From: Notolepis coatsorum
Taxonomy: Eukaryota > Chordata > Actinopteri > Aulopiformes > Paralepididae
Direction of reading: 5' to 3'
DNA: 64,000 nt
Assembly: GCA_963971535.1 (NCBI GenBank)
Contig: OZ020601.1
Location: forward strand, 24,042,471-24,106,470
The notes under the pieces are model-generated. The model did no database searches. It saw only the letters and a program-made list of their open reading frames with translations, and was not told where the DNA came from. Position 1 is the stretch's first letter. Each line of letters begins with the position of its first letter. This document shows, one piece after another, positions 1-64,000 of this stretch. The translations under genes and the position numbers were made by a program.

Positions 1-79
1 CCCAGCCTTTTAACTGACATGTATCGTCTGTTCTGCTTCATGTTTTACATAGTGTCATTTTATTTGGTTGTTTGTTTGG

Positions 80-540
80 TAGGGCTGTACCGAATGTCAT
101 TTTTTAACATTCGAAGCTTCGATTGAAGTATTCGAACGAAGCTTCGAATGTCTAAAAAAAAATAATAATAATTTTTTTGAATAAACTAAATCCTCAATTT
201 GAATAAAGTGATTCATCTGATTAAATTAGTCTTTTTCTTTTATTAAATCAACTTTCTTTAATGAATATAACTCATCAGTTTCGTCAACATAAATAATCCA
301 ATAAGGGCACGGTTGGTATGAAAGTGATGGTGACGTCTTATAGTATAATATTATAATATTAGTGTAGCCTAATCTTTAACTGCAACTGTGAAGAAAACCC
401 CTATTGGTTTAAACAGATTGAATAGACACAAAAAAATAAGATTCAATTTTTTTTTATTAAAAATAAAAAATTCAAATGTTGATTTAGAATTCGAATGTCA
501 ACATTATGATCGAAGCTTCGAAGCATTCGGTAGAGCCCTA
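80..540. mobile_element. hAT-type MITE, 461 bp
   Basis: The ends are inverted repeats: TAGGGCTGTACCGAATG on the left, and CATTCGGTAGAGCCCTA on the right (one mismatch when inverted). A perfect 8-bp direct repeat TTGTTTGG lies immediately outside at 72-79 and 541-548, the target-site duplication length of hAT transposons. The interior is AT-rich with repeated CGAAGCTTCG palindromes and has no transposase coding, so it is non-autonomous. A short open frame at 388-579 lies inside it and is not considered a gene. Confidence 0.9.
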
Positions 541-654
541 TTGTTTGGTGTGGGTTTTAATTATTTCCCTTACCTCTGATGTATGTATCATCTGTGTCCA
601 ATAGTCTCATCTGGATTGTTCTTTTTGGTTTATAATTAATATTTTTATTTTTGT

Positions 655-775
655 CCCCTTTTCCCTGTCCCTTCGAGGGGCCCTTTTGTCTTCTCTAAAG
701 GCCGGCAATGTAAATAAGAATGTTCTTAATTGACCTGCCTGGTTCCATAAAGGTTAAATAAAATGGAAATAAAAA
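655..775 (+). repeat. Retroposon 3' tail (plus strand)
   Basis: The segment ends in a run like 'cctggttccataaaggttaaataaaatgg', with a polyadenylation-like AATAAA. The reverse complement of this tail recurs at about 4245-4300. From memory, this tail type is widespread in teleost genomes at the 3' ends of retroposed elements. No coding is seen next to it. The flank from 780 to 1050 holds nothing recognisable. Confidence 0.45.
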
Positions 776-1055
776 AGGTTGTGAAATAGCTCCCCATGCC
801 ACCCTCTAGAGGGCACATGAAAAGGAGGCGGTGGGCAGAATCCAGCCTGGGGGTTATCTCAGCTATCTTCTGCAGCAGCTGTACACGCTACTTTACACGC
901 CACCACTATATAACCTTCCTGAACTCATACTACAGTCGAACCTGCATCCAATTGCATGTCACTTAAAAAACAGCCTTGTTCCATAAACCTTTGAAGGTGA
1001 TTTAGTGCATACAGTGGCTGGAGGGAGATGTGGGGAGATAGCTAAAGCTTCACAG

Positions 1056-1420
1056 TAGGCTTGGGCGGTATAATTTTTTTGATACCGTCATACCTTAATG
1101 ACCTAATACCCCAGTATACGGTATATGACGGTATGACTTTCATTTATCAGCGGGGGGGAGGGGGGCGCGGCACAGCTAACAATATACTCGTTATTATCAC
1201 CATACATACCGCTTGCTTATATTGAAACACGTTGAGATTAGGGCCGTTCTTTCAACCTGAAAGTGTACTTTCTTCAACATCGAGGTAAACAAATCACAGA
1301 AGGTAGCCACTGCCGCCTGCCGGCACCATCCAGGTATCGACGTGAGCTAATGGTAGCTAGTTAGCCCGGCCGGCAGCCCGGCACCATCGTATCAACGTGA
1401 GCCAGTTGCATTAGGATTAA
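1056..1420 (+). mobile_element. hAT 5' end, other end not found
   Basis: The sequence from 1056 begins TAGGCTTGGGCGGTATA and continues with interleaved copies of 'atacggtat / gacggtat', a typical hAT terminal region. No matching inverted end is visible downstream before the next repeat, so the element is truncated or its right end has diverged. The right boundary is approximate. Confidence 0.5.
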
Positions 1421-1748
1421 AAAATTTCAACACTCACTCACCCCGTTTTATATTACATTCCCAAAGAAGTGCCTCCGTCTCTCGTAGTCTCGTTGTGCTG
1501 GATGAAGTCACTGGCGACTCGTGGAGGCGAGGGTTTTGCTTAAATCCAAATAGACTCCAGTCCTTTAATTGTCCAAATGCGACAGTGTGTGCAAGTTTAG
1601 CTCTTGTTTGACAAAACGTGGTCAGGGAGCTCATCGTGGGCTGGAGTCTCTTTACCGACAAACAAAGCTTTTAAAACAATGTGGAGTGATTGTGGAATAT
1701 AATCAAGGGCATTCTGTAGTTTTAGTGTCTCTGTAGTCGGGTACTCAT

Positions 1749-1783
1749 AAAAAGTGACATAATGACTAATGTTCCACCTGTTA
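1749..1783. other. 35-bp microinversion relative to the 42.4-kb paralogue
   Basis: The 35 bases here are the exact reverse complement of 42413-42447. Both copies have CTCAT immediately before and ATGAG immediately after, and homology in the normal orientation resumes on each side. The open frame survives in both, but the inverted copy reads INRWNISHYVTFYEY where the other reads IKSDIMTNVPPVNEY. Confidence 0.95.
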
Positions 1784-2572
1784 ATGAGTTTTGCAGCTGT
1801 TTCAAGTAAGTGTCTCTTCTCAGACTCTTCATCACTGTTTTGTTTTGTGTTGTTATAGTAGGATCTGAGTATGTCTGATGTTTTCTCTCTTATTGTAACA
1901 ATACAATCCAAGCCATCTCCTTCTGCAATAAATATGCTATTTGCATATCGTTGCATCAGCAATGTTTTTAGGTATTGATTACTATATGGGATGGAATCGG
2001 CCTTAGGTCAGAAAAGAAAGAAAGAAACTCATTCAGAAAAAGAAGGCTTCAACGATGGTAGTTTGGGAGCTGGAGAGTGCAAACACCTCTAACTATAACA
2101 ACTATAATGGTCAAAAAGAAGGCTTCAACTATGCTAGCTTGAGAGCTGGAGAGTGCAAACACCTTTTTTAGTAAGCTATTTGTATTTGATGCCTTTCCGG
2201 AAGGTGTATTTTCCTAGATTTTTAGTATGTTCACAAGCATGTCTAGAGGTACCAGAATCAAGTGAAAAATCATAGTTATATATTTTTTTCTATTGAGATA
2301 TATAGCCATTTTAAGCTTGGTCTGCCGCCATTTTGGACGCCATCTTGAAAATTAAGCCTTTCTGGAAGGTGTATTTTCCTAGACTTTTAGTATGCTAGTG
2401 AACATGCACAGAGGTACCTGAATCAGTTGAGAAATCCTTTGCACCATATTCTCAATTTGAGATAGCCATTTTAATATCTCCACCGCCATCTGGGACGCCA
2501 TCTTGGAAATGGCGGCTTTCGGGGGGGTTGATTTTGGTCGACTTTTAGTATGTTATTTAGCACGCCCAATAC

Positions 2573-3551
2573 TAGAGCTGCCGCGGTATTGATTATTTCC
2601 TTACCGCACAAATTTGCAAAATATTTCCTACCGCCGCGGTTTTTACCGCACGCACACAAAAAATTAAAAAAAAAAGTTTGAATGCATTTTTTTTTTAGTA
2701 GTAGTCTACTCTTTATAGCATATAGCCTGCCTCTAGTCTAAATGTCTATCTTTAGAGGATGACTTTGCAGCATGAATATTGTTTGGGATTCGGCAAGCAC
2801 GCATTCGTTATTAAAAGTGAAACACGGATTCGAAGTCTCCCCTCTGGTCGTGCGCCGTTCACTCGGTGTCGCGGGCAGGAGTGGTAGCGGCGCGCCCGCC
2901 GGTTACCCCCCCGACCCTTTCTTCTTCTTATTATTTTAACGTTACTACTTATGATTACAAAGGCATTCGATTTGTGTCATTAACGTTAGTATAGTTACAC
3001 GTTCGTATTTACCGGACCATAGCAAGGCAAGCGTTACTAAATTAATATCTAAGTTCCTTTCTTTGCTCAGAGCGTGCCGAGTTGTACCCATTCTGCGGTC
3101 TGTTAATAAAGTTTTCAATCAGACAAGTGTATAGAACGAAGGGCTTTTATTATAACATTTCGTTGCAGTAAAATCATTATGCCTCGTTCCCTGAGGAGCG
3201 ACGGCAATCCACTCCGGTCTCCGGTGGGAGCTAACGTACTATTAGCCGTGTTGTGACTGAGCTCTGATCAATGGCTCATGGCTGAGATTCAGGAAGTAAA
3301 AGCACTTCGCGTATCTCTTCTGACCAATCTGTGGTCTGCAGTGTTTCATGTGACTTTTCTGGTACCCAATAGGGTCGCTTGGAATCTCGACAGAGAAGTA
3401 GGGTATATCTGCAGAGCCGCAAGCCCAACGAGAGCGTAATAATAATAATAATATAATAAAAAACAGCGGTGATGCCGGTATTCAGCCCAACGCTGCGGTG
3501 GGCATGATGTAACAGCGATACCGCGGTAATACCGATACCGCGGCAGCTCTA
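2573..3551. mobile_element. hAT-type element, 979 bp, with an empty-site paralogue
   Basis: The left end is TAGAGCTGCCGCGGTATT and the right end is ATACCGCGGCAGCTCTA, which are inverted repeats. The target-site duplication CCCAATAC is perfect (2565-2572 and 3552-3559). The paralogous repeat at 44362-44370 has a single CCCAATAC followed directly by TATCGG, which is the unoccupied site. The interior has no transposase frame. It includes a segment at 3080-3120 resembling 5107-5140 (a 'tgtacccattctgc...ataaagttttca' tail), suggesting it carries part of a retroposon tail. Confidence 0.93.
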
Positions 3552-3632
3552 CCCAATACTATCGGAATCCATCGAAAAACCTTTTGTATCAATTTTTTTT
3601 GGGTTAAGTGCTTTTTTTTTTTCATAGATTGA

Positions 3633-3727
3633 CTCCTGGAGAACTGTGGTACCATGATCTAATGCTCCAAGTGTCTCCCGGAGAACTGTGGTACCATGAT
3701 CTAATGCTCCAAGTGTCTCCCAGAGAA
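3633..3727 (+). repeat. 42-bp minisatellite, two copies
   Basis: About two copies of the unit 'ggtaccatgatctaatgctc' plus 'caagtgtctcccrgagaactgt' (42 bp). The same unit forms the larger array at 6542-6795. It starts exactly where homology to the 44.4-kb element ends. Confidence 0.9.
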
Positions 3728-4150
3728 ATACGGCCTGGGGAGTAGGCGTAGCCTGTTCGTGAGCTTGTGATTCGAATGGCTTCTTTTTCTCTATGTAAGA
3801 GTTCATTCCATCCCTACTGGACACTCTGGATGAGGATCGCTGGACCTTGTACTCTTCCAGTACTCTGCACTTAGCCTCTGAGGCAGCTAAAGCAGTCTGG
3901 ACCTGTAACTCCTCTCTCTGCTCTTAGCTTAGCCTCCTGTTCATCGAGTTGTCGTTTTTGTTTTAGAGCGGAAGCTCTTTTGTCTGTACAACTTCCAAGT
4001 TACTGTCGTCGTCATCATCCATTAATTGATTTATCTGATTCATGTGACCAGTTAGCTGACATAGCTTAGCTCTCCTCTTATTGATGGCATGACGGACATT
4101 TTCCTCATAGGCCTTTTGTGTCATTTTAACCTTAATAAGCTCCGACATAC
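3728..4150 (-). pseudogene. Possible BEL/Pao-like gag N-terminal fragment
   Basis: On the minus strand a frame starting at 4148 reads MSELIKVKMTQKAYEENVRH and continues through KRRAKLCQLTGHMNQINQLM and an acidic DDDDDS run. After a stop and frameshifts the coding carries on with LKQKRQLDEQEAKLRAE, EELQVQTALAASEAKCRVLEEY and SSRDGMNSYIEKKKPF. The heptad-like charged segment (LEEQE..., LAASEAK) resembles the coiled-coil start of fish BEL/Pao gag proteins as I remember them. That is a family-level resemblance only, and no protease, RT or LTR is seen nearby. It is broken by at least two frame changes and runs into the 42-bp minisatellite. Confidence 0.4.
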
Positions 4151-4157
4151 GTGTTAT

Positions 4158-4425
4158 TAGGGATGTCCGATATTATCGGCCGATATCGGCATTAAAATGT
4201 GATATCGGAAAATATCTGTATCGGTTTTCAATTTTTTTTTTTACATTTCTATAACCTTTATTTACCCAGGCAAGCAAGTAAGAACAAATTCTGATTTTAT
4301 TTATTGTCAAAAGTATGCATAATGTGTTAATTCCACAACAAGAGATATGTAATGTTAATTACCTGAAATTATTCCATTTTTGGGGGGGGGGAAACCCTGC
4401 ATATATCGGTATCGGTTGATATGGA
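4158..4425 (+). mobile_element. hAT 5' end with retroposon tail inside
   Basis: Begins TAGGGATGTCCGATATTATC followed by overlapping GATATCGG motifs, a typical hAT end. At 4404-4422 'tatcggtatcggttgatat' looks like the inner part of the opposite end, but no final inverted repeat is found. At 4245-4300 lies, in reverse orientation, the same retroposon tail as at 655-775, so a second insertion sits inside. 4430-4860 contains nothing I recognise. Confidence 0.5.
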
Positions 4426-4859
4426 ACAGTTTTCTTACTAATATGAGGGCCGACGGTCCACTCTACTGGTTAAAGTTGCTTACTCGTGAGTAGTACGTTC
4501 ATTGATAAAGAAAAATAATGTCCACAGCCACTCTGGTGTAAAACAAAGATATCCAAATGGTTTATTTCTCTTCCACAGCGAAGTCTTTCTTTACAGAAGT
4601 GATCCTAAAGCTATTTTCCTAAATATTCACGTCACTACTACAAGGTAAGAAAACTGTATTTTCCCAGTCTCCAAAATCACAGCCGACTCGACACATGACA
4701 AAATTCCTCCACACCTGAAAGCCGTAAAACTCAACTTGCCGGCTCTTTCCACAGCAAAATGGTAGGCAAGGCACCCTGGTCTAGAAATGCAGGCTTCAAT
4801 CTATGTTGTTTAGTCTATCTGTTCAGTACTGCTCAGCACTGTTTCAAGATGCAGTCCCC

Positions 4860-5157
4860 TCCCCATCATATGTATATACTCTGTCAGGATCTAGGGGTAA
4901 CAGTACTGTATATTTGAATACCACCTATGTCACAAATGTATCAGTACTAAATACCTATATGTCCCTATGCCATAAATGTCATGTATGTTGTGTATGTCAT
5001 AAATGTCTATATGAATTGAAAATGGGGGACCCTGATGGAAACAAGACAAACGTCTTTCTCAGGTCTGCATCCCCTTAACAATTGTATGTATTGAGCCGTA
5101 CTGTATTGTACCCATTCTGCAATCTGTTAAATAAAGTTTTCATTCATTCATTCATTC
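4860..5157 (+). repeat. Putative LINE 3' UTR with TTCA tail
   Basis: Noncoding sequence with 'gaccctgatggaaacaag', then 'tgtacccattctgcaatctg', then 'aataaagttttc' and a short (ATTC)n run at 5142-5157. An AATAAA-like signal followed by a short tandem tail is usual for LINE 3' ends. The clade is not assigned. Confidence 0.4.
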
Positions 5158-6239
5158 ATGCACAATGAGATCTTCTTCTTCTTCTTTAGAATTTCCGGCA
5201 GTGTAGACGCATCGTGGCGTATTACTGCCATCTTCTTCTTCTTCTTCTTTAGAATTTCCGGCAGTATAGACGCATCGTGGCGTATTACTGCCCTCCGCAA
5301 TTCTTTTGATGAGCTCTTCTTCTTCTTCTTCTTCTTCTTCTTCTTCTTCTTCTTCTTCTTCTTTCTTCTTTTGAATTTCCCGCAGGCGTATTTCTGCCCT
5401 CCTCAGTTCTTATACTATGCTAGTGGTGTGCCATAGTTAGGCCTCTGGTAAACCAACTTTTGATTGTTTACCCTCTTCTTCTCATCTTCAAAACACACTG
5501 TCTCCTTCTTCTCTGCTCCTCTTGCCTGTCCAATACTAATAAATACAATAACGCTATATCCTCTGGTACAACTCTGAAGCATGCAGAAATGTCAGCACTG
5601 CCTCTGTGATCAGCTGGTGGTTCTCATTATCCATGCCAAAGAAAGATTTAAAAGAGAAGGAAGAGAAAGTCCCAACTCTACCAGACTTTTATAAAAGATT
5701 TCCCTCTCTTTCCTATACCTTTCACATTCTAGGAAGACATGTCCGACAGTTTCAGTTTCTCCACATTCACACCCCCCATCTGGATGTTTTCCCACAATGC
5801 ACAAGGTACTGTTCAACCCACAGTGTCCCAGCCTCAATCTACACATCTTCCCCCTATCACTCCTAGACCCATATCCATCCACCTTGATTTTGACCCGAGG
5901 CTGCAGAGAGAAATAGTGCCTTCCCTTGGTCCCCCTTTCCCACTCAGCCTCAACTCCTTTCTTTATCTTCTCTCTGAGTTCTACTCTTCCCATTGAAATG
6001 CCTATCTCTTCCTCCCTTCCCAGGCTCTGTTTGGCAAGGGAGTCAGCCATCTCATTTCCCGCAATCCCAGCATGCCCCGGAACCCAACAAAACTCCACTG
6101 ACCAGCCTGCCTTCGCAATCCTATATAAAACCAACATTATTTCCTGAATGAGATCAGGGCGAGCTTTAGACCCACCTGCACTCAGAGCCATCAGTGCAGC
6201 AGCCGAGTCAGAACATATAATCACCTGGCTTGGTCCCAC
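5158..6239 (-). mobile_element. 5'-truncated I-clade LINE (RNase H end and 3' UTR)
   Basis: Reading on the minus strand, the element keeps the last about 210 codons (6239 to 5613) and a 3' region made of GAA repeats. The 3' tail is unusual. A segment 'tttagaatttccggcagt.tagacgcatcgtggcgtattactgcc' occurs twice (about 5183-5230 and 5251-5292) and a degenerate third time at 5370-5400, separated by TTC runs (plus-strand reading). The 5' part, including endonuclease and RT, is absent. At 6240 the sequence passes into a 52-bp duplicated noncoding segment. Confidence 0.8.
5613..6239 (-). pseudogene. LINE ORF2 C-terminus: RNase H and CCHC knuckle
   Basis: A frame of about 209 codons, open at its 5' side. 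Early residues include CSDSAAALMAL, matching the third acidic motif of retroelement RNase H. About 30 residues later comes FCWVPGHAGIAGNEMADSLA, which holds the His and final Asp of the same domain. Near residues 155-175 CECGETETVGHVFLEC forms the C-x-C...H...C knuckle that follows RNase H in I-clade LINEs. The domain would degrade the RNA strand of the RNA-DNA hybrid during element copying. The first two catalytic positions and the RT are missing through 5' truncation, so the fragment is inactive. The clade (I/Nimb-like) is inferred from the RNase H plus terminal knuckle arrangement. Confidence 0.8.
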
Positions 6240-6240
6240 T

Positions 6241-6335
6241 TCCTGACATCATACTGTGACATCACAAATGTTCTAGAATGTTGATTATGACATCATACTG
6301 TGACATCACAAATGTTCTAGAATGTTCTATGACAA
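6241..6335. repeat. 52-bp tandem duplication
   Basis: 'tgacatcatactgtgacatc' followed by 'acaaatgttctagaatgtt' occurs twice in a row (about 6242-6283 and 6288-6330). The CATCATACTGTGACATC core also contains short direct repeats of TGACATCA. Confidence 0.85.
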
Positions 6336-6541
6336 ATAAGACGGTTCAATGACTTTATCTAAATCCAATCAATATTCCTAATGCCGTTTCAATGTAAGGT
6401 TATAAAAATAAACATAAACATTCATATAATACAATAACCTAAATATACAGCTAAGCCCCATTGTATTCTGAAATGTAGACTTTAACAGTGTAGGCAACTA
6501 AGCCAATAGAAATAAGGTATAACTCATGAGTGCTTTGGCTC

Positions 6542-6795
6542 CTATTGGTACCATGATCTAATGCTCCAAGTGTCTCCCAGAGAACTGTGGTACCATGATC
6601 TAATGCTCCAAGTGTCTCCCGGAGAACTGTGGTACCATGATCTAATGCTCCAAGTGTCTCCCAGAGAACTGTGGTACCATGATCTAATGCTCCAAGTGTC
6701 TCCCAGAGAACTGTGGTACCATGATCTAATGCTCCAAGTGTCTCCCGGAGAACTGTGGTACCAGTGCTCCATGTGTCTCCCAGAGAACTGTGGTG
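6542..6795 (+). repeat. 42-bp minisatellite, about six copies
   Basis: Tandem units of 42 bp alternating CCCAGAG and CCCGGAG variants. The last unit is shortened ('ggtaccagtgctccatgtgt'). Because 42 is divisible by three, long open frames run through on both strands; these are artefacts of the repeat. The same unit is at 3633-3727. Confidence 0.93.
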
Positions 6796-6799
6796 GGTC

Positions 6800-8560
6800 T
6801 CCAGCAAAGGCGCTGTGACTGGCTAGTGTATAATCTAGGCTGTGTGATTGCAGTGGGGCTGAATTGCGGAGAAGATTACTTGAGGCACAGCTGTGTCATA
6901 CTAAACCATCATCTTTAATAATGGTAGCCTACATGGGGTATCAAAACTGCAGCTGTCTTCTATTTAAATAGGCCACACTTGTCAGTAAACACAATACAAG
7001 ATACAAGATACAAGATACTTTAATGCCACACAACAATGGTTGGTGGTAATGTGAACGGTCATTGTTATTTTTTGTCAAACCAAACTCACAGGCCAAATTG
7101 TTATCGTTTTAGGTTTTTTCTTCTCTCGCTCTCTCTCAGAGCCGTTAGCACACTGTGGGGAAGACGGGTGATTCACCAGATCTCTCTGTTCATCCCTGAG
7201 GTCCATTGCACCCCCTTTCCGCCTATCCCAAGCAGTCAGTGCCGAGACGCTAAGCACGAGGTCAGCCAACAACGTATTATTAAAACATTAGATTCACAGT
7301 CAAATCCCAAAAATGGAAACTCACCAAACCCCCCACCCCACCCCAAACTCTCCACTGTTTTCCATACAAAAGAAGCGCATAAATGGATCTTGCCGGAAAA
7401 ACAAGGCCCTGAGGTGGACGGATTAGACCTAATAGCCCCTTAGTTGAAACCTTCCTATCCAGAAATAACAAGACAGAACTTTAAATGGTGCTCTCAGGCA
7501 GCAGTGGCTAGACTATACAAGCCGACCTCCCCTGTGACCCACCACCGAGTCCTGGAGAGGTGCCTTGAATTCCAGGCCTGCTCCTCTTCCAGTCTGCATG
7601 GGGGAGAGTCGCAGGTCAGACCCTTCGCTCTTTACTCCACTGCAGTCTAGGGTTGCCGTGGTGATGTGAAATTTCCCATGACTAACAAACACCAACCAAG
7701 ACAACACTGGTATTACTGGTGACACAGGATATTTTTTTTATCTTTGACATTATACATTGATCCACCAGGTCCGTCTGTGAAGTTTTTAATTAATTTGCAA
7801 TGACTTGTATCCATTTGTTGGACAGGCATGAGCTGATCATGTTATGCTCTAATTTAAAAATAAACCAACAGACAGTAATAACTAACTGTAAACTTTCTAT
7901 CCATTCACGGACGGATCAATGTAGCTGTTATTTAGCACATTGTGTAAACATACTGTTGCCAGCCTGGGCTGGTCCTTTGGGTTGATTGGCAATATTTCAA
8001 GGGCTCTAGCTAGCAAATTGTTGAAGCTAGCGCAAAATGCAATGGCATCATATAAAATTGAAAAAAGATCTTGAGGATCTCAATACCAGCCGCGTTATGC
8101 TAGCTCACCAGCAAAGGGGGTAGATATTGCTCCAAATTTGAGCAACATTTTGATGGAAGGGGGTCAAAAGGGGGTCCATTGAACTCTCACCTCAAGATAC
8201 CTGAATAAAGATGGACTCACTGGAACCACACAAATGTCATCTTTATGCTAGTCCCATGCAGATTTGAGGCCAAATCATGCAGTTTCTATGCCCCCCCCCC
8301 GTGTATCTGTTGGGTAAAGGATAAGGCTTGGGAGGGGGTTGGCAGATGACCTTTTGGCCTCAGATGTGAGTGCGTTTCATAGTGTTATTAATATTGTAGT
8401 TACCGAGGCCCGATAGGCTCAGGACCTCTCCACTAAAAGCTCTATTTTTAGCTCTTTTCTGTTCTGACCCGCGTCAGCATCAAGCCTACGCCACATCCTC
8501 GTTATCCGCAGGTGAGTCACACCGGCCTTACCACCTCTGCCATCTGGACAAAAGGTAAAG
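6800..8560. other. Unassigned sequence
   Basis: No gene, TIR pair or tandem array is recognised. 7000-7020 has three copies of ATACAAG followed by 'atactttaatgcc', resembling the reverse of a LINE tail. 8296-8310 is a C run. Several short frames exist but none has a recognisable domain. Confidence 0.4.
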
Positions 8561-8597
8561 GCTTGTTCGGACTCTGCCTCATGTTTCCCAGGTAACC

Positions 8598-8635
8598 TGT
8601 GTGTGTGTGTGTATGTGTGTGTGTGTGTATGTGTG
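8598..8635 (+). repeat. TG microsatellite
   Basis: Interrupted (TG)n with 'tgtatgtgtg' interruptions. Confidence 0.85.
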
Positions 8636-9129
8636 TCTACTGCATTGAGCTTCCTGGAACACACCACAACAGGCTACGGAAAACTAGCTATGCCCCTCTT
8701 AGTCTTAGATACTTACAGAGTACTTACAGAGTACTTACATACTCTTAGTATGTAAAGGTCACTTTACTTCATAAAAAATTTAAAAGAACAGGAGTGGTTC
8801 TTGTATAGCAATAGATGGATATAGCAAGATAGCATAAGGATATATAGTATAACTGTATATTGTATAATATTGTATAGTAGTGTACATAAGACCCAGTGCC
8901 TCATCTGTAGCTTAACACTGTATTGCACTATCGCAGGACCTTAGCATTAGGGGTGGGAATCGCCAGAGACCTCGCGATACGATACTATCGCGATACTTAT
9001 CGTATTGCGATACTCGATATATCGCGAATATTGCGATATTTTATTTAAAAAAAAAACTGCAAAGTAAAACTGTCAACATGTTTTATCTAATAAAATAAAG
9101 TTCAGTCTGTTCATCTCACTTCAATCCTT

Positions 9130-10065
9130 TTTATTGCAGAACATGGTATTGTTGAACAAGAGGCCCCCCCCCGATGCCCATCACCATCCGAGGGGAGGAG
9201 GTGGACTCATAAGTTCCTTGGGGTACACCTGAACAATAAACTGGACTGGTCGGATAACACAGAGGCCCTCTACAGGAAGGGACAGAGCAGGCTGTTCTTC
9301 CTGAGGAGACTCAGGTCCTTCAACGTGTGCAATGGACTGCTGCAGTCATTTTACCAGTCTGTAGTGGCCAGCGTCCTCTTCTATGCTGTGGCATGCTGGG
9401 GAGGCTACATCAACTCAAGGGACACCAACAAGCAACAAGCTGGTGAGGAAGGCTAGCTCCGTGGTGGGAGTCGAGCTACCTAGACTAGAGGTGATGGCAG
9501 AGAGGGGGATGAGAAGGAAGCTGGCTGCCATCCTGGAGAACCCCTACCACCCCCTCTACAACGAGCTAGTCAAGATGAGAAGCACGTTTAGCCACAGACT
9601 CATACCCCCCCCGACACTCAACTAACCGCCTCGGACAGTCCTTCATACCAGCGGCCATCAGGCTCCACAACAGTGGGCAGCGACTAGCGGCCTTCAGGCT
9701 CCACAACAGTGGGCAGCGACTGCTGCCAGACATTGACCTAGAACTAATAGGAACCCAAGGAGGACAATAACACTACCTTAGGCATACTGCACCTTATGTG
9801 GATACTGTGAATAATGTATATTTCAGTTAGTTAGATAGTAAATTATAACACTACCTTATGCATACTGCACCTTATGTGACACTGAATACTGTGAATATAT
9901 ATTTCAGTTAGTTAGATAGTAAATTATATTGACCTATTTGTTTACACTGCTTGTGTTGTTTTTACTAGCTGTACCCCCCCCCCCCCCTTCCCCCATGCTG
10001 CCATGATGCCTGCATTTCCCCAAGGGGATCAATAAAGGAATATCTTATCTTATTTTCTCAAGCAG
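9130..10065 (+). mobile_element. 5'-truncated Rex1/L2-like LINE 3' end
   Basis: Coding remnant followed by a 3' UTR ending 'aaggggatcaataaaggaat' and 'atcttatcttatttt', the short repetitive tail expected of this group. Lies wholly inside the 8948-10383 hAT, so it is younger than that insertion. A 29-33-bp segment ('ggccatcaggctccacaaca') is duplicated at 9652-9720. A C run at 9967-9990 lies in the UTR. Confidence 0.75.
9205..9690 (+). pseudogene. LINE reverse transcriptase C-terminal fragment
   Basis: Reading across two frameshifts, the translation contains KFLGVHLNNKLDWSDNTEAL, then RLFFLRRLRSFNVCNGLLQ, FYQSVVASVLFYAVACWGG and, after a frame change near 9430, NKLVRKASSVVGVELPRLE. This is the region after the RT palm in Rex1/CR1/L2-type LINEs (thumb and 'FYQSVV..VL.YA..CW' motif). 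Endonuclease and catalytic YADD portions are absent. It cannot be functional. Confidence 0.75.
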
Positions 10066-10152
10066 ACAAATGTAAACACTGTAATCTGTGTTGCATGTAC
10101 CTGACAAACTGAACTGTTTGTATTACAGTCATATTCCAACTTAACTGAATGC

Positions 10153-10156
<4 letters not shown>

Positions 10157-10209
<53 letters not shown>
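10157..10209 (+). repeat. TG microsatellite
   Basis: Pure (TG)n of roughly 26 units, inside the right half of the 8948-10383 hAT. Confidence 0.95.
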
Positions 10210-10210
<1 letters not shown>

Positions 10211-10393
10211 ACTACTGTACTATTACAGGTATTGAAATGAACAATGCAACTTCCTTATACAAAAGATTTTTAAATTTTTTTATCAATAATTAAATATCGA
10301 TACTTGGCGTCCCTGTATCGATACAGTATCGCCACGCAAAGTATCGCGATACTACTACGTATCGATTTTTCCCCCCACCCCTACTTAGCATGT

Positions 10394-10550
10394 CTTTTAC
10401 CATGCATTTTAAACGTTATGTACATTATACCCGTTATGGCTTATTCTTATTACTTGTATTATTGCACAATCGCTGCGAGCACGACCACCCGCATTTCACT
10501 GTATGCCCTGTATGCCGTGACAAATAAAACTCTTGACTTGACTTAGTCAA
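10394..10550 (+). repeat. LINE 3' tail
   Basis: Ends 'gccgtgacaaataaaactct' followed by 'tgacttgactta', an AATAAA signal plus short tandem tail, as in the LINE tail at 17944-18003. It starts next to the hAT target duplication. Confidence 0.5.
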
Positions 10551-10623
10551 TTAATTGGCCGTTTGGTGTTAGACAACCAAGACCATGTTAGTTTTTTATG
10601 CTTTCCCCCCCCATGATGAATGA

Positions 10624-10652
10624 GTTATAGTTATGTATTCAACTCTAGGTCA
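10624..10652 (+). repeat. Isolated unit of the 18-kb 29-bp minisatellite
   Basis: 'gttatagttatgtattcaac' followed by 'tctaggtcaa' differs at only a few positions from the 29-bp unit of the array at 18006-18581. It lies just before the LINE that occupies the space in between, implying the LINE landed in or beside an existing repeat. Confidence 0.7.
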
Positions 10653-12484
10653 ATTTATAGATCAAAAATGTATGTTACTTTTCTACCAATCTGTATTAGA
10701 GAGTCTCATCAGATACGGTATTACAGTTTGGTTTGGTAACCTGTCTGTACAACTAAAGTCCAAACTGGTCCGTCTGATGCAGACTGCATGGAAGATCATA
10801 GGGGTGAAAGGTCACCCATCCCTGCAGTCTATTTTTGAACAGGCCAATAGAATAGTGCCAGATAAAGGGCAACTACCAAATAACGGATATTTGGTTGTTA
10901 TATTATCGTGTATACTATAATATTATAAATATTAATACTGTATTATTTGTGTATACTATTCTAATTTGGTGTTGTCAGACATCCTGCTGTGCAGGTACTG
11001 TATCTTGTATATTGTGTATTGTTTGGAGTCAGTTGTGTTGCGTCATGTCTGTATGTATGTGTCTGTGGCTGTAGTGCAGAGGTCGGCAATAGGCGGCCCG
11101 CGGGCCGAAATTGGCCCGCCAGCAATAATATCTGGCCCTTCAGAATATATATAAAAAAATAATAATAATAATATTAAATTATTTTTTTATAATTTTTTTT
11201 TATATATCAGATCAACTAGGCTAGGCTATATGTTAGCTATAATGTCCAAATAGAGAAACTACCACCACCTAAAGAATGCTTATTATACGTTGTTTTATCC
11301 ATGTTGAGAGTGAATAACAGGTAGGCAGCGAGGTGCAATGTAGTGCTTGCTCAACATGAAAAAAGTCGGTGGACAGCACCTGGTGCTGAAATAGCAAACA
11401 AGCAGTGTGGTGTGAAATTAAAACACCAGTTCAGTAAGTCATTCAAACTTTATCTTTACTTATATATGACTGTGACGGCACCACACATGTGAACAGTAAC
11501 AATGCAATTAAACTGAAGTCAAATCAGAGCAAAAAAAGCTGAATCTGCTTCAAGAAGATGCGCTACATTAGGTATATAAGGAATTACAATTAACTAAATA
11601 AAAAATACTATTAGGCTTTTAACCCTCTAAAGCCAGGCGCAACAGTAGACATGTTTTGTAAAACATTAAATATCTTTGAATTTGTTTGTGATAAAGACTT
11701 GCTTTATTGTATCGGAATCGATTGTCATCTAAAAATGTAGTGCATCTCTCAGAGAATGCGCGGATGTAAAGCATAGAATCTTGAAATATCTAGATTGGTT
11801 GTTTTCTCCAGAAGACCTTCGGGGGAATAACATTCTTCACAACGGATCATCGCCCACCCCTGGTCAGGGGAAATGCTGCATATACGTATTTAAAAAATGC
11901 TTTTTATTAATTGGAAATATTTCCACTACTTCTCCACTTTATACTTTAAGCATAGCAAAGCTCTTTCAAGATCTAAGTAAATGTTCTCTTTTTTTTTCTT
12001 TTCTCTTATTTTTTGAGGATCTCTATTCAGTTCAATACCTCTATATTATTCTTGGGTTGCTATAACTTACACAAGTTCTTATAAAATGTAAGTGATTATG
12101 GTATGATAATTGAAGCTTATTTTTTGTCTTTATTTTTATTTTTATTTTATTTTAATTTTTATTTAACGGGAGAGTGGCCAAGCCACAGTTGACATTCTAC
12201 TTATGGTAGAATTTAGAATGTTAGATCCTATGGTATACATAGGAAAGTTAAGGATAAATGGCTCATTCTGGGCTAACCGGTGGTGTAAGGGAGAGAGTTA
12301 TACGCGAAGGTTGTGTCTTAGGAACACAGCCTTGTACGGCTCACTGAGGGAGGGGGATTTAGGGGTGTATTTGTATATATGTATGTTTTTAAGCTCGGCT
12401 CTCAACGGGACCTCAATAGTTGGATGTATATCCATTTGTACTCCAGAAGCATTACCAACAATTACACAACAACATGTATAGATT

Positions 12485-13490
12485 ATGGCTAGTTTGAATA
12501 TAATGATCTGGAATACTGGGGGAATAAATAATCAACATAAACGCAAAAGCGTGCTCACACTGATGAAAAACAAACAGGTTGATGTGGCTCTCCTAAGCGA
12601 AACGCACATTTTAGTGGAAGACAAAGCTACGCTAGCGGACAACATATATCATAACATTAGTCACTCTTCCTTTGGAACGAGATCCCGTGGAGTTGCTATA
12701 GTCGTGAAACGGAAGTTGAATATTGAATTGAAGGAAGTATGGTCTGATACAGATGGTCGGATAACCATAGCAAACATTTTATACAGGAATAGGAAAATAG
12801 CGTTGGTAGCGGCATATGCCCCAAATCTGTACGAGGCTAACTTCTACGCTACACTTACCAGAACAATGTTTTTATTTTTATCCACTTTTTCTCCCATTTT
12901 CTATTTTTCTCCCATCCTAATTTTTTCATATCATCCAATTCAACCCTCCCCAGTCTTTGAACGTTGTTTCTTGCCTCCCACAAGCTGGCTGCAATGTGGA
13001 CTAAGTCATACATAGCACGAGTCCCCTCCGATACTCGAGGTAACAGCCGTCGCTTCTTGATTCTACTGCGCAGGCGCACCAACCGACCTGTAGGAGTCGC
13101 TGTCCACAACGCCCAATCCCCACCCTTCAGTTTCCCTCCCCGTAATACGGCCAATGTGTATTACTGTGGACGACCAGCCAAACTGAAAGCAATGTGGAGA
13201 GCAGGGCTCAAACAGGAAGTTCAAGCCTAGTCTCCAGCATTCGTTGCGAGCGCCTTGCCCACTGCGCCACGTAGCCGCACCACTTACCAGAACAATGTTA
13301 AACCTTCCTGAATACTCATTTATAATTGGTGCAGATTTTAATGCCATTTGGGATCCCGGGATGGATAAATCTTATCCCACCTTTTCCAACGACCAGAAAA
13401 ATTCATCTAATGCGTTAAAGGATTGGGCTAAGAATACAGGTGTAAATGACCTATGGCGATCACTCAACCCTACGACCCGAAAGTACTCTT
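12485..13490 (+). pseudogene. L1-like apurinic endonuclease domain, split by a SINE
   Basis: From the ATG at 12485 the frame reads MASLNIMIWNTGGINNQHKR, the N-terminal 'WN..G' start of LINE APE domains. It continues with VDVALLSETHI (catalytic Glu of the SETH motif), RGVAIVVKRKL and IALVAAYAPN. It is interrupted at 12871 by a SINE and resumes at 13300 with LPEYSFIIGADFNAI (Asp/Asn of the GDFN motif). A frame change near 13490 leads to [10 protein letters not shown] and [10 protein letters not shown], the closing SDH motif. The enzyme would nick target DNA to prime reverse transcription. Key acidic and His motifs survive, so decay is mostly by insertion and frameshift. Confidence 0.85.
12871..13280 (-). 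mobile_element. tRNA-derived SINE, copy A
   Basis: Flanked by the 19-bp duplication CACTTACCAGAACAATGTT (12852-12870 and 13281-13299). On the minus strand the head begins 'gtgcggctacgtggcgcagt', containing an A-box-like TGGCGCAGTGGG, followed by a B-box-like GTTTGAGCCC. The tail is the A-rich 'gataaaaataaaaa' end. Related copies are at 15534-16019 and 61917-62837. Confidence 0.9.
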
Positions 13491-15060
13491 GTCGATCTGC
13501 AAGACATAACACTTTCCAGAATAGATTATGTTTTTGCATCCCCTAGACTATTTGATAACTATGACATGGAAATGGTACCCAATGCACTATCAGATCACTG
13601 TTATTTACTCCTAAAAGGATCATTTGGTATACTGTCATCCCGAACCCCAAGATGGCGATTTAACTCGATATTGCTGAAAAACAAGGAATTCATTACACAA
13701 TTCAAAGAAGCTCTTTCTGTATTCCTACTGGAGAATGCGAAATCGGTACCGGACCCCAGAATATTATGGATGTCGGTAAAGGGATTGATCAAGGATTTTA
13801 CCGGGAACTTTTCCTCCAAAATACGCAAGAATCGGTGTTCAAAACTGGCAGAGCTGGAAACGCTTTACTCTACGTTATTTTCCTCTTTACAATACAACTA
13901 CTCTGTTCGACTGGAAACTCAAATGAATGTGTTAAAAAAAGAGATTAATGCCATTTATAAACAACAATCTGAAGTTCAAATACGTAGCACAAGACAACAG
14001 CATTACTTTCATGGTTCTAAACCAAGTCACCTACTAGCTATGCAGTTAAGAGCCAACGCAAAATTTGCAGATATAACTACCATTAAGGCACAGCAAGGAC
14101 TTGTTACAGACCCTAAGAAAATCAACGAGACATTCAAAGAGTTCTACTCCAACTTGTACAAATCAGAAATGGCCTTCGATCAAAACAAAATGGACATATA
14201 TCTTAATCAAATTAACCTTCCTAAACTATCACAGGATGACGCTAAACAGTTAGAAACACCCATCACACTAGATGAACTTAGGGAGGCCATATCTGAAATG
14301 CAAAGTGGTAGGGCTCCTGGAAGAGACGGTATCCCACCAGAAATGTATCTCTCATGTTGGGATGTAATTGGACCCCTATTACTTAATATGATTCTATATT
14401 CAATCAAGGAGGGGAACTTCCATAAGAACGACAATATTGCACTCATAACAGTCCTCCTTAAAAAAGACAAAGACCCCACTGATTGCGGTAGTTATAGACC
14501 CTTAAGCCTCCTCGGAACCGATATCAAGCTGTACTCCAAGGTATTAGCCATCAGACTTCAAAAGCATAGGACGTCTTTAGTTCATCCTGACCAGACTGGC
14601 TTCATAAGAGGCCGCTTGATCACGGATAATATAAGATGGTTACTACATGTGCTAGATGCCAGCAAGGATGACACCACACCTAAGGCGATGCTGTCCCTGG
14701 ATGCGATGAAAGCCTTTGATAGGTTGGAATGGTCTTATCTATGGGCAGTATTAGAAAGGATGGGGTTAGGAAAAGGATTCATTGATATGATTAAAGTATT
14801 ATACAAAGACCCATCGGCCATGATTACAACAGGTATAATCACCTCCGAAATCTTTACGGTATCGCGCTCTTCCAGACAGGGTTGCCCTCTTAGTCCCAGA
14901 CTATTCGCTTTATCATTAGAGCCTTTAGCACAATATATAAGACAATCCCAATCCATAGAACCAATCGCAATTAAGGGCACACAACATCATATTAGTTTAT
15001 ATGCGGACGACGTAATATTGTTCATGCAAAACCCTAACACCTCATCTTCTCAAGTTGATT
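13491..15060 (+). pseudogene. L1-like reverse transcriptase domain
   Basis: An open stretch of over 500 codons. It contains the pre-RT helix region ([18 protein letters not shown]), [14 protein letters not shown] (RT motif 1 area), [50 protein letters not shown] with the first catalytic Asp (about 14691-14730), [20 protein letters not shown] and YADDVILF with the catalytic Asp pair (about 15000-15022). All main RT motifs are intact. The reading frame ends at 15060 by a frameshift, after which the thumb continues from 15055 in another frame. The motif set, with no RNase H, points to the L1/Tx1 group. Confidence 0.9.
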
Positions 15061-17156
15061 GAAGACTTTGGCAATCTATCGGGATTTAGGATAAATTGGC
15101 CAAAGTCGGCTTTCCTTCCACTTAATGCCCCTGCAAAGAATATACTCCTTCCAGAAGAAATACCAAAGGTTAAACACTTCAGATGTTTAGGAATTGAGGT
15201 ATTCCCTACTATAAGCCAAACGGTGAAGTACAATTACACAAAAATCCAAGATAAGATCAAATATGACTTTGACAGGTGGTCCAAACTTAAAAACTCAGTA
15301 CAGGCACGAGTATCAATAGTTAAGATGGATGTTTTACCTAGAATCAACTTCATTAGCTCAATGTTACCGTTATCCCCTCCTGATGGTTACTGGAAAAATT
15401 ACACTCCACCGCATATACATTTATTTGGAATAACAAACAGCCACGAATAAAAAAGATCCACCGCACAGAGAAACAAAGCCGACGGAGGTTTGGCATTTCC
15501 AGACTTTTACCACTATTTTAAAGCGTACTCTTTTTTTTATTCTTTTTTTTTAATCCACTTTTTCTCCCATTTTCTATATTTTCTCCCATCCCAATTTCGT
15601 ATCATCCAATTCAACCCTCCCCTGTCACGAACGCTGTTTCTTGCCTCCCACAAGCCGGCTGCAATGTGGACTAAGTCATACATAGCACAAGTCCCCTCCG
15701 GTACTTGAGGTAACAGCAGTCGCATCTTTTCACCTGCGCAGCTCGATCTCTGTGGCGAGGAGTAACGCGTGGGAGGCTCACGCTGCCCCCGACACTTCCT
15801 GATTCTACTGCGCAGGCGCACCATCCGACCTGTAGGAGTCGCTGTCCACAACGCCCGATCCCCACCCATCAGTTTCCCACCCCCTAATACGGCCAATGTG
15901 TATTAGTATGAACGACCAGCTAAACTGAAAGCAATGTGGAGCGCTGGGCTCGAACAGGCAAGCCCAGCGTCTCCGTCATTCGTGGCGAGCGCCTTGCCCA
16001 CTACGCCACGTAGCCGCCCTTTAAAGCGTACTCTTTAAGACCACTGACAACCTGGTTTGACTCCCAAGCATCTGTATCCTGGAGAAACTTAGAAGAAAAT
16101 ATAGTAGCACCACATAGACTGCAGGACATAGTATACACCATATTATCAATTAAGCAATGCGAATTGAAATTTGGCCCCCTTATTACACATGTGATCCGGA
16201 TATGGCGTGAAACACAAAAAAAATATTCTAACCAACATAAATGGCATAGCCATACTCCCCTATTCAATAACAATGCACTCCTTATTGGAAAACAACCTAT
16301 AAGATACCCCAAATGGGAAAAGCAGGGCATACACACATTGGGAGATGTTTTCAACAAACAGGGTTTTTGTAGCTATCAAGATATACATAAAAAATGTAAC
16401 CTCACCAGTTCCACATATTATTTTTACGCACAGTTATTGGATTGTTTGAAGGCTCATGGAGTCCCATTAAGGATACCAATTGAGCACCACAGATATCACA
16501 AATTCTTCTATGAAAGAGAGACATAGAGAGGATTCGTATCCGATTTGTATCATCACTTACTAACGTCTTCGTATGGAATCCTCCCCCTAGACTCAGTCTG
16601 GAGGAGGGATATACCAGACTTGGAAATAGATTTTGATTGGCAAGAAGTCTGGGCAAACGTTCGAATTGCGTCACGTAACCCGGACCATCAACAAATTAAT
16701 CTTAATTATATTCATAGGACATACCCGACTCCTATAAGATTGAACAGAATGGGACTTAAACAAGACTCCCTATGTTCCTTATGTACAAATGGGGATGAGG
16801 GTACATGTACATTCATGCACATGTATTGGGATTGCCCACCGGTTAAGATATTTTGGAAAGAAGTGTCCCAGCAATTATCAGCATTCTTATCTCTGAACAT
16901 ACCTGTACATCCCTCTGTATTGCTGTTTGCAACCCCTATACAGCTAAAGAGACTAGTTTTATCCGGTCTCACAGCTGCTAAAAAGCTGATAGCATCACGA
17001 TGGATTCAACCGGAAAAAATGTGCCGGAAGGTATGGGTTCTTACCTATCTCGATGGGATTTATCTAGAAATATCTACAGCAAGAATTTTAGGTGTCAGTG
17101 AAACCAACATTGCAATCTGGTTAGAAGTGGTGGAGAGAATAAAAGCTAGCATATGA
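15055..17156 (+). pseudogene. L1-like ORF2 C-terminal part, split by a SINE
   Basis: After the frameshift: FGNLSGFRINWPKSAFLPLN, HFRCLGIEVFP, then a frame change near 15400 into FIWNNKQPRIKK and GLAFPDFYHYFKAYS. A SINE follows (15534-16019). Coding resumes with FDSQASVSWRNLEENIVAPH, runs through a stop at 16524-16526 and ends near 17156. SLCTNGDEGTCTFMHMYWDC is the Cys/His terminal motif typical of this group. Multiple breaks make it inactive. Confidence 0.85.
15534..16019 (-). mobile_element. tRNA-derived SINE, copy B
   Basis: Duplicated target TTTAAAGCGTACTCTTT (15517-15533 and 16020-16036). The minus-strand head 'ggcggctacgtggcgtagtg' with A box TGGCGTAGTGG and B box GTTCGAGCCC is a better-preserved version of copy A. 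It is 486 bp against 410 bp; the extra segment at about 15733-15798 is also present in the 61.9-kb copy, so copy A has a deletion there. Confidence 0.92.
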
Positions 17157-17374
17157 AGTGTAGTGCCTGGTTAGAAACAAAAGAAAATGGATGGATTATC
17201 CAAGTGGGGGTCCGGGGGGGGTGAGCGAGCAAGAGCATAATATGTATGTAGGGTATTAGATAGCAAGTATTAGGTATATATCTCGTAAACTATATTTATA
17301 ATGATTCAAATGGTGATTTCATTGGATGTTTACTGTTAATGCTTGTGAGTCTAATTTGTTGTTATGTTTATGTT

Positions 17375-17377
<3 letters not shown>

Positions 17378-17424
<47 letters not shown>
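17378..17424. repeat. AT microsatellite at LINE 3' end
   Basis: (AT)n of about 23 units, forming the tail of the L1-like element. Confidence 0.95.
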
Positions 17425-17429
<5 letters not shown>

Positions 17430-18005
17430 ATTGGTTGTTTTCTCTGGACTGCATCTAATCCGCTGTATCTATCCATTTATCATATATCTGTCTGTCACTA
17501 TAGCCAATGGAAATGCTAGAAATGGTCACATGGACTGGGAGAACCAATGGAAAATTCCTATTGTTTCTCAATAGTCCAGTGCGCTCCACAGAAAGGGCCG
17601 TCAGATAGACACATTGGTTGTGCGTAATGTAAGATAGGCCGATAAGAGAGAGGCGCTGGTCTCTGGTTTTATAATAAAATGGCAAACAGACAAAGGTATA
17701 ATGTTCAGTGCAAATGTGTATGTCGTTTACAGTTTATTAGGCCACCAATGCAGCTTGTTTATTTTGTCCATTATCTGCCTCTGCCACAAATGTATGTCTT
17801 AGTTATAAGGTGGTCTGTCAGAGTTAAAATGTTTTCACTATCAATATATTAAATTAGCCATTGTTTTTGTTTCCGGCCCCCCATACAATGGCTTGGAATA
17901 AATTTGGCCCTCGGCCAAACTTAATTGAAGACCCCGTGTAGTGGGTGTAAGCCCAAGACAAAATTTCCCAGCTGATGGGACAATAAAGTGACTCTTGACT
18001 CTTGA

Positions 18006-18581
18006 TAGTATGTATTCAATGCTAAGTCAAGTTCTAGTATGTATTCAAACCTAGGTCAAGTTCTAGTATGTATTCAAACCTAGCTCAAGTTCTAGTATGT
18101 ATTCAAACCTAGCTCAAGTTATAGTATGTATTCAAACCTAGGTCAAGTTCTAGTATGTATTCAAACCTAGGTCAAGTTCTAGTATGTATTCAAACCTAGG
18201 TCAAGTTCTAGTATGTATTCAAACCTAGGTCAAGTTCTAGTATGTATTCAAATCTAGGTCAAGTTCTAGTATGTATTCAAACCTAGGTCAAGTTCTAGTA
18301 TGTATTCAAACCTATGTCAAGTTATAGTATGTATTCAAACCTAGGTCAAGTTCTAGTATGTATTCAAACCTAGGTCAAGTTCTAGTATGTATTCAATGCT
18401 AAGTCACGTTCTAGTATGTATTCAAACCTAGGTCAAGTTCTAGTATGTATTCAAACCTAGGTCAAGTTCTAGTATGTATTCAAACCTAGGTCAAGTTATA
18501 GTATGTATTCAAACCTAGGTCAAGTTATAGTATGTATTCAAACCTAGGTCAAGTTATAGTATGTATTCAAACCTAGGTCAA
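18006..18581 (+). repeat. 29-bp minisatellite, about 20 copies
   Basis: The unit is 'tagtatgtattcaaacctag' plus 'gtcaagttc' (29 bp). Variants CAATGCTAAGTCAAG and GTTATAG recur in blocks (first unit and about 18390; last units), showing local duplication of variants. The LINE stack lies directly to its left and one stray unit lies at 10624. Confidence 0.95.
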
Positions 18582-19820
18582 TGAATCTGAATCAAATTAA
18601 TTTGTCAATGAGATGCATGAATCTGCATATAATTTGCCCTCAGTGAGGAAAAGCAGTCTATCCATGTAAACGGGTCAGTGAATGCACCAGTGAACGCACC
18701 GACGGCTTACATCATCCGGACACAATGTGGACAAATGGAAACGAGGAGGATGACTCATCGACAAACAATACATAGTGCTCGCACACATCCAATTACCTTA
18801 GAGGCAGATGCAGGATGAATGGGAGACTGCGAAGAAACATTATGTACACGTCCACAGGTGACGTCTTAAGTTGAGTGCTTGACGGTGACGTTGATCAAGT
18901 CTGAATGCTCTTCAGACCTAAGGCTTTTTTTTAAATGTTATAATACATTCCCACAAAAAGTATTGATGAATGAAGTCATCATATAAAACATTTTGGCCAG
19001 AATTGGTCCAAAATGTATTGTTGTTTACATGTTGTGTGTATGTTTCCCTTCCCTGCTTTCCATTTCCTATCTATAGTGCGACATCTAGTGGCTGAATGTT
19101 AGCTAAAGCATCTTTAAACATGCACAGCCGCCATCTATATACCTATGCTCTGGTCACATGATAGTCACGTGTTACAGGTGAAACACCACTTTTACCCCAC
19201 TAACATCAAAAAGGTATACATATAAAATACAGACGGATGTTAAGAAAATATATACAGTGCAGAAAAATACAGACAAGACCCTAAAAGCACAATATAATTA
19301 CATCAGGCCAGATGGCCGTCATACCTTCAATATTAGATTAGATTAAATTAAAGTGCATTGTCATTATACAGAGTTATATGGGTAGACTATAGTTTGAAGT
19401 AGGTAGTTATGATTACAGTGGCTGTAATATGGCTGGATCTAAACAGAGGTGCCTCCATAACTATAAGGATGATGCCAACATTTAGAAACAGGAGTCTACA
19501 ATAAACCCAACCCTCAGATATTCACAAAAGGGGGAACATAACCTAAATTAGAGTGAACATCACAATAGTCCTTATATACAGTGAGCTTGATCAGTCAATC
19601 TTAAAAAGAGAGCACCACACAAATCATAGTGTGTTGCACAGACTGTGAATGTATGTTATTTACAGAATATATGTTTTCTGAACATGCAGATGACTCACGA
19701 GTCACCAGCCATTAAAGCCCTCGGTGAGAGGAGGAGGACAACAACAGAAAACAGACATGCAGACACACGGATAGTCAGGCATATAGTGTAGGCAAAACAC
19801 TTGAGGTAATGCCATTGGTT
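18582..19820. other. Unassigned sequence
   Basis: No coding domain, tandem array or TIR pair is recognised. 19325-19380 has 'ttagattagattaaattaaa' and 'gtgcattgtcattatac', resembling a LINE tail region. Confidence 0.4.
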
Positions 19821-19825
19821 CAAAG

Positions 19826-19890
19826 TAGGGCTGGGTTATATGAAAAAGAAAACATGACTATATTCCGAATCCCCTTTCCCCCTGATATAT

Positions 19891-19978
<88 letters not shown>

Positions 19979-19980
19979 AT
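19826..19980 (+). mobile_element. hAT 5' end with AT microsatellite
   Basis: Starts TAGGGCTGGGTTATATGA, a hAT-like terminus, and runs into (AT)n at about 19890-19974. The matching right end is not identified. Confidence 0.45.
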
Positions 19981-20021
19981 ATTTGCTTGGGTATGATCAC
20001 ATGTCAGATAATCCAGTCAAT

Positions 20022-20336
20022 GTTTATCATATTGGTTCTGTATGGTACTGGATGTTTATCATATTGGTCCTGTATGGTACTGGATGTTTATCATATTGGT
20101 CCTGTATGGTACTGGATGTTTATCATATTGGTCCTGTATGGTACTGGATGTTTATCATATTGGTCCTGTATGGTACTGGATGTTTATCATATTGGTCCTG
20201 TATGGTACTGGATGTTTATCATATTGGTCCTGTATGGTACTGGATGTTTATCATATTGGTCCTGTATGGTACTGGATGTTTATCATATTGGTTCTGTATG
20301 GTACTGGATGTTTATGATATTGGTTCTGTATGGTAA
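20022..20336 (+). repeat. 32-bp minisatellite, about ten copies
   Basis: Unit 'tttatcatattggtcctgta' plus 'tggtactggatg' (32 bp). As 32 is not divisible by three, the translated repeat cycles through all three frames and gives overlapping open frames; these are not genes. The edge units carry GGTTCTG instead of GGTCCTG. Confidence 0.95.
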
Positions 20337-20685
20337 TGTGTGTGTGTGTGTGTCGAGTGTGATTACAATCAATTGAATGTGTAATGTTCACCTGACATTC
20401 AAAAAAAATTGCAGAGGTCATTTTGTGAAATATTGGACTTATTCTTAGCTTTTCTTTCCATTGATTTAGACAGCAAGATTGTGCATCACAATTGTCCATA
20501 AATTCACGATACGATATCACAGTTTGAAGATATTCGATACAGTATGTACTGTAGGCTATGGATGTCCTAGTGCAACGTCTGTCTAGGAGTCACATGGGAA
20601 AGAGCTAGTTGTGGCACATGACCTTCTATGGCCAATGTCACAGGAACAGCTCATTGAGACTAGACTTCACACCATCATAGCAGGA

Positions 20686-20788
20686 GATCACGCCACACAT
20701 ACTATGATCATGACCTCACAAGCCTGGATATACACTAGACAGGAGATCACCCCACACATACTATGATCATGACCTCACAAGCCTGGAT
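20686..20788. repeat. Roughly 60-bp tandem duplication
   Basis: 'caggagatcacsccacacat' followed by 'actatgatcatgacctcac' occurs at 20689 and again at 20740. Confidence 0.85.
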
Positions 20789-20944
20789 ACAGACATCATT
20801 AAGGCAACGGGTGGGTGGAGGCATAGTCTTCCATTATCGTCACAGATCACGTTTTAGCTCAGAATGTCTCATTACCCACTGATGGCACTCTATACTTTGG
20901 TTACAGTATCTGGGCTTAAAGCTACAATCCTGAATTTATTTGAC

Positions 20945-21145
20945 CCTCTCAACTTACAGTAACTTTCTTTGCCCTGCATTTATACAGCGCTTTTATCCAA
21001 AGTGCTTTACCACTTTGCTGCTGCCACCCTGCTCATCGGGAGCAGCTAGAGGTTAAGGACACTTATTGCCGGGAGGAGTCGGAATCTAACCAGGGAACCT
21101 TGTTAGAGGAACTGCTCTACCTCCTGAGCCACTGTCACCCCAGCA
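20945..21145 (+). repeat. Dispersed teleost repeat
   Basis: 'cagcgcttttatccaaagtg' and 'gccgggaggagtcggaatct' mark a repeat whose first half recurs at about 53325-53460 and second half at about 55240-55375. No TIR or coding is seen and the class is not assigned. Confidence 0.6.
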
Positions 21146-21186
21146 CCTTGTTTATTTGGCAGGGGGTCTACATGGTTTTTACTTAA

Positions 21187-21604
21187 AGGGGAACTATTTT
21201 ACTATTTCTTTCACTATTTGGGCACTTTTACACAATTCCTGTGAGTCTATGGAACACCTCTGTAATATATATATTTTTTTTATTCATTGTTTTGTATTTC
21301 TAATCAAGTCCTCAAAAACAGCATTTTTCTACCTCAAGATCTCGAGCTGTTTTGAGCCTGGGCTCCTAAACCACTGCGCAGCGTCGTCTTCGCCTGAACA
21401 TTAACATGCAGCGGTGTCTTTATGACATCACATATAGGCACATTTTCAAATGACTCAGTTCAGTGAGGGTGAATATTGTGAGAGGAGAATTGGAAGAATG
21501 CGCCAATATGAGAATTTTGAGACATAGATCATATTAATATAAGTTCACATAGCTAGGAAACAATGCTAAACACTCAAAAAGGCCATTTATAAGATAGTTC
21601 CCCT
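21187..21604. mobile_element. TTAA-type DNA element (AGGGGAACTAT ends)
   Basis: Left end AGGGGAACTATTTT preceded by TTAA (21183-21186); right end AAGATAGTTCCCCT. The TTAA expected on the right reads CAGA, so that side has changed. A second copy starts at 30254, again preceded by TTAA. TTAA targets are used by piggyBac and Kolobok groups, but these ends do not let me choose. No transposase coding. Confidence 0.65.
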
Positions 21605-21702
21605 CAGATAAGGGATATTATCTCCATTTCTTCTTCAGTAATGTAAACTTAGCAGATGAGGGATATTATCTCCAGTGTTTTTCTTCAGTAATGTACACTT
21701 AG
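21604..21702. repeat. About 53-bp tandem duplication
   Basis: 'gggatattatctccattt / gggatattatctccagtg' and 'ttcttcagtaatgtaaactt / ttcttcagtaatgtacactt' give two adjacent copies. The second copy supplied the target for the SINE that follows. Confidence 0.8.
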
Positions 21703-21894
21703 GGGGCGCCAGGGTGGCGCACCACATACAGCGCTGCGGTGGAACACGGCCATCCCGGGCTCGACTCCCGGACCCGGCGACCTTTGCCGAATGTCTTCCC
21801 CCTCTATCTCCCATACTTCCTCTCTCTCTCTGCCGGACTGCCCGGAGAAAAACAATGAAATATCTACCAAAAACATAATAAAAAGAAATAAAAA
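21703..21894 (+). mobile_element. tRNA-derived SINE, 192 bp, intact boundaries
   Basis: A perfect 16-bp target duplication AGTAATGTACACTTAG (21687-21702 and 21895-21910) bounds it. The head 'ggggcgccagggtggcgcac' contains an A-box-like GGTGGCGCACC, and 'gggctcgactcccgg' a B-box-like element. The body has 'gccgaatgtcttccccctct' and the end is A-rich. It is a different SINE family from the one at 12.9, 15.5 and 61.9 kb. The perfect duplication suggests recent insertion. Confidence 0.93.
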
Positions 21895-22490
21895 AGTAAT
21901 GTACACTTAGCTCAGCGCCTAACGCCACCCACACACCCACACGTTGTAAACGCTGTGAAAAACAACTCTGATTAACCTAAAACTGGTAACATAGATTCCT
22001 TACCTCAGATCAGATGTTCTGCAAAAAGATGAATCCAATTCCTGATCGCCATTCCAAATATTGATCCCGTTTATTGATCCAACGTTATAGTCCGAAACGC
22101 ATAATCGAAAGCTGCTCCGAGCCTCGCCAGTGAATCTGGTAACAGACACTGCTTGCCAGAGATGGGAAAACCCTGGACCGGAGTTTTTCTCTGATGCACT
22201 TCTTCACTCAATCCAATCCAATGATGTGCATTACCATCCGGGAGACGATAGGGGGCGGTATTTGCCCTTTTCGAGCTCAGTGACATTCCCAATGATAACG
22301 TCAGGCTGGACGGAAGAAAAATGAATGGATATCGCTAATAAAATAAAATATTTCTCGTTATTGGCCGCCATGCGTTGGTTGCCAATAACGAGTTTTCTCG
22401 TTGTTGGCAACCAATGTGTTAATGGGAATGTGGGTGGTTTGAGATACAGATGTGTATCAGTGCTGATCAAACCGTAAACAAAGAGGCCTG

Positions 22491-22695
22491 TTGGGATGTT
22501 AGATCCTAATGTGAAAAACTGTGATGTTCTCTGCCTTGCCTTTGTCTGTTTTGCTGCTGTCTATTTTATGTGTATTTTATGTCTGCACCTTTCTGTAAAT
22601 TGTATGCCAATTTTGCATGCATGTCTTTTATGCTGCAGTGAAGCACTTTGAGCTGCAATTCTTGTATGAAAGGTGCTATTATTATTATTTGTAAA
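22491..22695 (+). repeat. LINE 3' UTR tail
   Basis: 'gaagcactttgagctgcaat' followed by 'aaaggtgctattattattat' is the typical end of teleost L2/Rex-type LINE 3' UTRs, as I remember them. No RT coding remains. Confidence 0.5.
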
Positions 22696-23930
22696 AAAGT
22701 AATGGCTGAAATAGTGCTGTAATTGGCTGAAATCATAATGATGCAGACTTAAAAACAGAGTGACTAGAAAGAAATGCTAGATAACTTGGTCTATAATTAT
22801 TTCATTAATTTCTATCACCACCTTTATTCAATGGAAACACAATGTGCCACTTTCCAAATATTCTGAAATACACTTGTTGATAGAAAGATTGAATATTATG
22901 TTATTATTATACTGCTGGCCAGTATGACTTACTACCATAGTGTCTTTATACCTGTATCACTGTACATAATAATACTAGAACTCTGTACATGCATCTGAGC
23001 ATTACTCAATAGTACTCATTTATATATTTTATATCCAGTTTAATCACCTGTACATTGTATATTGCACTTTACTGTTGAATTTCAAATCTGGTTAGATGCC
23101 GAACTTGTTTTCATTGTGCTGTATGATGACAATACATTTGAATCTAATCTAAACCTAATATGCGCCAATTGCTCTGTGATAAAATGGGACAGCCAGTTTT
23201 AGAAATAAAGGATCCAATTTTTCTTCATATACATCAACAGTAGAAATGAGCTGAAAGGTAAAGTGAGGCACTTGGCTCAAAGGAGAAACACTATAACCAT
23301 TAACAGGGGGGGGGGGGGTATGCCTCGTCAAATAAACGCCCGGCATCGGCACATTATAATCCTAAAAACTCATCAGGGCATTCCTACCGTACGGTAAACC
23401 CAATATTATATGGTGGTATGGGTGGCTGCTGACAGATCTGTCAGTGGTTATTAGACGGCAAGTTATTGCCTCAGCAGCAGCACCACAGCTCTCTGGGCTC
23501 TTTCACTACTTATTGGAAAGTGAGATCATGGACGAAAAACCCACCACTACCACCCCATGATGGGTAAGCTATGTAATAATTACCATGGAATCTGAGACCT
23601 TCTAACATAGAACACACAGACGTGAACAAACACACCGCCATATTGCACATCCCCCTACCATCTACACACACACCTTTTGCAATGGCACAGAAAATACACT
23701 ATGAATTCCAATAAAATATAAATAGACCTCACATTGACAGAGGCAAACACACACACAAGCCTATTTACCATTGGCCCAAATACACTATGAATTCCAATCA
23801 AATATAACCATGGTAACCAACATTGAGTACATACTACATAACATTGAATCCATACAGTTGAAAAATCCAGTTTCAAGGAAATGGTAAATACATTGTGTTG
23901 TGTTCAAGAACAAGAAACCCATGTTAACTT
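22696..23930. other. Unassigned sequence
   Basis: Holds a G run at 23306-23318, a duplicated pair of 'atacactatgaattccaat' at 23694 and 23780, and no recognisable gene. Confidence 0.4.
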
Positions 23931-26074
23931 TACAGCAGCCCCCTAGCTCTCCAAACTGACTCCCTCCCTCCTACAGCAGCCCCCTAGCTCTCCAAACTGA
24001 CTCCCTCCCTCCTACAGCAGCCCCCTAGCTCTCCAAACTGACTCCCTCCTACAGCAGCCCCCTAGCTCTCCAAACTGACTCCCTCCTACAGCAGCCCCTA
24101 GCTCTCCAAACTGACTCCCTCCCTCCTACAGCAGCCCCTAGCTCTCCAAACTGACTCCCTCCCTCCTACAGCAGCCCCTAGCTCTCCAAACTGACTCCCT
24201 CCCTCCTACAGCAGCCCCTAGCTCTCCAAACTGACTCCCTCCCTCCTACAGCAGCCCCTAGCTCTCCAAACTGAGTCCCTCCCTCCTACAGCAGCCCCTA
24301 GCTCTCCAAACTGACTCCCTCCTACAGCAGCCCCTAGCTCTCCAAACTGACTCCCTCCCTCCTACAGCAGCCCCTAGCTCTACAAACTGACTCCCTCCTC
24401 CTACAGCAGCCCCTAGCTCTCCAAACTGAGTCCCTCCCTCCTACAGCAGCCCCTAGCTCTCCAAACTGAGTCCCTCCTCCTACAGCAGCCCCTAGCTCTC
24501 CAAACTGAGTCCCTCCTCCTACAGCAGCCCCTAGCTCTCCAAACTGAGTCCCTCCTACAGCAGCCCCCTAGCTCTCCAAACTGAGTCCCTCCTACAGCAG
24601 CCCCCTAGCTCTCCAAACTGAGTCCCCCCTACAGCAGCCCCTAGCTCTCCAAACTGAGTCCCTCCTACAGCAGCCCCCTAGCTCTCCAAACTGACTCCCT
24701 CCTACAGCAGCCCCTAGCTCTCCAAACTGAGTCCCTCCTCCTACAGCAGCCCCTAGCTCTCCAAACTGACTCCCTCCTACAGCAGCCCCTAGCTCTCCAA
24801 ACTGAGTCCCCCCTACAGCAGCCCCTAGCTCTCCAAACTGACTCCCTCCTACAGCAGCCCCTAGCTCTCCAAACTGACTCCCTCCTACAGCAGCCCCTAG
24901 CTCTCCAAACTGACTCCCTCCTACAGCAGCCCCTAGCTCTCCAAACTGACTCCCTCCTACAGCAGCCCCTAGCTCTCCAAACTGACTCCCCCCTACAGCA
25001 GCCCCTAGCTCTCCAAACTGACTCCCTCCTACAGCAGCCCCTAGCTCTCCAAACTGACTCCCTCCTACAGCAGCCCCTAGCTCTCCAAACTGACTCCCTC
25101 CTACAGCAGCCCCTAGCTCTCCAAACTGACTCCCTCCTACAGCAGCCCCTAGCTCTCCAAACTGACTCCCTCCTACAGCAGCCCCTAGCTCTCCAAACTG
25201 ACTCCCTCCTACAGCAGCCCCTAGCTCTCCAAACCGACTCCCTCCTACAACAATCCCCTAGCTCTCCAAACTGACTCCCTCCTACAGCAGCCCCTAGCTC
25301 TCCAAACTGACTCCCTCCTACAGCAGCCCCTAGCTCTCCAAACCGACTCCCTCCTACAACAATCCCCTAGCTCTCCAAACTGAGTCCCTCCCTCCTACAG
25401 CAGCCCCTAGCTCTCCAAACTGACTCCCTCCCTCCTACAGCAGCCCCCTAGCTCTCCAAACTGACTCCCTCCTACAGCAGCCCCCTAGCTCTCCAAACTG
25501 ACTCCCTCCTACAGCAGCCCCTAGCTCTCCAAACTGACTCCCTCCTACAGCAGCCCCCTAGCTCTCCAAACTGACTCCCTCCCTCCTACAGCAGCCCACT
25601 AGCTCTCCAAACTGACTCCCTCCCTCCTACAGCAGCCCACTAGCTCTCCAAACTGACTCCCTCCTACAGCAGCCCCCTAGCTCTCCAAACTGACTCCCCC
25701 CTACAGCAGCCCCTAGCTCTCCAAACTGACTCCCTCCTACAGCAGCCCCTAGCTCTCCAAACTGACTCCCTCCTACAGCAGCCACTAGCTCTCCAAACTG
25801 ACTCCCTCCCTCCTACAGCAGCCCCCTAGCTCTCCAAACTGACTCCCTCCTACAGCAGCCACTAGCTCTCCAAACTGACTCCCTCCCTCCTACAGCAGCC
25901 CCCTAGCTCTCCAAACGGACTCCCTCCCTCCTACAGCAGCCCCCTAGCTCTCCAAACTGACTCCCTCCCTCCTACAGCAGCCCCCTAGCTCTCCAAACGG
26001 ACTCCCTCCCTCCTACAGCAGCCCCCTAGCTCTAGACTCCCTCCCTCCTACAGCAGCCCCTAGTTCTCCAAACT
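23931..26074 (+). repeat. 2.1-kb minisatellite, 35-40-bp unit
   Basis: Nearly 60 copies of 'ctacagcagcccctagctct' plus 'ccaaactgactccctc'. Units vary in three ways: CCCC or CCCCC before TAGCTC, ACTGACT or ACTGAGT, and one or two CCTC steps before the next unit. Variants are clustered in blocks (GAGTCC units at 24425-24660; CAACAATCCCC units near 25245 and 25355). Each unit includes TAG in one frame, so no long frame crosses it. It ends about 300 bp from the bckdhb exon. Confidence 0.96.
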
Positions 26075-26146
26075 GTTCCTATGGTTTACCGTATTTTACA
26101 TTGAACAAACAACTCTAGGAGCCACAATAGTAGGGGAATTGCAATA

Positions 26147-26286
26147 TCACCCAAGCCTAATTACACCCCCCCCCCCATATATATATTACACACACTCAAA
26201 ATGCTCCCATCACAATATTACAACCCCCTCATTTGCATGTACTGTACACACAAACGCACAAGCCTCCTATCACAATATTACAACCC

Positions 26287-26317
<31 letters not shown>

Positions 26318-26320
26318 ACT
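26147..26320. repeat. C-run and CA microsatellite cluster
   Basis: Three diverged copies of 'caatattacaacccc' or similar, with C runs at 26147-26157 and 26286-26303 and a short CA run at 26304-26318. Confidence 0.75.
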
Positions 26321-26374
26321 ATTACCACCATAAATAGCTAACACAGCTATTTAACCAACAGGTCAAACACTCAC

Positions 26375-26461
26375 CTGCACAGTGGCGCTGATTTCAGCAG
26401 CAAAGCCTCCAGTGACCGGAGCCTCGTGACTGATGATCAAACGACCGGTTTTCACCACCGA
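26375..26461 (-). CDS. bckdhb: bckdhb internal exon (E1 beta of branched-chain ketoacid dehydrogenase)
   Basis: Reverse-complemented, this 87-bp stretch reads [19 protein letters not shown] then [10 protein letters not shown], 29 codons with no stop. It matches the conserved part of the vertebrate BCKDHB C-terminal domain as I know it (human differs at a few conservative positions). Upstream in the transcript is a pyrimidine-rich tract ending CTGTGTTTCAG, and downstream the donor is CAG then GTGAGT; both introns are phase 0. E1 beta pairs with E1 alpha in the mitochondrial matrix complex that decarboxylates the ketoacids from leucine, isoleucine and valine. The size and phase fit the penultimate coding exon. 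The preceding exon should lie at higher coordinates and the last exon at lower ones; neither was found here, so both flanking introns appear very long (over 37 kb and over 26 kb). Confidence 0.9.
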
Positions 26462-28200
26462 CTGAAACACAGAGAAATACAGGCTCAGTATCATCATGCT
26501 TCATTAAGCTCCTCAATAACATCATGGAAGCCATGTCTCAGAGTGAAGTACGACATTATCTACAAAAATGTATATAGTGGGGGTAGTGGTACATTTCCTT
26601 ACGTATGAAAAGAGCTGATCATATTTCTATAATGTCTACTTATTCTCGGTATTTATGGTCTCATTCCACCTCCTATAACCCTGTAGTCCTCTGGCTACAA
26701 CAACATTTTTCATAAACCCTTATACCTAAACCTTGGGTTCTGTGTTTGCAGTGTTTTTTAACAAATCCTTCGAAGCAGGTTGACTGCCCCCACTCTCAAC
26801 CAAGCCTCTATCTATTGCTTAAGGATAAAGGATACTCTCCTCTGTGGTTCAATGAGACCAATCAGTTTGTTAAATGTTGGGTGGGGGATCTTGGGTAAGG
26901 ATGGTAGTTGAGCTGGGGAAGTGAGGGAGGGTGGCAGTGTTGTGGGTTTTTTGTGAAGTTTGTAAATTTGAATGAACAAAGATATATATATAAAATACCA
27001 TTGCCAAAACTAAGGAAAATATAGTGCTGTATTTTGGGCAGTTGGCCCAGCCCCACAGTAGGACAAATGACAGGCGTGCGCTGGCACCTCTCTGCTGCTC
27101 TGTGGGGTGTGCAGTTGATTAGTGTGTGGATGACAAATATGGCGCTGCAGTTTGACCAGCTGTGTGACGGACGAAGCGACCGAGAGAATGCATGCGCACA
27201 TGTAAGATCCGACCAATCAGCAAGCCCTGGAGAGCCGGGCCCGAGAGGAGACGGGGGGGATTTTCCCCAGTGCCCCCCCCCCCCCGCCCAGCCAAACAGA
27301 CTTCCCCACATTCCCTGAAGGCCATCACACAGCTTTTCCAGGATTCCCATCGCCGTGGCCCTGATGGACTTCTCCATGACTGAGAAGAACACACTCCTAC
27401 GCTGAGCTGCCTCTAGATCACACAGCCTGCAAAACTGCTCTGCCCTCAACTGCCTTATTACTGCAACAAGGACCGACCTCCTCCACCTCCGTTTGAAAGA
27501 CAACGCGGCAATAACTTCCCCCCCTGTCTACTCTTAAGCTCACTCTTCTCTCCCTCACTGTTCTCCCAGGTGGCTATTTGAAGCACTCCTCTCAGCCAGC
27601 TCATTTAACCTATGTGTACTTTGTTACTATGCGTTTCACCATTAAACCTATATTGAGCATTGGAAAATATCTATACATATCTATCTATATATATTGCATA
27701 TACTGTATCTACTGTTTTAAAGCTGTCGAGGTTCCATGGTAACCGGCATTCCATTTGCAAGCCGACCTTGAGAGTTCTCTCTCTGTCAAGGGAGGGCCAG
27801 GGACACTATAATATGATAGACTCACTGGACAGACGGGAGCTCTTCTAGGCGAACTGCTGGACAGCTAACTGGACCCACCAGTCTGTGTGGCACGCAGCCT
27901 AGTAGGGACTCAGACTCGAGTATACTCTGCTGTCGGTTATCTTTTCTGCATCAACTGCTCTGTTTATTCGTATTACTTTTGCATAATTAAACAATAAAAG
28001 AAATCCATGTCTGAATAGAACTCAATAATTTGTCCCCCCTCTTTTCAACAGGATCCAAGCACGGTCGGATTTCCTGACATCATGAAGATCCGTCTGCAAC
28101 CATAACTGATGAATCTGGTTCCACCACAAAACCTTTATGACTGTGCTCATCGTTGTTTTCCATGGACACGGTGAATAAATAATAAACTATAAACAAATAA
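26462..28200. other. Intron sequence without recognised gene
   Basis: A 213-codon open frame on the minus strand (26862-27503) runs through C/G-rich sequence and begins MSFKRRWRRSVLVAVIRQLR. Its first about 70 residues are rich in Arg, Leu and Ala and might be a decayed transposon ORF, but I recognise no domain. 27760-28060 has an AATAAA ('aattaaacaataaaag') that could end a retroposon. A pyrimidine-AG followed by 'gatccaagcacggtcggatt' at 28040-28070 looks like an acceptor but has no partner. Confidence 0.4.
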
Positions 28201-29210
28201 TCTAACAATTGTAAGCAAATCTTCTGTTCTTATTAGCAAAGTACAGTAAACTAACAGGACAGGGGGAGCGAACATGACGAGTATAAGTAGCAGGGGTTAG
28301 TTTACTGCCTCTTTGGGCAGAGATGTTGTGACAGAAGAACGTCATCCAGATCTCTGCGTGTAGACGGGGAAACTTCAATGACCTAAACATTTGGATTCCT
28401 TCCCGATTTATGCTATTTAATCAGAGGATTTCTCACAGGCTAACAGTCTGCTTTCCACTGTACTGTATGTGGCGATGCAATGAATGTGTGTGAAAAATGC
28501 AGTAAAACACATTCCGGGAGATTCCCGTCAAGCGACCAGCTCGTAGAATTCCTCGATATTCCACCACTTCTTCAGGAGGAGTTATGAAATTCATTCACTT
28601 TCCCCGTCGAAAATACACTGCTGAATTTCCACGGTATTCCAGAAATTCCATGACCGTTGGGAACCAGCGGAGCGTCGTTCCGCATGTGTGTGCTCAGGCA
28701 CATGTAGGCAGACACAGGTCTGTTAAAGCCACAATCCGTGATTTATTTTGCTCCGTATCAGCGTGTATCTCTGGAACAGTTGTAGATGGGAAAATAACAT
28801 CTTTCCAAACGTTTCCGTAAAAATAAATCAGTTTTTTTACTCAAATGTAAAACAATCCCTTTGCAGCCACAGAATACAGCAAATATGATTAAACACTAGT
28901 CAATATTCTTATAAAACAATATTCTCCAGCTGTCTAGTCCACATAAGAGCTATCAGCTAGAAAATATAAACATGTCTCCATTCCTCTTTCTTATTTCTCG
29001 TGGTGGGGCTACCAATCTGTTCACATTTGGATCACTGAATGGGCCTTAAAGAAGGCGTGTGTGCGTGTCTGTCTGCCGGTGGATGAATGACTGATGTACT
29101 GAGGTGAAAGGTCAAGTACTCTAGGTGTCTGCGTGTCATCCATGGGTCAGAGGAAAGGCGGCTCACTTAACTTCTGCTGTCGTGCGCTATTTCTACTATC
29201 TCCAGCCTCT
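28201..29210. other. Intron sequence without recognised features
   Basis: No TIRs, tandem arrays, coding domains or RNA genes recognised. Confidence 0.4.
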
Positions 29211-29213
29211 GTG

Positions 29214-29272
<59 letters not shown>

Positions 29273-29275
29273 ATA
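29211..29275 (+). repeat. GT microsatellite
   Basis: (GT)n of about 25 units, with one GC and some GTAT interruptions at the ends. Confidence 0.95.
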
Positions 29276-29459
29276 TTGGATGACACAGTAAGAGCTCGGA
29301 GGTTTGACTGAGGCTGGTGAGAGTCATGCTGGGCTGAGGACGGTCAGGAACATTACAGGTCTCAGCAGCCCAGGCATCTGCTCATGGGTTTTATTGCACC
29401 CCTGCATTACAGCTGGACGATGCCTCCGCTCCACCCGCTATCTGCCACAAGAGCGATAC

Positions 29460-29976
29460 TAGGGATGTGCATGACTTTACTTTTAGTCGGTTAGTTGGTG
29501 GGTGGTCTGGACCAATAGCCCAATAGTCTGTGTGTGCTCCTCACATCCGCAAAGGCTAGAGCAGATGACTGTTCAAAATTGTTCTCACACATGGGACTCT
29601 GCCGTGGAACTTACACCCACACTGTGCCAGGCTAATTTGACTAGCTAGCTAGGTGTGTCATCCTCACTTGTTGCATAATGGATGCTTTTTATTGACGCCT
29701 TGTGGACACGGTGCCACAGTAGAACAACTCTGGTCCACATGTCCCACACTAGAGTGTGTGTTGCAGCCGGCTACTGAGCCGAGGAAGAATAACAACAGGC
29801 CAGAGGCCAGGCAGGAACAGCGCATGCAGGCCAGAGGCCAGGTGGGAACAGCTCCAAGCTCAAGTGGAGGTGTAGTTTGACACTTGAAATAAAAAAAAAT
29901 AGCTTCCCGGTCAACACGGTGCAGGACTTTATTGGAAGCGGTAACCTGCATTGATTCTTTTTATGATCCATCCCTA
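29460..29976. mobile_element. hAT-type MITE, 517 bp
   Basis: Ends TAGGGATGTGCATGA and ATGATCCATCCCTA are imperfect inverted repeats. Flanks AGCGATAC and GCCGATAC agree at six of eight positions, consistent with an aged 8-bp duplication. Inside, 'aggccagaggccagg' with spacer is tandemly duplicated (29797-29850). No transposase coding. Confidence 0.65.
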
Positions 29977-30253
29977 GCCGATACTATGATCTCATTATTA
30001 TTCACGTCAAGTCTTTCCACTGCTGCTGACCAACTACATTAGGCTCATTGCTGTAGCTTAGGTCTCTACATGTTGCAACATGTCATTCCGTCAGTAATCT
30101 CTATCCTTAATCAAAGACTCTGTTGTCCGCCTCAGTGAATAATCTGAGAACTAATGCTGTAAATTGTACAAGTAACCCTCTAACATGGTGCATTATTACA
30201 AATGTTAATGTTTACATTAGGAATTGACCACAAAGCAGTTACTTTTGATTTAA

Positions 30254-30450
30254 AGGGGAACTATCTTATAAATGGCTTTTTCCAGTGGTTTGCATTGTTT
30301 TCTAGCAATGTGGGGTTGTACCAACACTGACTAGATGTGAAATCTCTAGCTAGCCCAGTTTCTTCAGTTCAGCTCAGACAAGAACCTCCCCCACTAAACC
30401 CAAGCCATTCTGAATTTAGCGTATCCGTGACGTGTAAGAATTCTGATCTG
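30254..30450. mobile_element. Second AGGGGAACTAT element end
   Basis: AGGGGAACTATCTTATAAAT follows TTAA at 30250-30253. The first about 30 bases are the reverse complement of 21575-21604, so this is the same element family in opposite orientation. The other end is not found; the right boundary is a guess. Confidence 0.5.
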
Positions 30451-30539
30451 CATACCTCAGCTCCTTCTGTGGTTGTAGCCACCGCCCACAATCAACAATT
30501 CGCTCAACAACGGAGCGAGTGGGAATAATGCGGAAGCGG

Positions 30540-30790
30540 TTCCCCTGTCACTGACACTTCCTCAAAAGAGAGAAAAAGAGAGGGAGAGACATACAGATAG
30601 AGAGGGGGAGAGGGGCTCTCATACGGTGCGACTCGTCTCGGAGCGATCTCTCCTCCGTCTCTCCCCCTGCATTTACACACACTCGCGAGTCGAGCCGCAC
30701 ATGCACGCTCTCGGAGCGACCTCTCCTCCATCTCTCTCTCCCTCTCTCTATCTGTCTGTCTCTCCCCCTCTCCCTCTCTATCTCTCTCGT
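30540..30790. repeat. Purine/pyrimidine-rich segment with duplicated core
   Basis: A GA-rich tract (30560-30615) and a CT-rich tract (30730-30790) face each other, and 'ctcggagcgatctctcctcc' is repeated as 'ctcggagcgacctctcctcc' about 73 bp later. The two tracts could pair as a hairpin. Confidence 0.6.
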
Positions 30791-30869
30791 AGTATCAGCA
30801 CTCGCTGTATCACGTCAACCTGTTGCAAAATATCATAGCGCACGCTCCCATGCGTATTCCGAACCGTGC

Positions 30870-31009
30870 AATAATATTCACAGGGGTATATATTGTCATT
30901 TGAAACAAGTTACCAATGCATTGTCCCGTGGGATTATGATCTATTATTCAAATGAAGATCGATTAAAATCAGGGAATATCAAAAAAAATATCAAATGTAC
31001 ACAGCCCTA
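30870..31009 (-). mobile_element. hAT end fragment
   Basis: Ends '..aaatgtacacagccctaa', a hAT-like terminus facing right; no left end found. Confidence 0.35.
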
Positions 31010-31129
31010 AACAAGAGTAGTTTCCACATTAGTAACAGCCCACTTAAGAGTAACCCTCACCTCACAGAAACACAAGGGGGGCGACACAAGACCCAGGCTA
31101 TAGTGTTACTACGGTTTGGACCATGTATA

Positions 31130-31330
31130 CTATTATCACTATTACTACCGTCTGATTGATTACTGCCATTCACTACTGTTATCACTATTATCACTATGAC
31201 CACTATTACGTTGCACTTTGTTCTATGCTCCATTATTATTACCTATTATTCCTGTACCTCGCCTCCCCCCCATGTTTCTATGACACCTGCAATTTCCCCA
31301 AAGTGATTAATAAAGGAACACTTTATACAA
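31130..31330 (+). repeat. Rex1-like LINE 3' end
   Basis: 'catgtttctatgacacctgc' and 'aatttccccaaagtgattaa' plus 'taaaggaacactttat' are diverged equivalents of the 3' UTR at 10000-10050. No coding is left. Confidence 0.65.
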
Positions 31331-31767
31331 TCTCAATATCACCTGGCTCCTCCTCCCTCCCTCTCGTCCGCCAACAGACAACAGACCAAAACAAGCAGGC
31401 ATTGCATCTAAATAATGCTACATATGCAACACCCGGCCATATGGAGGCAGATTTTCACCCACGAGTGCTGGACCACATGATACCAAACACAGCAGCGCTC
31501 TGGGGCATCATGTTTACACACTGGTTTTGGCTGCGATACACTGTGATAGACATTTCCACACGGTAATATGGAGAGCTGCCTTACATAGTCATCCGTGTGC
31601 CTCTCTCTCTCAGAGACGCAAACACTTGATTTGTCGGCCAAGGGGGTTTTCCGTGACGGTAGTCTCTAGATCCCACCGCTCAGGAGTTGTTTTTTTGGTG
31701 GTGGTCATCTTTTTGACCATGCTGCAAAGCCATAACTCGTCGGAGGATGCCGACTCTATATGGCTAT

Positions 31768-32255
31768 TAGGGATGGCCACGAGTAATGTTTTCCCAGATG
31801 GAGTACTCACAGTAATGACAATGCACAGCAATATACCCGATGCTTAATGCGTATCGTCAGTCAAAACAATGAGTTACCATTTCTAATGACCTCCACTCAG
31901 TCTGCAGCAGGTCTCTCCGCTCATGGAACGGCATGTCCGTATCAATAGTATATGAACGCTATGCAAAGTGGGCGACATGTTGTTGGCACAATTTGGAAAT
32001 GCAAAAACACAAACTGCTGTTTTTATATTTTAGATAATGCTACGCTAGCTGTATTCCAACACAACAAACCTTTTGAGTTACTAGCATAGCATGGAATCCA
32101 TGCGCTCTCAGGCTCCACAGCTTCCTGCAACAACTTGTGCCTCGAGGGATCGATTTCTGTTTCAGTGGCAGAAACAAGCACTTTTGGTTGACGTGTTTGG
32201 TGGTAACACAAAAATATCTTTTACTGGAGTAAATGATTACTCACGCTCATCCCTA
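31768..32255. mobile_element. hAT-type MITE, 488 bp
   Basis: Ends TAGGGATGGCCACGAGTAAT and ATTACTCACGCTCATCCCTA are inverted repeats with few mismatches. Flanks ATGGCTAT and ATGGCTGA match at six of eight positions. Interior has no transposase. Confidence 0.75.
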
Positions 32256-33010
32256 ATGGCTGATTTTTCCATTGACGTGATCAACACAACACTAGGATTG
32301 AGTGTCTTCTGATGACATCACTGAAGCACACATTTCAAACTCATTAACTCTCCATAACTGTCACACTAAATAAATGTGTGCAGAACAGTTTAGAGACTTG
32401 GGATGTGTGTGAACTTATGTGGAAAATAAATCGGCGTTGTTTTCCGACAAAGTGCCTATTTAATGCCCACGTTAGTCTTATGCCTGAGTAGAGGAATAAC
32501 TGGCAGCGATATGATGTGAATCTTCAGGAATGTGGCCGTTTATAACAACAAGCGAAAACCATATCATCACACCTGGCGCGGCGGAGATGAACCCAAGCGG
32601 GGAGGGTCGAGAGCGGCGTGACACGTTGGTGTTAAGTTAGCCACTGGCACAGTGACTCATGCAGGTCCCAACTCCCTGCCCCGCCCAGATGCTGACCCCA
32701 TTCTTCATCTCTATCACACACACACAAGCCCTTACACACACACACAAAGAATGTGTTTACATAAGTTTGGGATGCACCGATAACGATTTTTCACTGCCTA
32801 TACTGTTAAACTTATCATCTAAGTATCGTACGAGTACAGATGCCATTCATTAGTCTACTGAACAGTATAGACTTCAGAGTAGACCATCAGTTTTGAGTCA
32901 TTGGCACAAAAAAAACTATTGAAATATAATAATTTTTTCCTTCATTAGAGATCCAACACACTTCCATGTGTGGAAAAAAAGACGAGCGGCTTCCTTTTGA
33001 TTTCCGACAC
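32256..33010. other. Intron sequence without recognised features
   Basis: Contains two short CA runs near 32717 and 32738 and nothing else identified. Confidence 0.4.
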
Positions 33011-34120
33011 GTTTACATTGTCATTTAGCCTTTATCCAAAGCGACTTACACGTTTTGTATGACAAGTCAGCAGGAAGGGTACGACTCTGATGAGCATTGT
33101 TACTCAGCTGATAGTGTTGAGTGCAACAATGTAGGTTAGTATTATTATATAAGTGCATGACGGTAAGGTTAGTTAGTTTATTTTTTATTTTTTTCATTTC
33201 AGGTATTGATTGAAGAAGTGTGTAGTCAATCAATCAATCAATGAGTAGTCGACAGCGAAAGATTGGTCGGGTTTCGGTAGGGCTGGGCGATATGGCCAAA
33301 TCTTTTCACACAATATATCACGATAAAATTTTTCATATCGTTCGATATCGATAATTATATTTGTATTCGTAATTTCGTATACAAACAAATTTTTAAACAA
33401 CAAATGTATTTTTATTTTGCAGCAATTCTTTGTCGTTGCCGCCATATTTAGTGTTACAGCCCCTCACACTCCAGTTCTCGGGCTGCAGCTGGTTTGAAAG
33501 TGAAAGTACCAAAAAAAGTGGCTGTGGCTCCAGAGGAGTTGAATAGTTTGGTAGTTTCTTTTCTATCTTTTGGCGCTTTTTTGGTGGACAAACCATGCAC
33601 CGTGACTCGCGACTGGAGACTAGCTCTGCTAGCACACATAGCCTACTGTGTCTGTTCAATCTGTATTTTAAATTAGAAAGCAAACTAAATAAATGGACAA
33701 GAGAAAAATAAATCTCAATTTGGTCAGTATTGTCATTTGGACAAGCAAAGCCATTACTTTAAGTTGCAGGCAAGAAAGACAAGTCTGTCCACTGTCTCTG
33801 GCCCTGTTGCAGGTCACAATACAAATTTGAAATGTATTATTATTTTTTAAATAATTATCGATATTATTTTTATTATCGATTATTAAAATATATCGCGATA
33901 ATTATAGTTATCGTTTTATAGCCCAGCCCTAGGTCTCGGCTGTCCTAACTGTGGAGGGAAGTTCGTTCCACCATTGTGGGGCAAGGGCCGAGAATAGGCG
34001 GCTTCTCTTTGATGACCCTCCCGGAGCTCGGATAGGGGTGGGTCTGACACGTTTCTCTGTATCGCATTTTAGTATCGAGTGAACTCCTCCGATACACCCC
34101 ATTTCAGCCTCCGATATCAG
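33011..34120 (+). repeat. Dispersed repeat split by a hAT MITE
   Basis: 33011-33277 and 33932-34020 together match 38642-38990: 'tttatccaaagcgacttaca', 'agtgcatgacggtaaggtta', 'gacagcgaaagattgg', then 'cggctgtcctaactg' and 'ccaccattgtggggcaag'. The 38.6-kb copy lacks the insertion. The class of the host repeat is not assigned. Confidence 0.85.
33278..33931. mobile_element. hAT-type element, 654 bp, with empty-site paralogue
   Basis: Ends TAGGGCTGGGCGATATGG and CGTTTTATAGCCCAGCCCTA; flanks GGTTTCGG (33270-33277) and GGTCTCGG (33932-33939). In the paralogous repeat the site is a single GGATTCGG at about 38920. Inside, 33515-33637 ('gctccagaggagttgaatag', 'ggacaaaccatgcaccgtga') matches 53570-53700, showing a shared internal module. 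Confidence 0.9.
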
Positions 34121-34409
34121 CCCCACAATATCAGACACCGGCCCTCGTTCTGGCTCCATCCCTGAAACACCAGCACAACCTCAGTCTCCCTGCACAGGAC
34201 TGGATCAGCCAGGATGGGAAGGGAGCCACCACCACCATCATCATTATCAAGAGTGATGCATCAGACAGCAGTAGCAGCAGCACATTCTTCAGATGCTTTT
34301 GACACAAAAGGAGCCCGACACTGTTATTACAATATCCTGGGATAGAATGTCAGACTCTGGGAGTAAGGGGAAACTGGCTGCCCAGTTTAGGAGAGAAGCA
34401 GTCAAAAAG

Positions 34410-35030
34410 AAACACCTGCTGGATCTCCTCCTGCTGGATCTCCTCCTGCTGGATCTAGTGCGCAGATAGACAAGTCCAGCAGAGTCACGCCCAGCAGATA
34501 CACACGCAGCAGATACACACCCAGCAGATACACACCCAGCAGATACACACGCAGCAGATACACACCCAGCAGATACACACGCAGCAGATACACGCCCAGC
34601 AGATACACTCCCAGCAGATACACTCCCAGCAGATACACTCCCAGCAGATACACTCCCAGCAGATACACGCCCAGCAGATACACGCCCAGCAGATACACGC
34701 CCAGCAGATACACGCCCAGCAGATACACGCCCAGCAGATACACTCCCAGCAGATACACACCCAGCAGATACACACCCAGCAGATACACACCCAGCAGATA
34801 CACACCCAGCAGATACACTCCCAGCAGATACACACCCAGCAGATACACTCCCAGCAGATACACTCCCAGCAGATACACACCCAGCAGATACACTCCCAGC
34901 AGATACACTCCCAGCAGATACACTCCCAGCAGATACACTCCCAGCAGATAGTCACGTCCAGCAGATAGTCACGTCCAGCAGATAGTCACGTCCAGCAGAT
35001 ACACTCCCAGCAGATAGTCACGTCCAGCAG
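34410..35030 (+). repeat. 15-bp minisatellite, about 37 copies
   Basis: Starts with three copies of 'ctgctggatctcctc', then tandem 'agatacacacccagc' units (15 bp) with ACACACC, ACACGCC and ACACTCC variants; the last units change to 'agatagtcacgtccagc' (17 bp). Minus-strand frames reading VYLLG repeats are artefacts of a unit divisible by three. Confidence 0.95.
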
Positions 35031-35152
35031 GCCACTCTGAAGTAACACACACTCCCAGTGCCTATTGCCTAATAGGATAATACGCTTGCAAGAAAAGGAC
35101 TGAATATGGCAGCACGTACAGTGTCAGTGTGGTTTAATGATTCCGTGCAAAT

Positions 35153-35598
35153 CAGTGGTGGAAGAAGTACAAGTAAAAATACCCAGATAAAACTGTACTC
35201 TGGTAAAAGTCCCTATTACAAAATTCTAAAAGTAGATGAGTATTTGATGTTGAATGTACTTAAGTATCGAAAGTAAAAGAACACTTTCTACATGATGTTT
35301 GTGTAAAGTATTCCAGTGCTTGGGAGCGTTCAATACTCTAACCATTGACCTCTACAGGTTATGGTAAAGTGGTATGTGGTCCAGTTATGCTGCTCTGATT
35401 ACGTGATTTTGAAGTTGACATGCTTCAAATTTGAAAGTACACAATCATCATACATTCAGATGAATGTAGTAGAGTAAAAAATACAATATCTCATTTGAAA
35501 CTTAGTAAAAGTAAAATGGGAATACTCAAATAAAGTACCTTGAAATTGTAGTCAAGTAAAGTACTTGAGTAATAACACTTAGTTACTTTCCACCACTG
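35153..35598. mobile_element. hAT-type MITE (CAGTGGTGGAAG ends), 446 bp
   Basis: Ends CAGTGGTGGAAGAAGTAC and TTACTTTCCACCACTG are inverted repeats of a very common teleost hAT family, with characteristic 'aagtaaaagtaaaa / tacttaagta' interior. The flanks (GTGCAAAT, CCTGCCAT) do not form a clear duplication, so it is old or its site has diverged. Confidence 0.8.
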
Positions 35599-35599
35599 C

Positions 35600-37030
35600 C
35601 TGCCATTTAGCAGAGAAGAAGAGGGATGGTGGCGCCGTCCAAAATGATGCCACTTCCTGTCGAGTCCTATTGCTTCATACATAATCATACCCGAGTCCTC
35701 ACGCTAGAATATTTCACTATGAGCTGGTTTGAATTGGTTCCATATAACCGCAAGGGTATGGTTTTAATCTCCATGTATATAACCAGATGCCTAGGCTGCG
35801 GTGGAGGCATTGTATTGGGGGCATATTTTTCAGTGGCAAAAGGCCAGATGCCAAACTAAACAAACAAAAACACAGGCGTTTATCTGATCTACGTCCCATT
35901 CCACCTTCCGTCTCCATATACAGTAGTCCGTCTGTCTGTCTCCCTCGCTCTCTCTCCGTACTGTATGTGGTATTTACCGTCTATACAAAAGGGCAAATCT
36001 AGTGGCTTCTGTTGTCAAACCACAACCTATTCACTGCCGGTGTTGACACCAGCACAGTCCAACTCATTCAACTAATCTTGATGCCTGGGCCAAGGACTCA
36101 GGGAGGGAGGGAGGGAGGGAGGGAGGGAGGGAGGGAGGGAGGGAGGCACACACACACGTCTTTTTTCATCTTTGACAGTAGACTCTTGACAGCACTGTAA
36201 CTTGTACATAGTAATTGTGGCCAAGGCCTTTAACCCTGTTGCTTCCGGAGCAGAATGGGTTCTCAGAGGACACAGCCTTCCACTGGCCGTCCTGCGGTTT
36301 GACCCCATCTCTCTAAATTCACACAGTCCTCGTTTTATTTGTCCAGTCCGGGCCGGCCTTTCATGTCGTTGAACTCAGACTGGGTTCAGAGCGGGAGACG
36401 TTCTCTCACTGGCACTGAGGAGAGAGCAGGGAGAAAGAGAGGGCCCCCCATAGAAGATGATCAACCAACATGTATCCTAGGGGCTAAATTATACGCCTTG
36501 CATGTAGAAAGTACAAACAAACACGCAATTAATCTTTCAGCTCAACCTCAGATAGACACTAGGCCTGCTGGCAAGGAGGTTCCCTTTGTTACCATGTCTC
36601 GCCTTAAGACGTGTGTCTGATGGGTTTATTACAGTGTGCGTGTCTTGTCCTCCGTCTATCTACCAGACTCCCGACTGAAGTGACAACCCTTTTGGGACGA
36701 CACAACTAACAATGCAACTGAATGACGGGTCTAGGGCCACAGGCATCTCTTCCCTGGAATCTCAGTGGTGAGAAGAGGTTGCGTTGGAACAAAAGGTTGG
36801 CTATAGTAGGGTTTCCCTGAATGTAATGCCTCAGTCAGAACAATGCAGAACAACTCCAATATATATTATTTGCCTAGCCACTATTTACTAGTCATGCTAG
36901 TCAACTAAACACCACTTCTTCCCCTACTTGATGGCACATTATTGTTGGTCTGGGTCCAGGACTGGCTTACAGTCAGATTCAGTCAAGTTCCTGGTTCCAT
37001 GCCCTGGCTCTGAGCAGAGAAAGGTGACAG
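35600..37030. other. Intron sequence without recognised gene
   Basis: Only a GGGA/GAGG tetranucleotide array at 36089-36146 stands out. Short open frames have no recognisable domain. Confidence 0.45.
36089..36146 (+). repeat. GGGA microsatellite
   Basis: About 14 tandem GGGA units followed by CACACACA. Confidence 0.95.
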
Positions 37031-37038
37031 CTGGGGTC

Positions 37039-37508
37039 TTTTCCCCATATAGAGCAAACATCTCAGAATGAAAGCTGGCTCCTTGGCCCGTATAGAGTAA
37101 ACATCTCAGAATGAAAGCTGGCTCCTTGGCCCGTATAGAGTAAACATCTCAGAATAAAAGCTGGCTCCATGGCCTGTATAGAGCAAATATCTCTGAATAA
37201 AAGCTGGCTTCATGGCCTGTATAGAGCAAACATCTCAGAATAAAAACCTGTATAGAGGAAACATCTCAGAATAAAAACCTGTATAGAGCAAACATCTCAG
37301 GATAAAAGTGAGCTCCTTGGCCCGTATAGAGCAAACATCTCAGAATAAAAACCTGTATAGAGCAAACATCTCAGAATAAAAGCCTGTATAGAGCAAACAT
37401 CTCAGAATAAAAGCCTGTATAGAGCAAACATCTCAGAATAAAAGCCTGTATAGAGCAAACATCTCAGAATAAAAGCCTGTATAGAGCAAACATCTCAGAA
37501 TAAAAGCC
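37039..37508 (+). repeat. Minisatellite with two unit lengths
   Basis: The core 'tatagagcaaacatctcaga' recurs about a dozen times. Early units are about 52 bp because they include 'gctggctccttggcccg'; later ones are about 31 bp and lack it. One long unit (37306) reappears among short ones. Confidence 0.92.
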
Positions 37509-37699
37509 GGCTGCTCCTACAATTTACCCCCTTTTCCAGGGAGTTGGCACAAAAAGTGAAGGAGGCTGAATACCTTCCGAAGGTGAACTGTAGTTGCAAG
37601 AGATACGTTGATTCCAGCGGATTATTCTCTGCAGCATAACAGTGATACCTTGTAAAATATCTTAACTTGTAAATAGTGGAAAAAGAACAGCTGTGGAAA

Positions 37700-38170
37700 T
37701 GGATAATGATTCATTCCATCCTGGGTCTGCTGAAGCATTTCTGACCCAGGTCAGCAGGGTAACGGCCCTGTCGGAGAGGACGCAACAAGGGCACCACTGC
37801 TCTCTGAAAGCCATCATGTCTGGGGTACCGAGCAACACCCTAGACCGACTGCAGTAGGTGCAGAACTCAGCTGCCAGGGTTCTCACCCGCACCAAGCCCG
37901 GGCAGCACATCACCCCCACCCTCATCTACCTATACTGGCTCCCGGTAAAGTTCTGTATATGATCAGATCCTCACCCTCCATACCTATTAGGGCTGACCTT
38001 CGAATTTTTTTTGGCAATCCAAGCTTCGGGGCCGAGCTTAGATTTTAATTCGAAGCTTCGAATTTTTTTTTTTTTTTTTATCTTAATCTTGTGTTGTGGG
38101 ACTTGTACAGCACTTTGGTCAACTTTGTTGTTTTTAAATGTGCTCTATAAATAAAGTGGATTGGATTAAT
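37700..38170 (+). mobile_element. L2-like LINE 3' fragment with a hAT end inserted
   Basis: Plus-strand reading gives LKAIMSGVPSNTLDRLQ, a stop, then VQNSAARVLTRTKPGQHITP and LIYLYWLPVKF, the post-RT 'LQ.VQN.AAR.LT......HITP.L..L.WLPV' motif of L2-type LINEs. The 3' end at 38095-38165 is 'cagcactttggtcaac', 'gctctataaataaagt'. Between them a hAT end starts at 37988. Confidence 0.75.
37988..38070 (+). mobile_element. hAT end (CGAAGCTTCG family)
   Basis: Begins TAGGGCTGACCTTCGAAT and carries 'attcgaagcttcgaattttt', the motif of the 80-540 element; the other end is lost. Confidence 0.55.
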
Positions 38171-38641
38171 GAATTAAGTAGCCCCTTTCGTGACTGTGAC
38201 ACAGCCAACACGGCTGTGTGATTTAATTCAAGGTGGATCGCTGTTGTCGTTTGAACAACTTCAGATTTCATGGGAACTACCAATCCCCCAAATCAAGAAT
38301 GTTTAAGATGAATGAAGTAAGATTTTGATTATTTGAAATATGGCCTGTGTAGACTAAACTATGCACAGAATTATGTCAGTCTACAAGGTCCGGCAATGTA
38401 GACCTTGTAGACTCCACTACAGACCAATTATCAGTGAATGTTCATGCATTTTTAAGAAGGGCTACTTCCACAAAAAAACAAAGAACTCACCAAAACATCT
38501 CAGTAGCACCTTATCTAAATGTTCTATTTCATATATGGAGATTCATATTTATTTATGTATTGCATGCATTTCTACATTTTATTTCCTATTTTGTTTATTC
38601 ATCCCAGTATCTTTCTTTCTTATGTGTGGAATTCTACAAGG

Positions 38642-38995
38642 CATTTACATTCACATTTACATTTAGTCATTTAGCTGACGCTTTTATCCAAAGCGACTTA
38701 TAAGTTCTGTACGACAGGTCATCAGGAAGGATACAACTCTATCAGCTGAGTAACAATATTCATCAAAGTGTTGCGTGTTACAGTATAGGTTAGTTTATTA
38801 GGACAAGTGCATGACAGTAAGGTTAGTTAGGGTTCGATTTTTTTTATTTTTATTTTTTTTATTTTATTTCAGATAATGGTTGAAGAAGTGAGTCTTTAGT
38901 CGACGGCGAAAGATTGGACGGGATTCGGCTGTCCTAACTGGGGTGGGTAGTTCATTCCACCATTGTGGGGCAAGGACTGAGAATAGGCGTGTAGG
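38642..38995 (+). repeat. Dispersed repeat, uninterrupted copy
   Basis: Same family as 33011-34020 but without the hAT insertion; also contains 'catttacattcacatttaca' at its start. Confidence 0.85.
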
Positions 38996-39159
38996 TGGTG
39001 TATATGTGTTTGAGGATGATATCCTTCAAACAGGCAATAGTGATGATATAATTTGGGCAGTGCTGAGCTGGGTTACTTTCCTCCAGTGTATTTGTCCCCC
39101 GGCCCCACCCAATGGCCCCATGCACACACACACACCGAAGTAAAAAAATAAAAATAAAA

Positions 39160-39572
39160 TAAAAAAATGTAAAACGTTTTTTTTTTTATGAGTGGGACAA
39201 ATCTATTGTCCTGCAGGTTCCAGCCCCAGTCTAGAGCATCTATACCATCATCTGTTCCCATCCAGACCATGACCTGGTAGTATGCTCTACGACAGTGGAA
39301 TTTGGTAGCAGATTCAGTTGGTGGTAGACGTTCAGGCGTTACCGTTGATGAAGCTGAGACAACCTTCTTGCTGAAAATGTTATATCTCATTTTTGCAAGC
39401 GAATCTGTGCACTTTCCACCAAAAAAGACAGCCATTGCTTGGCACCCAAGGTCATCGATCACATCTGTTGTCTGGTTTGGTACAGTGAATGCATTGGCAC
39501 AAGCCTGAAGGACAGGATCCCCTTTTACAAGTTTTTGGAATGCTGTCTTTTTGCCAACTCCGAAGATCCGGG
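39160..39572 (-). pseudogene. PIN-nuclease element, C-terminal part
   Basis: The minus-strand frame reads TTSRIFGVGKKTAFQKLVKG and continues about 110 residues (LGCQAMAVFFGGKCTDSLAK, RLPPTESATKFHCRRAYYQV, GWNLQDNRFVPL). It continues the protein whose main frame ends in HAVTGCD just upstream; the break is a net loss or gain of bases right after the GCD codons at about 39571. In FEN1-type nucleases the equivalent 'GCDY...I.GIG...A' places the last acidic residue and the helix-hairpin-helix DNA-binding turn. Here the hairpin (FGVGKKTA) is intact but out of frame. Confidence 0.75.
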
Positions 39573-42110
39573 AAGTTGTCACAGCCAGTCACAGCATGGA
39601 TGAACAGCAACTGAGAACACACATCCTGTCCGAGTACTTCTTTCAAATGGTTTATGGCGTACACTTTAAAACTGCCATCAGCTTTCGACTTGTCTGATCT
39701 GAAATAAAGGCCCTTGCTATCTCTCTGTGCATAGTAAATAAGTAAGACGAGGAGATCAGTATCTTCTCCAATCAGCGTCGTGGTGTGAAGAAGAGATGAT
39801 CCCACTGCGGCCCTTACAATGTCTACATCAGCATCTCCAAGTGAATTGACCACAGTGCAATCCCGTTCTTTCAGTTCATCACTTATCATGTGGATCAGTT
39901 TCTGTTTATTCAGATCTCTTGACAGGAACTCCTCCTTCTTACCTGAGAACTCCGTCTCAGCAGTGAAGTTGACAATGGGATGAATATTGTTTCCTCTTCT
40001 TTGATGTGTGTTGTCTTTAATGGATGGCCCATCCTCATAGCCATCAAACACAATGGTTGTAGCTGAGCCATAATGTTGGATGGTGAAGTCTGCATATGAC
40101 TGTGCAATTTTACCATAGCTTTGTCCGTGCTTCCATTGTATTCGGTGAAGGAGTGAACCACCATCAAGAACATAATGCTCCGTTTCTGGTACAGAATCTA
40201 GGATTGCATCACTTGCATGATCACAGATCGCGTGCGCTAGTTGTGGTTTATCAGCTTTGCGGAAGACGTTTCCGGCTTCAAAGAGGGCAGGAGGGAAAGG
40301 ACTGAGTTCGTAACGCATAACCTCCTCCAATGACAGCTCTCCAGTTTGGGAGACAATAAGGAAACGTTGAAAAAGAAGTGCAGAATCAATGATTCGATCA
40401 GGAGCAACCTTGATAGACAATTTTTGTCCAAGGGTTATGGCTTTATCCTTTCTACTAAATGAAAATGTGAATGCCGGCTGTCCGATCATTTTGTGCATGA
40501 TGTTGCGTCCAACAGAGTCATAATCATGCACGTTCACTCCATCCTCAGCGACAACACCTGTAACAACATTCCTTAAAGAAGAGTCTGGAGAGAAAGGTGA
40601 ACATATAGCAAGTTTTGAAGTGATCTTCTCCAGGTCAGCAGCATCCCTTTTCATCCTTGCCTCTGTTGAATCCTTGTGCTGTTCTGATGTTGTGTATGTC
40701 TGGTTTGAGAACTCCTGCATTGCGGTGTTATACTCTGATGTTATGCCCTTTGACATTGTCCAAAGGGATCTCTGATTGTCGGTCATTCCACTTCCATGTG
40801 TCATCCCTCCTGTAGTCTTCAATGACCTCATCAATGTTGTTTCGATTACAAGATCTGAGCTGAGGCCTGCCCATGATTGGCTGCTGCGACGGATAACATG
40901 AAAACCCTTTTCAAATTGTCTGAAGACATCTGGGTGGTTGATGTGAAGCTGACTCATCTCTTGGACATAAAAGTGTGCCGATTTCAAGTAATTGTAATGC
41001 CCAGCCGCAGCGAATATCGGCATGCATTCAGAAACAGCGCGTAGGTGCAAAAGCCAGGAACCTGTGCGATCTGCTGTTATCAGTGACCTAGCAACTTCTA
41101 ACATGTGTTGGTAATTTAGCCACAACTGACTAGTTTTGGATCTAGCACACAGTTCCATCTTCCTTTTTCCCAGCTCTTCATTTATTGTAATGAGGGTCTC
41201 TGATGTGAACACTGTTTCCAATGGCATTTCACCCTTAACTATTGAGGTATACATTGCTTCAGACTGTTCAACCATTGCTGCAAATTCATGACTATCATCT
41301 ACCATTTCTGATATTATCATGCGGTTAAGACATTTGTCAACCAGAAGATGGCCACGGAATGCTCTCTGAACTGATTTGCCTGTCATCATATGGGCTACTG
41401 AGTTCTCCCCATAGACTACCCCTAGAATGTCCTTAAGTCCTGTACCGTCCATCAGTGTACCAATTGCTCCTAGCAAATTCATAAATGTGTGAAATCCTCC
41501 TAGGAGCAGGACAAAGGACTTGAGGTGACTGCACTGTGGTGAATCTAGGATTATCTCTGCTGCTTTCCAATATAGGGGTTGGTCAAATGTAACTACTGGG
41601 GCAAGGTGGTGTTTGGATGCCAGACCACAAATGAACTCCAGTGTTGACAGAATGCATGTTTTGTCTCCGGAGTACATGTCTATCATTGGTAAGTATCTCA
41701 CTGAAGACTGCCCTGGATGTTCATCTCCCTTATGAATAATGTGCATCATCCCCTGCCAACCAGGTGCAGGCTGTTTGAAATTGAACGATAACTCCCAAAG
41801 CAGATCAACCATCTTGTTACATTCTGCGAGTCTTGGAAGTTCTTTAAATGTGGTGTCTCTGCAAAAGTGTTTGGCAAAGTGATAATCTATTATCACAACT
41901 TTTGACCTCTGCACAAGATTCAGTTCATTAATTCTGAACCTCGGAATCCTTTGGTCTGTCTTCTGTCCTGGTGTCAAGGCAGCTATCATGCCCATCCCAT
42001 GAAATGTCCCTTTCCCATCAATTGTTAGAATATTATGATCTACATTGTCTGCAGCAAATAAGACGGTCGTGTTCAACAATATCCTTACCAAGCATGTTTG
42101 GTGCAGTACA
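39573..42110 (-). pseudogene. PIN-nuclease element, central part (about 850 codons)
   Basis: A long minus-strand frame with strong conservation of structure. It begins near LFAADNVDHNILTIDGKGTF and contains APVVTFDQPLYWKAAEIILD, LKSFVLLLGGFHTFMNLLGA, VQRAFRGHLLVDKCLNRMI, YGKIAQSYADFTIQHYG, TTIVFDGYEDGPS, then DADVDIVRAAVG, GEDTDLLVLLIYYA and FIHAVTGCD. The last three fit, in order and spacing, the XPG-I acidic motif, the D.D motif and the GCD motif of FEN1-like PIN nucleases. That is my inference from motifs. The ADNVDHN and TFDQPLY segments could be acidic centres of a second nuclease or transposase fold, which I cannot confirm. From memory, similar large uncharacterised proteins are multi-copy in fishes and many invertebrates; I know no accepted name. 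Confidence 0.75.
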
Positions 42111-43349
42111 ATTTGCAGCATTCATTTCAAACCTCTGCAGTTCAGAATAGGAAGAGCAGAATCCCATCTTATTCAGCATATCTACAATGAACCGAGACCG
42201 GTTTAAGTGGTGCATTTGCACTGCTAGGCCAATTTGCAAAGGGGCAAGGACAGCTCGTGGTCGTACTGCCTGTATGATTGCGTGGCCAATACTAGCAATT
42301 TTCTGCTCGGTCTCTTTACCGACAAACAAAGCTTTTAACACAATGTGGAGTGATTGTGGAATATAATCAAGGGCATTCTGTAGTTTTAGTGTCTCTGTAG
42401 TCGGGTACTCATTAACAGGTGGAACATTAGTCATTATGTCACTTTTTATGAGTTTTGCAGCTGTTTCAAGTAAGTGTCTCTTCTCAGACTCTTCATCACT
42501 GTTTTGTTTTGTGTTGTTATAGTAGGATCTGAGTATGTCTGATGTTTTCTCTCTTATTGTAACAATACAATCCAAGCCATCTCCTTCTGCAATAAATATG
42601 CTATTTGCATATCGTTGCATCAGCAATGTTTTTAGGTATTGATTACTATATGGGATGGAATCGGCCTCAGACAAATACTCTTGCATTTTACACCCAAGTG
42701 CAGAAACGGTCAGCTGTCCATCATCATTCGTTTCAAAGTAAGCACACATTTTTGAGAAGGCTTGTTCTTGGTCCTCATTCTTTGGCCTTCCAGACTTTCT
42801 CCGCTTTGGATTACAATCAGGCTGAAATTCCATGGGAACATCACGGTCACACCGGAAATGTGTGCTACAAGCATTATGATACACACAGTCTGCAGCATGT
42901 AGATCACTATTATAGTATTCAATTCTACCTTTGACTTTGAATGACCACTCATCATTTCGTTTATCACAGCTTTGCAATATAGACTTTGCAAAGTTGTCTG
43001 TTTTCACGTAACTGTAGTCGGCACGTCCTTCATGAACATTTGTGCCGCAGAAAAGGCAATCAGTTTGGCTATTGAATAGAGCTTCAGACTGCCTAGTACT
43101 AGTCCTTTTATTAGTGGTACTTGATTCACCGCTCTGTTTCCTCTGTAAATGTAAATCAATATCTCGGCTATGTATGTACATTTTGCGGCATTCTGAATGT
43201 ACTTTCATGCCAGCAGTCACATGAACAGTGTCACCTCTTTTAACACTAGCTTTATTGATCCCATCAGCACCTTTCTGACGAATCTCAACAAAATCACTTC
43301 CATCTTCCAATTTACAAATGGGACAGATCTGGGCACTGAATTCACTCAT
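42033..43349 (-). pseudogene. PIN-nuclease element, N-terminal part with Cys/His clusters
   Basis: Starts at ATG 43349 (a GTG codon just upstream is less likely) and reads MSEFSAQICPICKLEDGSDF. Paired residues C-x2-C near position 10 and H-x2-C near 52 suggest one zinc site. C-x2-C near 99 (DCLFCG) plus C-x2-H-x2-C near 156-162 (DCVYHNACSTHFR) suggest a second. A basic segment CNPKRRKSGRPK follows. The frame ends at 42033 after GKDIVEHDR through a frameshift; the protein continues in the 39573-42110 frame. The segment 42310-42666 is duplicated at 1646-1994. The Cys/His sites are probably for DNA or protein binding; this is inferred. Confidence 0.75.
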
Positions 43350-43370
43350 CACTTTAGAAATCAGATAATG

Positions 43371-43906
43371 GTCAAAAAGAAGGATTCAACTATGCTAGCT
43401 TGAGAGCTGGAGAGTGCAAACACCTCTGGCAAAGACTATGATGAAACTGGGGCTTAAATAACACTGCCAGGCCAGACACGCCCAGGCATGCCCAAACACA
43501 GGACTAGGTCAGAAAAGAAAGAAAGAAACTGATTCAGAAAAAGAAGGCTTCAACTATGGTAGTTTGGGAGCTGGAGAGTGCAAACACCTCTAACTATAAC
43601 AACTATAATGGTCAAAAAGAAGGCTTCAACTATGCTAGCTTGAGAGCTGAGAGTGCAAACACCTCTGTCAAAGACTAGAATGAAACTGGGGCTTAAATAA
43701 CATTGCCAGGTCAGACATGCCCAAACACAGGACTTGGTCAGAAACTAAAAAATTTAAATAAACTGATTCAGAAAAAGAAGGCTTCAACGATGGTAGTTTG
43801 GGAGCTGGAGAGTGCAAACACCTCTAACTATAACAACTATAATGGTCAAAAAGAAGGCTTCAACTATGCTAGCTTGAGAGCTGGAGAGTGCAAACACCTT
43901 TTTTAG
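43371..43906. repeat. 240-bp tandem repeat upstream of the PIN element gene
   Basis: Two full units (43371-43610 and about 43611-43847) and a partial third (43848-43906). Each has 'tcaactatgctagcttgaga', 'agtgcaaacacctctg', 'actggggcttaaataacact' and 'gaaggcttcaacnatggtag'. They also contain internal half-unit similarity ('gcttgagagctggagagtgc' against 'gtttgggagctggagagtgc'). The partial copy at 2000-2170 has one unit. Confidence 0.9.
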
Positions 43907-43954
43907 TAAGCTATTTGTATTTGTATAGTCATTTTAAGCTCCTGGGCGCCAGTT

Positions 43955-44335
43955 TGGACGCCATCTTGAAAATGATGCCTTTCCGGAAGGTGTATTTTCC
44001 TAGATTTTTAGTATGTTCACAAGCATGTCTAGAGGTAGCAGAATCAAGTGAAAAATCATAGTTATATATTTTTTTCTATTGAGATATATAGCCATTTTAA
44101 GCTTGGTCTGCCGCCATTTTGGACGCCATCTTGAAAATTAAGCCTTTCTGGAAGGTATATTTTCCTAGATTTTTAGTATGTTAGTGAACATGCCCAGAGG
44201 TACCAGAATCAGTTGAGAAATCCTTATGCACCATATTCTCAATTTGAGATATAGCCATTTTAATATCTCCACCACCATCTGGGACGCCATCTTGGAAATG
44301 GCGGCTTTCGGGGGGGGGGGGGGGGTCGATTTTGG
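43955..44335. repeat. About 175-bp tandem repeat, two to three units
   Basis: 'ccggaaggtgtattttccta', 'gatttttagtatgttcacaa', 'tttggacgccatcttgaaaa' recur at about 43960-44135, 44136-44300 and in part after. Same order is found at 2190-2545. Each unit holds GACGCCATCTTG, which fits a YY1-like core (GCCATCTT). Confidence 0.85.
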
Positions 44336-44602
44336 TCAACTTTTAGTATGTTATTTAGCACGCCCAATACTATCGGAATCCATCGAAAAACCTTTTGTAT
44401 CAATTTTTGTTGGGTTAAGTGCTTTTTTTTCATAGATTGACTCGCCTAAAAGGCATCCAAGCTGCCAGGCAGGAGGAGGACAAGCGGATACCCGCACGGT
44501 CACAATGTCCTGATATCTACAAACACGTTTAATTTTTCATAACCAGGTCAGCAGGGTAAAGAGGGTATAAGACGCTTGATACCTCCCCGCTCTGCCTTGC
44601 TC

Positions 44603-45812
44603 TGGTGAAGGGGCAGGTTACTGGTGGTGGTTGGTGGTAGCTGGGCAGGTTACTGGTGGTGGTTGGTGGTACTGTAGCTGGGCAGGTTACTGGTGGTGGT
44701 TGGTGGTAGCTGGGCTGGGCAGGTTACTGGTGGTGGTAGCTGGGCTGGGCAGGTTACTGGTGGTGGTTGGTGGTAGCTGGGCTGGGCAGGTTACTGGTGG
44801 TGGTAGCTGGGCTGGGCAGGTTACTGGTGGTGGTTGGTGGTAGCTGGGCTGGGCAGGTCACTGGTGGTGGTTGGTGGTAGCTGGGCTGGGCAGGTCACTG
44901 GTGGTGGTTGGTGGTAGCTGGGCTGGGCAGGCTACTGGTGGTGGTAGCTGGGCTGGGCAGGTTACTGGTGGTGGTTGGTGGTAGCTGGGCTGGGCAGGTT
45001 ACTGGTGGTGGTAGCTGGGCTGGGCAGGTTACTGGTGGTGGTAGCTGGGCTGGGCAGGTTACTGGTGGTGGTAGCTGGGCAGGTTACTGGTGGTGGTAGC
45101 TGGGCAGGTTACTGGTGGTAGTTGGTGGTAGCTGGGCTGGGCAGGTTACTGGTGGTGGTAGCTGGGCTGGGCAGGTTACTGGTGGTGGTAGCTGGGCAGG
45201 TTACTGGTGGTGGTTGGTGGTAGCTGGGCTGGGCAGGCTACTGGTGGTGCTAGCTGGGCTGGGCAGGTTACTGGTGGTGGTAGCTGGGCAGGTTACTGGT
45301 GGTAGCTGGGCTGGGCAGGTTACTGGTGGTAGCTGGGCAGGTTACTGGTGGTAGCTGGGCTGGGCAGGTTACTGGTGGTGGTAGCCGGGCAGGTTACTGG
45401 TGGTGGTAGCTGGGCTGGGCAGGTTACTGGTGGTGGTAGCTGGGCTGGGCAGGCTACTGGTGGTGGTAGCTGGGCTGGGCAGGTTACTGGTGGTGGTTGG
45501 TGGTAGCTGGGCTGGGCAGGTTACTGGTGGTGGTAGCTGGGCTGGGCAGGTTACTGGTGGTGGTTGGTGGTAGCTGGGCTGGGCAGGCTACTGGTGGTGG
45601 TAGCTGGGCTGGGCAGGTTACTGGTGGTGGTTGGTGGTAGCTGGGCTGGGCAGGTTACTGGTGGTAGCTGGGCTGGGCAGGTTACTGGTGGTGGTTGGTG
45701 GTAGCTGGGCTGGGCAGGTTACTGGTGGTAGCTGGGCTGGGCAGGTTACTGGTGGTGGTTGGTGGTAGCTGGGCTGGGCAGGTTACTGGTGGTAGCTGGG
45801 CTGGGCAGGGCC
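44603..45812 (+). repeat. G-rich 1.2-kb minisatellite
   Basis: Units built from 'gctgggctgggcaggttact' plus 'ggtggtggttggtggta', with optional deletion of GCTGGG or of GGTTGGTGGTA. About 40 units. The plus strand is strongly G-rich with repeated GG and GGG blocks. Long open frames through it are artefacts. Confidence 0.95.
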
Positions 45813-46680
45813 ACAGTGGTGGTGTACTGCTCATTGTGCAGCAGGGCTGTCATTACGGGCCGAGCCGTTCCGCTGGGGTGCAGGGGAAATGTCATGTTTA
45901 CTGCCATTCCCATACACACCCAACATAATGACCAGCATGGAGCTCCTCCTCCCTCTATCCACCCACCCCCTCTAACTCCTTAGCTGTAGCCTTCATCCCT
46001 CTCTCCCAAGTATTCATCCATATCATCTTCTCGTCGCTTCATCCATTGCTCTCTATCCCTCCCTCCTTTCATCCATCCAGTGTAGAACACACAGGGGCAA
46101 AATTGCCCACAAGATTTAAATGCCCCCCTCCACCCTCTTTCTCTCTCTCCCTCTCTAGGGTCAACACGGTCACTCTCTCAAGTCACATATGGGGGCCCAC
46201 ATGTGCACATACAGGGCAGGGCAATAACTTTCTCGTCCAGCGGCCAAAGTGGAATTTAAGAATAGAAGGGACTCTGGTCAGTCCCACTGACACCGATACC
46301 TGGGCTTTGGGCAGTTGATCCTTTTTCAACTGCAAATTGTGTCCCAGATGCGTCACTGTATTGATATAATGGTCATGCAAAATATTGCTGTATTGATTCC
46401 CCCCCCCCCCCCCCCCCCCCAACTTATGAGAGAAAATCACAATAACTAGAGCCCAGAACCCACTTCACACCGCTTTACAGCTTCAGTATTGGAGCTTCTT
46501 TCCTTTTCCAAAATAATAGCATACATGTTTGTTGCAATGATAAGCCCAGATGCCAGGTGGCGCTGTTGTGCCCGTTTCAGTTTCCCTTCGATATCCCCAG
46601 TATTAGATGTTATAAACCAGATCGGGGTCTATCTGAACAGTCAGTAAATGTTGTGACTCTGGAGCAGGATTCACTTGCCT
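45813..46680. other. Unassigned sequence
   Basis: CT-rich stretches near 45940-46160 and a C run of about 22 at 46399-46420. No gene recognised. Confidence 0.45.
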
Positions 46681-46992
46681 AGTAACCTGGCATGAAACAA
46701 TTCACTCTCCCAGTAACCTGGCATGAAACTATTCACTTTCCCAGTAACCTGGCATGAAACTATTCACTTTCCCAGTAACCTGGCATGAAACTATTCACTT
46801 TCCCAGTAACCTGGCATGAAACTATTCACTTTCCCAGTAACCTGGCATGAAACTATTCACTTTCCCAGTAACCTGGCATGAAACTATTCACTCTCCCAGT
46901 AACCTGGCATGAAACTATTCACTCTCCCAGTAACCTGGCATGAAACTATTCACTTTCCCGGTAACCTGCTGTAGCATGAAACGATTCTCCGT
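46681..46992 (+). repeat. 31-bp minisatellite, about ten copies
   Basis: Unit 'ctggcatgaaactattcact' plus 'ttcccagtaac'. Edge units are diverged (CAATTCACTCTCC at the left, ACGATTCTCCGTCCC at the right). Confidence 0.95.
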
Positions 46993-47239
46993 CCCGGTAA
47001 CAGAGCATGAAATGACTGGTATGTAAAAATCCCTCAAGATCCCTAGATGCCTATATAATCGCTAGCTTTAAAATTTAGCCTGGTTTTTTAAATGTTAACC
47101 TACACAATAAATGTCCTCAAGGGCCACTGAAAAAAAAACAGGGTTCTCACCCACACCACTCTTTTGTAGGATTTTGGGTTAGTTTGTGTTTTTCTTACAC
47201 CCATACTTGTTCAGACATCAGCACATCACTGATAAAGTG

Positions 47240-47800
47240 ATCAAATTTAGATTCAGACAACTTTATTGATCCCACGTGGGGCAATTCATATTGTAGCTTG
47301 CACGAGTAACGAAAACAAAAACATATCAACGACAGCACGGCAAGAACAACAAATGCGGCTTGCATCTGGCCTACGCGGTGGGTCTGTTCGGGACACCGAG
47401 CCTGAACATTTTTCTTTTTACCTGGGAATCGATACCGGTACCCAATGGTACCTTTTTTTCTGTACTTTACTCTCCCTCTCTGAAGTCTAAACTTCACAAC
47501 ACACAATCTAAAACCCCTTACCTCCTCTCCAAAAACCATTCCTACAACAATAACAACAACTTGCAAAGGAGATCTTGTATCTCAATGGGACTTCCTGGCA
47601 ATTTTTTTTTTTATTTCGATTAAAAGATATTTGTTTGCGATTTGCTAATTGCATCATTTCAAATCGCGATTTCGATAAAAAATCGATTAATCGTTCAGCC
47701 CTACGTACCGGTTGGTCCTACTTAATGGAATGTCATAACGGCGGCCAGAAGGCAACAGCGAAAAACGCTGAGACAGAGCGTGGAGAGGTTGATTTGTAAT
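47240..47800 (-). repeat. LINE tail with hAT fragment inside
   Basis: 'agacaactttattgatccca' and 'cgtggggcaattcatattgt' are, on the minus strand, an AATAAAGT LINE 3' end. 47600-47703 ends 'aatcgattaatcgttcagcc' 'cta', a hAT terminus whose left end is not found. 47704-47820 ('ggcggccagaaggcaacagc') may be the LINE body continuing. Confidence 0.5.
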
Positions 47801-48290
47801 GCTCGTCCCCTTCTTGACCACCTGGTCCGTCCAGAGAGAACATAGGTCTCTCTGTTTTACTTTCACAATATACTGTAGGCTGTTCTTATCTTTAATAGAT
47901 AGGCCACTGAACCAGCAGATAAGAAAAATTAAGAGGCTTTCAATATTTTATTATTGAAATACATTTTATAAAATTGTTTATATTGTTATATATATATTTT
48001 TTTTTACTTTAAATAGTCATGTGTGGTCTCCACATTTTGCCCTGCCTTTGAGCCAGGTTGCGACAGTGAATACACACCGAAACGGCCACGAGCATATTCA
48101 CATGTGTATCCAAGGGACGCGTATTCAATCCGTCACATGTACACACACTTTTTAATTAGGTTTCTTGTGCGGCTTCTCACACCCGACCGTAGGATGCTTG
48201 TTTCACACGCTTTTATCTCTCGTCGTCAACAGACATAGAAATACAGTTTTTATTACACTCATAAAACCGTTGTCTCCATCAGAGACGAGC

Positions 48291-48327
48291 CAGACAGACA
48301 GACAGACAGACTGTCAGACAGAAAGAA

Positions 48328-48398
<71 letters not shown>

Positions 48399-48437
48399 GA
48401 GAGAGAGAGAGACAGACAGAGAGACAGAGAGACAGGA
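48291..48437 (+). repeat. CAGA tetranucleotide array
   Basis: About 30 tandem CAGA units with GAGA interruptions towards the right. Confidence 0.95.
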
Positions 48438-48514
48438 GGACCAGTCAGGCGGAAATACAGCATTCATCACTAATTATTTGTCCGTGTTTATAATAGTACC
48501 TCATATCCCTTTCT

Positions 48515-48570
48515 GTGCCGCTTCGGCGTTGGCCTGTTACGCCAATAAAGCTTATTTGAATTGGAAGAGA
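48515..48570 (+). repeat. LINE 3' tail
   Basis: 'gttacgccaataaagcttat' followed by 'ttgaattgg' is a common teleost LINE end. The flanks to 48290 and 49350 hold no recognised gene. Confidence 0.45.
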
Positions 48571-49374
48571 CTTGGAAGAGACCACCAGAACTGTATTTAT
48601 AGACAAGACACAGACTGACAAAAAGACAGACGGACAAGATTAAGACCAACAGAAGAGACCACTAGAGGCATATTTATCCAGTGGACAGACCTGGGGTCAG
48701 TAAGTCATTATAAAAAGGATAGCGCACAGAGTGCAGAAGAGGAGAACCGGTTCAGCTAAACGAGGCTGTGGTTTAGGCCTTGTACAGAAAAAAACCTTGT
48801 GTACTTCTGACAAGTTTTACAAAAACATATCAAAGCCTTTCTATAATGACCGGGGCACCGGGTTCATTCACATCATATTTTGGAGCTATATTTGATATTA
48901 TACGCCTCTAAAATTGGTGCCAACTTTTGAAGAATTATTAAAAAAATATATAAAAGAAATAGCAGTGATGTCAAAAACTAAATCTGGCGTGCTTATACTG
49001 TGCGCACTCACACACACACACACACAAGGCCCCCGACAGTAAATGGCTCCCAGCCTCCCTCTTCCCTCAAGCCATCCATCAGAATGCGACAGGAAGAGAG
49101 AGTTCAGAGCCAGCGAGGAGTCATCCTGGCTTCCGCCCCGGCACTGGGCCTATAATCTGCGCTGCCACCGCAGGGTCCTAACTCATGCACCACCATGTGA
49201 TCTCAGTGACAAATGAGAGTCGCGACGCGGCCCCAGTTTCTCGCTCAGCTCTTTAAAGTGGCGCTCTGCGATTAGCGAGAGGGGCGAGCGTGCGGCGAAC
49301 CCAGGGGCCCGTTAAATCACAGCTCTGAGGGGGAGGAGATACACACACACTCACTCTCTCTTTCTATCACACAC

Positions 49375-49402
49375 ACTCAGAGAGAGAGGGAGGAGAGAGA
49401 GA

Positions 49403-49439
<37 letters not shown>

Positions 49440-49681
49440 GGGGGTCGAGAGAGACAGACAGGGGGGGTGGGGAGAGAGAGAGGGACAGACAGGGGGGGGT
49501 GGGGAGAGAGAGAGAGAGAGAGGGACAGACAGACAGGGTGGGAGAGAGGGATGAGAGAGAGAGTGATGAGACCGAGCAAGGGACAGACAGGGGGGAGGGG
49601 GGTGGGAGAGAGAGGGGAATGAGAGATGAGAGAGGGGGGTGGGAGGGAGAGAGGGGGGGTGAGAGAGAAGGGGGGTGAGAG

Positions 49682-49722
<41 letters not shown>

Positions 49723-49893
49723 GGTGAGAGACGAGAGAGAAGGGGTGAGATGTGGAAAGAGTGTGAAAGACGAGAATGAGTGGGGTAGAGAGAGGGGGGG
49801 AGTGGGAGAGAACGTGAGAGACGAGAGATGAGCGACGAGCGCAAGCAAGGGACAGACTGGGGGAGAGAGACGAGAGCGAACAAGGACAAGAGG

Positions 49894-49958
<65 letters not shown>

Positions 49959-50070
49959 GAGAATGAGTGAGGGAGAGGGGGGGAGTGGGAAAGAGAGGGG
50001 GGGGAGTGGGAGAGAACGTGAGAGACGAGAGAATAGAGAGAGAGGGAGAGAAATGAGTGAAAAATAAAAT
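49375..50070 (+). repeat. GA-rich simple-repeat region
   Basis: About 700 bp of (GA)n, GGGGGG and GAC repeats with several similar 60-90-bp blocks ('ggacagacaggggg', 'gtgggagagaacgtgagaga'). Serine/leucine/proline-rich frames on the other strand are artefacts. Confidence 0.95.
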
Positions 50071-50268
50071 GAGAATGAGCGAGGGTGGGGGGGGTGGGAG
50101 TGAGAGAGGACAGCTTCAGCGGCGCTGGGCTGGAGGCCAAGCCTCCAGAGAAGCCAGGAGAGACCTCAAACAGAAATAACTCCAAACATCCCATAAAGAA
50201 CCATTAAAACCAATTACACTCAATTACACTCTACCTTACTGCCCTGCAAGCACAGACCCAGCAGCAGC

Positions 50269-50504
50269 TACTGCACAGGACTACCAGCTCCACCACCAAC
50301 ACACACACACCACACTACTGCACAGGACTACCAGCTCCACCACCAGCACACACACACACACCACACTACTGCACAGGACTACCAGCTCCACCACCAGCAC
50401 ACACACACACACACCACTGCACAGGACTACCAGCTCCACCACCAGCACACACACACACCACACTACTGCACAGGACTACCAGCTCCACCACCACACACAC
50501 ACAC
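50269..50504 (+). repeat. CA-rich minisatellite, left part
   Basis: Units of 'ctgcacaggactaccagctc' plus 'caccaccagcacacac' with variable (CA)n. The array resumes at 51779 after a hAT insertion. Confidence 0.93.
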
Positions 50505-51778
50505 CAGCGTTTCCGTTAGCCGGTAATTACCGGTATTTGACTGGCAAAATATGTTGAAGTCCGAATATTTAAATATCTCCGGTCATAATGTCCGGTGGAA
50601 ATAATTCCTCTAAGCACAATTTTATTATTTGAATTGTATTAAAATAGGCTAAAATTAAATAGCCTATGCGATGAACAAAACAATAAATTAATTTGTTTCA
50701 TTGTGCTTCGCTCTAATAAAGCGCGGATGGCGCCGCTCGGATGTGAATCTTTTTTTTTCTTTTTTTGAGCCTGTCTGGCCACCATAATAACGACAAACAG
50801 CTATACGAGCGAGAGAGAGAGATGGCCAAACAAGCTAAACCTAACAAATATTTCATGAAACCAAGCACAAGCAGGTCTAATAATAATGACATTGACAACG
50901 AAGATGAGTCTTCTGAAGTCACAGAGACCGCCGATGCTCCCGCGGAAAATAAACAAATGTCGAGCGTTCAGGCGGCGGCCCGAGTGGAAAGTTAAATTCT
51001 CCTGGCTGAGGTACGACATTATAGTCTAGTAGTCTAGCGTCTATGATGTACGAGAGATAACATTGATTGAACGTACACAAAGTACACTTTATTGATTGAA
51101 CCACAAAGAGCATCCCCAGTCTGCTGCTACCGTTGCGAGCCTCGCAGAAGTCCACCTGTTCCAATGCAATGGGGATCTAGTCGCAGGTACAAAACGGATA
51201 GGCAGAACGAGACGGGGTGAGTAAGTGTTGACATTTTTTAATCATAATGCAACTGTTGGTTGACTGCCGTGTCACATAGTAATGCATATAATTGATTATA
51301 ACTAAATGTAGGCTATAATGAAATCAACAAACGCATTACGAGCATGTGGCTCGTCCTCTCGCTCTCTGCATGCAAACGAGGCAATGTGATGATCAACTAC
51401 AGTTTGCTGTGTGTGAAGTTGAACATTATGATATGTGTGACGTGTCTGATACAACGAGGTGAAGCGATGTCGACTCGAGATTCATTTGGGGGTGCGTGCG
51501 ACAGCTGCTGCAGTGCGAGCAGAGCTTGATGCTGGATCAGCGTATCGCACTAACTTGGGAGGCGAGAGATAGTAATTTGATTCTGCAAATCAATTTCTCA
51601 TTCTTCGCTTGATGTAATTAATACAAATGTCCAATATAACGGAATTCGTTAGCTCATAAAAATGTGATTATAACAGACTGCTGTTTAAAACTCTGACCGG
51701 AATTTCAGGAATATGTCCGGGGATAGAAATCTTGCAGGACACTCAGACCGGCACGAATATGTTCTAACGGAAACGCTG
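50505..51778 (+). mobile_element. hAT element, 1274 bp, inside the CA-rich array
   Basis: Ends CAGCGTTTCCGTTAG and CTAACGGAAACGCTG are perfect inverted repeats. ACACACAC lies on both sides (50497-50504 and 51779-51786), consistent with an 8-bp duplication though the site itself is (CA)n. Inside, next to each end, are related 'ccggtaattaccggtatttg' and 'ccggaatttcaggaatatgt' segments. It keeps the first 57 codons of a transposase-like frame. Confidence 0.93.
50822..50995 (+). pseudogene. N-terminal remnant of a hAT transposase
   Basis: The frame starts MAKQAKPNKYFMKPSTSRSN, continues with an acidic stretch (NDIDNEDESSEVTETADAPA) and stops after 57 codons. A short basic start followed by 'K.F.KPSTS' and an acidic linker is the usual beginning of the fish hAT proteins with these CAGCGTTTCC ends, as I recall them. 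The zinc finger, DDE core and dimerisation domain are absent, so the element cannot move on its own. 50995-51700 has no further transposase segments that I can read. Confidence 0.6.
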
Positions 51779-51850
51779 ACACACACACACCACACTACTG
51801 CACAGGACTACCAGCTCCACCACCACCACACACACACACCAACTCCACCA

Positions 51851-51891
<41 letters not shown>

Positions 51892-53055
51892 AACTCCACC
51901 ACCACCAGCACACACACACTACTGCACAGGACTGCCAGCTCCACCACCACCAGCACACACACACTACTGCCAACTCCACCACCACCAGCACACACACACT
52001 ACTGCACAGGACTGCCAGCTCCTCCACCACCACCAGCACACACACACACACACACACACACACTACTGCACAGGACTGCCAACTCCACCACCACCAGCAC
52101 ACACACACTACTGCACACTGACTGCCAACTCCACCAGCACACACACACACACACTACTGCACAGGACTGCCAACTCCACCACCACACACACGCTACTGCA
52201 CAGGACTGCCAGCTCCACCACCACCAGCACACACACACTACTGCACAGGACTGCCAGCTCCACCACCACCAGCACACACACACACACACACACACTACTG
52301 CACAGGACTGCCAGCTCCAGCACCACCAGCACACACACACTACTGCACACTGACTGCCAACTCCACCAGCACACACACACACACACTACTGCCAACTCCA
52401 CCACCGCCACCAGCACACACACACACACACTACTGCACAGGACTGCCAACTCCACCACCACCAGCACACACACACTACTGCACAGGACTGCCAACTCCAC
52501 CACCAACACACACACACACTACTGCACAGGACTGCCAACTCCACCACCACCAGCACACACACACACACACACACTACTGCACAGGACTGCCAACTCCACC
52601 ACCACCAGCACACACACTACTGCACAGGACTGCCAACTCCACCACCACCAGCACACACACACTACTGCACAGGACTGCCAACTCCACCACCACCAGCACA
52701 CACACACTACTGCACAGGACTGCCAACTCCACCACCACCAGCACACACACACACACGCTACTGCACAGGACTGCCAACTCCACCACCACCAGCACACACA
52801 CGCTACTGCACAGGACTACCAACTCCACCACCACCAGCACACACACACTACTGCACAGGACTGCCAACTCCACCACCACCAGCACACACACACACACACA
52901 CTACTGCACAGGACTGCCAACTCCACCACCACCAGCACACACACTACTGCACAGGACTGCCAACTCCACCACCAGCACACACACACTACTGCACAGGACT
53001 GCCAACTCCACCACCAACACACACACACACACACACTACTGCACAGGACTGCCAG
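51779..53055 (+). repeat. CA-rich minisatellite, right part
   Basis: About 27 units of 'ctgcacaggactgccaactc' plus 'caccaccaccagcacacaca' with variable (CA)n (4-12 units). The first unit after the hAT still reads GACTACCAGCTCC like the left part; most later ones read GACTGCCAACTCC. Histidine/threonine-rich and valine/cysteine-rich frames through it are artefacts. Confidence 0.95.
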
Positions 53056-53281
53056 CTCCAGCGCATCACGCCAGTCCGATGACAGCTCCGTTCCTACATC
53101 GCACAGACCACCACATGTATGAACACAGACAGACAGGCAGGCAGTAAAAACAATCAACTTTTGGTTTTAAGGGCCTATAAAAAGGAGAATAACATAACCA
53201 AGGGGTGGCTTTCAGTGGATGTTACATCTCAGGGCTACTCCGTCTGTGAGAACAGAGACGCTGTTTTGAATTGTTAAGCCT

Positions 53282-53701
53282 TAGGGCTGGGTGGATATGA
53301 CCCATGAAATCCATAATGGTAAATGGACTGCATTCATACTGTACAGCTCTTTTATCCAAAGTGCTTTACAACTTATGCCTCCCATTCACCCATTCATTCA
53401 CTCCTGACGGCGGAGGCAACCATGGAAGGTGCCCACCTGCTCATCGGGAGCAGTTTCAGAGGTAGAAGACCAGTGACCTTCTACCTCATACTGGACATGA
53501 GCACCACCAGTCCCATGGAACAGCTTCATATTGCCTTTTGTCTGACCGCTGGTAAACAGGCTTCTCTGCTGGCTGTGGCTCCAGGGGAGTTGAATAGTTC
53601 TGGCTCTGCTAGTTTCTTTTCTATCTTTTGGTGCTTTTTTGGTGGACAAACCACCGCACATGTGCACCATGACTCGCGACTGGAAACTAGCTCTGCTAGC
53701 A
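53282..53701 (+). mobile_element. Composite hAT remnant with dispersed repeat inside
   Basis: Begins TAGGGCTGGGTGGATATGA (hAT end). 53325-53460 is the first half of the repeat at 20945. 53570-53700 matches the inner module of the 33278-33931 hAT ('tctatcttttggtgcttttt', 'cgactggaaactagctctgc'). No right end is visible. Confidence 0.6.
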
Positions 53702-53860
53702 CAGGGGTTTCCAAAGTTAACAGGCCGCGACCCCCAAAATAACGGTGTCATTAAAAAATGAATTAAAAAAATTATATCATTATTTTTTTTGTAAATGGAA
53801 ATGTATGGTTGAAACATGCAAGCATTCAAACGCACACACACCAATAAGCATTGGAGGCGT
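53702..53860 (+). mobile_element. hAT 5' end (CAGGGGTTTCC)
   Basis: CAGGGGTTTCCAAAGTTAAC followed by 'aggccgcgacccccaaaata' is a hAT/Charlie-like start; no right end found. 53870-54190 has 'gggggtctgggggtccccca', unassigned. Confidence 0.5.
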
Positions 53861-54200
53861 TTAACCATGGCCGGACTGGGGAAATCATTCAGGCCAGGAA
53901 ATATAGTGCGAAATATAGCCCCAGTCAGGCCACTTTTTAAGAAGGGGGTCTGGGGGTCCCCCACCAGGATTTTTTAATTTTTTTACAAAGACTTAATTTC
54001 TTGCATTCTGGTGCAGGAATTATTTTTGTACCCTTTAAATGCCAGTGTTTGTGATAGCATCACAAATTATTGTTAAAAAACAGGCTAGCATATGTATGAT
54101 TCGTTTTTTTGTAATGTCAGATTGAAAAAATACAATATTTTATTCAACTTCAGCCGTGATCATAACACCACATATTAATTTTATAATTCTAACCCTTTAA

Positions 54201-55205
54201 CACATTGACCGCCGGGCATTGTGCCCATCTCATACCCCCCTCTGCCACCGTTAACACTTTGATTGCCTAAGGCTAAATTCATGATATACCATCCCTTGCC
54301 AGCTCTATTTGTCTATGGAGAAGTTATCCTTCTTTGCAGGGCTATAACTTTTTAAATTCTATTGCTAGATTGCCATTATTAGGGCCCATTCAAGGTCCTA
54401 TATGTATTGTTCATGGTGTAGCAACGTTAAACTTTTTCATTCACATATTCATACTAAAATATGGTCTAAGGTATAAGTATGTTTTTCATCTCTTTCTGCA
54501 GCTTTCTCCAGAACGTGATTTATAGCCCCAAATGCATTATATTGATGATGAAATAGTTTGATAGCAATCGGCGCGATATAAAAAATTCCAACTAGACGTA
54601 CTTCTGGAAGTTACTACACGTCATCTGATGTTGACCGGATGGGCGAGGGGGCGTTTATAATTCCGTGGGCAGCGTTATACCATTCATCTAATGTGGGTCA
54701 TATGTTGATAATAGCAGTTAGTATCGAAGACGGTAACGTTACACGCTGAAACTCACCCCAGTCTCCGCGCGCCGTTGGGCGATCATCGTAGAGTAGAAAT
54801 CTTATCATTATGGGATATATTTTTACCCGGTCCATCTCCAGCTTGTATAATGGTATATACGTCCAAATCATGTTGTTTATCGAGTTATTGCCAATCGATC
54901 ACCGTGTAGCGTGACGAGCCAGAGTCCCATGACCTATAGCGAGCGCCCGGAAGTACTACGGACGTCTAGGACAACCTCTATGCAACATCCTGTTTGGCGA
55001 TTGCGCCGATCGGCCACCAGATGGCGCTCCTGAACCGCCAGAGAGCTCAGTGGGTCCTGCTGGTGGATCTAAGGCCAGCGGAGGGGACATATGAATCCGA
55101 TCGCAGATTTTTGAAATATTGATATAAGGACGACGTAACACGTCCTCCGGCAACTTTAGCATGGCCAGCAAAGACGTCTAAAGACGGTTCCCGGCAGTCA
55201 AAGTG
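54201..55205. mobile_element. TTAA-flanked DNA element, 1005 bp
   Basis: Ends CACATTGACCGCCGGGCAT and, inverted on the right, CACTTTGACTGCCGGGAAC, with TTAA on each side (54197-54200 and 55206-55209). The interior has no transposase. Shares end sequence with 59515-60421 (TTAAC.CATTGACCGCC) and short internal matches such as 'attgttcatggt'. Confidence 0.8.
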
Positions 55206-55239
55206 TTAATGTGAGTCGGGCTTTACAAATACATTTTAT

Positions 55240-55375
55240 TTTATTTTATTTGATTTAAGTGTCTTGCTCAAGGACACTTCAACACCCTGCCGGGAGGAGC
55301 CGGAGTAGGACCAGGAACCTTTGGATAACCAGACGACCACTCTACCTCCCGAGCCGCCATATCACGGTCTATTAT
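55240..55375 (+). repeat. Dispersed teleost repeat, second half
   Basis: 'gtcttgctcaaggacacttc', 'ccgggaggagccggagtagg', 'ctctacctcccgagccgcca' match the second half of 20945-21145. Confidence 0.65.
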
Positions 55376-55893
55376 CACATTTACCACAGTAATGATAAAT
55401 TAAGCCAAAGCCGGTATTACATTTTACACAAACACACCATATTCTCCATTGCATCCCTCTGGCAATAACGTTTATCAATGTTTGTCCGTCAACGTGATTG
55501 GTTGTTGTACATTCAGTTGCATTAAAAAAGGGGCACAAAATGAAACTGGAGGAATGTATTTACCCAACATACTCATATGGGCAAAATTAGGCCGGTAAAT
55601 ATATTCCTACATGTTGGTATCGGTAAGGTTTTGGTTCATCATTCAGCCCTAGCCTGCTGCCTGTGGTGGTTTCTAAACAAGACTAGGTCAAAACCTAGTA
55701 TATAGCTGGACTGTGTGTGGTCGACAGGGACACATTATACTAGGCTACTCCGCTCTAATTTTCTCTCGTCTTGAAAATAGTATGCAGGTCTCGTCACTGT
55801 TGGCTTGTTAAATATAGCAAGAGCAGAGCCTCCACGACCGGTTTGGATCTGAACTTGTACTTCATCATTCTGCACACACATGCTAGTTGCTAC

Positions 55894-55944
<51 letters not shown>

Positions 55945-57110
55945 CTGCCCAACAGCCCTGCCTCCTACCACTCACAGCACTTACTGCTACTGTAGCTTTC
56001 TCTGTAAAAAAATAAAAGCAGTGTTTTGGGGCTAGATCGGACACCGCAGGCAACACTAGATTCATGTGACCTGTGACATCAAACTCAGAGAACGGTTGGC
56101 CAGTTAGACGTCTAATGTTTGGCCAGTGGAGGACTACGATGCTCTGATCCAGCACACCAGGTTCGCCTCTGCAAAGAGCATTTGTAGTGCTGGCCATACC
56201 GTGTCAAGTCTTGAGTAAAGACTCCCTTGTAAGAGTTGTCAACAGGAGCACCGGTGTAATGGGATAAAGTCTATAAACCTGCCATAATGGAAAGCATGAG
56301 TGAGACTGCCAATCTATGCCAACAGGATTAGTGTGTAATGAGGTGGAATGATTAGGCCTAACAGGTTTCAGATTGGGGATTTGAGCCAAGTGTCGACAAT
56401 ATGGGTGCAGCAACTCAAACTATGAACCGGCCCAAAGCCGGGAGGTTTGCGGTTTGTTAATAAACACATACATCTACCTTGGAGTGTGACGATTGAGTGA
56501 CTGATTAAAATAATAAAATTGGCACTTTATTTAATTTTTTATTACCGCATTGATGTTGTTCCGGAGCGTCTAGTCTGATGGAAATACAAAAGAATAAGAA
56601 GAATTTCATGTGTTTCATTCAGAAACGCTAAGATTGTTGAAATAAACTGTAAAAAAGACCCTGTTCAAGCGCTTTAGCTCGGTTTCAGTTGGTTTCGGAC
56701 AACAGTTCTATGACTCCTATGAGCTGTAATCTGGTGTTGGCTGGATGGACCATATATAACATACTTGCAGGTAGAAAAAATGCGTTGTTGGCTTTGGTCT
56801 TTTTTTTATGTTGAAAATGTGTTTTGCAATTCACTGACTAAATAGTGTCTCCTGAATTAAGCATGTAAGGTATTTGTTTAGTATCATGATTTGGTTATCT
56901 TGAACTTACCAGCTGCAAAAATAATAATGTTATCATGATGAAAAACGACACATTTGGAAATAAACTGGAAAAGTCAACAAAAACTTCCCAATCTACCTCA
57001 CGATATACATACATGATTCTTTTTGATATTTTTCTGCTTTTGGTCAGATTTGATTTTACACCTCAAATTAACCGCTCCAGGGTTCATTTGGAAGCGAATT
57101 GAGACCACCT
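55376..57110. other. Sequence without recognised gene
   Basis: Contains a (CA)n microsatellite at 55896-55942. Otherwise no tandem array, TIR pair or coding domain is recognised. Confidence 0.45.
55896..55942 (+). repeat. CA microsatellite
   Basis: (CA)n of about 23 units. Confidence 0.95.
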
Positions 57111-57113
57111 CAA

Positions 57114-57463
57114 GGCCTAACAAAATTAATAGTTGGTTTCAGGTTGGTTGTCAGTTTGGCCATGGGTAGGTAGGGAATTTTTTATTTTTATTTATTTTTT
57201 ATTCTTTCCCACGGCGACTATGGATAGGGAATTTCTTTATTTAATTAAAATGTTCACAACAACATGGATGCATGTACTCTGCCAGCATGTTTAATATCCA
57301 TAATAATAAATGTTTGACTAAGATTTCTATGAAACTTTATTAAAAAAAAAAAAAAAAAAAAAAAAATTATAATTTTTTTTTTAACTCAGAAAATATATTG
57401 GGTCGCACCTAAATCGGCAGGGTCGGTCGGCAACCTGAAACCAACTATTAATTTTGTTAGGCC
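57114..57463. mobile_element. PIF/Harbinger-like MITE, 350 bp
   Basis: Long inverted ends: GGCCTAACAAAATTAATAGT on the left, continuing TGGTTTCAGGTTG, and its exact complement on the right (33 bp). Three-base duplications CAA lie outside (57111-57113 and 57464-57466). GG...CC termini with 3-bp duplications fit PIF/Harbinger, although the usual target there is TWA. An A-run of about 27 and a T-rich middle fill the interior. Confidence 0.8.
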
Positions 57464-57894
57464 CAAACACAATTAAACCCAAGTTTGATTACTCTGCTCA
57501 CACCAGCCCAAACAAACCCACAGGGGTAAACCATATCTCAAAGTTGAAATGGAATGGAATGTTGGAATATAAATATATGGATATATAAATAAATGGAAAG
57601 ATGAATTTATACATGTATCTTCTTAGAAAGAAAATATATATGAGGAGTCCATGATAGGATGGCATCTTTCATAACACCCAGCCAGGCCAAAACCATTTCC
57701 TATGTCTCATTAGTATTGATAAAAAGAGCATTTAGCCAGTCAAAATGACAGTGGTACAGTCTCAGGGCATCGCCATCAGCAGAGATAGCAAGGTGGAATA
57801 ATTAGTATTTTAAAAGAAACAGGTTGGGCTCACTGGTGGCGCAATCTGCAGTGTACACTGTAAATGACACAGGTGAGCTAAGGCAGCCTTGAGA

Positions 57895-58262
57895 AGAAAG
57901 TATATAAGTTACCAGCTGTATTCCTTTTGTGAGAAAAGAGTTGTACCAGTAAATGAGGTTTTGGATTGACCTGTAACTGAATCAATCAGGCTGTAGTGTA
58001 TTAAATGCAGATGGAAATCCATGAAAAGAGCTCTGGCATATGTTTCAGGTTTGTCAAGGTTTTTGGAGATGAGATGTACAAGCGTGACAACTATATGTTC
58101 CATTCCGCAACCTTGCTTGCATGTAGTAAAATTGAGTAGTAAACTGTGTGTTTAGCTATTGCTTTGTGGAGATGTTAGAGTCAGTTAGACCATAATATTT
58201 TCCAATTCCATGATTTCATAATAACAGATGTAAGCGCTATTAGACGGAAATCACTGTACTCT
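57895..58262 (-). pseudogene. L2/Rex-like LINE RT fragment, copy 1
   Basis: Minus-strand translation of 58262-58190 gives EYSDFRLIALTSVIMKSWNW, the 'DFRPIALTSVIMK' RT motif. Further on, EHIVVTLVHLISKNLDKPET and YARALFMDF form the next motif, containing the first catalytic Asp (FMDF for the usual FIDF). Frames are broken. A related copy with the same motif is split by a SINE at 61868-62860. Confidence 0.75.
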
Positions 58263-58284
58263 TTTGGACATTGTTTTCTTTGGG

Positions 58285-58440
58285 AGAGGTTTAGTTTAGT
58301 TTAGTTTATTTGCACAGTAGTTATGATTAAATAATACACGGTAAGTAGTGTTAATTGTGCAGGAGAGGAAAGAAGGCCAGAGGGGCTTGTCCTCCCATTC
58401 ATTTCAACAGGTCATTAAAAACATACTGAGTCATAAAAAC
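58285..58440. repeat. Noncoding repeat adjoining the LINE fragment, copy 1
   Basis: 'tagtttatttgcacagtagt', 'tatgattaaataatacac', 'cctcccattcatttcaacag' recur in order at 63285-63400. Confidence 0.8.
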
Positions 58441-58491
58441 TCAATATTCCCATAATTTTCCTTTTGAAAACATATTTAATATGGTTTTTTT

Positions 58492-58570
58492 TAGGGCTGG
58501 GACTTTATTGCGTTCATTTCGATTAATTAACTACATGAAAAATTAAACGTAAAAAAAAAAGTTACGCTTT
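58492..58570 (+). mobile_element. hAT end
   Basis: TAGGGCTGGGACTTTATTGC with 'cgattaattaactac' next to it, a common fish hAT start; partner not found. Confidence 0.45.
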
Positions 58571-59510
58571 TATCGCACGTCGCAAAACTTTGCTCTCGTC
58601 TGTCGGCTCTGGGCTGCGTTTTCGCAGATGAACCAATACATTGTTGGAAAGTTGGATTTGCGGTCTTTCGATCGTCGCCACACTCAACCTATGGCGTGCG
58701 TCGGGATTCAAGTTCGAAGACAAAACATTCGGCAACCGTCATTTGACAAGCCGTTCGGACGAGTGACGTCCGGTTATGAACCGTCCTGAACGGACCAGTG
58801 ACCGCCGATGGTGAAAGTTATTGACCATCGTTGTAGCCAAGGAGCATTTGCTCTGAAAGCGATCCCAGATGGGCGCTCAGAGTGGGGGAAGGTGACACAA
58901 GACGAAGAAGTCCTTTGTTTTGACTCCAGAGTTGAAATAAAGGCAGTGGACGGCCATTTTGGATAATCACGCTGAATTATTGCGGTACACACATTACAAA
59001 AACCTTTGTGAAATAGACATTTTCCGTGGGATTTTTATAAACTTTAGACCTGTATGACTATAAGACTTCATGCTATGTTTTCCAGCTCCTACCTCTCAGC
59101 TGGAACTTAAAAACAGGCATCTGGCAACCACTAAACAGAAATGTGAGTACACACAACTTTTATTTCATTAGCACTCAAAGTGATTTTTCTTTATTGTGTA
59201 AGAAACTTCGGAATGTTACCTTTCAAAAGAGAAAAGGTCCTTTGCGCTATATATATATACTGTATATATATTATTCCTAAAATGTCTGCACTTTGTTAAA
59301 AATTGCATTGATCTGACTGTTGGTCTGTTTAGTAGCTAATAAACCAGATTTTGCTGCTTAAACATAATGTATATTCATTGATTCACTCGTATTCCAAAAC
59401 CATTTGAATAAAAAAAATTCGCTTTTCGCATCAGATATTGATATGCGGTTAAAATTAGAAAAAATTTGATTTATTAACTATAAAGTCTCAAATTAATTCA
59501 ATAACATTTT
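58571..59510. other. Sequence with one exon-like interval
   Basis: 59092-59149 on the plus strand is bounded by 'tatgttttccag' and 'gtgagtac', which fit splice acceptor and donor consensus. It can be read as (A)PTSQLELKNRHLATTKQK in one frame. I do not recognise the peptide and there is no partner exon. The rest shows nothing identifiable. Confidence 0.3.
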
Positions 59511-59514
59511 TTAA

Positions 59515-60421
59515 CTCATTGACCGCCACGCTGTTTTCCCATCTCTACTCAATGGCGCCAGCGTTATTGACCATTTTAGCTATGTTTGCGGACCCATCGT
59601 GTGTTCTGTATTATAGCTATGGAGACAATAGTATGGCTCATTTGACAGGCATTGTTCATAGTCCAACACTGACGAACCAGTACATTTTTACATACTGTAG
59701 TTTGTGCGCTATTCCATGCTAAACATCGCCCCTTTCCAAAATAATCCAGTCTTTTTTCATGGATCACGAGATATGGCGCGTTATATGCATTATGCCCAAA
59801 TCGTTCCGGTTGCTCGCCTGAAACTCCAAATACTTCCAAATCAAAAAAGGTATATACCATATACATGAGTCTTCACAAAATCATCAAGGGGTGGGAGGGG
59901 GGTCGTTTTAACTCGAAACTGCGACCAAAAGCATTTTTTAGGTCCGGTAAAATACGACACTGATCGGTACAGAAGCATGTTTTAGGTAAAAGAAATACCA
60001 GCAGGTTACCTAAGACAGACCTTACCTCAGTCAGAAGGTACTACAAAATTTATAAATTCCAGTCGATCCCATGGCGATCACAATTACTTGTGTATATTGA
60101 GCATGGCTACCATATGGGAAAGAATAGGTCTGAGGTACCAAATCTTCCACCAATTGCTATGTCCTGATCCACTCCGAGGCGGAAGCAGCCGGAGGTAAAT
60201 CAGTACTGGAAGACAACTGATATCCGCAGTTCAAAAGGTAGGCGATACTGCCATTGCGATCGTCATTGCAATTCCAATGTAGGCAGCTGTGCCAGGGAGC
60301 AGAGTGTTTAGAACGGGGATCAAAGGAAAAAGATCAAAGGAACTAAAACAAGATATCTCGTTTTTGGCGCTCAAGCCTTGGCGACTAAACACGAGATTAT
60401 TTGTTTTTGGTGCCCAATGAG
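59515..60421. mobile_element. TTAA-flanked DNA element, 907 bp
   Basis: Ends CTCATTGACCGCCACGCTGT and, inverted, CTCATTGGGCACC, with TTAA at 59511-59514 and 60422-60425. No transposase. Related in its left end to 54201-55205. Confidence 0.78.
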
Positions 60422-60540
60422 TTAATAGAGTCCCACCACTAGTTTTTTTTTCAAATATGTTAAGTCTTTTATCTACAATCATTTTGTAAATGGGACTTGA
60501 ACATTTTCAGTATATTTTATGAATATTTTAGCATCATCTT

Positions 60541-60545
<5 letters not shown>

Positions 60546-60588
<43 letters not shown>
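60546..60588. repeat. AT microsatellite
   Basis: (AT)n of about 21 units followed by a T run. Confidence 0.95.
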
Positions 60589-60596
<8 letters not shown>

Positions 60597-60599
60597 TAA

Positions 60600-60990
60600 T
60601 ATCTTTGTTTGATTTTGTTCATCCAAAACCATTTAGAAATTGAAGACATTTCATTGTTTATATGCTGCATTAATGATTTGAAATCATCATGTATGGCTAT
60701 GATATTTGTGTCATCAGCAAATATCTTTGCAAACCATGGACAAGTCATTAATGTAAATAAAAAATAGTAGAGGGCCACGAATAGAACCATGCAGTACTCC
60801 AGTCAATTTAACCTTTTCGAAATGCAACCTTTTATGGATACAATTTGTTCTCTATTCTTTCTATAATTAGCAAGCCATTTGAGTGCAACATCCTGTAGTT
60901 CCTATGTGTCGAGTTTAGAAATAAGAATATTGTGGTTAGCTGTATCAAATGATTTGGATACATCTAAAAATATATAATTTTTTTATAGAC
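60600..60990 (-). pseudogene. LINE reverse transcriptase fragment (FADD box)
   Basis: Minus-strand reading, with stops and frameshifts: DVSKSFDT-like start near 60965 (first catalytic Asp), NREQIVSIK-like segment, TGVLHGSIRGPLLFFIY (degenerate 'GVPQGSILGPLLF.IYIND') and, after a frame change, FADDTNIIAIHDDFKSLMQH with INNEMSSISKWFWMNK. This is the RT palm of a CR1/L2/Rex-type LINE with the catalytic FADD pair. No endonuclease or 3' tail is seen next to it. Confidence 0.75.
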
Positions 60991-61860
60991 AATGTGCATT
61001 TACATGAATCATTGTCACATGAAATCATGTTTGCACCAGATTTAGCAGTAGCTAATTTCCATCTGTAGTCAATGTCTTCCAAGCTAGTGGAATGGTATGA
61101 GTATCTGCGGACAGTTGAAAAATAGGTTGCCAGACAGACGGGCCCCAATTCCAAAAAACAAAACCATTCTGTATCATAATATCACATCAAACCTGAGCTG
61201 AACAGGGCTGTTAGATATTGATTACGATGTATGGTATTGTAGACTATGTATAAGATTATATATATACATTACCCACACACACATATATACACACATTTAC
61301 ATACAGTGCATATAATATAAATATACTGTGTGTGTGGATACTATACAGTGTGGCAGGGATGTCGCAAAGAATGATACTTAAGTGCAAAGGCAATATCTTG
61401 CTAATTAAAACTGCCTTGTTCACGCTTCTCTAATCTCGCTAGGACTGACGGTATCAGAATAGCAGAACATGAATAATAATGTGGTTGCAGAACATGAATA
61501 ATAATGTGGTCAATAAAACACCAAGTCACAGGTTCAGTGTCAGGAATGAAAGGAGGGGTTTCTCTACTTTCCATTTTGCTTCCTTGGGTTCAGCAATTGA
61601 CTGATGGACATGTGAGTGTGCATGCATTCTCTCTGGAAGCGGGAACTGATCACCAATAAAAAGGTCAGCTGGTGTTTCAAGCGAGTGGAGCTTGTCACGC
61701 ACAGAAGGGGGGAATATGGTGCAAGGAGCCGGAATGATTCATCCAGACGCTATTAATCGTGAGACACTCGTGGACTGTTTTGTTTTTTAGAATCCAGTAT
61801 TTGTTTTTGTCACCTAACAAAAACGTGGACCCTAATTGTGGGTTTACCTATGGGCTTTGT
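60991..61860. other. Sequence without recognised gene
   Basis: A duplicated 'gcagaacatgaataataatg' at 61461 and 61486 is the only repeat noticed. Confidence 0.4.
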
Positions 61861-61916
61861 TGCCATGTTGGACCATAATATTTTCCAACGATTTTGTTAT
61901 AACAAATGTAAGCTCT

Positions 61917-62837
61917 AGGGGCGGCTGGGTGGCGTAGCGTAGATTGCGCTCGTCACCAATGCAAGAGACTCCGGTCTCGACTCCCTGAGTCAGCATTACC
62001 TGCGGCTTGGGCCAGTCGTCATACTATCTCAATTGGCAGAGATAGCGGATGGAAAGTCGATGGGTGGGGATTGGACATTGTGGACAGCGACTCCTACAGG
62101 TCGGTCGGGGTGACGCCTGTATAGCAGAGACAGGAAGTATCGGGGACACCGTGCGCCTCCCACGCGTTACTCCTCGCCACTGAGAGACCGCGCTGTCTGG
62201 TGAAAAGATGCGACAGGCTGCCTCCTCATGTACCGAAGGGGACGAGTCTATTCGAATCCTAACGCATTTATGCTTCCGCGTTCGCGTTTTGCGAATCTGA
62301 TTGGCCACTGCCGTTTCTGGTGCGATCTGATTGGCCACTGACGTTTCTGGTCATGTGACATGTGCGCCCAATCGCGTGACGCGCCCATTTCTGCCTCGAC
62401 CAGCAGCAAACTACCTAACGCCTAGTTTATCACTGGTTAAGCTTAGGCACTCTTTCGAAGTTGGTTAAGGTTAGAGTTTGGAATCAGGGCTGGTGTTCTA
62501 TCGCCCTGCTATAAGACAAACTCTAACCTTAACCAACTTCGAAAGAGTGCCTAAGCTTAACCGGCGAAAGAACTTGCTGTCACACGATTGGTGCGACCAG
62601 AAACATCAGTGGCCAATCAGAGCGCAAAATACGAACGCGGAAGCATAAATGCGTTAGGATTCGAATAGACGCGGAGGGGATACGTGATGCAAGGCTTCTA
62701 TCCTCACTACAGCCGACCAGTGGAAGGCATAGTCTAGCAACGTTCAAGACAGGGGAGTGGAGAATTGAAGGGGAGAATTGGTGATATGAAATTGGGATGA
62801 GAGAAACATTTTAAATAAGGAGAAAAAGTGGATAAAA
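61917..62837 (+). mobile_element. tRNA-derived SINE, copy C, with a foldback inside
   Basis: Target duplication AAATGTAAGCTCT (61904-61916 and 62838-62850). The head 'ggggcggctgggtggcgtag' and B-box-like 'ggtctcgactccc' are diverged from copies A and B. The body shares 'cctcccacgcgttactcctc' and 'gaaaagatgcgac'. Its A-rich tail is 'aaaaagtggataaa'. A palindromic insertion (62243-62673) splits it. Confidence 0.85.
62243..62673. mobile_element. Foldback element, about 430 bp
   Basis: The arms GTCTATTCGAATCCTAACGC (62246 on) and its complement ending 62670 continue for about 40 bp without mismatch. Further inside, 'gattggccactgacgtttct' pairs with 'agaaacatcagtggccaatc'. A central hairpin 'ggttaagcttaggcactctt' (62438 on) pairs with 'aagagtgcctaagcttaacc' (ends about 62562). 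Flanks GAAGGGGA and GAGGGGA are similar, as from an 8-9-bp duplication, but the SINE context makes this uncertain. Confidence 0.8.
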
Positions 62838-62883
62838 AAATGTAAGCTCTATTCGCCAAAAATCGCAGTACTCATTTGTACTA

Positions 62884-63252
62884 CCGTACTTTTCGGACTA
62901 TAAGCCGCGGCTTTTTCCCCCATTTTTCGACCCTGCGGCTTATATAACGGTGCGGCTTATATGTGACTCGACGTGACCAAACCCGAAAATGTAAAAATCT
63001 AAATATTGCTTTTTTGACTGCATTGAAATGTTATTTATCTGTTCCCTTATTTGCTAAACTTAATACAACTTGTAAATGAGTTAATTCTTGATATTTGTCC
63101 GACAGTATTGTGTCCCAATGCTAATTACATATGGTAATTAAACATTAAAACACCTGCGGCTTATAGTCCAGTGCGGCTTATATATGTACACATCATTCAA
63201 TTTAGCTGCTGCGGCTTATAGTCGGGTGCGGCTTATAGTGCGAAAAGTACGG
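62884..63252. mobile_element. TA-flanked MITE (CCGTACTTTTCG ends), 369 bp
   Basis: Ends CCGTACTTTTCGGACTATAA and inverted CCGTACTTTTCGCACTATAA, with TA on both sides (62882-62883, 63253-63254). GCGGCTTATA and similar motifs recur about six times inside. A TA target fits Tc1/mariner-type mobilisation, but the family name is not certain. Confidence 0.78.
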
Positions 63253-63489
63253 TATATATAATATATATTTTTTAAGATGTTTAGTTCATTTGGATTATTT
63301 GCAGAGTAATTATGATAAAAAATACACCATAAGTAATGTTAATTAGAGGAAAGAAGATGAATGACTTTTCAAAGTCCTCCCATTCATTTCAACAGGTCAA
63401 TAAACGGTCACAAACTCAAAATGTTAAATGAGAAGAATGATGAATCGGAGAATAAACTTTCCTCAAAATTTGCTAAAATGTGTCAAGAG

Positions 63490-63600
63490 GAGACCCCAGG
63501 GAAACACATTGATCCTGACACGAGGGGGAGACCCCAGGGAAACACATTGATCCTGACACGAGGGGGAGACCCCAGGGAAACACATTGATCCTGACACAGT
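63490..63600 (+). repeat. 37-bp tandem repeat, three copies
   Basis: 'gagaccccagggaaacacat' plus 'tgatcctgacacgaggg' repeated three times, the last diverging. Confidence 0.92.
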
Positions 63601-63809
63601 GTCTGAGAGGCCTATTCAACCAGTCTAGAGGGAAACGCATTGATTCTGGGACTAGTCAGTAGATAGTCAGTTAGTATAAAGTCAGTATAAAGTCAGTGGA
63701 TAGTCAGTGGACAGCCTGATGAAATGCACAAGAGGAAGTCTGATTTTAAGCTGCTGCCATAATCACATAGATCATATTCATGAACCCAGCCAACACAGCA
63801 CCACCAAGT

Positions 63810-63812
<3 letters not shown>

Positions 63813-63889
<77 letters not shown>
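63813..63889 (+). repeat. TG microsatellite
   Basis: (TG)n of about 38 units, the longest pure dinucleotide run in the window. Confidence 0.96.
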
Positions 63890-63890
<1 letters not shown>

Positions 63891-63932
63891 ATTCTGGACC
63901 TGAGCGTGTGTAAATCCTGGATCTGTGTATGT

Positions 63933-64000
63933 CAGTGCTTCTCAAACTTTTTCTGTCAGGCCCCCCTTTGGCGGACCAAAATATTTTGAAATAACACCAA
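63933..64000 (+). mobile_element. hAT 5' end cut by the window edge
   Basis: CAGTGCTTCTCAAACTTTTT followed by 'ctgtcaggcccccctttggc' is a Charlie-like hAT start. The rest lies beyond the window. Confidence 0.6.

Follow-up and report, generated by a model that had tools for sequence, protein, structure and literature searches.

Academ is summarized as a Repbase superfamily of elements with a DDD/E transposase (PMC9587614). Two lineages, described as assigned to one superfamily, differ by the enzyme that they carry and by their duplications: a nuclease and duplications of 3-4 bp for AcademX, a helicase and duplications of 9-10 bp for AcademH. The same source suggests a relation between the nuclease or helicase and how long the duplications of each lineage are (PMC10045372). 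According to the available descriptions, Academ elements occur in zebrafish, medaka and stickleback (PMC4746887) and are amplified in bivalves, where the curated elements have a mean size of 5,565 bp (PMC10294476).

The present analysis concerns a stretch of 64,000 nucleotides from the fish Notolepis coatsorum (hereafter the window). It revealed a feature that is very probably a dead, 3′-truncated copy of an autonomous Academ DNA transposon from the nuclease-bearing AcademX lineage, the comparison being made with descriptions of Academ. An earlier note on this DNA had placed the element at 39160..44440; this extent is chiefly right, and the right boundary lies at 44443, where the homology between two copies ends. 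The features are as follows (the pattern scan for repeats allowed up to 8 mismatches in 32).

39181..44443, minus strand: copy 1 of the candidate transposon, complete on the transposase 5′ side (right) and truncated on the 3′ side (left), delimited by tblastn blocks and by the right end common with copy 2
42078..43349, minus strand: N-terminal block, in which a winged-helix-like stretch (ORF residues ~190-268) accompanies two conserved Cys/His zinc sites
40832..42058, minus strand: putative DDE transposase core (D-D-E positions in alignment A1; strand and helix order in the predicted structure of relative P0001)
39181..40177, minus strand: FEN1/EXO1/XPG-like nuclease domain, disrupted around 39578-39606 by a frame break
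43365..43923: noncoding direct repeats on the upstream side, with a unit that contains AAGAAGGCTTCAACTATG...; copy 1 has five and copy 2 has two (self-BLAST and pattern scan)
43924..44299: subterminal direct repeats that contain GGACGCCATCTTG; copy 1 has three and copy 2 has two (self-BLAST and pattern scan)
44363..44443: constant terminus on the transposase 5′ side, ending ...CATAGATTGACTC, 95% identical to 3552-3635 with no homology beyond (two copies compared)
1645..3635, minus strand: copy 2, internally deleted, 3′-truncated and carrying a nested insertion (self-BLAST)
2573..3551: nested non-autonomous hAT-like element of 979 bp in copy 2, with the TIR TAGAGCTGCCGCGGTAT and the 8-bp duplication CCCAATAC

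Remnants of one long coding region lie on the minus strand at 39181-43349; the comparison (tblastn) of three intact relatives with the window places it in three blocks. Residues 6-426 of relative P0002 (1,458 residues) match 43337-42078 (74% identity), residues 429-1261 match 42076-39578 (80%) and residues 1248-1394 match 39606-39181 (69%). These blocks fall within three ORFs (42033-43352, 39452-42121 and 39073-39582), indicating two frame breaks (frame shifts) in copy 1. This copy spans 5.26 kb, its 3′ end is missing, and its protein is devoid of the last ~64 residues, which correspond to a Cys-rich CXC-like tail in relatives. A repeat located at 38652-38989 and related to 33008-33199 (77%) and 33936-34000 (91%) adjoins the truncated left end.

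A search of 5.8 billion proteins identified 435 relatives at E ≤ 0.001 (best E = 0), a similarity far beyond chance; motif counts and alignments draw on the 120 that were listed. As 76 of these 120 have at least 1,380 residues, the intact protein would be encoded by a single ORF of ~1,460 residues, and many relatives of about this length come from contigs of ~5-6 kb. Alignment A1 includes 45 of the 120 listed relatives, picked for their length and spread; A2 combines 32 of the 120 with the window ORF, and A3 consists of 28 of the 120. The numbers of listed relatives showing each motif pattern (and the corresponding numbers among the 76 long proteins) are: first D, 105 (75); second D, 110 (76); E, 117 (76); DGG, 110 (76); FDGY, 107 (75); G[DE]AD, 89 (64); DTD, 96 (65); GCD, 97 (71); CXC-like, 91 (69); LGxFH, 105 (69); and GHxNYxK, 67 (37), the misses comprising fragments as well as sequence variants. 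Hosts named among the listed matches include two fishes (Coilia grayii and Xyrichtys novacula), Seison nebaliae and Porites corals. A second search found 582 relatives; among the 120 matches listed are proteins from the sponge Dysidea avara, the sea spider Nymphon striatum, Lytechinus pictus, Holothuria leucospilota, Mytilus edulis, M. galloprovincialis, Argopecten irradians and Mercenaria mercenaria. Most rows of these lists are without a host name. No relative was found in the viral contigs and prokaryote genomes that were searched.

Two putative zinc sites had been proposed in the protein, and they are supported by the invariance, in its N-terminal part, of C10, C13, H52 and C55 and of C99, C102, C129, H159 and C162 in 33/33 rows of A2. 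Downstream, the segments ADNVDHN (within 42058-42032) and TFDQPLY (from ~41590), quoted in the earlier note as acidic segments of a long central region, are indeed present. However, this region is more than a set of acidic segments and resembles a DDE transposase in its catalytic core; these segments would provide the first and the second D, and DLVIE (within 40867-40832) the E. The three positions (D100, D255 and E502 in P0001) are kept in 45/45 rows of A1, and the predicted model of P0001 has its strands and helices in the DDE order. As a point against, the C/DxxH motif common to five other superfamilies is not literally present, an invariant GxxH being found in its place.

The C-terminal part had been interpreted as a PIN/FEN1 nuclease, with a structure prediction proposed as a check and the lack of a PIN fold as the outcome that would count against it. 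The structure predicted for P0001, a relative 83% identical, bears out this interpretation: the PIN fold was found, and the fold comparison assigns the nuclease part to the FEN1 type. The motifs initially quoted are present (DADVDIV from ~39835, GEDTDLL within 39769-39740 and HAVTGCD at 39598-39578). Furthermore, D728, D768, D838, D840, D862, D864, D923 and K933 are kept in 45/45 rows of A1 and G932 in 44/45; all seven active-site acidic residues are present, and a helix-hairpin-like motif follows the last Asp. The pairing of these seven positions with FEN1 residues was done by motif order. Although the modelled domain resembles FEN1, EXO1, XPG (Rad2) and GEN1 by its fold, it shares only 12-18% identity with these nucleases in the fold-comparison rows and is fused to a transposase-like core instead of being a free repair enzyme. 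Cleavage of 5′ flaps is its putative activity.

A DDE-like core combined with an XPG-type nuclease, in an element of probably ~5.5 kb that is found in fishes, bivalves and corals, fits AcademX (a Repbase name). AcademX is likewise described as joining a transposase and a nuclease in one element, and Academ is recorded in animal hosts that include teleosts and bivalves; the probable size of the intact element would be close to the Academ mean, ~5.6 kb. AcademH, said to belong to the same superfamily, differs by its helicase and its 9-10 bp duplications, whereas no helicase family was listed for the three window ORFs (E ≤ 1), for four relatives (E ≤ 0.5) or for 28 relatives including those four (E ≤ 0.01). 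The AcademX name would rest on this architecture, on size and hosts, and on one further detail: the AcademX nuclease is reportedly of the XPG type (AcademH paper of Kojima in 2020), X being said to stand for an XPG nuclease. Among the papers listed in literature searches for work joining Academ with XPG or flap endonucleases, none gave support for the XPG-type link. It is unlikely, but less so than the other alternatives considered below, that the element is a DDE transposon from another superfamily, either related to another DDE group or unnamed, with a FEN1-like nuclease fused to it. The match to Pfam DUF6589 (PF20231) leaves room for this reading, as it is the only family recognised and weakly so: in some relatives it lies over the later part of the core, is below the curated cut-off (26.4 bits in P0101, compared to 27) and reaches E ≤ 0.01 in 5 of the 28 relatives scanned. 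Likewise, none of the listed fold-library rows for the P0001 model has a DDE fold or covers the DDE part, the lists being filled by the nuclease. However, the hosts described for Academ agree with those found here and its size with that expected for an intact element, and the published AcademX description already combines a DDE transposase with a nuclease (PMC10045372). While the earlier note knew no accepted name for the element, it very probably has one, AcademX in the Academ superfamily.

The element had also been called multi-copy, which holds within this window for two copies. They have the same orientation and show ~95% identity in their two longest matching blocks (self-BLAST). Copy 2 retains 358 bp of coding sequence (P0002 residues 230-349), upstream repeats and the right end of copy 1, and has lost ~840 bp relative to copy 1, 42667 being joined to 43505. 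The homology between the copies stops at 44443 and 3635, beyond which the flanking sequences are unrelated, and at the opposite end each copy is cut short at a point of its own (39181 in copy 1 and 1645 in copy 2). Random boundaries, which the earlier note regarded as evidence against a mobile element, are thus found on one side only, the other end being constant between the two copies. Since both copies combine the common right terminus and the repeats with the coding part, coding and noncoding parts moved together, as in a transposon and as had been proposed. In copy 2, a 47-bp segment (1743-1789) is an exact inversion of 42407-42453 of copy 1 (self-BLAST). The empty site of the nested element of copy 2 is preserved in copy 1 at 44363; hAT elements typically show such ends and an 8-bp duplication.

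These data also bear on two explanations that do not involve a transposon. An amplified cellular gene family, i.e. a host nuclease gene with duplicated pseudogenes, could account for the labels "uncharacterized" or "hypothetical" that relatives bear in several animals; it is very improbable given the DDE-like core with its invariant D-D-E, the broken state of both window copies, and the noncoding repeats that extend in both of them to one common terminus with unrelated flanks. The size of the 90%-identity clusters, which among the matches listed reach 247 member sequences (P0186), also argues against it, although the members may stem from several samples. It is hardly credible that the copies are two fragments of an older segmental duplication, repeats and coding part being copied through a host DNA rearrangement. 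In its favour, their left ends are truncated differently and minisatellites adjoin both, but the right-hand homology ends at the same base with unrelated sequence outside and the protein has relatives across animal phyla. A mobile element carrying a structure-specific nuclease, one of the two options raised in the earlier note, is the best reading.

An intact element would be ~5-6 kb long and would encode one protein of ~1,460 residues. N-terminal zinc-binding and perhaps winged-helix DNA-binding parts would be followed by the DDE core, with a long helical insertion ahead of its last acidic residue, by the FEN1/XPG-like nuclease and by the Cys-rich CXC tail. The analysis directly supports how the parts are ordered, which fold is predicted for the nuclease, that the putative catalytic positions are conserved, that the two copies have one terminus in common and that one is a deletion derivative, while transposase activity, what the nuclease does and the family name are inferred. 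During transposition, the N-terminal parts and the CXC tail may bind the subterminal repeats and the target, and the DDE core would nick the element ends and join the 3′ ends to staggered target cuts. The flap nuclease would most plausibly act in cis to cut the 5′ (non-transferred) strand or to trim 5′ flaps at ends or gaps. A more speculative proposal, to which we give only a small chance, is that this flap endonuclease replaces the host FEN1/EXO1, in cutting the non-transferred strand or in processing 5′ flaps at insertion, and thereby sets the length of the target duplication. If so, a transposase and FEN1 would be naturally fused in this family, which would follow a transposition pathway of its own and would perhaps merit a rank separate from the helicase-bearing Academ elements.

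Copy 1 is probably a degenerate member of a widespread, already described and probably named kind of transposon, and its interest lies in the nuclease fusion rather than in a new class. The predicted fold and the invariant residues give a structural basis to the nuclease of an element class that many marine animals carry; among the matches seen, the proteins of this class bear the annotations "uncharacterized", "hypothetical" or "CXC domain". This opens a direct route to the question of why a flap nuclease of the replication type should be part of a transposase and, for genome annotation, removes the false impression of an unnamed gene family.

Other repeated sequences were observed in the window. 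A long array of 30/37-bp units (GGGCAGGTTACTGGTGGTGG...) lies close to the constant end of copy 1, at 44597-45800. One 42-bp minisatellite (TGTCTCCCGGAGAACTGTGGTACCATGATC...) forms two arrays 3 kb apart (3630-3770 and 6529-6800), the first of which starts directly at the constant end of copy 2, and many further minisatellites are found across the window. Remnants of a non-LTR retrotransposon extend over 12485-17156, with matches to Exo_endo_phos (12485-13015) and RVT_1 (13446-15062) and a weak, sub-threshold match to zf-RVT (16545-17156). Finally, an ORF on the minus strand (5610-6239) matches Pfam RNase_H (E = 7.1e-08) and probably belongs to another retroelement.
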